Below are positions 1 through 50,188 of a stretch of DNA of 50,188 nucleotides, in pieces. Location of the stretch: positions 1-50,188 of the forward strand of contig CABZRS010000007.1 of NCBI GenBank assembly GCA_902528135.1, in the 5' to 3' direction. Every line of letters starts with the position of its first letter. The stretch's first letter is position 1. The notes under the pieces were generated by a model, which saw only the letters and a list, made by a program, of their open reading frames with translations, had not been told where the DNA came from and searched no databases. The position numbers and the translations under genes were made by a program. The DNA is from an uncultured Pelagibacteraceae bacterium (GTDB lineage: Bacteria > Pseudomonadota > Alphaproteobacteria > Pelagibacterales > Pelagibacteraceae).

Positions 1-10
1 AGCCTTTGGG

Positions 11-1389
11 ATGACCAAAAAGTCTGATCATAGCGCTGAAAATGATCCAATGATTTCATCATTAATAAATTCTAAGGCAAATTCAATTTGTTTGTTTGGA
101 AAATCTTGGGATTTTCACGTTGATGTTGCTTTAGGTATATCAAAAGAACAAAATTTAAAAAATATTAGCGAAAGTGCAAAACATATTATTAACTCAGGAA
201 AAGAATTTATGTTCGATGCTGAGCATTTTTTGACGGGTATAAATCAAACAAAGACTATGCGCTAAGTTGCGTTAAATCTGCATATGATCAAGGAGCTAGA
301 TGGATTGTTCTTTGCGATACTAACGGCGGAACATTGCCTCATGAAATATCTCAAATAGTTACAGAAGTAGCAAAACACATACCTGGAAAAAATTTAGGAA
401 TTCACGCACACAATGACACAGAAAATGCAGTTGCTAATTCATTAATTGCAATTCAAGCTGGTGTTAGGCAGGTGCAAGGGACGATAAATGGTTTGGGAGA
501 AAGATGTGGTAATGCTAATTTAATGTCATTAATTCCATCTTTGTATTTAAAACACGAATTTTCTAATAATTATGAAATAAATATAAATAAGGAGAATATT
601 AAACATCTAACACAATGCTCTAGACTTTTAGATGAAATTTTAAATAGAAAACCAAATAAACACTTACCTTATGTTGGTGCTGCAGCATTTTCACACAAAG
701 GAGGGATGCATGTATCTGCAGTACAAAAGGACCCAAAAACTTATGAGCACATTGATCCCAAGGAAGTTGGCAATATAAGAAATATTGTTGTTTCAGATCA
801 AGCTGGGCAGTCTAATATTCTATCAAGATTAGAAACTATAGGAATTAGTATAAAAAAAAATGATCCAAAAATTAAACAACTCTTAGAAGAAGTTAAAGGA
901 AGAGAATTTATTGGCTACAGTTATGATGGCGCTGATGCCTCGTTTGAATTATTAGCTAGAAGAATAGTAGGCGAAATTCCAAGATATTTAATAATTAAAG
1001 CTTACGATGTATCTGTTAAGAAAAATTCTTCTGGAGAAATTGTTTCATCAGCAAAAGCAGAGCTAGAAGTAGATGGTGAGACAATTGTTTGTGACGGAGA
1101 AGGTAATGGTCCAGTAAATGCTTTAGATAATGCAATCAGAAACAATATTAAAAAGATTTCTAAATATTCTAACTATCTTAAAGATTTAAGATTAGTTGAT
1201 TATAAAGTAAGAATATTAGATACTGGAACTGAGGCTGTAACTAGAGTTTCTATTGAGAGTACAGACTCTAAAGGAAAAAACTGGTTCACAATTGGAGTTT
1301 CTCCAAACATTATAGATGCTTCGTTCAAAGCATTAATAGATAGTCTTGATTACAAGTTATTTAAAGATAACGCACCAGCAAGTACTTAA
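11..1389 (+). CDS. cimA: Citramalate synthase / 2-isopropylmalate synthase-like (CimA), split over two frames (11-265 and the frame of 334-1389); 5' end outside window
   Basis: SAENDP, KSWDFHV, FDAEHF, then in the -1 frame GYKSNKDYALSCVKSAYDQGARWIVLCDTNGGTLPHE, HAHNDTENAVANS, NGLGERCGNANL plus LeuA-type C-terminal domain. Continuity restored by a -1 shift in the T run 226-231. Confidence 0.88.
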
Positions 1390-2102
1390 TGAATTTTAAT
1401 AACATATCATTTATTTTAAACAAACCTCAACTATCTGAAAATATAGGATTGTGTGCTAGAGGGATGAAAAATTTTGGTTTTAAAAATTTATTATTGATAG
1501 AACCAAAGGCAATATTTCCAAATGACAAAATTACAGCAACTTCAGTTGGAGCTAAAGACTTAATAGAAAAAGCAAAAGTTTATCCTAATTTAGAAAAATC
1601 ATTAAATAAAACTGATATTCTAATTGCAACATCAGCAAGATTTAGAAATAAAAATATTAAACATATTTCATTAAACGAATTAAAAAAAATTGATTTTTCA
1701 AAAAAAGTTAGTTTTTTGTTTGGTTCTGAAGCTTCAGGATTAACAAATAACGAAGTGAGTTATGCTGATTACACTTTACAAATTCCAAGTAATGCTAAAT
1801 TCAATTCATTAAATCTTTCACACAGTCTAGTAATCGTAGCACAAACTGTTTCAAACCTTATCTCAAAAGAAAAGTTTGATTTTCAAATGTCAAAAAAAAT
1901 CCAAAAAGCAACCAAGAAAGAGATATCAACAATGTTAAATTTTTGTATAACAAGCCTTGAAAATAAAAATTTTTTTAAACAAATAGATAAAAAACCAATA
2001 ATGCTTGAAAATTTAAGAAGTATTTTTTATAAAATGGAGCTTTCACAAAAAGAAACACGCATTTTATCAAGTGTATTTGCTGGTCTAAGCAAAAAACCTT
2101 GA
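1389..2102 (+). CDS. TrmH/SpoU-family RNA methyltransferase (TrmJ-like)
   Basis: N-terminal FILNKPQLSENIGLCARGMKNFGF and FLFGSEASGLTNNE, IPSNAKFNSLNLSHSLVIVAQ SPOUT motifs; 1-nt overlap with the upstream stop. Confidence 0.85.
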   Translation: MNFNNISFILNKPQLSENIGLCARGMKNFGFKNLLLIEPKAIFPNDKITATSVGAKDLIEKAKVYPNLEKSLNKTDILIATSARFRNKNIKHISLNELKKIDFSKKVSFLFGSEASGLTNNEVSYADYTLQIPSNAKFNSLNLSHSLVIVAQTVSNLISKEKFDFQMSKKIQKATKKEISTMLNFCITSLENKNFFKQIDKKPIMLENLRSIFYKMELSQKETRILSSVFAGLSKKP

Positions 2103-2130
2103 TTGACAAAAAAATTTTGATGTCTATAAA
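2103..2130 (+). promoter_or_regulatory. Probable sigma70-type promoter for rpsD (TTGACA - 16 nt - TATAAA)
   Basis: TTGACA 2103-2108, TATAAA 2125-2130, just upstream of rpsD ATG at 2146. Confidence 0.6.
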
Positions 2131-2145
2131 GCCAATATCTGCAAT

Positions 2146-2763
2146 ATGACAAAACGATTAAACTCAAAACACAAAGTTGATAGAAGACTTAAAGTAAATT
2201 TATGGGGAAGACCCAAAAGTCCTTTTAACACAAGAGCATATCCCCCTGGTCAACATGGCCAAACAAAATCATCAAAACCTTCTGATTATGGAATTCAACT
2301 TCATGCTAAACAAAAATTAAAATGTTACTATGGTAACATGAACGAAAGACAGTTTAGAAACATGTACAAAAGAGCTATAATGAAAAAAGGTGATACTGCT
2401 GAAAATTTAATCGGATTATTAGAAAGAAGACTTGATGCAGTAATTTATAGGTCAAAACTATCAAATACTATTTTTTCATCAAGGCAATTAATCAACCACG
2501 GGCATGTGAGAGTAAACGGAATAAAGGTTAATATATCAAGTTACCAGGTAAAAGAAGAAGACACTATTGAGATTAGAGACAAATCTAAACAATTAGCTTT
2601 AATTGATATAGCACTTGCGAACAAAGAAAGAGAAGTCCCAGAATATTTACAATTGGACGAAAAAAATAAAAAAGTTAAATTTGTTAGAATTCCTAAATTT
2701 GAAGAAGTTCCTTACCCAGTTGTAATGGAACCAAATCTAGTAATTGAATATTATTCAAGATAA
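2146..2763 (+). CDS. rpsD: 30S ribosomal protein S4
   Basis: NTRAYPPGQHG, ENLIGLLERRLDAVIYR, RQLINHGHVRVNG S4 motifs. Confidence 0.97.
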   Translation: MTKRLNSKHKVDRRLKVNLWGRPKSPFNTRAYPPGQHGQTKSSKPSDYGIQLHAKQKLKCYYGNMNERQFRNMYKRAIMKKGDTAENLIGLLERRLDAVIYRSKLSNTIFSSRQLINHGHVRVNGIKVNISSYQVKEEDTIEIRDKSKQLALIDIALANKEREVPEYLQLDEKNKKVKFVRIPKFEEVPYPVVMEPNLVIEYYSR

Positions 2764-3380
2764 TTTTTCTGATCAAAAGAACATCAAAAACCTATATAGA
2801 AAAAACTCTCTCAGGAAATCCTAACTGGAATGTATTAGATATTGGTTGTGGAGAAAGTGCGAGTAAGTTTGCTAATACAATTTGTGATGTTTTAGATTTA
2901 TCTAAATTTTATAAAAATAAAATATTTGTAAGACTTTCTGAAAAAAAACTACCCTTTAAAGATAAGGAGTTTGATTTTGTAATTGCATCACATGTTGTAG
3001 AGCATGTAGATGATGTTTCTTTTTTTTTAAAAGAACTTTCAAGAGTAGCTAGAAAAGGTTATATTGAGGTTCCTACAAGACTTGAGGATAATTTAGTTTT
3101 TGGAAATGAAAAAGCTCATTTATGGCATTTAATATTTGACGATGTAACCAATGAGCTTTTAATTTCTAAAAAAACTCAATATGTTAACCCTATTTTAACT
3201 GTTGGTATGGCAAAAACTCTACAAGATTATTTCAAAGAAAGTCTTATCATAGAGTTGATATGGGAAGATAATATTGAATTCAAAATTATTACAGAGAGTG
3301 CAAACAAGTTAGAAAAAATATCTAATATAAATTTGCTAAAAAAATATATATCAAAAAAGATAAGAATGATTTTTAAATAA
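2763..3380 (+). CDS. SAM-dependent methyltransferase (type 11 / class I fold), non-canonical start (ATT at 2763 or CTG at 2769 proposed)
   Basis: Open frame absent from the supplied track: ...NPNWNVLDIGCGESASKFAN...LPFKDKEFDFVIASHVVEHVDDVSFFLKELSRVARKGYIEVPTR..., stop TAA 3378-3380. No ATG/GTG/TTG in frame before the SAM motif. Confidence 0.78.
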   Translation: MFLIKRTSKTYIEKTLSGNPNWNVLDIGCGESASKFANTICDVLDLSKFYKNKIFVRLSEKKLPFKDKEFDFVIASHVVEHVDDVSFFLKELSRVARKGYIEVPTRLEDNLVFGNEKAHLWHLIFDDVTNELLISKKTQYVNPILTVGMAKTLQDYFKESLIIELIWEDNIEFKIITESANKLEKISNINLLKKYISKKIRMIFK

Positions 3381-3390
3381 CTATTTAAAT

Positions 3391-3729
3391 TTAGTTTTTC
3401 TTTTTAAATTCAATTCCATTATTTTCAAAAAGTTTTGCTAACTCACCACTTTCGTACATTTCTTTTACAATATCGCATCCACCAATAAACTCATTTTTAA
3501 CATACAGTTGAGGTATAGTCGGCCAGTCGCTAAAAACTTTGATACCTTCTCTAAGGTTTTGATCTGCAAGTACATTTATACCTTTAAATTTGACCTCCAG
3601 CATTTTTAGAATATTAGTAACTGCCATAGAAAAACCACACTGAGGAGCGTCTGGTGTTCCTTTCATAAATAAACATACTTCGTTACTTTTAATTTCATTA
3701 TTAATTAATTCATTTGTTTGACTGTCCAT
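3391..3729 (-). CDS. grxD: Monothiol glutaredoxin, Grx4 family
   Basis: CLFMKGTPDAPQCGFSMAV, DWPTIPQLYVKNEFIGGCDIV. Confidence 0.94.
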   Translation of the reverse strand: MDSQTNELINNEIKSNEVCLFMKGTPDAPQCGFSMAVTNILKMLEVKFKGINVLADQNLREGIKVFSDWPTIPQLYVKNEFIGGCDIVKEMYESGELAKLFENNGIEFKKKN

Positions 3730-3960
3730 TTAGTTCTCCTTAGTTTTTACTGCTAATGCATGTAATTCGTTACCCATTTTACCTTTTAAAGAATTATATA
3801 CCATTTTGTGTTGTTGAATTTTACTCTTTCCTGCAAATTGCGACGAAATTACTGTCGCTGAGTAATGATTACCATCTCCTGCAAGATCCTGAATTTCTAT
3901 CTTAGCATCTGGCAATGCCTCTTTTATTAAGCTTTCAATTTCTTTTAAATCCATTGCCAT
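3730..3960 (-). CDS. BolA family protein
   Basis: 76 aa, DLAGDGNHYSATVISSQFAGKSKIQQHKMVYNSL; adjacent to grxD, a common BolA-Grx pairing. Confidence 0.92.
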   Translation of the reverse strand: MAMDLKEIESLIKEALPDAKIEIQDLAGDGNHYSATVISSQFAGKSKIQQHKMVYNSLKGKMGNELHALAVKTKEN

Positions 3961-6155
3961 TAGTTAACCATATATTCCTTTAGCCATTTTTTATAGTCTT
4001 CTTTAATATCTTCAATAGATATTTTTATTTCATTTTTTAATATAATTTTATTGCCTTCCACCAAACCCAACTTATCAAAATAAATGGAGTCTTTTTTTAA
4101 CATATTTTCAACATTTTCTAAATTTTCTGGTTTAATTTCAATAATATATCTTCCTTGATCTTCACCAAAAAAATACTCAAATTTATTTACTAAGCCCTCC
4201 AATGGAAATAATTTCACCCCTTTACCACTATTAATACTCATTTTAGATATCGCGATTAAGATTCCTCCTAAAGATACGTCGTGACAGGTCTCAATTAAAT
4301 TTTTATTTTTTAAATTTAAAACACTCATCCCATTTTGTTTTTCGTTGAATAAGTTAACTTCTGGTGGAGGACCGTTAAATTCTGATAATATATTTCTTGC
4401 AAATGCTGATTGATCTAAGTGTCCTTCAGTTTTACCTATTACTAAAAGATAATTTCCTTCATTCTTTAATTCCATTGTCATCATTTCTTTGTAATTAGAT
4501 AATAATCCTATACCTCCAATTGAGGGTGTGGGTTTAATTCCCTTATCTTTTGTTTCATTATAAAAAGAGACATTTCCTGAAACTACCGGGTAATTTAAAT
4601 ATTTAGATGCCACTGTAATTCCTTCTACACATTCAACAAATTCACCCATATTTTTCTCTTTTTCTGGATTACCAAAATTTAGGCAATTTGTAATTGCTAT
4701 TGGTTTTGCGCCTACAGAAATCATATTTCTCCAACTTTCACAAACCACTTGTTTACCACCTGTTAATGGATGTGCATGACAATAAGTTGCCGAGGAGTCT
4801 ACTGATGCGGCTACAGCTTTATTTGTACCATGAACTCTAACAACACCAGCATTTCCGCCAGGTTTTTGTATAGTATCGCCCATAACTGTATGATCATACT
4901 GGTCCCAGATCCATTCTTTATCTACAATATTTGGATCAATTAAAACTTTCTTTAAACAATCGCTCAGTTTTAAAGATTTAAATTGATCCTTTGAAAATTT
5001 AATTTCTTTTGGAAGTTTTGTTTTTATCCATTTTCGATCGTACATAGGCGCATTCTCCGCTAAAAAATCAATTGGAATTTCAGCAACTTTTTCATTTTTG
5101 AAAAACAATTCAATATTTTTACTATTTGTTGTTTTTCCAATTACAGCGAAGTCTAGGTTCCACTTATCGAATATTTTTTTTGCTTCATTTTCTTTTCCTT
5201 CCTCTAAAACTATAAGCATTCTTTCTTGGCTTTCTGATAGCATTATCTCATAAGGTGTCATATTTTCTTCTCTACATGGAACTTTTGTTAAATCTATTTC
5301 AATACCTAAATCTCCTTTAGATGCCATTTCAATGCTAGAAGATGTTAAACCTGCAGCACCCATATCTTGAATTGATATTATTGATTTACCAGCCATAAGT
5401 TCAAGACAAGCTTCAAGTAGAAGTTTTTCTGTGAATGGATCACCAACTTGAACAGTAGGTTTTTTTTCTTCTATTTTGTCATCAAAAATTGCGGATGCCA
5501 TACTTGCACCATGAATCCCATCTCTTCCTGTTTTTGAACCAACATAAATAACTGGTTTGTTAATTCCTGCTGCTTTTGAATAAAATATTTTATTTTTATT
5601 AACTAAACCCAATGTCATTGCGTTTACTAAAATATTTCCATTATAAGATTCATCAAAGCAAGTTTGACCAGCTATTGTTGGAACACCAATACAGTTACCA
5701 TATCCACCAATACCTTTAACAACTCCTCTTAATAGATTTCTTGTTTTTTCATGGTTGGGTGAGCCAAAATGAATAGAGTTTAAGTTAGCAATAGGTCTGG
5801 CACCCATTGTAAATACATCTCTCATAATCCCACCAACACCTGTAGCTGCTCCTTGATAAGGCTCAATAAATGAAGGATGATTATGACTTTCTATTTTAAA
5901 TACAATTGCATCATCGTCTTCAATATCTACAACTCCAGCATTTTCTCCTGGACCCTGAATTACCTGGTCACCTTTAGTGTGTAATTTTTTCAGATGTTTT
6001 CTAGATGATTTGTAAGAGCAGTGCTCATTCCACATCGCCGAAAAAACACCTATTTCAGTAATATTTGGTGTTCTTTTTAAAAGATCACAGATTTTCTTAT
6101 ATTCGTCACTTTTTAATCCATGCTCAATTGCTATTTTTTCATTAACTTCAACCAT
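3960..6155 (-). CDS. purL: Phosphoribosylformylglycinamidine synthase subunit PurL (small type)
   Basis: FSAMWNEHCSYKSSR, KIESHNHPSFIEPYQGAATGVGGI, QDMGAAGLTSS; adjacent purQ and purS. Confidence 0.97.
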   Translation of the reverse strand: MVEVNEKIAIEHGLKSDEYKKICDLLKRTPNITEIGVFSAMWNEHCSYKSSRKHLKKLHTKGDQVIQGPGENAGVVDIEDDDAIVFKIESHNHPSFIEPYQGAATGVGGIMRDVFTMGARPIANLNSIHFGSPNHEKTRNLLRGVVKGIGGYGNCIGVPTIAGQTCFDESYNGNILVNAMTLGLVNKNKIFYSKAAGINKPVIYVGSKTGRDGIHGASMASAIFDDKIEEKKPTVQVGDPFTEKLLLEACLELMAGKSIISIQDMGAAGLTSSSIEMASKGDLGIEIDLTKVPCREENMTPYEIMLSESQERMLIVLEEGKENEAKKIFDKWNLDFAVIGKTTNSKNIELFFKNEKVAEIPIDFLAENAPMYDRKWIKTKLPKEIKFSKDQFKSLKLSDCLKKVLIDPNIVDKEWIWDQYDHTVMGDTIQKPGGNAGVVRVHGTNKAVAASVDSSATYCHAHPLTGGKQVVCESWRNMISVGAKPIAITNCLNFGNPEKEKNMGEFVECVEGITVASKYLNYPVVSGNVSFYNETKDKGIKPTPSIGGIGLLSNYKEMMTMELKNEGNYLLVIGKTEGHLDQSAFARNILSEFNGPPPEVNLFNEKQNGMSVLNLKNKNLIETCHDVSLGGILIAISKMSINSGKGVKLFPLEGLVNKFEYFFGEDQGRYIIEIKPENLENVENMLKKDSIYFDKLGLVEGNKIILKNEIKISIEDIKEDYKKWLKEYMVN

Positions 6156-6835
6156 TATAAGCTTTCAATTAAATTCTCAAAAAATAATGATCCATCTTCA
6201 CCTGAAAGAAATGGATCTATCATTCTTTCTGGATGAGGCATCATACCTAAAATATTTTTATCTTTATTAAATATTCCAGCTATATTTTTTAAGGCGCCGT
6301 TTGGATTATTTTTTTCATCATCATTTCCTTTATGGTCACAATAAGTAACAGCAATTTGACCATTATCTTCAATTGATTTTAACTCATCGTTTGTGCAAAA
6401 ATAATTTCCTTCGTTGTGAGCAATATGAAGTTCTAAAACTTGTTTTTTTATATTTTTAAAATATTTGTTTTCTTTATTTTTAATTTTTACAAAAACATTT
6501 TTGCAAATAAAATTTAAGTATTTATTTTGTTGAAGTATTCCTGGAAGCAAACCAGTTTCAGTTAATATTTGAAAACCATTACAGATACCAAGCACTAATC
6601 CTCCAGAATTTGCAAAATCAATTACAGATTTAATAATTCTCGATTTACCGGCTATACTTCCACATCTAAGATAATCGCCATAAGAAAAGCCTCCAGGTAA
6701 CACAATTAAATCACTTTTAGGAATTTCAGCATCATTGTGCCAAACCATTTGATTTTCAAAACCAAATTTCTTAAGAGCCACATCCATATCTCTATCACAA
6801 TTTGAACCAGGGAATATAATTACAGATGATTTCAT
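6155..6835 (-). CDS. purQ: Phosphoribosylformylglycinamidine synthase subunit PurQ
   Basis: IIFPGSNCDRD, LVLGICNGFQIL, MMPHPER glutamine amidotransferase motifs. Confidence 0.96.
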   Translation of the reverse strand: MKSSVIIFPGSNCDRDMDVALKKFGFENQMVWHNDAEIPKSDLIVLPGGFSYGDYLRCGSIAGKSRIIKSVIDFANSGGLVLGICNGFQILTETGLLPGILQQNKYLNFICKNVFVKIKNKENKYFKNIKKQVLELHIAHNEGNYFCTNDELKSIEDNGQIAVTYCDHKGNDDEKNNPNGALKNIAGIFNKDKNILGMMPHPERMIDPFLSGEDGSLFFENLIESL

Positions 6836-6842
6836 TAATTAG

Positions 6843-7076
6843 TTACAAGATTTTATAATCCTCTATAACTAGATTTGCTAAAAGCCTCTTACACATTTCC
6901 TCTACTTGCGATTTAGCTTTACTTTCATCACTCTCATTCATTTCAATATCAAAATATTTACCTTGCCTAACCTCTGAAACATTATCAAAAGTCATTCCAT
7001 TTAGGGTTTGTTGTATCGCCTTACCTTGAGGATCAAGCACTCCATTTTTTAAAGTGACTATTACTTTTACTTTCAT
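6843..7076 (-). CDS. purS: Phosphoribosylformylglycinamidine synthase subunit PurS
   Basis: 77 aa, VTLKNGVLDPQGKAIQQTL; between purC and purQ. Confidence 0.95.
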   Translation of the reverse strand: MKVKVIVTLKNGVLDPQGKAIQQTLNGMTFDNVSEVRQGKYFDIEMNESDESKAKSQVEEMCKRLLANLVIEDYKIL

Positions 7077-7858
7077 TTTTTCTTAATTTTTACAGCTTTT
7101 GGTTTAGGATAAGTTAATGGTCTTATATTTGATTGTTCGTGTAATATATTAAGCCTAACTGCCACTTCTTGGTATGCTTCAACTAAGTTTCCTAGGTTAT
7201 TTCTAAATCTGTCTTTATCTAGTTTTTTATCTGTTCTCATATCCCAAAGTCTGCATGTATCAGGACTAATTTCATCAGCTAACATAATTTCTCTTTTGCC
7301 ATCAGCTTCAAATCTTCCAAATTCAACTTTAAAATCTACTAATTTAATTCCAACGCCTCTAAACATGCCTTGCAGAAAGTCATTTATTCTTCTTACCTCT
7401 TCATAAATAAAATCTAATTCGAAAACATCCATCCATTTAAATGTTAAAATATGTTCTTTGCTTACTAATGGATCCCCTAATTCATCATTCTTTAAGCAAT
7501 ATTCGACTAATGGATAATCTAGGACCGTTCCGTCTTCTATCCCCAGTCTTTTGGTTAAAGATCCTGTTGCAATATTTCTAACGATAAACTCAATTGGAAT
7601 AATTTCTACTAACTTTACAAGCTGTTCTCTCATGTTAAGCCTTTTTACTAAATGGTTTTTTATGCCAACATTACCTAATTGTGTAAGTATATGTTCTGAA
7701 ATTCTATTGTTTAAAATTCCTTTGCCTTCAATAACATCTTTTTTTTGATTATTAAAAGCTGTTGCATCATCTTTGAAATGTTGAATTACCAAATTTTTAT
7801 CAGTAGTAGCATAAATAATTTTAGCCTTCCCTTCGTATAACTTTTTACCTTTTTTCAT
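7073..7858 (-). CDS. purC: SAICAR synthetase
   Basis: LYEGKAKIIY, DDATAFN, EFIVRNIATGSL, LADEISPDTCRLWD. Confidence 0.97.
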   Translation of the reverse strand: MKKGKKLYEGKAKIIYATTDKNLVIQHFKDDATAFNNQKKDVIEGKGILNNRISEHILTQLGNVGIKNHLVKRLNMREQLVKLVEIIPIEFIVRNIATGSLTKRLGIEDGTVLDYPLVEYCLKNDELGDPLVSKEHILTFKWMDVFELDFIYEEVRRINDFLQGMFRGVGIKLVDFKVEFGRFEADGKREIMLADEISPDTCRLWDMRTDKKLDKDRFRNNLGNLVEAYQEVAVRLNILHEQSNIRPLTYPKPKAVKIKKK

Positions 7859-9150
7859 TATTTAAAGACCCTATTAAAAATTAAATTAACTTTCTTAAAG
7901 TGTGAGGAATAATCAAATATTACTTTCATTTTTTTTCTTGATATTCTAGATGTAATGTTTTTGTCAGCCATCACAACATCTAAAAGATTAAGATTATCTG
8001 CTATGCATTTTTTGGCATGTGTTTGAATTAATCTATAAGATTTTTCTCTAGTTAAACCTGATTTTGTTAGCTCTAACATCAACTCTTGGGAGAAAATTGT
8101 ACCTTTTGTTATATTAAGATTATTGAGCATTTTCTTTGGATAGACGATCATCTTATCCAATAAATTTGCTAGTCTTACTAATGCAAAATCTAATGTTATG
8201 TTTGCATCTGGTCCAATGTTTCTTTCAACACTTGAATGAGAAATATCTCTCTCATGCCAAAGAGCAATATTTTCTAATGCTGGTATAGTATAACTTCTCA
8301 CCATTCTAGCTAGTCCAGTTAAGTTTTCACTTAATATTGGGTTTTTTTTGTGTGGCATCGCACTTGAACCTTTTTGTTTCTTTGAAAAAAATTCCTGCAA
8401 TTCATAAACTTCTGTTCTTTGCAAGTGTCTTATTTCTGTTGAAACTCTCTCAATTGATCCAGCTATTATTCCTAAAACTGAAAAATAGTAAGCATGTCTA
8501 TCTCTTGGAATAACTTGTGTAGATATTGGCTCAACTTTTAATCCCAGTTTTTTAGCAACATGTTTTTCTACATTAGGGTTTATATTTGCAAATGTCCCAA
8601 CAGCACCAGATATTGCGCAAGTTGAGATTTCATCTATTGCACGAATTAGTCTTTTTTTATTTCTTTTAAATTCCTCATAATATGAAGCTAACTTAAGTCC
8701 AAATGTAATTGGTTCTGCATGAATACCATGGCTTCTACCCATACATGGTGTAAATTTATATTTTTTAGCTTTAGATTTTAAAACTTTCAAAATTTGATCT
8801 ATATCTTTTAACAAAATCTTACCAGATTGAACTAATTGAATATTAAAACTTGTGTCTACAACATCTGATGAGGTCATTCCTTGGTGCAAATATCTTGCTT
8901 TAATTCCCACTTTTTCAGTGACAGAGGTTAAGAATGAAATGACATCATGTTTAACTTTGGCTTCAATGTTGTGAATTCTTTTAACATTAATTCTAGCCTT
9001 TTTTCTAACAGCACTTGCTACACCTTTTGGGATAGTTCCTAATCTTTCCATTCCTTCAGCTGCAGCAATTTCGACATCTAACCAGATTTGATATTTATTA
9101 TGTTCGGACCAAATATCCGTAAGTTCTTTTCTAGAGTATCTTGTTATCAT
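7858..9150 (-). CDS. purB: Adenylosuccinate lyase
   Basis: QGMTSSDVVDTS, GRSHGIHAEP, GSSAMPHKKNPILSE signature. Confidence 0.96.
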   Translation of the reverse strand: MITRYSRKELTDIWSEHNKYQIWLDVEIAAAEGMERLGTIPKGVASAVRKKARINVKRIHNIEAKVKHDVISFLTSVTEKVGIKARYLHQGMTSSDVVDTSFNIQLVQSGKILLKDIDQILKVLKSKAKKYKFTPCMGRSHGIHAEPITFGLKLASYYEEFKRNKKRLIRAIDEISTCAISGAVGTFANINPNVEKHVAKKLGLKVEPISTQVIPRDRHAYYFSVLGIIAGSIERVSTEIRHLQRTEVYELQEFFSKKQKGSSAMPHKKNPILSENLTGLARMVRSYTIPALENIALWHERDISHSSVERNIGPDANITLDFALVRLANLLDKMIVYPKKMLNNLNITKGTIFSQELMLELTKSGLTREKSYRLIQTHAKKCIADNLNLLDVVMADKNITSRISRKKMKVIFDYSSHFKKVNLIFNRVFK

Positions 9151-9920
9151 TAATTATATGGAGGCCTCTCATAACCTTTAACAGATTCTGTAAAAATTTC
9201 ATAAGAGTCTTCTGTAATTCCTATTGTATGCTCAAATTGTGCAGATAAAGACTTGTCCTTTGTAACTGCTGTCCATCCATCATTAAGTACTTTTACATCT
9301 AATTTACCTACATTTATCATAGGCTCTATTGTAAAAGTCATACCAGGTGTTAGTTCATGACCTGTATTTTTCTTACCATAATGAAGAATATTAGGTTGCT
9401 CATGAAAAGTATTACTAATACCGTGACCACAAAAATCTCTTACAACTGAAAAACCTCTTTCTTCAACAAAGGATTGAATTTCAAATCCAATATCTCCTAA
9501 TTTTACTCCTGGTTTTAAAATTTTAATTCCTTTCATCATAGACTCGTAAGTTGTGTCAATTAAGTTTTTAGCTTTTACCGGAATATCTCCAATGGTAAAC
9601 ATTCTGCTGGTATCACCGTAGTACTCATTAACTATTGCCGTGACATCAATATTAACTGCATCTCCGTTATTTAAAACTCTATCAGAAGGAATGCCATGAC
9701 AAACAACATGGTTTAATGATGTACAAAGTGATTTTTTAAAACCTCTGTAGTATAGTGGGGCAGAGTGGCCACCATTGTCTCTTATAAACTCATAACCCAA
9801 TTGATCAATTCTATCTGTGGACACGCCCTCTTTAACTTCATTCGTAAGCATATCTAAAGTTTGAGATGCTAACTTTCCAGCAATTCTCATTTTTTCAAAT
9901 TTTTCTGAATAATTACTCAT
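9150..9920 (-). CDS. map: Methionine aminopeptidase type I
   Basis: LNHVVCHGIP, DVTAIVNEYYGDTSRMF, CGHGISNTFHEQPNI, FTIEPMI, EHTIGIT. Confidence 0.95.
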   Translation of the reverse strand: MSNYSEKFEKMRIAGKLASQTLDMLTNEVKEGVSTDRIDQLGYEFIRDNGGHSAPLYYRGFKKSLCTSLNHVVCHGIPSDRVLNNGDAVNIDVTAIVNEYYGDTSRMFTIGDIPVKAKNLIDTTYESMMKGIKILKPGVKLGDIGFEIQSFVEERGFSVVRDFCGHGISNTFHEQPNILHYGKKNTGHELTPGMTFTIEPMINVGKLDVKVLNDGWTAVTKDKSLSAQFEHTIGITEDSYEIFTESVKGYERPPYN

Positions 9921-10599
9921 CTAAAATTTTTATTTTCTTTTCAATTTTTATTTCTTTAGAATTTAAGCTACATCTGTAAGCAAGAAAGCTTACACCAGAT
10001 TTTTTAGCATCTAAATATTCTTTATAATAAGTAGAGTCTATATCTTTTGCTATTCTAAAATTATTTATACCCTGAATTTGAGTTAAAAATAAGACATAAG
10101 GTTTATATCCTTTTTTAATTGATTCTTTTAACTTTTGAAGGTGTTTTGTACCCCTAGAAGTAACAGCATCTGGAAATTCTGCTATATCGTCCTCCCTCAT
10201 TAATGTTGTATTTTTTACCTCTAATATTTTTTTATCACACAAAAAATCAAATCTAGTATCATCAGAGTACTTAAATTCTGCTCTAATATTTTTTATAGAG
10301 CTAAATTCTTTTATTAATTTATTTTCTAAAGCATGCTCAACAATTCTATTTGCTCTATGTGTATTTACTCCAATTATTCTTTTTTTTACTTTAATCATTT
10401 CCAAGGTAAATTTTAATTTACGTTTAGGATCATTATGCTCGCTTATCCAAGCTTCATTTCCTTGATCTAATAAACCCATCATAGAGCCTGTATTTGGACA
10501 ATGCGCTACAACAGTTTTATTATTTACTTCTATATCTGTGAAAAATCTCTTATATCTCCGTTGTAATTTGCCTTTTAATAAAGTGTTGGTAAATTTCAT
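9913..10599 (-). CDS. sfsA: DNA-binding/sugar fermentation stimulation protein homologue SfsA
   Basis: LLKGKLQRRYKRFFTDI, AHCPNTGSMMGLLDQGNEAWIS, EVKNTTLMREDDIAEFPDAVTSRGTKHLQ. Confidence 0.92.
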   Translation of the reverse strand: MKFTNTLLKGKLQRRYKRFFTDIEVNNKTVVAHCPNTGSMMGLLDQGNEAWISEHNDPKRKLKFTLEMIKVKKRIIGVNTHRANRIVEHALENKLIKEFSSIKNIRAEFKYSDDTRFDFLCDKKILEVKNTTLMREDDIAEFPDAVTSRGTKHLQKLKESIKKGYKPYVLFLTQIQGINNFRIAKDIDSTYYKEYLDAKKSGVSFLAYRCSLNSKEIKIEKKIKILDE

Positions 10600-10621
10600 A
10601 GAATTTTATTTATATTTAGAA

Positions 10622-11374
10622 ATGACTAATAAAAAAGAAATATCTGCAGCAATTATCATTATAGGTAATGAAGTATTATCAGGTAGAACAAAAGATCTGA
10701 ATACAAGCACATTAGCTACTTGGCTTAATTCTCTTGGAATTTCTGTTGGAGAGGTAAGAGTAATTCCTGATGTAGAAAAAACAATAATAGATACTGTTCA
10801 TGAGTTAAGAGTAAAGTACAACTATGTCTTTACTACGGGTGGTATTGGTCCTACTCATGATGACATAACTGCAGAATCAATATCAAAAGCTTTTAATATT
10901 GAATATGGATTTCATAAAGAGGCATTTGCAATTCTAGAAAAATACTACGAGCCAGGTAATTTTAATGATGGTAGACAAAAAATGGCAAAGATGCCAGTTA
11001 CAGCTAATCTTATTTTAAATCCAACAAGTGGTGCTCCAGGGTTTTATGTTGAAAATGTTTTTTCTCTTCCAGGTGTTCCCTCAATATTAAAAGCAATGAT
11101 TGGCGGACTTGGAAATGTATTAGTTGGTGGCGATCCAATTCTTAGTAAGACAATAAATCTAATGACTTATGAAAGTGAGATAGCAGATTCATTAACTGAT
11201 GTTCAAGATAATAACAAAGATGTAGAAATTGGTAGTTATCCTTTTTTTAGACAAGGTAAATTAGGTGTATCAATTGTATTAAGATCAAAGGATCAAGATA
11301 AAATAAACTTATGTAACTCATTAATCCTAGAGTTTGTAAAAGCAAAAAATATTAAAATAGTTGAACTAGAGTAA
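10622..11374 (+). CDS. Molybdopterin-binding/CinA N-terminal domain protein (start placed at ATG 10622, not 10538)
   Basis: AAIIIIGNEVLSGRTKDLNTSTLATWLNSLGISVGEVRVIPD, FTTGGIGPTHDDITAESISKAF. The longer ORF from 10538 would overlap sfsA. Confidence 0.88.
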   Translation: MTNKKEISAAIIIIGNEVLSGRTKDLNTSTLATWLNSLGISVGEVRVIPDVEKTIIDTVHELRVKYNYVFTTGGIGPTHDDITAESISKAFNIEYGFHKEAFAILEKYYEPGNFNDGRQKMAKMPVTANLILNPTSGAPGFYVENVFSLPGVPSILKAMIGGLGNVLVGGDPILSKTINLMTYESEIADSLTDVQDNNKDVEIGSYPFFRQGKLGVSIVLRSKDQDKINLCNSLILEFVKAKNIKIVELE

Positions 11375-11781
11375 TGTTATATTTTGCTTACGGAAGTAAT
11401 CTTAATCTTTTTCAAATGAAACGAAGATGTAAAGACTCTGTTTTCTTAAAAAAATATGAACTTAAAGGTTACAGATTAAATTTTAGAAGCAAATATAGAG
11501 CTGCCGACATAGAAAAGAGTAAAAATTCCTTAGTTCCTGGTGCTTTATTTGAAATATCAAAAAGTGATGAAAAAAAACTAGATGTTTATGAAGATTATCC
11601 AATTCTTTATAAGAAATTATATTTCACTTATTACAATAAAAAAGTGATGACTTACATTATGGTTAATAAAACTGAATTTAAATATCCAACTGTAAGATAT
11701 TTAAATGTTGTTAAACGAGGTTACAAAGACTGTAAGTTAGATACTAAATACTTAAAAGTTGCGCTACAACCAATTAAGTAA
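11374..11781 (+). CDS. Gamma-glutamylcyclotransferase-like (AIG2/GGCT fold) protein
   Basis: LYFAYGSNLNLFQMKRRC, PGALFEISKSDEKKLDVYEDYP. Confidence 0.85.
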   Translation: MLYFAYGSNLNLFQMKRRCKDSVFLKKYELKGYRLNFRSKYRAADIEKSKNSLVPGALFEISKSDEKKLDVYEDYPILYKKLYFTYYNKKVMTYIMVNKTEFKYPTVRYLNVVKRGYKDCKLDTKYLKVALQPIK

Positions 11782-12468
11782 ATGCTATCAAAAAAACAAA
11801 TATTTACTAAAGGAATATTGGCGGTTGCACCACATATGTTTTCAGTAATTCCCTTTGGAATTGTATGTGGAGCAATTGGTATTGAATTAGGTTTTAGCCC
11901 AATATTAGTTTATGCAATGTCTATCATTATTTTTGGTGGAGCTTCTCAAATTGTATTTTTACAGCTTCTTTCAGGAGGAGCATCCGCATTTATTGCGATT
12001 ACTTCAGTAGGGGTAATTAATTCAAGACATTTATTGTATGGAGCAGTTTTATCTGAGTATTTGGAAAAACTATCTTTTATTAAGAAGTTATTAATATCCT
12101 ACATAGTAGTAGACCAAGGGTTTGCAGAGTCTAACAAATTCTTTCAAAAAAATAAAACTGAACCATATCTTCATTATCATTTGATAGGCACTGGAGTAAC
12201 TCTTTGGATTTTTTGGCAGTTATCAACATTATCTGGAATAATTCTTGGTTCATTTGTACCAGAGGAGATTGGATTGAAATTTGCAGTTCCTCTAACTTTT
12301 ATTGCGATTGTTGTTCAGGATTTAAAAAAATTAGATCATGTAATTGTTATGATCACTTGTGGATTAAGTTCATTGTTATTCTTTGATGCACCTTTCAAAT
12401 CCTACATAATAATATCTCCAATTATAGCATTGTTTGTAGCTGCATTAGTATTGAGGTTAAAAAAATGA
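11782..12468 (+). CDS. azlC: AzlC family branched-chain amino acid exporter large subunit
   Basis: FGIVCGAIGIELGFSPILVYAMSIIIFGGASQIVFLQLL, NSRHLLYGA; followed by AzlD-like ORF. Confidence 0.88.
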   Translation: MLSKKQIFTKGILAVAPHMFSVIPFGIVCGAIGIELGFSPILVYAMSIIIFGGASQIVFLQLLSGGASAFIAITSVGVINSRHLLYGAVLSEYLEKLSFIKKLLISYIVVDQGFAESNKFFQKNKTEPYLHYHLIGTGVTLWIFWQLSTLSGIILGSFVPEEIGLKFAVPLTFIAIVVQDLKKLDHVIVMITCGLSSLLFFDAPFKSYIIISPIIALFVAALVLRLKK

Positions 12469-12776
12469 CTTGGACATCAATTATTATTGCAGGAATAATT
12501 ACTTATTTTACTAGAATGACTATGGTAGCTCTAGTAGATAGAGATTTATTAGGAGAGAAAATTAAGGCAGTACTGGCCTATGTTCCATCTGCTGTCTTTC
12601 CAGCAATTATATTTCCAGGAATATTTATTAATGATTATGGAACATTTATAGAAATGAATGATCCTAAAATCTTTGGAGCAATAGTTGCTATATTAGTTGG
12701 TTATTTTTCAAGAAATGTAATAGCTACAATATTATCTGGACTATTTTCATATTGGATTATTATATTTTTAATATAA
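12465..12776 (+). CDS. azlD: AzlD family membrane protein
   Basis: 103-aa membrane protein, ITYFTRMTMVAL, LAYVPSAVFPAIIFPGI, 4-nt overlap with azlC. Confidence 0.85.
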   Translation: MTWTSIIIAGIITYFTRMTMVALVDRDLLGEKIKAVLAYVPSAVFPAIIFPGIFINDYGTFIEMNDPKIFGAIVAILVGYFSRNVIATILSGLFSYWIIIFLI

Positions 12777-12786
12777 TTTTAATTAA

Positions 12787-14073
12787 ATGAGAGTTTTAAA
12801 GGTTAATACTCAAGATATACGTTTTCCAACATCTAAAGAAAATCTTGGTACAGATGCAGTTCATGTAGATTGTGATTACTCAGCAACTTATGTAACAATC
12901 GAAACTGATGATCAGAATCTTACTGGTATAGGATTGACCTTTACAATTGGTAAAGGTAATGATTTATGCTGTAAATCAATTGAATATTTTAAAGAATTTA
13001 TAGAGGGCAAAAAGATACCAGAGATTGAAAAAGATATTTCATTAATTTGGGAAAAAGTAACAAATCATAGCCAATTACGTTGGGTAGGTCCTCAAAAAGG
13101 TGTTACTCATTTAGCAGCTGCAGCCTTTTTTAATGCAATTTGGGATTTGATTTCTAAATATTATAAAAAACCTTTGTGGCAATATATTATTCATTTAGAT
13201 ACAAAAGATTTAATTGATAAACTTTCCTTTACTTATCTTGATGATGTTTTAACAAAAAAAGAAGCAGAGGAAATTATAAACGAAAATAAGAAAAAACTAC
13301 CTGAGAATACATCCTCTTTAAGCTCAACAATTTTTCCAGCTTATACCACAGCTGTTGGTTGGCTTGGTTATTCTGATGAAAAAATGACAAAACTTGCTAA
13401 AGAGAATTTAAAAAATGGATGGACACATTTTAAAATGAAAGTAGGCCAAGATATAAAGAGAGATATTCATAGATGCCAATTAATTAGAAGCATAATTGGT
13501 AAAGATAAAAAATTAATGGTTGATTCTAATCAAATATGGAGTGTTAATGAAACTATTGAATACATTGGTCAATTAAAACAGTTTGATATAATGTTTTATG
13601 AGGAACCAACAAATCCTGATGATATTATTGGTTTCAAAAAAATTAAAGATGCCCATCCTGATGTTAAACTAGCTACAGGTGAGATGATCCAAAATAAAGT
13701 AATGTTTAAACAATTTATTGAAAATAAATCCTTAGATTATTGTCAAATAGATAGTTGTAGAATTGCAAGCATTAATGAAATTATTCCAGTTCTATTAATG
13801 GCTAGTAAGTATAATATTCCAGTGATACCTCATGCTGGTGGAGTTGGGCTGTGTGAGTATGTTCAACACTTAAATTTAATCAATAAATTTATTATTACTA
13901 AAAATGATTTATCTCTAAGCGAATATGCTGAAAGTTGCTCTGAACATTTTGAAAATCCAGCAATAATTGAAAAAGGGGGTTATGTTACTCCGACAGAACC
14001 TGGATATTCTGTTAGAATTAAACAAAAATCTTTAAAAGAGTTTGATTTTAATAATGGAAGTTATTGGAATTAA
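12787..14073 (+). CDS. L-fuconate dehydratase (enolase superfamily, FucD type)
   Basis: RFPTSKENLGTDAVHVDCDYSATYV, SQLRWVGPQKGVTHLA, YPAYTT-like FPAYTTAVGWLGYSDEK, FKMKVG, VDSNQIW, EEPTNPDD, GGVGLCEYVQHL match remembered FucD sequences. Confidence 0.85.
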   Translation: MRVLKVNTQDIRFPTSKENLGTDAVHVDCDYSATYVTIETDDQNLTGIGLTFTIGKGNDLCCKSIEYFKEFIEGKKIPEIEKDISLIWEKVTNHSQLRWVGPQKGVTHLAAAAFFNAIWDLISKYYKKPLWQYIIHLDTKDLIDKLSFTYLDDVLTKKEAEEIINENKKKLPENTSSLSSTIFPAYTTAVGWLGYSDEKMTKLAKENLKNGWTHFKMKVGQDIKRDIHRCQLIRSIIGKDKKLMVDSNQIWSVNETIEYIGQLKQFDIMFYEEPTNPDDIIGFKKIKDAHPDVKLATGEMIQNKVMFKQFIENKSLDYCQIDSCRIASINEIIPVLLMASKYNIPVIPHAGGVGLCEYVQHLNLINKFIITKNDLSLSEYAESCSEHFENPAIIEKGGYVTPTEPGYSVRIKQKSLKEFDFNNGSYWN

Positions 14074-14097
14074 TATGCTTTTAAGTAAATTAATCTA

Positions 14098-14994
14098 ATG
14101 AGTATTAACAATAAAGAAATAAACTTTTATAAAAAAAACGGTTTCTTGCTTAAAGATGAGCTTATTTCAAAAAAAAATATTAATAAGTTAAACACTCTTA
14201 TCAATAAGATTGTAACCAAAGAAAAGAACAGTAAAAAAAAAGTTAAAGATCAAGGCGGAACCCAAAGTTACAATAATTATCATTTTGTATTCAATAGCAA
14301 ATCATCAAAAAATAAAGAAATATTAAGATTAAATAACCCTCAAAATAACAATAAATTATTTTATGACTTATCAAGAAATAAAAAAATAATTGATATTGTT
14401 AAAAAGCTTATTGGTGGAACAGTAAGATTTCATCTTGGCAAATTAAACTTTAAGTTACCTAATAAAAAAAAAGGAAGTCTAGTTGAATGGCACCAAGATT
14501 TTGCATTTTATCCGCATACAAACGATGATTTAATAACAGTAGGTATTTATCTTGAGGATTGTTATGAAAAAAATGGTCCTCTAAAAGTTATTAAGGGCTC
14601 TCATAAAAAAGAATTATTTAGTCATCATAGTAATGATAATTACTTTGTAGGCAAAATTAATACTAAAAAAAATAAGATTAATTTTAAAAAGTCAGTTTCA
14701 TTAACTGGAAAAGCAGGATCAGTTGCTTTCTTTCATTGTCGAACAATTCATGGCTCAGGTTTAAATCACACTAATGGATCAAGACCTTTAATACTATTTG
14801 GTTATAGAGCATGTGATGCATGGCCAATTATAAACGATGGAAATCCACACCCAGAAACAAACTTTGAAAATTATGACAAAAATATTATTTATGGAAAAAA
14901 ATCAATTGTTCCAAGGTGTACTGATGTACCTGTAATTATTCCATTACCTAAAAAGAAACATTATGTATCTATATATCAATTGCAAAAAAGTTAA
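14098..14994 (+). CDS. Phytanoyl-CoA dioxygenase family protein
   Basis: FYKKNGFLLKDELI, VEWHQDFAFYPHTNDD (HxD), GPLKVIKGSHK, HGSGLNHTNGSRPLILFGYRA. Confidence 0.9.
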   Translation: MSINNKEINFYKKNGFLLKDELISKKNINKLNTLINKIVTKEKNSKKKVKDQGGTQSYNNYHFVFNSKSSKNKEILRLNNPQNNNKLFYDLSRNKKIIDIVKKLIGGTVRFHLGKLNFKLPNKKKGSLVEWHQDFAFYPHTNDDLITVGIYLEDCYEKNGPLKVIKGSHKKELFSHHSNDNYFVGKINTKKNKINFKKSVSLTGKAGSVAFFHCRTIHGSGLNHTNGSRPLILFGYRACDAWPIINDGNPHPETNFENYDKNIIYGKKSIVPRCTDVPVIIPLPKKKHYVSIYQLQKS

Positions 14995-16738
14995 TAAATT
15001 ATTTTTATTGATTTCGTTTTTTTTTGTTCTTTTTGGAACAGCTAATTCTACAGAAAGGACAAAAAAAGAAATAAAGATCGGAGTGTTCATGGAAGACTTT
15101 CAAAAATTTGGAAAGTTTCAAAAAATAAATGATACACCTGCTGGTATGTTTTCTGATACTGAAAATTCTTTTCATAAAAAACAGGTAATTTCACAGAAAA
15201 AGTTCATTGAAACATTTATTACCAAAAAAGGGCAGATGGAAAAAAATACGGATCAAGTTATCCTTGGAATGGCATACTTTGAGTTTTTTTACATGCAACA
15301 ATTAAAAGATAATAAAAAGTCTTTAGAAATATTTGAGAAAAAATATCCTAAAATTAATGCAGCTACTAAGAAAAATATTCAAAAAATTTATGGATTAAAT
15401 AAAGCTAGAAAATCAATGAGAGAAGCTCTAGGCCTATCTTTGGATAACACCCCTGAAGAGGCTATAGAAAGATATTACGTCCTATATAAACTATTAAATC
15501 AAGCTGAAATAAAAACAATCAACTTAACGAAAGAAGAAAAAAATAATTCAAAATTACATACTAAGATTTCCAAAAATATATCTCAGTTAAAAAATATAAC
15601 ATTCGATAAATTAAGTAATAGATTGACAGAAAAAAAATTTAATAGCGAGTATAAAAAAAATTTTAAAAAACTTTCTAAAAATTTAGAAAAAACGATAACA
15701 ATCAAAGATTATGAACTCTTAACATCTTTTATTATTCAAATAGATAAATATAAAAATAGAAATAATTCAGGATTATTGAGTGGATATAAAATTGCAGAAT
15801 ATATTCTTCAAGAGATTAAGAATGATAAAATTACAAAAAAGTATGAGCAAGATCTTTCAAATGCCAAATTTGAAATATTCTCTCAAAATGAATTATCAAT
15901 TTTAGGCGATATTACAAAATCATTGAATGCTACTAAAAATGAGAAGTCTAATGATATTCAGTTACAAATAATGAATCTTGAAAATGGAGGTATACCTGTA
16001 AATAGATTTCTAGAAGTTTATCGAGATGAATTAAATGTGAGACTTGACGATATTAATCTTCAGGTTGCTTCAGCGTCTAAAATGAAAGACTGGAAATTAA
16101 GTGATTGGGCAAATGCTTGGAAAAATCCAATTCCTGAGATTATAGTTGATGATGCAGGTATCGAGGTTTCTCTTTCACCAGAAGAAATTGAATCAATCAA
16201 AGCTCAATTAGCGATGAAAAATTTCAAAGAATTATTAGATCTAGATTCGTTTAGTAATTTGATACAAAATGAAGCAAATAACTTTAACGATATTGCAAAA
16301 AATTTAGATATTAATTCTGATACATTTAAGTTTTCATTTACACTAGATGACTTTGCCAGATCATTTGGTGTTACTTACAACTTGGATATAAACAATTATG
16401 CTGATCTAACTGATCTAGCAAATGCACAACACAATGCTAATTGGTCTGTAGAGGAATATGCGACTGCATACCAAGATAATGTTGATATGATAAATGCACT
16501 TCAATCAGGATCTTTAAGTTCGTTTGATGCTGGAAGATTAGCTGCTGCAGCAAATAGTGGTCTGCAAGAAGTTGCAGATACGATTAGAGCTGCAACAAGC
16601 GCTGGAGTTTCAGTTGACCTGGAGGCAACAGCACAAGGGCTTGGTTATGGAAGTTTTGCTGATGCGGTAGCTGCTTATAATAAACAACATGGAACAAATT
16701 ATTCAGTAGAAGAAGCAAAAGAGTCTCTTGGACAATAA
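14963..16738 (+). CDS. Uncharacterised exported protein, Lys-rich N-terminal region and acidic/Ala-Gly-rich C-terminal region (start may lie downstream of 14963)
   Basis: Long open frame with signal-like NKLFLLISFFFVLFGTANS; no family recognised. Confidence 0.75.
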   Translation: MYLYINCKKVNKLFLLISFFFVLFGTANSTERTKKEIKIGVFMEDFQKFGKFQKINDTPAGMFSDTENSFHKKQVISQKKFIETFITKKGQMEKNTDQVILGMAYFEFFYMQQLKDNKKSLEIFEKKYPKINAATKKNIQKIYGLNKARKSMREALGLSLDNTPEEAIERYYVLYKLLNQAEIKTINLTKEEKNNSKLHTKISKNISQLKNITFDKLSNRLTEKKFNSEYKKNFKKLSKNLEKTITIKDYELLTSFIIQIDKYKNRNNSGLLSGYKIAEYILQEIKNDKITKKYEQDLSNAKFEIFSQNELSILGDITKSLNATKNEKSNDIQLQIMNLENGGIPVNRFLEVYRDELNVRLDDINLQVASASKMKDWKLSDWANAWKNPIPEIIVDDAGIEVSLSPEEIESIKAQLAMKNFKELLDLDSFSNLIQNEANNFNDIAKNLDINSDTFKFSFTLDDFARSFGVTYNLDINNYADLTDLANAQHNANWSVEEYATAYQDNVDMINALQSGSLSSFDAGRLAAAANSGLQEVADTIRAATSAGVSVDLEATAQGLGYGSFADAVAAYNKQHGTNYSVEEAKESLGQ

Positions 16739-16804
16739 AATTAAACTAAAAAAAAATTCCAAAAAAACTCAGTATTAACAATGCTTCCATTCCAATAAAC
16801 ACAA

Positions 16805-17383
16805 TTAACTCCTTAATATTTTTGATGGTTTACCAGCACATATTTCATAAGCTTTACCAATATGCTCTGGAAATTTATCTAGCGCCCAATTATTCTCTAT
16901 TAAATCAAAATATTTATTAGGATTAAAGCCATCCTCATTTAATAGTTTAATTCCAAACTTATTTTGTCTTGAATATATGACCATAAGTGCATTTGTAAAT
17001 TTCTCTAGATTTTTTGGACCAGGTGCTGACATTAATACTAAATGACCAAATTTAAGAAATGGTTTTACTATCCAAACCTCAGCTGCACCAGTAGTAGGTA
17101 AATCATTAATTTGAATAGGTATTTTAGTACCTTGAAGACTTTTAATAGTATCTGGTGCCTTAGTAGTCATAAATGTAAAAAATACACCAACCTCATCACA
17201 ATTTTTTTTATTTAATATAAATTTCAGTTTATCGCCGTGTATAACCTCACCAGAAACACTTGTAATTACATGACTTCCAACATCTTCTATTAACCATTCA
17301 CCCGCAGCTTTTGCATGCGGATGAACGATTAGTAAGATCACAAAAGCAACTAAATGAAGAAAAAAGAATAATGATAATCTCAT
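16805..17383 (-). CDS. Uncharacterised exported protein
   Basis: 192 aa with N-terminal hydrophobic leader MRLSLFFFLHLVAFVILLIVHPHAKA. Confidence 0.75.
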   Translation of the reverse strand: MRLSLFFFLHLVAFVILLIVHPHAKAAGEWLIEDVGSHVITSVSGEVIHGDKLKFILNKKNCDEVGVFFTFMTTKAPDTIKSLQGTKIPIQINDLPTTGAAEVWIVKPFLKFGHLVLMSAPGPKNLEKFTNALMVIYSRQNKFGIKLLNEDGFNPNKYFDLIENNWALDKFPEHIGKAYEICAGKPSKILRS

Positions 17384-17439
17384 GATTCTATTTCTAAAAT
17401 ATTGATTTGTTTTAATTAGGTTCTAATTTCGTTACGATT

Positions 17440-17496
17440 ATGAAAAAATATCACATTTTAAACACATATTATTTTGGGTATAAGACTAATATATGA
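17440..17496 (+). CDS. Candidate 18-aa micro-ORF MKKYHILNTYYFGYKTNI
   Basis: ATG 17440, TGA 17494-17496, overlapping the next ATG as ATGA. Confidence 0.25.
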   Translation: MKKYHILNTYYFGYKTNI

Positions 17497-17561
17497 AATA
17501 TATTTTATTAGGTGCTGCAATTGCTTTTGCAATGTATCTTGGTGATAAATACATCCTTTAA
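17493..17561 (+). CDS. Candidate 22-aa single-TM microprotein MKYILLGAAIAFAMYLGDKYIL
   Basis: ATG 17493, TAA 17559-17561; hydrophobic core; below the track length cut-off. Confidence 0.4.
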   Translation: MKYILLGAAIAFAMYLGDKYIL

Positions 17562-17574
17562 AAAGTTGAAATAA

Positions 17575-18018
17575 ATGAGTGCTGAAGCAATAAATTTTAA
17601 TTGGAAATGTAAACATACATGGAAAAGAAGTGCTAAAAATACAGCTTGGTGTTTGTTAGGTTGTGCCATTGGTGATTTTGGAACTATATTGTTTTTTCAA
17701 TTAACTAAAATTCCATTCCCAGTTTTAAGTATTATGATTTTAGCTATTATTAATGGTTTGATTACAAGTGTAATTTTAGAGACATTTATTTTAATTAAAC
17801 AAAATTTTACTTTTCAAAAAGCTTTAAAGACTGCATTAGGAATGAGCTTTATCTCGATGATTAGTATGGAAGTAGCAATGAATGTTACTGATTATCTATT
17901 AACAGGCGGTGCCATACTTACATGGTGGGTGGTGCCTATAATGTTAGCAGTTGGATTTGTAACCCCTTGGCCTTACAATTATTGGAGACTTAAGAAGCAT
18001 AATCAAGCTTGTCATTAA
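17575..18018 (+). CDS. DUF4396-like membrane protein
   Basis: MSMISMEVAMNVTDYLLTGG-type motif and VGFVTPWPYNYWRLKKHNQACH, His/Cys-containing termini. Confidence 0.75.
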   Translation: MSAEAINFNWKCKHTWKRSAKNTAWCLLGCAIGDFGTILFFQLTKIPFPVLSIMILAIINGLITSVILETFILIKQNFTFQKALKTALGMSFISMISMEVAMNVTDYLLTGGAILTWWVVPIMLAVGFVTPWPYNYWRLKKHNQACH

Positions 18019-18019
18019 T

Positions 18020-18628
18020 TTAAAGACTTCTTGCTAATTTTTTAACTTTCTCCATATGTTTTTCAAAAACATTTTTTTCCATATTCGGTAGTACTGAGTA
18101 AAATCTTAGATATTTTGTTTTTAATCCACCTAATTTAAAAACAATTTTTTTTATCCTTCTAAATGGAATGTTGTCAAAAATTGAAAAATTTTGATAAGTA
18201 ATCATAGGTCCACCATATGTAATAGAAACAATACCAAGTTTGCCTTTCATAGCTCCTGGTACTGGATAACCATAATTTTTAAAATATTTATTACCTGGAA
18301 CTAGTGACCTATAAGAAAAGAACCATTTTGGATGTAGTACCCAATCAACCCAATTTTCTAAAATTGCATTTAATCTTAAATTATGACAACTTCCTATTAA
18401 CATCATAACTGAACATTCCTCTAGTCTTTTACGATAATCTAATACCAATTGAGGTGGTGGATTTACATTTTGATTATAAAATGGAAGTTGTTCCTTTTCC
18501 TCAAATAGATTTATTAAATCAACTTCGTAACCATTTTTTTTAACTTCTGTTATGAAAGTATCTCTAATAGCTGCATTAAAAGAATTTGTTGTATTATGAT
18601 GTCCATAAGCAATAAATATCTTCTTCAT
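18020..18628 (-). CDS. NAD(P)H oxidoreductase, flavodoxin-like fold (KefF/MdaB-type)
   Basis: MKKIFIAYGHHNTTNSFNAAIRDTFITEVKKNGYEVDLINL, PKWFFSYRSLVPG, GKLGIVSITYGGP. Confidence 0.75.
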   Translation of the reverse strand: MKKIFIAYGHHNTTNSFNAAIRDTFITEVKKNGYEVDLINLFEEKEQLPFYNQNVNPPPQLVLDYRKRLEECSVMMLIGSCHNLRLNAILENWVDWVLHPKWFFSYRSLVPGNKYFKNYGYPVPGAMKGKLGIVSITYGGPMITYQNFSIFDNIPFRRIKKIVFKLGGLKTKYLRFYSVLPNMEKNVFEKHMEKVKKLARSL

Positions 18629-18705
18629 CGTAGGTTTTTAATTCTGACTAATTCTGCGACAATCATATTTTGTATAGAATCAAATAATTAGAATAAAAGG
18701 TTAAG

Positions 18706-19008
18706 ATGTTTATAGCAATGAATAGATTTAAAATTGTATTAGGAAAAGAAGCTAAATTCGAGAAAGTTTGGAGAGAAAGAGATACTCATCTTGATGGTGT
18801 TAATGGTTTTAAAGAATTTCATTTGGTGAAGGGTGAAAAAAATGATGAATTTTCATTATACGCTTCGCACAGTGTATGGAATTCAAAAGAAGATTTTATT
18901 AACTGGACTAAATCAGAGGCATTTAGACTAGCTCATAAAAATGCAGGTCAACATAAAGATTTATATCTTGGAGCTCCAAATTTTGAGGGTTTTGAAGTGG
19001 TGCTCTAA
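18706..19008 (+). CDS. Antibiotic biosynthesis monooxygenase-domain / IsdG-like protein
   Basis: FIAMNRFKIVLGKEAKFEKVWRER, GFKEFHLVKGE, WNSKEDFINWTKSEAFRLAHKNA. Confidence 0.82.
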   Translation: MFIAMNRFKIVLGKEAKFEKVWRERDTHLDGVNGFKEFHLVKGEKNDEFSLYASHSVWNSKEDFINWTKSEAFRLAHKNAGQHKDLYLGAPNFEGFEVVL

Positions 19009-19041
19009 GTAAAATTTAAACTTAAATAATAGGAGAGAAAT

Positions 19042-19227
19042 ATGAGGATATTAAAAGAGTTAGATGATGCGAAATTAGTAATAGTTGATTTAGAGGTCAG
19101 ATTAGGTGAAGAGGTTAGAAGTGCTCCAACTTTGTGTGCAAAGTATAAAGGTAAAATAATACCTCTTAATACAGCGCATGATGGAAGACCAATATTAATG
19201 AAAGAAGAAAATTCAATAGAAAACTAA
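19042..19227 (+). CDS. Small conserved-looking protein of unknown function (61 aa)
   Basis: Preceded by AGGAG-type RBS; tightly spaced between two co-oriented genes. Confidence 0.6.
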   Translation: MRILKELDDAKLVIVDLEVRLGEEVRSAPTLCAKYKGKIIPLNTAHDGRPILMKEENSIEN

Positions 19228-19230
19228 ATT

Positions 19231-19620
19231 ATGATTGAGCAGATTAGTATTTATTTAACAGCAATGATTTTGGGAATAATGCTATTCTTTTCTTTTGTCA
19301 TAGCGCCTGTTGTGTTCACTACATTAGACGAGGAAAATGCTCGGAAGTTCATCAGGAGGATATTTCCCTTTTATTACAATGTAAATCTTGCGATAAGTTT
19401 AATTGTTTTATTGGTATTTTTGTTTCTTAGTAAATTAGGTATTGATTTTTATTTAATTTTAGCGATCACAATTTTATTTGCTGCATCAAATTATTTATTA
19501 ATGCCGTTAATTAATAAATATAGAGATGAAAAGCAGGATAAAAAATTTAAATATTCGCACTTTATCTCTGTGGTTATTAATTTTGTTCAAATGATTTGTT
19601 TAGTATTTCTTTTAATTTAA
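19231..19620 (+). CDS. DUF4149/TMEM205-like membrane protein
   Basis: LGIMLFFSFVIAPVVFTTLDEENARKFIRRIFPFYY, hydrophobic helices. Confidence 0.75.
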   Translation: MIEQISIYLTAMILGIMLFFSFVIAPVVFTTLDEENARKFIRRIFPFYYNVNLAISLIVLLVFLFLSKLGIDFYLILAITILFAASNYLLMPLINKYRDEKQDKKFKYSHFISVVINFVQMICLVFLLI

Positions 19621-19625
19621 GAAAT

Positions 19626-20384
19626 TTAAGTATTTTGTCTTTTAAATTTTAAATAAATATTTTTAAGTATCGGACGATAAAGTTCGTAAATTGTAAGACA
19701 AATAAAGTACATATTTGAGACTAGCCATATACCAAGAAACAAATAATCAAAATTACTTTTAAGTACAAAAAATGAGCTTAATAAAATTTTAAAAGAGGAA
19801 ATAAACCATAGAACCATAAATATAACTGAATATCTTCTGTATTTATTTACTCTTAATGGATGAATAAATTTAATTGGTATAAATTTTAATAATATACAAG
19901 CAGATATAAAAAATAAATTATAAATCTGCGATAGATCAAACAAATATAAGTAAAAAATTAATATGTTCCAAATGCATGGAAAACCTTTGTAAAAATTATC
20001 TGAGGTCATCAAATTATTATTTGAATAAGATATTGCTGATATAATCAAAATAATTGAAGGTATAATTATTTCAAAAGGTGTGGGAACAAACTTAAACCAA
20101 TATATCATTACTGATGGAATTATTATGTAATTAAAAAAATCAATTACACTATCAAGCATTTTTCCATCTATATTTTTTGCAAAAACAGATACTTTAAATT
20201 TTCTAGCTAATGTTCCATCGACAGCATCAATTAATAATGCAAGACCTAAAAACAAAAAGGCTGAAATTTTATCATTTTTGAATATGCATATTAACGCTAA
20301 AAAACCTGAAATAAGTCCAGAACATGTTAACAAATGAACAGACCAAGCTAGTAGATAATCTAAATCTTTTTTAGTTTTAAACAT
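19626..20384 (-). CDS. pcs: CDP-alcohol phosphatidyltransferase, phosphatidylcholine synthase-like
   Basis: AWSVHLLTCSGLISGFLAL, ALLIDAVDGTLARKFKVSVFAKNIDGKMLDSVIDF CDP-OH-PT motif. Confidence 0.82.
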   Translation of the reverse strand: MFKTKKDLDYLLAWSVHLLTCSGLISGFLALICIFKNDKISAFLFLGLALLIDAVDGTLARKFKVSVFAKNIDGKMLDSVIDFFNYIIIPSVMIYWFKFVPTPFEIIIPSIILIISAISYSNNNLMTSDNFYKGFPCIWNILIFYLYLFDLSQIYNLFFISACILLKFIPIKFIHPLRVNKYRRYSVIFMVLWFISSFKILLSSFFVLKSNFDYLFLGIWLVSNMYFICLTIYELYRPILKNIYLKFKRQNT

Positions 20385-20531
20385 GCGCTTTTTTTATCTT
20401 ATGAGCAATAATTTCGAAGATTAATTCTTGTCGCGCTAGAAATTGTTCAAAATATCTCCATTAAAATTTTAAATTATTTACATTCATGTTAAAAATTGAC
20501 AAATTTATTTATTAACCAAAAGGAAAAACCT

Positions 20532-21545
20532 ATGAAAGATCCCACTGTAATAGGAGTTATTGGCTTAGGTAATGCTGGTAAACCAATTTTAAATAATTTA
20601 CATAAATCTAAGAAATATAAGCTTATTGCTTTTGATATTGATAAGAGCAAACTTAATCAAGTTCCCAAAGAAATTATTAAAGCGAAATCTATTAAAGAAC
20701 TTGCGGAGAAATGTAAGGCAGTTTTAACATGTTTACCTAAACCAGAACATGTTCTGAAGGCTGTTGATGGTGAAGATGGTTTATTACAAAATGCAACCTC
20801 TGGGTTGATTTGGATAGACACATCCACAACTGATTTTAAACAAACACAACAATTGTCAGAAAAAGCAAAAACTTTTGGTGTTTCAATGTTAGAGGCTACT
20901 CTAACTGGAGGTGTTCATGCATTACAAAATAATAATATGGTTTGCTTAGCTGGAGGAGATAAAAAAATTTTCAACAAATGGAAAAAAGTTTTACAAGATG
21001 CAATTGGTGAAGTTGTTGTTCTTTGTGGAAATATAGGGGCAGGAGCTATTGCAAAAGTTGTTTCAAACATGCTTGCATTTACTAATATGGTGGCAGCATC
21101 GGAATGCATGATGATTGCTAAAAGAGCAGGATTAGATTTAGAGAGTTTTTTTGATGCAATTAGAGTTTCAGCTGGAAATTCTTTTGCCTGGGAAACAGTT
21201 GTACCTCATATATTTAATCAAAAATATGAAGCAGGATTTACAATGGATTTAGCCTGTAAAGACATGAATTTAAGTTACTTACTTGGACAACATTTAAATG
21301 TGCCATTAGATTTGCATATGGAAGTTAAAAAGAAGATGGACAAAGCAAGATTACAATATGGAGATAGTGAAGGGTGTTATGTTTATCCACGTACTCTGGA
21401 AGATGAACTTAGTGAACCATTATCTTTAAAAGGATGGGATAATTGGGGTTATGATATTAGAGTTGTTGACGGATCAATTGTTGTAAAACATAAAAACAGA
21501 CCTGTTTCAAAACATCCTCAATATAATTCAGAAATAAAAGTGTAA
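20532..21545 (+). CDS. NAD(P)-dependent oxidoreductase, 3-hydroxyisobutyrate dehydrogenase family (start moved to ATG 20532)
   Basis: IGVIGLGNAGKPIL, TGGVHALQNNNMVCLAGG, KVVSNMLAFTNMVAASECM, KDMNLS; AAGGA-type RBS before 20532. Confidence 0.9.
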   Translation: MKDPTVIGVIGLGNAGKPILNNLHKSKKYKLIAFDIDKSKLNQVPKEIIKAKSIKELAEKCKAVLTCLPKPEHVLKAVDGEDGLLQNATSGLIWIDTSTTDFKQTQQLSEKAKTFGVSMLEATLTGGVHALQNNNMVCLAGGDKKIFNKWKKVLQDAIGEVVVLCGNIGAGAIAKVVSNMLAFTNMVAASECMMIAKRAGLDLESFFDAIRVSAGNSFAWETVVPHIFNQKYEAGFTMDLACKDMNLSYLLGQHLNVPLDLHMEVKKKMDKARLQYGDSEGCYVYPRTLEDELSEPLSLKGWDNWGYDIRVVDGSIVVKHKNRPVSKHPQYNSEIKV

Positions 21546-21562
21546 AACAAATTGATTAAAAT

Positions 21563-21603
21563 TCTTGTTCAATTATAAATATTAACATAAATACTCATGA
21601 AAA
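21563..21603 (+). repeat. 41-bp imperfect direct repeat, copy A
   Basis: tcttgttcaattataaatattaacataaatactcatgaaa versus copy B at 30693-30733: 4 mismatches over 41 bp counted by eye. Confidence 0.8.
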
Positions 21604-22979
21604 TTTTATTCATTTTTATTTTTTCTTTTTTCATTTTTAATTTCGCATCAGCTATTAGTGATTTACCTCCATGCAAAGGAAAAAATTATGATAAATATGT
21701 TAATTGTTATGGTTCATATAAAGATAAAGATTACTCAAAAATATATAATTATCCAGGATTAACTAATAATTATATAGGTGAATTTGGAGACCTGCCAGGT
21801 TTGGCTAATGGAAAAGGTATTGCTGAGGTTTATTTAAATGGAGAGTATGGTGGAACATATATTGGTAATTTTAAAAATGATAAATTGGACGGATTAGTAA
21901 CATATATAGAAAATGATTTTATTGAAGTTTCGAAATATAATCTTGACGTCCCCGTAAGTGGGACTTCTTTCATGCTTGAATATAACGGTGTTTATGTCGG
22001 TCAGCTTAATAGAGCTGGAGATTGGCATGGTCTTGGAACAGTAATAAATGGAGGAGCATGGTCTCACAAACTCTTTAAAAATGGTGAAGAACAAGAAACT
22101 GCATTAAGTGAAATAAACCATTCTCCATGCAAAGGTCAAGATCGTTCTAAATGGTACAACTGTACACTACTTTACGAATACTTCAATGTCACACGAAATC
22201 AATATATTGTTTGGAAATCTTATCAAAACGCTACTGAAATTTACTCAGGAGAGATGGGACCAACAAAAAACAAAAAACCCATGTACAATGGAAAAGGTAT
22301 TCTTGAATTAATCTTGGATGGAGAACTATATAGTATTTATATTGGTGAATTTGAAAATGGAGAAAGAAATGGTTATGGGACTGAATATTATATAGAAAAT
22401 AATTCTATTTATGTTGGACAATTTAAAGACAATCGATGGAATGGTTATGGCAATTATTTTCAAAGAGGTGAAAAATACATAGGTTATTTTAAAAATGATA
22501 ATTATCATGGATTAGGCATCAGAATTGATAAAGATACAAAAGATAAAAAAATTTTTCGCTCTTTCGAATTAAGTGAACCTCTTTACGAAGTTAAGCACAA
22601 TGTTATGATAGTTAAAGATTTAGAATTAGGTTGTAAAAGTAATAAACTTGATGGAGCTGATGTCAAAGAATTTAATTTAAAATTAAAATTAGATAAGAAT
22701 TTAAATACATTAACTGTCAGTTCAAAATTAGTAGATGGGGATTATGGAAAACTCGCTTATTATTCAAACTTTATAGTGGCGGAAATTCTTCTAAATTCAG
22801 ATGAATATCTGATAGGGTTTTATAGAGATTATGAGCAAGATAAAAACTTTCATTTTATGTTAGACAAGTTTAATGGAAAATTTAAAGTTGTTCAAATTTT
22901 TGATAATAATGATAAATATTTAATTAAAACACTTGGTAGAACAACTTTAAATGCTCAATGCCAAAATTATTTATATTAA
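21597..22979 (+). CDS. Exported MORN-repeat protein
   Basis: Signal-like N-terminus and repeated YIGNFKNDKLDG, YIGEFENGERNGYG, YVGQFKDNRWNGYG, YIGYFKNDNYHGLG units. Confidence 0.88.
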   Translation: MKILFIFIFSFFIFNFASAISDLPPCKGKNYDKYVNCYGSYKDKDYSKIYNYPGLTNNYIGEFGDLPGLANGKGIAEVYLNGEYGGTYIGNFKNDKLDGLVTYIENDFIEVSKYNLDVPVSGTSFMLEYNGVYVGQLNRAGDWHGLGTVINGGAWSHKLFKNGEEQETALSEINHSPCKGQDRSKWYNCTLLYEYFNVTRNQYIVWKSYQNATEIYSGEMGPTKNKKPMYNGKGILELILDGELYSIYIGEFENGERNGYGTEYYIENNSIYVGQFKDNRWNGYGNYFQRGEKYIGYFKNDNYHGLGIRIDKDTKDKKIFRSFELSEPLYEVKHNVMIVKDLELGCKSNKLDGADVKEFNLKLKLDKNLNTLTVSSKLVDGDYGKLAYYSNFIVAEILLNSDEYLIGFYRDYEQDKNFHFMLDKFNGKFKVVQIFDNNDKYLIKTLGRTTLNAQCQNYLY

Positions 22980-23101
22980 TAACACCTAATACATCAGATA
23001 TATTTGTGTGTGTGGCAAATTTTAAAAGTAAATCATATATACCCTCGTATTGGAATTTTTAGTCACACAGCACTTAAAATATTTTTAAAGAAAGATTTAA
23101 C

Positions 23102-23965
23102 TTATTTATCTTTCACAGAAATTAATTCTGGATATTTATCAAACAAAATTTCAGCAGGTCTCTCTCCAGACCTTAATGGATCAATCAGCATTACTTGGCT
23201 AGGCATAATATTAGTTAAATTGCAATCTGCGCCAAAGAGTTCAAAATAATTAAGTATATCTGAATACCATCTCACTTCAGCTTCCTTTGGTGAAGTCACT
23301 TCAAATGCAACTTTATTTTTACCAAAGTGTTCAAGAACTCCAGTTAATACATTTGACTTACTATCATGAAGTTCAATTTCTTCATGATCAATAAGCATTG
23401 AAAATGCGCCATATTCAAAAAAAGGTTCAGCACTTTCAACAATTTGCTTAAATGTTGCAGGAGTATTTTTTTTTGTCTTGTCCCATCCACTTTCTGGATG
23501 ATGTTCATAAATTATATTCATTCCATTTTTAATCGCATGATTGCACCAAGCTTTAATTTGATTTTCAGGGATGTCTCCAAATGTATTCATGAATTCCATT
23601 GCAGAAAATCCTAAATCTGCCGCAACATCAATTGCTTCATTTACTTTTCCCTTTTTAAAAGCCTTTATAAAATAACCATGATCCAAGTAAGGCTCTATCG
23701 AATGTTTTTTGTAAAGATCATTTTTACGTTCCAACCATTCCTTTGGATGTCCCAGTACTTGCATTGTTGCAATTTTAACATGGTCAATCCTATTACCAGC
23801 AACCTCTAGAAAGTCTTCTAATTCACGAAGTCCCATTCTTTCTTGGTACCAAGGACCTTCGTCAAAACCTACATCTTTCAACCATAGTTGTGATTTAGTT
23901 CTGGGCTTAGGTTCTATAGCATTTAAATCAAATACTTTTGATATCGAATTTTTTGTTTTAGACAT
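23102..23965 (-). CDS. ComA/phosphosulfolactate synthase-like TIM-barrel protein (paralogue 1)
   Basis: RIDHVKIATMQVL, DLGFSAMEFMNTFGD, NIIYEHHPESG, KVAFEVTSPKEAEVRWYSDILNYFELFGADCNLTNIMPSQVMLIDPLRSG align with remembered ComA motif order. Confidence 0.7.
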   Translation of the reverse strand: MSKTKNSISKVFDLNAIEPKPRTKSQLWLKDVGFDEGPWYQERMGLRELEDFLEVAGNRIDHVKIATMQVLGHPKEWLERKNDLYKKHSIEPYLDHGYFIKAFKKGKVNEAIDVAADLGFSAMEFMNTFGDIPENQIKAWCNHAIKNGMNIIYEHHPESGWDKTKKNTPATFKQIVESAEPFFEYGAFSMLIDHEEIELHDSKSNVLTGVLEHFGKNKVAFEVTSPKEAEVRWYSDILNYFELFGADCNLTNIMPSQVMLIDPLRSGERPAEILFDKYPELISVKDK

Positions 23966-24054
23966 GTTTTTACTTTTATATTAGTCAAATAGATAAATTT
24001 CTAACCAAAAACTTCATTTTCAATGTTCTTTAAGATAAAAAAAAATATAATTAG

Positions 24055-24084
24055 TTGAAAGACCCATAATGGACACGTTATACT
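24055..24084 (+). promoter_or_regulatory. Probable promoter for tctC (TTGAAA - 18 nt - TATACT)
   Basis: TTGAAA 24055-24060, TATACT 24079-24084; strong SD AAGGGGGGAA before ATG 24116. Confidence 0.55.
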
Positions 24085-24115
24085 ATGTTAAACAATATTC
24101 TCAAGGGGGGAAATT

Positions 24116-25189
24116 ATGCGTAAAATTCTAATATTAATATTAATGTCGTTATTCTCGTTTGTATCCATTGGAAATGCAGATGTGAATTTCGCTGGCAAAA
24201 CAGTTACATGGGTTGTGCCATTTAAAGAAGGTGGTGGTACGAGTAGATTTGCAAGATTTATTCAACCTTTCTTAAAAAAATATTTACCTGGAAATCCTGA
24301 TGTCCAAATCATGCACATACCAGGTGGAGGAGCTATTAAGGGTTCAAATTACTTTGAAAAAAATGCTAAAGCAGATGGAACTTTTATTTTTGGATGCTCA
24401 ACTTCAGTTATAGTTAATGTTGCGACTGGAAATCCACTTGTTAAATATAATCTTAGTGAATACCGACCAGTAGTTTTGCTACCGCAAAATACTCATTGGT
24501 TCACACGTTCAGATTTAGCTGAGCCTCACGATCTATCAAAAATTAAAGAAAGAAAATTGGTTCTCTATGCATTGAAAACTCCTGCATCTGCAGATTTATT
24601 TCATATATGGATTTATGAGAAACTTGGTATCAAAGGAGCTAAACCTATACCTGGTCTTTCATCCTCAGGAGGTTATCAAGCATTTCTAAGAGGTGAAATT
24701 CATCTAAGTTCACATGGTGCAGCGAATTATGTAAAAAAAGTTAAGCCTGAAATAGAAAAAGGAAAAGTTGTAGATTTAATGACACTTGGAATAATTGGAG
24801 CTGACGGTTCAGTTTCTAGAAATCCTTTGGCACCAAATGCACCTACATTTCCTGAAATGTATGAGAAGGTGAATGGTAAAAAACTTGAGGGTGATGACCT
24901 AGAAGCTTATTATGCAATAGGTGCTGCATGGTCTCAAGCATCTAAAGCAATGATGCTCCCAGCAGATGCATCCGATGAAATAGTAAAAGCATACAGAGAT
25001 GCAGCTATTAAAATGACAAATGACCCAGAGTTTAAGGCTAAAGCTGTAAAAGCTCTTGGACCATTTCCATTAATCATAGGAGAAGAAGCTGGTGAAATTA
25101 TTAAAAAGGCTGCAGTATTTTCTGATACTACTAAAAAGCAATTAAATGCAGCTTTAAAGAAACATAGATTCACATATAGAGTTCAATAG
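24116..25189 (+). CDS. Tripartite tricarboxylate transporter substrate-binding protein (TctC family)
   Basis: Signal peptide, KTVTWVVPFKEGGGTSRFARFIQPFL, MHIPGGGAIKGSNYF; upstream of TctA-like permease. Confidence 0.88.
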   Translation: MRKILILILMSLFSFVSIGNADVNFAGKTVTWVVPFKEGGGTSRFARFIQPFLKKYLPGNPDVQIMHIPGGGAIKGSNYFEKNAKADGTFIFGCSTSVIVNVATGNPLVKYNLSEYRPVVLLPQNTHWFTRSDLAEPHDLSKIKERKLVLYALKTPASADLFHIWIYEKLGIKGAKPIPGLSSSGGYQAFLRGEIHLSSHGAANYVKKVKPEIEKGKVVDLMTLGIIGADGSVSRNPLAPNAPTFPEMYEKVNGKKLEGDDLEAYYAIGAAWSQASKAMMLPADASDEIVKAYRDAAIKMTNDPEFKAKAVKALGPFPLIIGEEAGEIIKKAAVFSDTTKKQLNAALKKHRFTYRVQ

Positions 25190-25205
25190 AACAAATAAAA
25201 AAAGT

Positions 25206-25235
25206 GCTGCTAGCTAATAGCTAGCAGCTTTTTTT
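25206..25235 (+). terminator. Intrinsic terminator: GCTGCTAGCT-AAT-AGCTAGCAGC-TTTTTTT
   Basis: Perfect 10-bp stem, 3-nt loop, T7 tract, A7 tract upstream. Confidence 0.9.
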
Positions 25236-27221
25236 ATGGAACAATTATTAGCTGCACTTTTTCAACTTTTTGAGCCTACTCATTTAGCATTTCTATTTGC
25301 AGGTACTTTACTTGGTTTAATTGTTGGTATACTTCCAGGTATGGGTGGAACATCAGGTTTAGCCCTTGTTTTACCTTTCGTTTTTACAATGGAGCCCTCA
25401 CATGCTCTTGCAATGATGATTGGAGTTTTGGCTCCTACGACAACTTCTGATACTTTTCCTGCTGTGCTTATGGGAGTACCTGGTACTGCAGGATCTCAAG
25501 CAACAGTGATGGATGGTTTTCCACTTTCCAAAAAAGGTATGGCAGCAAGAGCGTTAAGTGCTGCCTTTAGTGCTTCGTTGCTTGGGGGTATCTTCGGGGC
25601 ATTTATATTATCAATATCTATTTATTATGCCATTCCAATAATAATGGCATTTGGTTTTGGAGAACAGTTCCTATTAGTTGTGCTTGCTTTATTGATGGTT
25701 GGAGCTCTTACAGGTGACAATTTATTTAAAGGTATTGCTTCCTGTTTTTTAGGTTTAATTATTGGTTCAATTGGAACAGCCCCAATTACAGGAGATCCAA
25801 GATATACATTTAATACATTGTATCTTTTAGAAGGTGTTCCTCTTGTTGTTGTTGGACTAGGATTGTTTGCAATTCCAGAAATAGTTGGCCTACTTGATGC
25901 TAAAGGCTCAATTGCAAAATCACTGAATACAAAAAAAGGGTGGCTCACAGGTTTAAAAGATGTAGTAAAAAATTGGTTTTTAGTTTTAAGATGTTCTACT
26001 CTTGGTTGTCTAGTTGGAGCTTTACCAGGTTTAGGAGGAACAGTAGTTGATTGGATTGCCTATAGTCACTTAAAACAAACCACAAAAGATACTTCTCAAT
26101 TTGGTAAAGGAGATATCAGAGGAGTTATAGCACCTGAGTCTGCAAATAATGCAAAAGAGGGTGGAGCGTTAATTCCAACATTGATTTTTGGAATACCTGG
26201 TTCTGGTAATAAGGTTTTATTACTTGGAGGTTTTGTTTTAATTGGAATTGAACCTGGTTTAGATATGGTAACTACAAACTTAGATCTTACCTATCTAATG
26301 ATTTGGTCATTAGCTATTGCAAATATTTTAGGTGCTGGAATTTGTATGGGTTTTTCATCCCAAATTTCAAAATTCACTTTAGTTCCATATTACATACTTG
26401 CACCTGTGATGGTTTGTTTAATATTTTTTGCAACATTTAACATTAATAGGGACTGGTATGATTTTATTGGATTGTTATCATTTGGTATACTTGGTATTAC
26501 ATTTAAAAACTTTGGTTGGTCTAGACCGGCACTTTTAATAGGGTTCTTTTTATCAAGCAAAGTTGAACTTCTAAGCTATCAAACTCAAGCAGTATATGGT
26601 TTAAGTTTTTTATCACGTCCTGTTTCAATAATTCTTATAATTTTATGTCTTGCTACTATCGTTCTTTTGACAAAGCAAAAGTTTGATAACAATTATAGAT
26701 CTGATCGCATTAAAGGTAAGCTTACTCAAATTTATTATATAGTCATATTACTCTATCTACCTTTATCTATGATTTGGTTTACTAGTAGTTTAGATTATCG
26801 TGCTAACTTGTTTCCAATAAGTCTAAGTGTAATAGCTTTATCACTCTTAGTTTTTATACTTATTATCAAAATCGCAGAATTAAAAAATTTACCATTTTTA
26901 AATAATACTTTGATGAAGTTTGCTCGTTCAAATATTTTTGAAATTAGTGGTAACTTTAATAACCAGCTTTTTTATTATTTAAGTTTTATTGGTTTCCTAT
27001 TAATGAATTTTATATTTGGTTTTCCAATTGCTGCAGCACTTTTTATTAATATATTTATATTATTTCATAATAGGAAAGCTTATGTCTCATCAATTTGTAT
27101 TTCTGCTGTATTGATGGTAATACTCTGGTCGTTGTCATCCCTGCTAACTTTACAGTTTCCAAATGGACTGATAGGATTATTAATTGATTTGCCTTGGTGG
27201 CTCGGCGGGCAAATGAATTAA
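25236..27221 (+). CDS. TctA permease with C-terminal TctB-like extension (fused tripartite tricarboxylate transporter membrane subunits)
   Basis: GTLLGLIVGILPGMGGTSGLALVLPFVF, ALLVGVLAPTTTSDTFPAVLMGVPGTAGS-type, CLVGALPGLGGTVVDWIAY; extra about 150-aa hydrophobic C-terminus. Confidence 0.88.
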   Translation: MEQLLAALFQLFEPTHLAFLFAGTLLGLIVGILPGMGGTSGLALVLPFVFTMEPSHALAMMIGVLAPTTTSDTFPAVLMGVPGTAGSQATVMDGFPLSKKGMAARALSAAFSASLLGGIFGAFILSISIYYAIPIIMAFGFGEQFLLVVLALLMVGALTGDNLFKGIASCFLGLIIGSIGTAPITGDPRYTFNTLYLLEGVPLVVVGLGLFAIPEIVGLLDAKGSIAKSLNTKKGWLTGLKDVVKNWFLVLRCSTLGCLVGALPGLGGTVVDWIAYSHLKQTTKDTSQFGKGDIRGVIAPESANNAKEGGALIPTLIFGIPGSGNKVLLLGGFVLIGIEPGLDMVTTNLDLTYLMIWSLAIANILGAGICMGFSSQISKFTLVPYYILAPVMVCLIFFATFNINRDWYDFIGLLSFGILGITFKNFGWSRPALLIGFFLSSKVELLSYQTQAVYGLSFLSRPVSIILIILCLATIVLLTKQKFDNNYRSDRIKGKLTQIYYIVILLYLPLSMIWFTSSLDYRANLFPISLSVIALSLLVFILIIKIAELKNLPFLNNTLMKFARSNIFEISGNFNNQLFYYLSFIGFLLMNFIFGFPIAAALFINIFILFHNRKAYVSSICISAVLMVILWSLSSLLTLQFPNGLIGLLIDLPWWLGGQMN

Positions 27222-27237
27222 ATAAATAGAATTTATA

Positions 27238-28032
27238 ATGACTGATGTAACATTTCCTAAATTACCTTTCATAAAAAGAAAGGAAAAACCTCGTGAGACA
27301 GGTATAAATTATGTAAGAGCACCTGTGATGGTGGGAAATTGTATTGATGATTACCTGGAGGCATATGCAAAACTTGTTGATATCTTTAAGATTTCTGGGA
27401 AACAAGGTGCAATGATGAGCAAAAAATCTCTATTAAGATTTATTGAAACATGCAAAAAACATAGTGTTCAAGTTGCATTAGGAAATCCAATTATGGACGT
27501 TGCATTGTCTGGTGGTAAAGAAGTGGTAGATGATTATCTAGATACTGTTGTTAATCTTGGTATTGATATAATTGAAATTTCAAGAATTGCTCGTTCTTTA
27601 GATGATGATGAGATGTGTAGACTGATCGAAAATGCAACAGGCAAAGGGATAAAAGTTATTAATGAGGTTGGTGTTGCGTTTGCACATTCCAAGGTTATCG
27701 AGGAAGAAATATTTGTAGAACGAATTAAAATGCAATCTAAAAGATTTATTGAGGCTGGATCTTGGAAAATATTACTAGAATCAGAAGGTTTAACAGAAAA
27801 TCTTGATAAGAAAGATTATAGATGGAATGTAATTGATAAAATCATTAGTCCACTAGAATTGAATCAGTTTATGGTTGAAGCTGATGATCAGGACGTATTA
27901 TCTAAATATATAGAAATCTATGGACCAGGTATAAATATGATGGTTGATTATAGTAGAGTTCTCAAAATGGAAGATGCACGACTGGGGTATGGACCATCTC
28001 AATCCTTATGGGGTAAAGTAGTAAAATATTAG
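27238..28032 (+). CDS. ComA/phosphosulfolactate synthase-like protein (paralogue 2)
   Basis: LVDIFKISGKQGAMMSK, NLGIDIIEISRIARSL, IKVINEVGVAF, SWKILLESEGLTENL, FMVEADDQDVLSKYIEIYGPGINMMVDYSRVLKMEDARLG follow ComA motif order. Confidence 0.75.
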   Translation: MTDVTFPKLPFIKRKEKPRETGINYVRAPVMVGNCIDDYLEAYAKLVDIFKISGKQGAMMSKKSLLRFIETCKKHSVQVALGNPIMDVALSGGKEVVDDYLDTVVNLGIDIIEISRIARSLDDDEMCRLIENATGKGIKVINEVGVAFAHSKVIEEEIFVERIKMQSKRFIEAGSWKILLESEGLTENLDKKDYRWNVIDKIISPLELNQFMVEADDQDVLSKYIEIYGPGINMMVDYSRVLKMEDARLGYGPSQSLWGKVVKY

Positions 28033-28121
28033 ATTAAATTAATATAATTTTTTTAATAAAGTTATTCGCTATAACCAGAAACAAACTAGAAATCAGTGAG
28101 ATAAAATATTATTGTTAATAT

Positions 28122-30602
28122 ATGAAAAAATTTTTTATATTTTTATTATTTTCAATCTTTACTTTTACAAATTCAATTGCATCTGAAGTTATTTATGCAG
28201 ACGAAGCAAAAGAAATGATGGATGATCATGTTAAAAGAAGTGATCTTCTCAAGGTTCCGCTTCCCAAAATAAATAGAATTATAAAAGATTACGAAAGATA
28301 TAAATTTTATCGAACAAATGTAATGGCAAATAATTGGAATTATACGAAAGATCTCTGGAAAGAGGAAATTGATGGAAAAATTTTAACTAAACAATTTTGT
28401 AAAATAGTTATAATTGAATTTAAAATTCAAAATATACCTACAATTGAAGAAAAAATTTTCAGAAGATGTTTTAGGAATTTAGCAAGTTATGCCACAACAG
28501 ATTTTGAAGGTGGAATAGATTTGTATCGAGAAATAATTTTAAATATTACAACTGCCAAAAAAGATTATTGGGTTTATGAAAGCTCAGGTAAAGATCAATT
28601 TAATCCAAAAGATTATCAAGTATGGGGTATGCTTTCCCCAATATTTACTTTTTATACGGTAAATTATGATCAATTTAATTTTACAGAAGATCAGCATAAA
28701 ACTATCCAAAATTATTTTAAAGATAAATCAATGATTGAAAGACTTGATAGAGATGGCAATCGTAGTAGAACAAAACTTTGTCCAATTAAAAATCCTATGA
28801 AGCTGAATAAACAAAGACATAAAGTTAATAATTGTGGAACAGTAAGATTAAGATTTGCTTCAGCTCAATTAGCTATGGCTATAGTTATGCAAGATAAAGA
28901 ACTTTGGTCAAAAGGATTGTGGGATTTAGATTATGTTTTAAGCATGGTAGGTAAAGAAGGATATTTTATTCCAACAGCTGCTAAAGGTTGTAAAGCACTT
29001 GGATATTCGCTTTCAACAAGCCGTTTATTTTCGACTAATGTTGAGTTATTAAATTTAGCAAAATTTAATCTTCTTGATTATAAAACAAGGCATGGAAAAA
29101 CATTAGCTGAAGCTTACGAGCAACTTTTCAAAATATATGATGATATTACTTTAATAAAGCATATAGCAAAAAAAGGAGTTGGCGCATTTTCATGTGGAAC
29201 AAAACCTTTTAAAACACACATGGAACACGTTATTTATGAACGTGGTAGTCTTGAAAATTACCAACATGATTTAAAAACAGGAAGGATCCCAGATAAACAA
29301 TATTATATCAATTGGTCAATGAGATTTGTGACAGAAAAACATCCTGAGTGGTTTGAAGAAAAATTTTCACCTCATGAAGTTAAAGTATTTCCCTTTCATG
29401 GTAATTACTATCACATTCAACCAATTGAGATATTTAATGCAAATATAATGTCAGAGGGGGGCAATCTTTGGACAAAAAAACTATCTGAAAAACCAACTGA
29501 TTACGAAAAAAAATTTAGATATTCAGAGTTTAAAATTTTTAATAATATTGTTGGAGGAATATTTAAGCTTAAATCAAATGATGTAAAATTTGCATCAAGC
29601 ACAAATCCTATTAAGCCAAATAAACAAAAAGATCACGAATTATATAAAGCACGTATTAAAGGAAATTTGATATCTGAAGATAATAAAAATATTAAATTTG
29701 GTGGAGCATTGGTTTACCAGGATAAATTAACAGAAGAAATGAAGGATCAAATTTTAGCTGTTTATATAGGAAGGAAGGCAGATGAAGATGCACTCATGCC
29801 TTTGTTTAGGCACCGCGAAAATATTATAAATAAATGTGGTACGAGATTTAACGACAGTAGTTGGATGAACTTTATAAGTGAGACTAATAATGTAGAAATT
29901 GCAGAAAACCAACAATGTATTCATAATTATTTTTCAGAATCAAATGATGCTGAGTCTTTAGAATTATTCGAGGCAATCTTGGCTGGGTCAAACTCTATAT
30001 TAAAATATTTAAAAGATAATGAAAATTTAAGAACTTTACCATATGATATAAAAAAAATAGCTAAAGCTAAAATAATTGAGGAAATTGTCGAACCAACAAA
30101 ACAAAATTTTACAATCTTTAATTATGAAAATGGAACATTTAAACTTAAATCAAACAATGTAAACTTCTCATCCAATACAAATCCAATAAAGCCAAAAAGG
30201 AAAAAAGAAGATCAATTATACAAATCAATTATAAAAGGAAATTTAATAAATAAAGTTGATAAGAAAGTGAAACTTGAAGAAGCTTTGGTTTATAAGAGAA
30301 AACTGGATACTGATGACCAAATTTTAGTAATTAATATTGGAGAAGAACCTGGAGAAGACGCAATTATACCTCTTTTTAGACACCGAGAAAATATTCAAAG
30401 TAAATGTGGTACTAGATTGTTAAATCAATGGGGTTGGATGAGCTTCATAAGTATGACCAAAAATGAAAAAATCGCAAAAAACCAACAGTGTCACTATGAT
30501 TATTTTAAAGAAGTAGACGACGTCGAGGCTCTTGAATTGTTTGAGAGCGTTTTAGGTGGAACAAGTTCCATTTTAAATTATTTACAAGCCAATGTTAAAT
30601 AA
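28122..30602 (+). CDS. Exported 826-aa protein: alginate-lyase-like helical N-terminal half (tentative) plus two tandem copies of an unknown ~165-aa domain
   Basis: Signal-like MKKFFIFLLFSIFTFTNSIAS; TVRLRFASAQLAMAIVMQDKELWSKGLWDLDYVLSMVGKEGYFIPTAAKGCKALGYSLSTSRLF; C-terminal duplication 29529-30023 / 30108-30599. Confidence 0.8.
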   Translation: MKKFFIFLLFSIFTFTNSIASEVIYADEAKEMMDDHVKRSDLLKVPLPKINRIIKDYERYKFYRTNVMANNWNYTKDLWKEEIDGKILTKQFCKIVIIEFKIQNIPTIEEKIFRRCFRNLASYATTDFEGGIDLYREIILNITTAKKDYWVYESSGKDQFNPKDYQVWGMLSPIFTFYTVNYDQFNFTEDQHKTIQNYFKDKSMIERLDRDGNRSRTKLCPIKNPMKLNKQRHKVNNCGTVRLRFASAQLAMAIVMQDKELWSKGLWDLDYVLSMVGKEGYFIPTAAKGCKALGYSLSTSRLFSTNVELLNLAKFNLLDYKTRHGKTLAEAYEQLFKIYDDITLIKHIAKKGVGAFSCGTKPFKTHMEHVIYERGSLENYQHDLKTGRIPDKQYYINWSMRFVTEKHPEWFEEKFSPHEVKVFPFHGNYYHIQPIEIFNANIMSEGGNLWTKKLSEKPTDYEKKFRYSEFKIFNNIVGGIFKLKSNDVKFASSTNPIKPNKQKDHELYKARIKGNLISEDNKNIKFGGALVYQDKLTEEMKDQILAVYIGRKADEDALMPLFRHRENIINKCGTRFNDSSWMNFISETNNVEIAENQQCIHNYFSESNDAESLELFEAILAGSNSILKYLKDNENLRTLPYDIKKIAKAKIIEEIVEPTKQNFTIFNYENGTFKLKSNNVNFSSNTNPIKPKRKKEDQLYKSIIKGNLINKVDKKVKLEEALVYKRKLDTDDQILVINIGEEPGEDAIIPLFRHRENIQSKCGTRLLNQWGWMSFISMTKNEKIAKNQQCHYDYFKEVDDVEALELFESVLGGTSSILNYLQANVK

Positions 30603-30692
30603 TAATTAACTAAAATTTAAATAGGATTTTATAGGACAACTAAACGTAGACTAGACGATAGGGAGATAAAATAAAAAAAATTTACTTATTAG

Positions 30693-30733
30693 TCTTGTTG
30701 AATTATAAATATTGGCATAAACACTCATGAAAA
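30693..30733 (+). repeat. 41-bp imperfect direct repeat, copy B, overlapping the presumed tRNA-Leu promoter
   Basis: tcttgttgaattataaatattggcataaacactcatgaaa; TTGTTG - 17 nt - TAAACA is promoter-like and well placed for the tRNA at 30742. Confidence 0.8.
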
Positions 30734-30741
30734 CAACTCAT

Positions 30742-30827
30742 GCCCTCGTGGTGAAATTGGTAGACACAAAGGACTTAAAATCCTTGCCATTTATGGAGTG
30801 CCAGTTCGAGTCTGGCCGAGGGCACCA
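30742..30827 (+). tRNA. tRNA-Leu (anticodon TAA), CCA encoded
   Basis: GCCCTCG/CGAGGGC acceptor, anticodon arm AAGGA-CTTAAAA-TCCTT, GTTCGAGTC T-loop, long variable arm. Confidence 0.96.
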
Positions 30828-30831
30828 CTAG

Positions 30832-31602
30832 ATGTTAAAATCTCATATTCTTTTTGACAATACCAAAACATCAAAAAAAATTAAAAATTTTCTAGATCAT
30901 AAAATTAAAAATATATCTTTAGGTAAGTGTAATCTGATCATTGTTGTTGGTGGTGATGGTTTTATGCTTTCAGCACTCAAAAAATATAACAAGTATAAAA
31001 AACCATTTTATGGAATCAATGCTGGTAGTTATGGTTTTTTAATGAATAAATTTTCTTCAAAAAATACCATTAAAAACCTACCTAAAGCAAAGTCTGTTAC
31101 AATTTCACCTTTAGAAATGATTGTTAGAAACAAATATAATAAAATCAAGAAGTCTATTGCAATAAATGAAGTATCGATATTAAGACAAAGCAGGCAAACA
31201 GCTTCATTAGAAATTTCTAGTGGATCTCAGAAAATTATAAAAAAATTAGTTTCTGATGGAATATTAGTATCTACGCCAGCTGGAAGCACTGCATATAACA
31301 TGTCAGTTTATGGTCCTATACTAAACTTAGACTCAAAGAAGCTATCCATTAGACCGATTAGTGCTTTTAGACCAAGAAGATGGAAAGGAAGGGTGGTAAG
31401 TGACAAATCAAAAATTGTAATCAAAAATCTTAACATACAAAAAAGACCAATTAGTGCGGTAGCTGATAACTATGAAGTAAGGAATGCAAAAACTATCTCA
31501 ATTAAAATAAATAAAAAAATTAAGTTTAATCTTCTGTATGACTCAAATAGAAGTCTTCAAAAAAAAATTAAAATAGAGCAAATCAGAAAAGAAACAAATT
31601 AA
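30832..31602 (+). CDS. nadK: NAD kinase
   Basis: LIIVVGGDGFMLSALKKY, GINAGSYGFLMN, DGILVSTPAGSTAYNMSVYGPIL. Confidence 0.93.
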   Translation: MLKSHILFDNTKTSKKIKNFLDHKIKNISLGKCNLIIVVGGDGFMLSALKKYNKYKKPFYGINAGSYGFLMNKFSSKNTIKNLPKAKSVTISPLEMIVRNKYNKIKKSIAINEVSILRQSRQTASLEISSGSQKIIKKLVSDGILVSTPAGSTAYNMSVYGPILNLDSKKLSIRPISAFRPRRWKGRVVSDKSKIVIKNLNIQKRPISAVADNYEVRNAKTISIKINKKIKFNLLYDSNRSLQKKIKIEQIRKETN

Positions 31603-32744
31603 TGATTAAAAAAAATTTTGGGTTTGGTACTCAAATAAGAAAATCTCCATATTTTGATTCAACAGTAAAATGGGGAGCAACAGGTTTTTCTGTCTATAAT
31701 CACATGTATATTCCGCGTGATTTTGGTGACCCAGAACAGAACTTTTGGAACTTGATTGAGACAGCTATACTTTGTGATGTTGCGGTTGAAAGGCAAGTTG
31801 AAATAACTGGACCAGATGCATTTAAATTTATTCAATTATTAACTCCAAGAGATCTATCAAAATTATCTGTAGGACAATGTAAATATGTTTTAATTACAAA
31901 TTCTGATGGTGGCGTATTAAATGATCCAGTTCTTTTAAGGTTGGGAGAAAATCACTTTTGGTTATCTTTAGGTGATAGTGATATTTTATTATGGGCTCAG
32001 GGTGTAGCTGTTAACTCTGGATTAGATGTGACAATAGCAGAACCTGATGTTTCTCCATTGCAATTGCAAGGTCCAAATTCTGCTGAAATAATGATAAAAT
32101 TATTTGGAGAAAGCATTAAAGATTTAAAGTATTACTGGTTTAAAGAATTAGATTTAGATGGAATTCCTTTAGTAGTTTCGAGAACAGGTTGGTCGAGTGA
32201 ATTTGGTTATGAATTATTTTTAAGAGATGGATCAAAAGGAAATCAACTATATGAAAAAATTATGACTGCTGGAAAAGAATTTGGCATAAAGCCAGGTCAC
32301 ACATCATCTATTAGAAGAATAGAAGGTGGAATGCTTTCATATCATGCCGATGCTGATATTCACACTAACCCTTTTGAATTGGGATTAGATCGTTTAATAA
32401 ACTTAGATAGCAATATTGATTTCATAGGTAAAAAAGCACTTAAAAAAATTAAAGCTGATGGGGTAAAGAGATTGCAGGTTGGTTTAGAAATTAAATGTAA
32501 AAAGTTAAATGGACCCAACACTACATTTTGGCCACTAACAGTTGATAATAATATTATAGGAAAAATTACCTCAGCTGTTTATTCACCACGTTTAGAAAAA
32601 AATATCGCTTTAGCTATGGTTGATATTGAATATTCTAAAATTGGATTAGAAATCAATGTTTTAATTGAAGATAAAAACTTTAAATGTGAAGTTATTGAAA
32701 AACCTTTTTTTGATCCAAAAAAAAAATTACCTCAAAATCTTTAA
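31602..32744 (+). CDS. GcvT/aminomethyltransferase-family protein, DmdA-like paralogue
   Basis: GFSVYNHMYIPRDFGDPEQNFWNLIETAILCDVAVERQVEITGPDAFKFIQLLTPRDLS, LNDPVLLRL, VSPLQLQGP; resembles DmdA but divergent from the remembered P. ubique DmdA. Confidence 0.85.
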   Translation: MIKKNFGFGTQIRKSPYFDSTVKWGATGFSVYNHMYIPRDFGDPEQNFWNLIETAILCDVAVERQVEITGPDAFKFIQLLTPRDLSKLSVGQCKYVLITNSDGGVLNDPVLLRLGENHFWLSLGDSDILLWAQGVAVNSGLDVTIAEPDVSPLQLQGPNSAEIMIKLFGESIKDLKYYWFKELDLDGIPLVVSRTGWSSEFGYELFLRDGSKGNQLYEKIMTAGKEFGIKPGHTSSIRRIEGGMLSYHADADIHTNPFELGLDRLINLDSNIDFIGKKALKKIKADGVKRLQVGLEIKCKKLNGPNTTFWPLTVDNNIIGKITSAVYSPRLEKNIALAMVDIEYSKIGLEINVLIEDKNFKCEVIEKPFFDPKKKLPQNL

Positions 32745-32904
32745 TATAAAAATTGTATCACTACATGCACTTAAAGAGTTAGCATATTGATTTAAAATCA
32801 ATTAGTATATTTAAATAAACATTTATTTACATAAATAATGTTAATTAATTTTAGTTCTGTTCACACGCATGACTCAGTGATAAAGTTATAATGGCATCAC
32901 AATA

Positions 32905-33462
32905 ATGAAAAAGCTTTTATATATCGTAATTGTAGGATTGTTTTTATGTAGCAATGCATTCTCTAAAGTCAGTGAAAAACAACAATCGATTATTAATTGT
33001 GCTGATAAGGGTTTCTTGTCACTTGAATTTGAATATTTAAAAGAGCTGACCAGTTTGTATATTTTTGACAGTGAAATATTAAAATTAAATGAGGATATAG
33101 ATATACATCAACAAAGAATAAAAAAAATAATGGATAATTCTGAAAAAGATACAGCTGATTGGATTTCCAAAAACCCTTCACCTTTAACAGGAAGTGGAAT
33201 GGAAAAACTCAAAAACTGGATTAATGAGAAAGATAAAATTTTTAATAGAGCTATGACTTTATCTTTAGAAGTTAGCAAAGAAAAAAAAAAATTAGAATTA
33301 TCAAGAGATATTTTAATTTATGAAAGAATAAAAAAAGAAGTACCTAATATGACAGCATCATCCAAAGCTAAAAAATTTGATAAGTATTTTGATAAATTTA
33401 TTGGGTGTGAACGTATGTATAATGAATTTCCTGAGAGTTTTAAAATTAAATATTTAAATTAA
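32905..33462 (+). CDS. Uncharacterised exported protein (185 aa)
   Basis: Signal-like MKKLLYIVIVGLFLCSNAFSK; long ORF in intergenic space. Confidence 0.65.
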   Translation: MKKLLYIVIVGLFLCSNAFSKVSEKQQSIINCADKGFLSLEFEYLKELTSLYIFDSEILKLNEDIDIHQQRIKKIMDNSEKDTADWISKNPSPLTGSGMEKLKNWINEKDKIFNRAMTLSLEVSKEKKKLELSRDILIYERIKKEVPNMTASSKAKKFDKYFDKFIGCERMYNEFPESFKIKYLN

Positions 33463-33549
33463 AACTTCTTCACAATATACGCAAAACTAATTTTAAATTT
33501 TTTATAAAGGAAATTTTCTTAAAAAAATCTAAGTTGAAAAATTGAACAA

Positions 33550-33625
33550 TGGTGCCCCCGCACGGATTCGAACCGCGGACCTATTGATTACAAATCAATT
33601 GCTCTACCAACTGAGCTACAAGGGC
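33550..33625 (-). tRNA. tRNA-Thr (anticodon TGT), CCA encoded
   Basis: Reverse complement GCCCTTGTAGCTCAGTTGGTAGAGCAATTGATTTGTAATCAATAGGTCCGCGGTTCGAATCCGTGCGGGGGCACCA folds as a cloverleaf. Confidence 0.96.
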
Positions 33626-33666
33626 ATGATGGGTTTTTTAATGGTATTTAATATATTATCAAGAAA

Positions 33667-34404
33667 TTATTTTTGTTGATTTATATGATGAAAAACTATT
33701 GCAGCGCTATTAGATATATTTAAACTTTCAATATTTTTGTTAATATTAATCTTTACTGAAAAGTCTGTATACTTTTCTGTATGTTTATTTAAACCATGTC
33801 CCTCTGAACCAAAAAGTAAAATATTATTTCCACTCCACTTAACATCAGTAAAATTTTTGTCACTATTAGCTGTAAAGGCATAAACCCAAAAATTTTTATC
33901 TCTTAAATATTTTAAAGTTGTATTTATATTCGATACTTGAAAAACATTTAAATACTCTACACATCCACTAGCTGATTTATACAATAATTTACTTTCACTT
34001 GGAAAATGTCTTTCTTTTACAATAAGTCCATCAATATTAAATGAAGCTGCACTTCTAATTAATGAACCAATATTTCTTGGATCAGTAACCTCATCCAAAC
34101 AAACAAATGTTAAATTTTTTTTGTCTTTAATAAAGTCTTTTATTTCAAGATTTTCTAAATGTTCTATTTCAGCAACATAACCCTGATGCAATATATCTTC
34201 GCTTCTACAGTATTTATCTAATTCTTTTTTAGTTTTAAAAAAAACTTTTACATCTTTTAATAAATTTTTATGAGGGTTTTGTTTGTGAATATTTTTTTTA
34301 CTTTCCTCAGTTAGGAATATCTTGAGCACTCTTCTTTCCGGGTTCTTTAAAGCTCCAAATACAGCATGACGTCCAGCTATAAAAAAAGATGATTTTTGAG
34401 TCAT
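33667..34404 (-). CDS. rlmB: 23S rRNA (guanosine-2'-O-)-methyltransferase RlmB-like (TrmH family)
   Basis: FIAGRHAVFGALKNPERRV, LDEVTDPRNIGSLIRSAASFNIDGLIV, LLFGSEGHGLNKHT, LNISNSAAIVFHH. Confidence 0.92.
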   Translation of the reverse strand: MTQKSSFFIAGRHAVFGALKNPERRVLKIFLTEESKKNIHKQNPHKNLLKDVKVFFKTKKELDKYCRSEDILHQGYVAEIEHLENLEIKDFIKDKKNLTFVCLDEVTDPRNIGSLIRSAASFNIDGLIVKERHFPSESKLLYKSASGCVEYLNVFQVSNINTTLKYLRDKNFWVYAFTANSDKNFTDVKWSGNNILLFGSEGHGLNKHTEKYTDFSVKININKNIESLNISNSAAIVFHHINQQK

Positions 34405-34535
34405 ATTTTATGAATTTACAAGGTTTTTACACTATTTTTTCTGAAATTCACGTATTGCATTTGTACAATAAAAATATATAAAACGCATGTTGTTTAAAGC
34501 TTTATTGAACATGGGGACGCTTCCCCTGCTATTAG

Positions 34536-34621
<86 letters not shown>

Positions 34622-34663
34622 TTCAATAAAAATTTAAATAATTTAGGAGTATACTTGGGTGAT

Positions 34664-34737
34664 GCGGGTGTAGTTCAATGGTAGAACGCTAGCCTTCCAA
34701 GCTGGATGTAAGGGTTCGATTCCCTTTACCCGCTCCA
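34664..34737 (+). tRNA. tRNA-Gly (anticodon TCC), CCA encoded
   Basis: GCGGGTG...AGC-CTTCCAA-GCT...GGTTCGATTCC...TACCCGCTCCA. Confidence 0.96.
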
Positions 34738-34769
34738 AAAATTAAAAAATAAAAAGAGGTAAAAAAGTA

Positions 34770-35960
34770 ATGTCAAAAGAAAAGTTTGTAAGAAATAAAC
34801 CGCACTGCAATATTGGTACTATAGGTCATGTCGACCACGGTAAAACAACATTAACTGCAGCAATAACAAAAGTTTTAGCAGAGTCTGGTGGGGCACAATT
34901 TACTGCCTACGACCAAATTGATAAGGCTCCAGAAGAAAAAGAGAGAGGAATAACAATTTCAACAGCTCACGTAGAATATGAAACTGCAAACAGGCATTAC
35001 GCTCACGTAGATTGTCCAGGACACGCAGACTATGTAAAAAATATGATTACAGGTGCCGCACAAATGGATGGTGCAATTTTAGTTGTAAACGCAGCTGATG
35101 GCCCTATGCCTCAAACAAGAGAACACATTCTTCTAGCTCGTCAAGTCGGCGTTCCTGCAATCGTTGTTTATCTAAATAAAGTAGATCAGGTTGACGACAA
35201 AGAAATGATAGACTTAGTTGAGGAAGAAATAAAAGATTTATTAACATCTTATAAATTCCCCGGAGACAAAACTCCAATTGTTAAAGGTTCAGCTTTAGCA
35301 GCAGTCGAAGGAAAAGATGAAGCAATTGGCAAAAACTCAATAATGGAATTAATGAAAGCTGTAGATGAATTTATTCCACAACCGGATAGACCTAAAGATA
35401 AAGATTTCTTGATGCCAGTCGAAGATGTATTTTCTATCTCTGGAAGAGGAACTGTAGTAACAGGTAGAGTAGAATCTGGTGTAATTAAAACTGGTGAGGA
35501 AATTGAAATAGTTGGAATCAGAGAAACAAAAAAATCTGTTTGCACTGGAGTAGAAATGTTTAGAAAACTTTTAGACTCAGGTGAGGCAGGTGATAATATA
35601 GGTGCACTTCTTAGAGGTGTTGAGAGAACTGACGTTGAAAGAGGTCAAGTTCTATGTAAGCCTGGATCTATTAAACCACATACTAAGTTTGAAGCTCAAG
35701 CATATGTGTTAAAAAAAGAGGAAGGTGGAAGACACACACCATTTTTTACTAAATACAGACCTCAATTTTACTTTAGAACAACAGATGTTACTGGAGAAGT
35801 TGAATTACCGTCAGGCACAGAGATGGTCATGCCAGGTGACGATGCAAAATTTACAGTAAAACTAATTACACCTATTGCAATGGACGAAAAACTTAATTTT
35901 GCAATAAGAGAAGGTGGTAGAACAGTAGGAGCTGGAGTAGTAACAAAAATTATAGAGTAA
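34770..35960 (+). CDS. tuf: Elongation factor Tu
   Basis: [46 protein letters not shown]. Confidence 0.99.
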
Positions 35961-35967
35961 ACTCTAT

Positions 35968-36043
35968 AGGAGTGTAGCTCAATTGGTAGAGCGCCGGTCT
36001 CCAAAACCGGAGGTTGGGGGTTCGATTCCCTTCGCTCCTGCCA
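35968..36043 (+). tRNA. tRNA-Trp (anticodon CCA), CCA tail encoded
   Basis: AGGAGTG/CGCTCCT acceptor, CCGGT-CTCCAAA-ACCGG anticodon arm. Confidence 0.96.
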
Positions 36044-36057
36044 GTTATTAAAACATT

Positions 36058-36249
36058 ATGAAAAACCCTTTAAAATTTATCCAGGATGTAAAACAAGAGG
36101 CTTTTAAGGTGTCTTGGCCCACAGCAAAAGAGACAGTTCAAGGTGCTCTTATGGTATTTGCTATGGCGGTCCTCGCTTCATTATTTTTCTTACTATTAGA
36201 TCAGGTTTTAAAGTTTTTTTTAGAAATTATTCTTAAAGTGAGTATATAA
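36058..36249 (+). CDS. secE: Preprotein translocase subunit SecE
   Basis: 63 aa, FIQDVKQEAFKVSWPTAKETVQGALMV; before nusG. Confidence 0.95.
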   Translation: MKNPLKFIQDVKQEAFKVSWPTAKETVQGALMVFAMAVLASLFFLLLDQVLKFFLEIILKVSI

Positions 36250-36779
36250 TGAAAAATTGGTACATAGTTCAATCTCACTCAAGTTTTGAAAATAAAGTTG
36301 CTCAATTAATTAGAGATGAAGCTGAAAAAGCTAAGATTACAGACAAATTTGAAGAAATTATTGTTCCGACACATGATATCACAGAGGTTAAAAGAGGAAA
36401 AAGAGTACAAAGAAAAAAAAAATATTTTCCAGGATATATTCTCATTAAAAGTGAAATGGATAATAACATCTATCACATGATTAAAAATTTAAAAAAAGTA
36501 AGTGGTTTTCTAGGATCCAAAGGTTCTCCTATACCTGTATCAGATAAAGAAATTGAAAAGATACTTGGACAAATTAAAGATGGAGTAGCGCAACCAAAGT
36601 CCGGAGTTGAGTATAATATTGGAGAAAAAGTTCAGGTCATAGACGGACCATTTGCATCTTTCAATGGATTAGTCGAAGAAATAGATGAAGAGAAATTAAG
36701 ATTAAAGGTTTCTGTTTCAATATTTGGACGACCAACTCCAGTTGATCTAGAATATAACCAAGTAGAAAAGGAAAGCTAA
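36249..36779 (+). CDS. nusG: Transcription termination/antitermination protein NusG
   Basis: [53 protein letters not shown]. Confidence 0.97.
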
Positions 36780-37207
36780 TGGCAAAAAAAGAAATAAGTG
36801 GATATGTAAAATTACAAATTAAAGGTGGACAAGCAAATCCAGCACCACCAGTTGGTCCTGCTCTTGGTCAAAGAGGAATTAATATTATGGAATTTTGTAA
36901 AACTTTTAATGATAAAACAAAGTCATTCGCTGGAAAACCGGTTCCAGTTATTATTACTGTTTATAAAGATAAAAAGTTTGATTTTGTGATAAAATCACCA
37001 CCGGCATCCCATTTTATAAAAGAGGCGATGAAGTTAAAAAGTGGATCAAAGGAGCCAGGCAGAAGTATAGTAGGTTCTATTTCTAAACAGCAGTTAAAAG
37101 ATATTGCTAAAAAAAAGATGGAGGATTTAAATGCTCACAATATTGATGAAGCCGCAAAAATTATTGCTGGATCAGCTAGATCAATGGGAATAGAGGTGAA
37201 AGATTAA
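36779..37207 (+). CDS. rplK: 50S ribosomal protein L11
   Basis: [30 protein letters not shown]. Confidence 0.98.
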
Positions 37208-37896
37208 TGAAATCAAAAAGATATAAAAAATTGCCAACAAATACTAAAGAACTTCAATCAGAAAAAATAGAGAAAATATTAAGTTCAGTAAAATCAAATT
37301 GTACAACAAAATTCGATGAATCATTAGATTTAAGTTTTAGAATTAACAATAAACAAAAAAAGAATGAAATTAATCTTAGAACAGTTGTAAATTTACCAGG
37401 TGGAACCGGTAAATCTGTGAAGGTTGCTGTAGTTTGTGAAGAAAATAAAATAAATGAAGCAAATGAAGCAAATGCAGATATAGTTGGAGCGGATGACCTA
37501 GTAGAAAAAATTAAAAATGGTGAACTAAATTTTGAAAAACTAATATGCACTCCTTCTATGATGATTAAATTATCAAAATTAGGAAAAGTTTTAGGACCGA
37601 AAGGATTAATGCCTAATCCAAAATTAGGAACAGTAACAAACGAAATTGCCAAAGCAGTTACAGAAGCAAAAGCCGGTCAAGTTGAAATCAGAAATGACAA
37701 AGATGGAAATATTGGTTTAAGTATAGGCAAAAAATCTTTTGAGGATCAAAAAATTATTAAAAATTTCAATGCGGTTCTAGGTGCTTTAGAAAAAGAAAAA
37801 TCTAATTTTGCTATTAAAGGAGATTTAGTAAAACAGGTTTTTATCACTTCTAGTATGGGTGTTTCATACAAGATAAAATTAGAGAAGAGTATATAA
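37207..37896 (+). CDS. rplA: 50S ribosomal protein L1
   Basis: NLPGGTGKSVKVAV, GKVLGPKGLMPNPKLGTVT. Confidence 0.98.
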   Translation: MKSKRYKKLPTNTKELQSEKIEKILSSVKSNCTTKFDESLDLSFRINNKQKKNEINLRTVVNLPGGTGKSVKVAVVCEENKINEANEANADIVGADDLVEKIKNGELNFEKLICTPSMMIKLSKLGKVLGPKGLMPNPKLGTVTNEIAKAVTEAKAGQVEIRNDKDGNIGLSIGKKSFEDQKIIKNFNAVLGALEKEKSNFAIKGDLVKQVFITSSMGVSYKIKLEKSI

Positions 37897-37898
37897 TT

Positions 37899-38408
37899 AT
37901 GATGAACAAAGAACAAAAAAAACAATATATTGATAATATGTCATCTAGCTTTGATAAAATTGAGTCAGTTATTGTAACTCATTACCAAGGATTGACAGTA
38001 ACTCAACTTGATGACCTTAGAAAAAGAATGCGTGAATATGGTATTAAGTTCAAAGTTACAAATAACAGAATTACAAAGTTAGCTTTAGAAAACACAAAGT
38101 GTAAAGAATTATCAAATTTATTTACTGGACCAACTGCAGTGGCATTATCTGAAGACGCAATAACAACAGCAAAAATTTTGACAAAATTTTCAAAAGAAAA
38201 TGAAAATTTGAAAATACTGGGTGGAATCATGGGTACAGACATTTTGGATGTTGCTGGAGTAAAAAATGTTGCGACATTACCATCACTTGATGAGGCAAGA
38301 GCTAAAATAGTAGGTATTTTAAGGTCTCCAGCACAAAAAATTACAAGTATTTTACTTGAACCCGCTTCAAAAATCGCTATTTTAGCGCTCGAAAAATCAA
38401 AAAAATAA
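37899..38408 (+). CDS. rplJ: 50S ribosomal protein L10 (start at 37899 or 37902)
   Basis: [33 protein letters not shown]; between rplA and rplL. Confidence 0.97.
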
Positions 38409-38428
38409 CTAGGGACAAATTTAACATT

Positions 38429-38800
38429 ATGGCTGACTTAAATAAAATTATAGAAGATTTATCTAGCTTAACTGTTGTAGAGGCAGCAGAGCTTTCAAAA
38501 CAATTAGAGGAAAAGTGGGGTGTAACTGCTGCAGCAGCAGTTGCTGCTCCAACCGCCACAGCTCCAGGCGAAACTGCTGCTGAAGAGAAAGATGAATTCA
38601 CAATTATGTTAACAGCAGCTGGTGATAAGAAAATAAACGTCATTAAAGAAGTAAGAGCTGTGACAGAATTAGGTTTAAAAGAGGCAAAAGATTTAGTTGA
38701 AGGTGCACCTAAAGAAGTAAAGTCAGGTGTTAATAAAAAAGAAGCAGAAGAAATAAAAGCTAAGTTAGAAGCTGCGGGCGCAACAGTAGAACTTAAGTAA
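38429..38800 (+). CDS. rplL: 50S ribosomal protein L7/L12
   Basis: Ala-rich hinge and [30 protein letters not shown]. Confidence 0.98.
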
Positions 38801-38854
38801 ATATTATTAAGAAAGAATTAGATAGCTGAATATTTTTCAGCAATCAAAACTTAT

Positions 38855-41800
38855 ATGCAATTATCTTTTACTAAAAAAAAAAATATCAGAAAAAGTTTTG
38901 GAAAACTCAAAGAAAGTTTATCAATACCAAATTTAATTGAAGTTCAAAAAAACTCATATAAAGAATTGACTGAATTTAAAGATGATGTTGAACAACATCT
39001 GGTTAAAGGTTTTCATCGTGTATTTAAAAGTATATTTCCTATTGAGGACTTAAATGATAAAGCTACTTTAGAATATGTTTCTTACAGACTAGAAAAACCA
39101 AAATTTGATGTTGATGAATGCATCACAAGAGGACTTACTTATTCTGCTGCTTTAAAATGTACACTAAGATTAGTTGTTTATGAAATAGACCAAGAAAATA
39201 ATACTAAAGATATTTTGTCTGCCAAAGAGCAAGAAGTTTATATGGGTGAAGTTCCTATGATGACTAACAGTGGTACTTTTATAACTAATGGTGTTCAAAG
39301 AGTTGTTGTAAATCAAATGCACAGAAGTCCAGGAGTATTTTTTGATCATGATAAAGGAAAGTCACATGCTAGTGGTAAACTTTTATTTAATTGTAGAGTA
39401 ATACCTAATAGAGGATCATGGTTAGACTTTGAGTTTGATGTTAAGGATTTCCTGTATTTTAGAATTGATAGGAAGAAAAAAATTTTTGTTTCAACATTTT
39501 TACAAGCCTTAGGATTCTCAAAATCAGATATTGTAAATGAATTTTATGAAAAAGAGGTGTTTAGCTATGATTCTAATCAAAAAAAATGGAAAACTAAATT
39601 TGATCCTGAGAATTATAAATCAAAAAATTTTTCAGAGGAAATTATAGACGCTAAAACAAAGAAAACGTTAATTAAAAAAGGGGAGCAAATTAACTTTTTA
39701 ATAGCAAAAAAACTTCAAAACGATGGTTTAAAAGAAATTCTTGTATCAAATGAGTCATTATATGGAAAATATTTGCATGAAGATATATCTATTGACGAAG
39801 ACTCTTTTAAAATAGGAACTGAGCTAAATGAAACTTTAATTCAAAAATTCATAGAAAATAGTTTCAATAATATAAATGTTTCAAAAACTAACTCTATATC
39901 TAAAGGTCCTTACCTTCTACAGACTATTTTAAATGATAAAAACGATAATAAAAATGATGCAATTACTGAAATTTATAAAATCTTAAGACCTGGAGAGCCT
40001 CCAACAATTGAAATAGCAACTCAAATATTTAATAATTTATTTTTTAGCTCTGATAGATACGATTTATCTGACGTTGGACGAGTAAAAATGAACTCTAGAC
40101 TTGATTTAAATTGCTCAGATAAAATTACAATCTTAAGAAATGATGACATTTTAGCAATAATTAAAAAAATGTTAGACCTTAGAGATGGAAAAGATGAAGT
40201 CGATGATATTGATCATCTAGGTAATAGACGAGTAAGGTCAGTAGGAGAACTTGTAGAGAACCAAGCGCGTATAGGTGTCTACAGAATGGAGAGAGCAATT
40301 AAAGAAAAAATGACAACTCTAGATGTAGAGTCGGCCATGCCTCAAGATTTGATAAACGCTAAACCACTAACTATCTCATTAAAAGACTTTTTTGCCACTT
40401 CTCAACTTTCACAATTTATGGATCAGACAAATCCTTTATCAGAAATAACTCATAAAAGAAGAGTATCTGCATTAGGTCCAGGTGGGCTTACAAGGGAAAG
40501 AGCAGGTTTTGAAGTAAGAGACGTTCATCCTACGCATTATGGAAGAATATGTCCGATAGAAACCCCAGAAGGCCCAAATATTGGATTAATAAATAGTCTT
40601 TCAACTTATTCTAAAATTAATAAATATGGTTTTATAGAAAGTCCTTATAAAATAGTTGAGAATGGTGTGGTTCAGGACAAAATTGAGTACCTATCAGCAA
40701 TGGAAGAAACAAAATTTACAATTGCACAAGCAAATTCTCTTCTAGATAAAAATGGAAAGTTTGTTGAAGAATTAGTTTCAAGTAGAGCAAACTTAGATTT
40801 TATTTTATCAAAACCTGAAAATATTGATTATATTGACGTCTCGCCTAAACAGCTTGTATCAGTTGCAGCTTCGTTAATACCTTTTTTGGAAAATGATGAT
40901 GCAAATAGGGCATTGATGGGATCTAATATGATGAGACAAGCAGTTCCTCTCCTTAAACCTGAAGCTCCATTAGTTGGAACAGGAATCGAAAGCGACGTAG
41001 CTCTAGACTCAGGAGTTACGATAGTTGCGAAAAGAGATGGGATTGTCGATAAAATTGATGGTAAAAGAATAGTTATTAAAGCATCAAATGAAAAAGATTA
41101 TTCACAGTCAGGTGTTGATATATATAATTTACAAAAGTTTAAAAGGTCAAATCAAAACACATGTATTAACCAAAAGCCACTTGTTAGAGTAGGAGATAAA
41201 GTTAAGTCTGGAGATATAATTGCTGATGGGCCATCAACAAAAACTGGAGAATTAGCTTTAGGCAAGAATGTCACTGTCGCATTTATGCCATGGCAGGGTT
41301 ACAATTTTGAAGACTCTATTTTGATTTCTGAAAGATGTGTAACAGACGACGTATTTACATCTATTCATATCGAAGAATACGAAGTTATGGCGAGAGACAC
41401 TAAGTTAGGTGAAGAAGATATAACAAGAGATATTCCAAACATTAATGAGGAAGCACTTAAAAATCTTGATGAGTCAGGTGTAGTTTATATAGGAGCTGAA
41501 GTAAAACCAGGAGATATACTTGTTGGGAAAGTAACTCCTAAAGGAGATTCAGCATCTGGTCCTGAAGAAAAACTTCTAAGATCAATATTTGGTGAAAAAG
41601 CAATTGATGTAACAGATACATCTCTTAAGATGCCAAGTGGAAGTGGAGGAATTGTCGTTGACGTTAGAGTATTTAATAGACATGGAATAGAAAAAGATGA
41701 GAGATCAATAACAATTGAAAGAGCTGAAATTGAAAGTGTACAACAAGATAAGAATGTAGAAGAAGAAATTTTAGAGAGAAGTATAAAACAAAGAGCATCC

Positions 41801-42937
41801 TCTATATTAATAAACACTAAATTATCTAAAAAGATCAAAAATTATGATTTAGGCTTAAACTTAAATGAACAAATTATTTTTGATCTTTCTGTATCAGATT
41901 TATTTAAAATAACAGTCGATGATATAAAGAAAACTGAGGCTTTATATCAACTAAGATCACAGTATGAGAATGCAAAAAAGGATATTCAAGATCGATTTGA
42001 AGATAAAGTTCTTAAAATAAGACAGGGAGACGACCTTCTACCGAGTGTTATGAAAATGGTAAAAGTCTTTGTGGCCATAAAAAGAAGGTTAAGACCTGGT
42101 GATAAAATGTCAGGTAGGCATGGAAACAAAGGTGTCGTCAGTAAAATAGTACCTGTGGAAGATATGCCTTACAGAGAGAATGGTAAACCAGTTGATATTG
42201 TTTTAAACCCACTTGGTGTACCTAGTAGGATGAATGTAGGTCAAATATTAGAAACACATTTAGGATGGTCATGTAAAGAACTGGGAGAGCAATTAACAGA
42301 ATTAATAAACCAAAATCAAAAGAAAATTGAAAAAGAAGAAAAAATATCAAAATTCTTAAAATCAGTTTATGGTGATGAAGTATATTCTGAGAACATCGAC
42401 ACATTGACAACAACCGAGTTTAAAGATTTGTGTCAAAATATTCAAAATGGGGTTCCAATTTCAACACCAGTTTTCGATGGAGCTAAGGAAAAAGATGTAA
42501 CTAATATGTTAGATTTAGCAAAATTACCTAACTCAGGTCAAACTACACTTTGGGATGGGAGAACAGGAGAGAAATTCGATAGACCTGTTACAGTTGGAAT
42601 AATTTACATGCTAAAACTTCATCATTTAGTGGAAGATAAAATACACGCAAGATCAACTGGTCCTTACAGCCTTGTTACTCAGCAACCGCTTGGTGGAAAA
42701 GCACAATTAGGAGGACAAAGATTTGGAGAAATGGAGGTATGGGCTTTAGAGGCATATGGTGCATCATATACATTACAAGAAATACTAACTGTTAAATCAG
42801 ATGATGTTGCAGGGAGAGTAAAAGTTTACGAAACAATTGTTAAAGGTGAAGAAAATTTTGAGTCTGGAATACCTGAATCATTCAATGTGTTAGTAAAAGA
42901 AATAAAATCGTTAGCACTAAATGTGGAGTTAAATTAA
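38855..42937 (+). CDS. rpoB: RNA polymerase beta subunit
   Basis: [52 protein letters not shown]. Confidence 0.99.
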
Positions 42938-42941
42938 AAAT

Positions 42942-45900
42942 ATGAGCAAAGAGTTATCAGATTTATTCAAATCTTCAGAAATATCCGAAGCGCAAAACTT
43001 TAATAGTATTAAAATTACTTTGGCCAGTCCTGAAAAAATAAAATCATGGACATTTGGTGAAATCAAGAAGCCTGAGACAATTAACTATAGAACTTTCAGA
43101 CCAGAAAAAGATGGTCTTTTCTGCGCAAGAATATTTGGACCGATTAAAGATTATGAGTGTTTGTGTGGTAAATATAAAAGAATGAAATTTAGAGGAATTA
43201 TTTGTGAAAAATGTGGAGTAGAGGTTACAAAATCAAATGTTAGAAGAGAAAGAATGGGTCATATTAATCTAGCAACACCAGTCGCACATATATGGTTCTT
43301 AAAGTCATTGCCAAGTAGAATTTCGTTAGTTGTTGATATGAAATTAAAAGAAGTAGAAAGAGTTTTGTATTTTGAGAATTTTATTGTTATTGAACCAGGA
43401 TTAACTGGGCTCAAGAAAAATCAGCTACTTGGAGAAGAAGAGCTAATAAAATACCAAGATGATTATGGTGAGGAAGCATTCACAGCAGGAATTGGAGCAG
43501 AAGCGATTTTAGAAATTTTAAAATCGATAAATTTAGAGGAGGAAAGAGATCTATTAATTAAAAATATTAAAGAAACAAAATCAAAAGTTAATGAAGAAAG
43601 ATCAATAAAACGACTAAAATTAATTGAATCATTTATTGAAACAGGAAATAAACCGGAATGGATGATATTAACTACAGTTCCGGTAATACCGCCTGAGTTA
43701 AGACCTCTTGTACCATTGGATGGTGGTAGGTTTGCTACTTCAGATTTAAATGATTTATACAGAAGGGTAATTAATAGAAATAATAGATTAAAAAGACTAA
43801 TTGATTTAAAAGCTCCAGATATAATTGTTAGAAATGAAAAGAGAATGCTACAGGAGTCTGTAGATGCCCTTTTTGACAATGGAAGAAGAGGAAGAGTTAT
43901 AACTGGGACAGGAAAAAGACCTCTTAAATCTTTAGCAGAGATGTTGAAAGGAAAACAAGGGAGATTTAGACAAAATCTGTTAGGAAAAAGAGTTGATTAT
44001 TCTGGAAGATCAGTAATTGTTGTTGGCCCAGATCTTAAATTACATGAGTGTGGATTACCGAAAAAAATGGCTTTGGAGTTATTTAAACCATTCTTGTATG
44101 CTAGATTAAATAAATTAGGCTTAGCATCTACTATAAAGCAAGCAAAAAAGTTAGTTGAAAAAGAAAGAACTGAAGTTTGGGATGCACTAGAATTAATAGT
44201 AAGAGAACATCCAGTAATATTGAATAGAGCTCCAACATTACATAGATTAGGTGTTCAAGCTTTCGAACCAAAACTAATCGAAGGTAATGCTATAGAACTT
44301 CATCCATTAACTTGTGCTGCATTTAACGCAGATTTTGACGGTGATCAGATGGCTGTACACGTGCCATTAAGTCTAGAGGCACAATTGGAAGCTAGAGTTT
44401 TAATGATGTCTACAAACAATATTTTAAGTCCATCAAATGGTAAACCCATAATAGTACCAAGTCAGGATATGATCCTTGGTATTTATTATTTATCACAACC
44501 GCCAGTTCAAGAAGAAAAAGTTGAGGGATATTTTGTAAATACTTCTGAAATAGAACATGCATTAGAAACAGGTCAAATTAAGGTGCATTCAAGAATAGTT
44601 TCAAGATTTGAAACTGTTGATGAGAAAGGAAATACAAAATTTGAAAAACATATAAGTACAGCTGGAAGATTTTTATTATCAAATATTATTCCTAAAAATG
44701 AAAATAATAAATTTTCATTGATAGATAGATTGCTACCAAAAAAAATTGTTTCCGAAGTAATTGATCATGTATTTAGATTTTCAGGGCAAAAAAGTACTGT
44801 AATATTTTGTGATAAATTAAAAGATATAGGGTTTAAACATGCATTCAAAGCTGGAATTTCATTTGGAAAAGATGATCTATTAATACCAAATAATAAAGAA
44901 CAATTAATTGATGAAACTAAAAAACTTATTGCTGACTATGAGGGGCAATACGCTGAAGGTCTTATAACAAGAGGTGAAAAGTATAATAAAGTTATTGATG
45001 CCTGGTCAAAATGTACAGATAGGGTTGCATCAGAAATGATGAAAAGAATTTCAGCTACAGAGGTCACTGATGAAGGATTAAAGATAAATTCTGTATTTAT
45101 GATGGCGGATAGTGGTGCGAGAGGTTCAGCAGCACAAATGAAACAATTGGCTGGAATGAGAGGTTTGATTGCTAAACCGTCAGGTGAAATTATTGAAACT
45201 CCAATTACATCAAATTTTAAAGAAGGTTTAACTGCATTAGAATATTTTAATTCAACTCATGGTGCTAGAAAGGGTTTAGCTGATACAGCTCTTAAAACAG
45301 CTAGCTCAGGATATTTGACAAGAAGACTATGTGATGTTGCTCAGGATTTAACAGTAACAAAAGTAAAATGTGATAATCCTGGATCTATAGAACTTTCAGA
45401 AGTTCTAGAAGGTGGAAACATTATGGTAAGTCTATCAGAGCGAGCCCTTGGAAGAGTTACTGCGCAAGATGTTAAAAATCCTTTAACAGGTAATGTAATA
45501 ATCAAAAAAGAGGAAATGATAGATGAAGCTGCATGCGAGAAGATAGATGCTGCTGGTGTCAAATTATTGAAAGTATACTCTGTAATGACATGTAGCTCGA
45601 GAGAAGGAGTATGTGCAACTTGTTATGGTAGGGACTTATCAAGAGGGAAAATGGTTCATGTAGGTGAAGCTATTGGTATGATATCAGCTCAATCAATTGG
45701 AGAACCAGGAACCCAGCTAACTATGAGAACTTTCCACGTTGGTGGAACTGCTTCTGTAAAACAAGATTCTCAAATCGTGTCAAATTCAGAGGGAAAACTT
45801 AAAATTGTAAATACAAACCTAATAAAAGACTCAAAAAACAATCAAATTGTTATGGGAAGAAATACTGAGATTTCAATTGAGGATGATAATGGATTGCAAG

Positions 45901-47105
45901 TTGCATCTTACAAAGTCCCTTATGGTTCTAAACTGTTTTTTGAAAACGACCAAAAAATAAAAAAAGGTGCAAAAATTTGTGAATGGGATCCATACACAAC
46001 ACCTGTAATTGCTGAAAAAGATGGTATAGTAAATTACGTCGATTTAATTGATGGTGTTTCAATTGCTGAAACAGTTGACGATGCGACAGGTATTTCTACA
46101 AAAGCAGTTGTTGATTGGAAAACTCAATCAAAAAATACAGACTTAAAACCTAGAATAACTTTAAGAGACTCAAAAGGAAACGTAATTAAAAAAGCAGATG
46201 ACAATGAAGCAAGATATTATTTAGTTCCAGATTCAATTTTATCAGTTAAAGATGGAGCAAAAATTTCAGCCGGTGATGTAATTGCTAGATTGCCTAAGGA
46301 AACAACGAAAACAAAAGATATTACCGGAGGATTACCCAGAGTAGCAGAATTATTTGAAGCGAGAAAAGCTAAAGATAGTGCAATAATTGCTGAAAATGAT
46401 GGTAGCGTAATTTTTGGTAAAGAAGTTAGAGGTAAACAAAGAGTAACCATAGAGGCGGAAAATGGAGATACATCAAGTTACTTAATCCCAAAAGGTAAAC
46501 ACATTAATTTTAATCAAGGTGAAAAAATTAAAAAGGGAGAATATCTTCTAGATGGACAACCTTTACCTCACGACATTTTAAGAATATTGGGAATAGAGGA
46601 ATTAACTGAGTATTTTGTTAACCAAGTTCAAGATGTTTATAGACTACAAGGAGTAATTATTAATGATAAACATATTGAAACAATATTAAGACAAATGCTG
46701 AAAAAAATAGAAGTGAAAGAAACTGGTGATAGTAAATTATTACCTGGAGAGATCATCGATAGAATAAAATTTGAGACAATGAATGAAGAATTAATTGCTA
46801 AGGGCAAAAAGCCAGCTGTAGGTGAACGAGTACTAATGGGAATAACCAAAGCATCATTACAAACCGAGTCATTTATATCTGCTGCTTCATTTCAAGAAAC
46901 AACAAGGGTATTAACTGATGCTGCAATTAAAGGAAAAGTAGATAAGCTAACAGGCTTAAAAGAAAATGTTATAGTAGGAAGATTGGTTCCTGCTGGCACT
47001 GGTTCGATTAAAAATTCTTGGAATAAAAAAGCCATTAATGACGATCAAAAATTCTTGTCTGAACAAGAGAGTCGAGAGCCAACAGAGGCACAAATAAACC
47101 AATAA
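42942..47105 (+). CDS. rpoC: RNA polymerase beta' subunit
   Basis: [47 protein letters not shown]. Confidence 0.99.
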
Positions 47106-47133
47106 AATAGATACTTTTAAGTTTTTATTTAGT

Positions 47134-47161
47134 TTGACAAATAGATTTTCTAATGTATTTT
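47134..47161 (+). promoter_or_regulatory. Probable promoter of the rpsL-rpsG-fusA operon (TTGACA - 16 nt - TATTTT)
   Basis: TTGACA 47134-47139, TATTTT 47156-47161 in the rpoC-rpsL intergenic gap. Confidence 0.55.
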
Positions 47162-47266
47162 GGCCATGTTTTTGGTTGGAATGTAGTGATTAGTTCACTA
47201 AACGCTGCCACAAATAACACGTCAGTTATTCTCATCAAAAATATAAATATTTAATTAAAATTGATT

Positions 47267-47638
47267 ATGCCAACTATAAACCAATTAGTAAGAAAAAGCA
47301 GAGATAAGCAGATTACAAGAAATAAAGTGCCAGCATTACAAAAGCAACCTTTAAAAAGAGGTGTATGCGTAAAGGTTTATACAACAACCCCAAAAAAACC
47401 AAATTCAGCATTAAGAAAAGTTGCACGTGTGAGATTATCTAATGGTTTTGAAGTCACCGCTTATATACCTGGAGAAGGTCATAACTTACAAGAGCACTCA
47501 GTTGTATTAATTAGAGGTGGAAGAGTTAAAGATTTACCAGGTGTTAGGTATCATATCTTAAGAGGAAATTTAGATACTCAAGGTGTAGCAAACAGAAAAC
47601 AAAGACGTTCTTTATATGGAACGAAAAAAGGTAAATAA
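47267..47638 (+). CDS. rpsL: 30S ribosomal protein S12 (ATG 47267; the track's TTG 47261 start is two codons longer)
   Basis: [69 protein letters not shown]. Confidence 0.98.
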
Positions 47639-47640
47639 AA

Positions 47641-48111
47641 ATGTCTAGAAAAAGAAAAGCGCCAAAAAAAATACCTTTAATAGATCCAAAATTTAAATCG
47701 ACAATTATACCAAAATTAATTAATTCAATTATGTATGATGGTAAGAAAACGATAGCCGAAAAAATAATTTATGATGCAATTGAAAAAATTAAAAGTAAAA
47801 CAAAGGACGAACCATTAAATGTATTTAATGACGCAATTAATAATATTAAGCCAACTGTTGAAGTGAGATCTAGAAGAGTGGGTGGTGCAACTTATCAAGT
47901 ACCTGTGGAAGTAAAATCGAAAAGATCACAAGCTTTAGCATTGAGATGGTTGGTTGATGCCTCTAGAAAACGTAAAGACAAAAAAATGTCTGATAAAATT
48001 TTTAATGAGATATATGATGCTTATCAAAATAGAGGTTCAGCTATAAAAAAAAAGGAAGACACACATAAAATGGCAGAGTCAAATAAAGCTTTCGCTCATT
48101 TTAGATGGTAA
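47641..48111 (+). CDS. rpsG: 30S ribosomal protein S7
   Basis: MSRKRKAPKK, PTVEVRSRRVGGATYQVPVEV, ALRWLVDASRKR. Confidence 0.98.
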   Translation: MSRKRKAPKKIPLIDPKFKSTIIPKLINSIMYDGKKTIAEKIIYDAIEKIKSKTKDEPLNVFNDAINNIKPTVEVRSRRVGGATYQVPVEVKSKRSQALALRWLVDASRKRKDKKMSDKIFNEIYDAYQNRGSAIKKKEDTHKMAESNKAFAHFRW

Positions 48112-48117
48112 GAATAT

Positions 48118-50188
48118 ATGTCAAGAACACATAATTTAGATAAATACAGAAATATTGGCATCATGGCACATATTGATGCTGGCAAAACTACAACTACTGA
48201 AAGGATTCTCTATTACACAGGTAAGAGCCATAAAATAGGAGAAGTACATGATGGTGCCGCTACTATGGACTGGATGGAACAAGAGCAAGAAAGAGGTATA
48301 ACTATTACATCTGCTGCAACTACTTGTTTTTGGAATGATCATAGAATTAATATTATCGATACACCTGGGCACGTAGATTTTACTATTGAAGTCGAGAGAT
48401 CTTTAAAGGTTTTAGATGGAGCTGTTGCTGTATTTGATGGTGTAGCTGGAGTAGAACCTCAATCAGAAACCGTTTGGAGACAAGCAGATAAATATAAGGT
48501 ACCGAGAATCTGCTTCGTTAATAAATTAGATAGAACTGGGGCAGATTTTTTCAGATGTGTAAGTATGATAAAAGACCGACTTGGAGCTAAACCCCTAATA
48601 ATGCAAGTTCCAATTGGTATCGAAGCTTCTTTGAAAGGCGTTGTTGATCTAGTTAAAATGAAAGCTGTAGTATGGAAAAATGAGGATCTTGGTGCCGCAT
48701 GGGAACTGACAGAAATACCAGATGATTTAAAAGAAATTTCTTCAAAGTTCAGACAAGAGCTTGTTGAAACAGCTGTTGAGCAAGATGAGAAACTTATGGA
48801 AGATTACCTTGCAGGAAATGATATATCAGAAGATGATTTAATTAAATGTATTAGAAAAGGTTGTCTGGGATTTGACTTTGTACCCGTGCTTACCGGTTCA
48901 GCGTTTAAAAATAAGGGCGTTCAACCACTTTTGGATGCGGTAGTAAACTATCTACCTAGTCCAGAGGATATAGGCTCTATAACAGGAACTAAACCTGGCT
49001 CAGAGGATGAAATTCAAATGAAGTTTGAGGACAATGCACCTTTTTCAGCACTTGCATTTAAAGTTGCTAACGATCCGTTCGTTGGAAGTTTAACGTTCAT
49101 TAGAATTTATTCAGGAACTGTTAAATCAGGTACTGGAATTTATAATACTTCAAAAGATAAAGAAGAAAGAGTTGGTAGAATGCTTCTTATGCACGCTAAT
49201 TCAAGAGAAGATATTAAAGAAGCAAATGCTGGTGATATAGTGGCATTAGCTGGACTTAAAAATACAATAACAGGACATACACTTGCTAATAAAGAGACAC
49301 CAGTTCTACTTGAACCAATGGAATTTCCTGATCCAGTTATAGAAATTGCAGTTGAACCTAAAACAAAAGCTGATCAAGAAAAAATGGGAGAAGCCTTAGG
49401 AAGATTAGCTAAGGAAGATCCATCATTTAGAGTAACTTCTGACGAAGAGTCAGGTCAAACTATTATTAAAGGAATGGGTGAATTGCACTTAGATATAATT
49501 GTGGATAGAATGAAACGGGAATTTAATGTTGAGGCAAATGTTGGAGCACCTCAAGTTGCATATAGAGAAACAATTCTATCACCAGCAGAAAATGATTATA
49601 CACATAAAAAACAAAGCGGTGGTGCTGGACAATTTGCAAGAGTTAAATTAACTGTTGAACCTCTTGAACCAGGAAAAGGAAGAGAAATTGAAAGCAAAAT
49701 AAAGGGTGGAGCAATACCTAAAGAATTTATTCCAGGTGTAGAAAAAGGAGTTGAAACTGTGGCTGATGGTGGGATTTTAGCTGGGTTTCCGCTTATAGAT
49801 TATAAAGTAACAATTGTTGATGGATTGCACCATGATGTAGACTCTAGTGTTTTAGCCTTTGAACTAGCTTCTAGACAATGTTTCAAAGAAGCATGTACTA
49901 AAGCAACATTAAAACTTTTAGAACCAATTATGAGAGTCGAAGTCGTAACTCCCGAGGATTACATGGGCGATGTAATTGGTGATTTAAATAGCAGACGAGG
50001 TCAAATAAGTACTCAAGAACAGAGAGGAAATGCAACAGTGATAACAGCTATGGTGCCTTTAGCAAATATGTTTGGTTACATTAACAATTTAAGATCAATG
50101 TCCCAAGGAAGAGCACAATATTCAATGTTCTTTGATCATTACGACAAGGTACCGCAAAACGTACAAGACGAAGTAACAAAAAAAACAG
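48118..50188 (+). CDS. fusA: Elongation factor G, 3' end outside window
   Basis: [78 protein letters not shown]; not in the track since no stop is reached. Confidence 0.98.

Follow-up and report, generated by a model that had tools for sequence, protein, structure and literature searches.

A conserved SAR11 gene cassette combines a tripartite tricarboxylate transporter with two divergent ComA-family proteins and may serve the uptake and catabolism of a sugar acid

Bacteria of the SAR11 group have very small genomes and yet dominate surface oceans, and a central question about them is what dissolved compounds they import. The window analyzed here, a stretch of 50,188 nucleotides from an uncultured member of the Pelagibacteraceae, carries the genes of a tripartite tricarboxylate transporter (TTT) flanked by two divergent members of the ComA family, and thus raises the question of which compound is imported and what the two ComA-like proteins do. 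The original prediction proposed an undescribed uptake-and-catabolism locus for a carboxylate, possibly a sulfonated or sulfite-adduct C3 acid. The open reading frames were found where it had placed them. comA1 (23102..23965, minus strand; 287 aa) and comA2 (27238..28032, plus strand; 264 aa) each encode a divergent ComA-family TIM-barrel protein and are the sole ComA-family genes of the genome. Between them lie tctC (24116..25189, plus strand; 357 aa), probably encoding a divergent, long-form version of the periplasmic substrate-binding protein of TTT, and tctAB (25236..27221, plus strand; 661 aa), encoding a membrane transporter in which TctA is fused to a putative TctB part. comA1 and tctC are separated by a divergent promoter region of 150 bp (23966..24115, no strand assigned), the length of which is constant across SAR11 and which is best conserved on the tctC side. 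A search for a conserved RNA element in this region and the locus yielded no Rfam match.

Both flanking proteins matched the Pfam model of ComA (PF02679; gathering cut-off of 25.2 bits) over nearly their full lengths, comA1 with 138.1 bits (E of 4e-40) and comA2 with 159.8 bits (E of 1e-46), and no other Pfam family was matched by either of them. They share 22% identity with each other (E of 4e-11). The closest relatives of known structure at the sequence level are phosphosulfolactate synthases, namely 1QWG for both proteins and also 1U83 for comA2, and the best fold matches of the predicted structures were 1QWG, 9CM1, and 1U83. The AlphaFold model of comA2 (pLDDT of 80) retrieved 1QWG as the top PDB match with an E of 8e-14; the model of comA1, which is weak (pLDDT of 65, with low confidence at both ends), retrieved the same entry with an E of 5e-11. 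The next-nearest folds for both proteins were D-psicose/D-tagatose 3-epimerases, a likeness that amounts to general TIM-barrel similarity (TM of about 0.5). No other TIM barrel matched better than ComA, and comA1 and comA2 are, as had been anticipated, divergent ComA-family TIM barrels. In the ComA phylogeny, comA1 formed a deep clade of its own with a relative from Allorhizobium (49% identity), while comA2 was sister to a clade whose members usually adjoin MmgE/PrpD genes, comA2 and this clade being united with a support of 100/99.

The transporter genes are similarly diverged. The tctAB product matched TctA (PF01970) with 397 bits over residues 17-434 and extends for about 220 residues beyond this domain; neither a Pfam TctB match nor a separate tctB gene was found, and from the length and this absence we infer that the TctB part is fused to TctA. 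The TctC of the window matched no Pfam family, including PF03401, even at an E of 10, and its orthologues matched PF03401 only at an E of 0.02-0.04. Nevertheless, it shares 40% identity over 312 residues with the TctC of another locus (L060), which matches PF03401 weakly (6e-5), the PDB entry that it matched best is likewise a TctC (E of 0.0025), and its plasmid-encoded relatives at 35-37% identity are annotated as TTT binding proteins.

The four genes form a single block in 31 single-cell loci of Pelagibacteraceae, with a constant order and variable neighbours, the carriers being some of the open-ocean SAR11 bacteria. The linkage between the comA genes and the transporter, which the original prediction expected in related genomes, is conserved in these 31 loci and in three Rhodobacteraceae genomes, and is therefore not due to chance. 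The median dS was 0.13-0.27 for the block against 0.53-0.78 for the flanking genes, and the dN/dS of the block was about 0.02-0.07. Thus, the cassette has been exchanged horizontally and is under strong purifying selection. In two loci (L129 and L133), the surrounding island is present in a cassette-free version. A search of viral contigs with the comA1 alignment found no match. Two sets of neighbours were considered as partners of the cassette and rejected. Glucosylglycerate/mannosylglycerate-type genes (GpgS/MpgP-like, named by eye) stand beside the cassette in several SAR11 loci but are not specific to it, since the pair occurs in the same island of the cassette-free L129, L133, L137, and L138. 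A HIBADH-like dehydrogenase gene (20496-21545) and a 2-keto-4-pentenoate-hydratase-like gene are frequent neighbours but are missing in many cassette carriers, and we thus regard them as island variation.

In the three Rhodobacteraceae genomes, the genes are arranged as comA1-lacI-tctC-tctAB-comA2, with lacI, together with operators, occupying the intergenic position between comA1 and tctC. The 14-bp palindrome TGATAACGTTATCA, or a near copy of it, precedes both comA1 and tctC, and no exact match was found in the other loci compared. As the two genes share this palindrome, they are predicted to belong to one regulon. The regulator is of the LacI family and, by scores below the cut-off, nearest to RbsR/CytR-type sugar repressors.

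The neighbourhoods of relatives give clues to the substrate. In genome G499 (locus L056), comA2 is followed by the hexuronate genes uxaC-uxuB-uxuA, and G1139 carries lacI-tctC-tctAB-comA2 followed by a fragment of uxaC, with no comA1. The comA2 copies of both loci are strongly diverged, and the adjacency to uxaC amounts to these two loci, one of them with a mere fragment. On the Allorhizobium plasmid pAtS4c, the comA1 relative is the last gene and the sole enzyme gene of a CUT1 sugar ABC operon, the binding protein of which is nearest to solved sugar- and glucose-binding proteins. Sugar acids are indicated by these associations of comA2 with uronate genes and of the comA1 relative with a sugar operon. 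In a survey of Alphaproteobacteria that covered 22 further non-canonical ComA loci, 9 had TctA within 10 kb, against 0.79 expected. Altogether, the locus looks like the undescribed uptake-and-catabolism unit that was predicted, and we tentatively favor, with somewhat less than even confidence, a mobile accessory cassette that handles a small organic acid, for which a polyhydroxy carboxylate, i.e., a sugar acid, is the most likely candidate.

Under this proposal, TctC would bind the acid in the periplasm, the fused TctAB would import it by means of an ion gradient, ComA2 and ComA1 would act on it in succession in the cytoplasm, and the product would enter central metabolism. Since both enzymes retain the barrel of ComA with its carboxylate ring, whereas the residues of phosphosulfolactate synthase are gone, they probably act by enediolate chemistry, be it an isomerisation, an epimerisation, or a beta-elimination, with an unphosphorylated sugar acid as their substrate. 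ComA1 may carry out a step comparable to that of UxaC, because uxaC directly follows comA2 in the two relatives devoid of comA1. UxaC was found neither in G000 and six other SAR11 carriers nor in G1030, so that the uronate route cannot be complete in these organisms as it is in E. coli. An obligate heteromer of ComA1 and ComA2, one form that the original prediction considered, is unlikely, since comA2 occurs without comA1 in G1139 and no comA2 relative was found on pAtS4c beside the comA1 relative.

The alternative that survives best is that a hydroxylated di- or tricarboxylate of the citrate, aconitate, or methylcitrate type is imported and degraded, with the ComA-like proteins being lyases or hydratases. 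The annotated transporters nearest to that of the cassette (35-55% identity) lie beside tricarballylate/aconitate-type genes, not sugar-acid genes, and the nearest annotated systems with a fused TctAB and a long TctC adjoin TcuA, TcuB, 4-oxalomesaconate tautomerase, and an isocitrate/isopropylmalate-type dehydrogenase. In the survey of Alphaproteobacteria, MmgE/PrpD was found nearby at 7 of the 22 non-canonical ComA loci, which fits hydroxy-di/tricarboxylates. An MmgE/PrpD gene lies directly upstream of the ComA-like gene in Methylocystis, Methylosinus, Salinibacter, and Halopiger, and Paracoccus pTAV3 groups a ComA-like gene, TTT, PrpD, TcuA, and PrpF together. However, these partner genes are absent from the cassette in both SAR11 and Rhodobacteraceae, where the regulator is LacI; the genes linked in relatives are hexuronate genes, and the comA1 relative resides in a sugar ABC operon. 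We thus consider a tricarboxylate-type substrate doubtful, albeit a serious candidate.

A sulfonated or sulfite-adduct C3 acid, to which the ComA-like enzymes would add or from which they would remove sulfite, is improbable. Both proteins are true members of the ComA family with the same fold, and a TTT importer for sulfolactate, SlcHFG, is known in other bacteria. On the other hand, the scores against the equivalog model TIGR03849 were 62.4 bits for comA1 and 73.1 bits for comA2, far below the cut-off of 280, albeit the model is archaeal and bacterial ComA could likewise score low. The canonical ComA clade, with a support of 100/99, excluded comA1 and comA2. At the positions of Lys137 and Arg170 (M. 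jannaschii numbering), which we take to be catalytic in ComA, comA1 has Glu and Glu and comA2 has Ala and Glu; all 6 canonical sequences possess Lys/Arg at 137/170, and Arg170 is found in none of the 36 others, comA1 and comA2 included. Among the canonical ComA genes surveyed, one adjoins ComB and another an aspartase/argininosuccinate-lyase-like gene, neither of which is present at the SAR11 locus, and the four-gene block contains neither a kinase gene nor ComB, SuyAB, or any further sulfonate-related gene. The LacI, uronate, and sugar contexts of relatives point to sugar acids or other carboxylates instead. Similarly improbable is that the ComA-like proteins are non-catabolic accessory or stress proteins beside a transporter, like plant HSA32, for which we know of no reaction: the comA2 clade has lost Lys137 and Arg170 and its C-terminal motif (N..FVDHSQ..LE) presumably resembles that of HSA32, but the LacI operator is common to comA1 and the transporter, the acidic residues of the barrel are conserved, the wider family is statistically linked with carboxylate transporters, and the comA1 relative of Allorhizobium is the only enzyme-like gene of its operon.

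Returning to the proposed sugar-acid cassette, such a compact four-gene set across SAR11 and Rhodobacteraceae, under strong purifying selection, should confer the use of one specific compound, and TctC offers a direct handle for finding it. No paper on this gene combination was found in the openly available literature, nor was an activity or substrate for any non-canonical ComA protein. The survey of loci suggests that an entire non-canonical branch of the family, which goes under the name of phosphosulfolactate synthase in databases, serves the catabolism of carboxylates; misleading annotation, of which the original prediction warned, is borne out by the plasmid relatives that carry this name, and once it is corrected, coenzyme M or sulfolactate metabolism would no longer be predicted falsely. 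More speculatively, and in our judgement unlikely as a whole, the ComA fold may comprise a new class of sugar-acid isomerase/epimerase, with ComA1 standing in for UxaC and another enzyme of the same fold beside it. In that case, the SAR11 cassette would be a previously undescribed route of sugar-acid catabolism in a bacterial group that is among the most abundant of the ocean, and most bacterial 'phosphosulfolactate synthases' outside a ComB/coenzyme M context would have catabolic roles in operons for the uptake of carboxylates or sugar acids.

Compared with known systems, comA1 and comA2 have the family and barrel in common with ComA/YitD (PF02679, TIGR03849; 1QWG, 1U83) and retain the Lys of beta-2, the Glu residues of beta-4, beta-5, and beta-7, the Asn of beta-8, and the C-terminal Arg. 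They differ in the loss of Arg170 and Lys137, their position outside the canonical clade, and scores under the equivalog cut-off, and the SAR11 block has no ComB or coenzyme M neighbours. The MmgE/PrpD-paired clade (Methylocystis, Methylosinus, Salinibacter, and haloarchaea; possibly HSA32-like) shows the same residue losses as comA2 at about 28-35% identity, whereas comA2 is paired instead with TTT, LacI, and comA1. Hexuronate operons adjoin comA2 in one relative, and as a uxaC fragment in another, in contrast to the SAR11 cassette, which lacks uxaC-uxuB-uxuA. Finally, the cassette shares a TctA domain and, probably, a TctC-type binding protein with TTT (TctABC), but its TctA and putative TctB parts reside in a single chain and its TctC has diverged beyond the Pfam model.

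The original prediction placed two ComA-like proteins on either side of a tripartite transporter, and both ORFs were found at the positions it gave, namely comA1 (23102-23965, minus strand) and comA2 (27238-28032, plus strand). The space between them is occupied by the divergent tctC (24116-25189, plus) and a fused tctA-tctB gene (tctAB; 25236-27221, plus). ComA was the sole Pfam family matched by either protein (138 bits for ComA1 and 160 bits for ComA2), and phosphosulfolactate synthases ranked first for both in the fold and sequence comparisons, bearing out the proposed family membership. The predicted model of ComA2 was good (pLDDT 80), and that of ComA1 (pLDDT 65) was weak at both ends. 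The two genes, sharing 22% identity, are the only ComA genes across the SAR11 genome (1.06 Mb, about 79% complete) holding the window (50,188 bases, GC about 30%).

The scan of GTDB genomes with comA2 as the query recovered 31 Pelagibacteraceae loci and two further ones, in a single cell of the Rhodobacteraceae and in an alphaproteobacterial MAG. The predicted linkage to the transporter was constant: all 31 SAR11 loci (one of which, L030, is cut inside comA1) share the order comA1 (minus), tctC, tctAB and comA2 with nearly constant spacing, and the genes on either side of this block vary. As none of the 118 other sampled Pelagibacteraceae genomes possessed a ComA gene over the cut-off, we regard the block as accessory. 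Over ten near SAR11 loci, the median dS relative to the window was 0.13-0.27 for the four block genes versus 0.53-0.78 for the flanking genes, and the block dN/dS was about 0.02-0.07 for nearly all pairs. We read these values as those of a block that was exchanged recently between SAR11 lineages and is under purifying selection. Two cassette-free genomes (L129 and L133) bear the same island, lying between orf 19231 and ppnK, with different contents. The island around the cassette (19231-30832; L027-L059, L129 and L133) is variable among SAR11 genomes and also bears HIBADH-like, 2-keto-4-pentenoate-hydratase-like, phosphatidylcholine-synthase-like and GpgS/MpgP-like (glycosyl-phosphoglycerate) genes in shifting combinations. 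An 826-aa protein (28122-30602) with a signal-like N-terminus, two related C-terminal segments and no Pfam match is encoded beside the cassette in some SAR11 loci but not in others.

The Rhodobacteraceae layout is comA1 (minus), lacI (minus), tctC, tctAB and comA2, being complete in G1090, ending inside tctAB at the contig end in G1030 and split over two contigs in G498; the SAR11 block is without lacI. All three genomes have a perfect palindrome, TGATAACGTTATCA, in the gap separating comA1 from lacI, and an exact search over the fetched loci found it nowhere outside the loci of these three. Before tctC, G1030 has an exact TGATAACGTTATCA and G1090 has TGATAACGATATCA, while the contigs of G498 break where the copy would fall; another compared genome, G1139, has TGAGAACGTTCTCA there. 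With the palindrome standing before both comA1 and tctC, comA1 and the transporter-comA2 operon make up one regulon in the Rhodobacteraceae carriers.

There is good support for the cassette importing a carboxylate of some kind. Most of the evidence agrees with a sugar acid, which is moderately supported as the substrate; the main rival is a hydroxylated tricarboxylate, favored by the tricarballylate/aconitate-type genes adjoining the nearest annotated relatives of the transporter. Against this rival, UxaC, UxuB-type and UxuA genes come after comA2 at the MAG locus (L056), and a UxaC fragment comes after lacI-tctC-tctAB-comA2 in G1139. We found no comA1 in the MAG genome or G1139, and no UxaC in the seven SAR11 carriers examined, all with comA1. 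A comA1 relative (49%) on Allorhizobium ampelinum pAtS4c also argues for a sugar acid, being the final gene of a CUT1 sugar ABC transporter operon, of which the binding protein has sugar- and glucose-binding proteins as its nearest solved structures. So do the LacI regulator (the usual effectors of this family are sugars or sugar acids) and, as a weak hint, the ComA1 and ComA2 models, which next to ComA itself are most like ketose 3-epimerases. The pAtS4c relative (L147:13944-14816) is on a conjugative plasmid, with traR/tra genes directly adjoining the end of the sugar ABC operon. About 9 kb upstream of the cassette, the window encodes an enolase-superfamily sugar-acid dehydratase resembling L-fuconate dehydratase (12787-14073). 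In the proposed mechanism, TctC-TctAB would import the substrate, and ComA2 and ComA1 would catalyze one step each via a metal-stabilised enediolate; the reaction types and the order of the two steps are speculative. No description of this gene combination was found in the open-access literature (most subscription journals lay outside the scope).

Both proteins are distant from canonical ComA, scoring 62 (ComA1) and 73 bits (ComA2) with the phosphosulfolactate synthase model TIGR03849, of which the cut-off is 280. In two phylogenies, one with 36 members of the family and one with 42, the Methanocaldococcus jannaschii and Bacillus subtilis enzymes grouped with some bacterial genes (clade support 100/99), which neighbor ComB in L074 and an aspartase/argininosuccinate-lyase-like gene, named by eye, in L125. 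comA1 and comA2 fell outside this clade, each within its own. The likeness to ComA held in part: strands 4, 5 and 7 keep their acidic residues, and the strand 2 Lys and the C-terminal Arg are kept as well, but Arg170 and Lys137 (M. jannaschii numbering) are lost. Arg170 occurs in 6/6 canonical members and 0/36 others, and Lys137 is absent from comA1, the entire comA2 branch and one further sequence; this distribution is a tested result, and a role of the two residues in PEP/sulfite chemistry is presumed.

We surveyed 22 other non-canonical ComA loci in class, phylum and Rhodobacteraceae samples, a transporter being no selection criterion. TctA lay within 10 kb in nine, against 0.79 expected from the TctA count of each genome, and none of 200,000 simulations reached nine, under a simple Poisson model and with related genomes incompletely independent. 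MmgE/PrpD (7), DUF3604 (5) and sulfatase (5) genes also fell inside the 10-kb distance. In the sister clade of comA2, MmgE/PrpD is directly upstream in Methylocystis, Methylosinus, Salinibacter and Halopiger; this pair (L149, L152, L159 and L161), found in methanotrophs, Salinibacter and a haloarchaeon, is conserved across two domains of life. A DUF3604 gene (about 750 residues) lies within about 3 kb of a non-canonical ComA gene in L063, L107, L108, L110 and L113, a pair of which we know no description. In three distinct loci (L060, L111 and L112), a sulfatase of about 480-510 residues accompanies a ComA-like gene and a tripartite transporter. Because of the TctA and MmgE/PrpD neighborhoods, the ComA family has, besides the canonical clade, a large branch that seems to be catabolic and of which most members are labelled phosphosulfolactate synthase.
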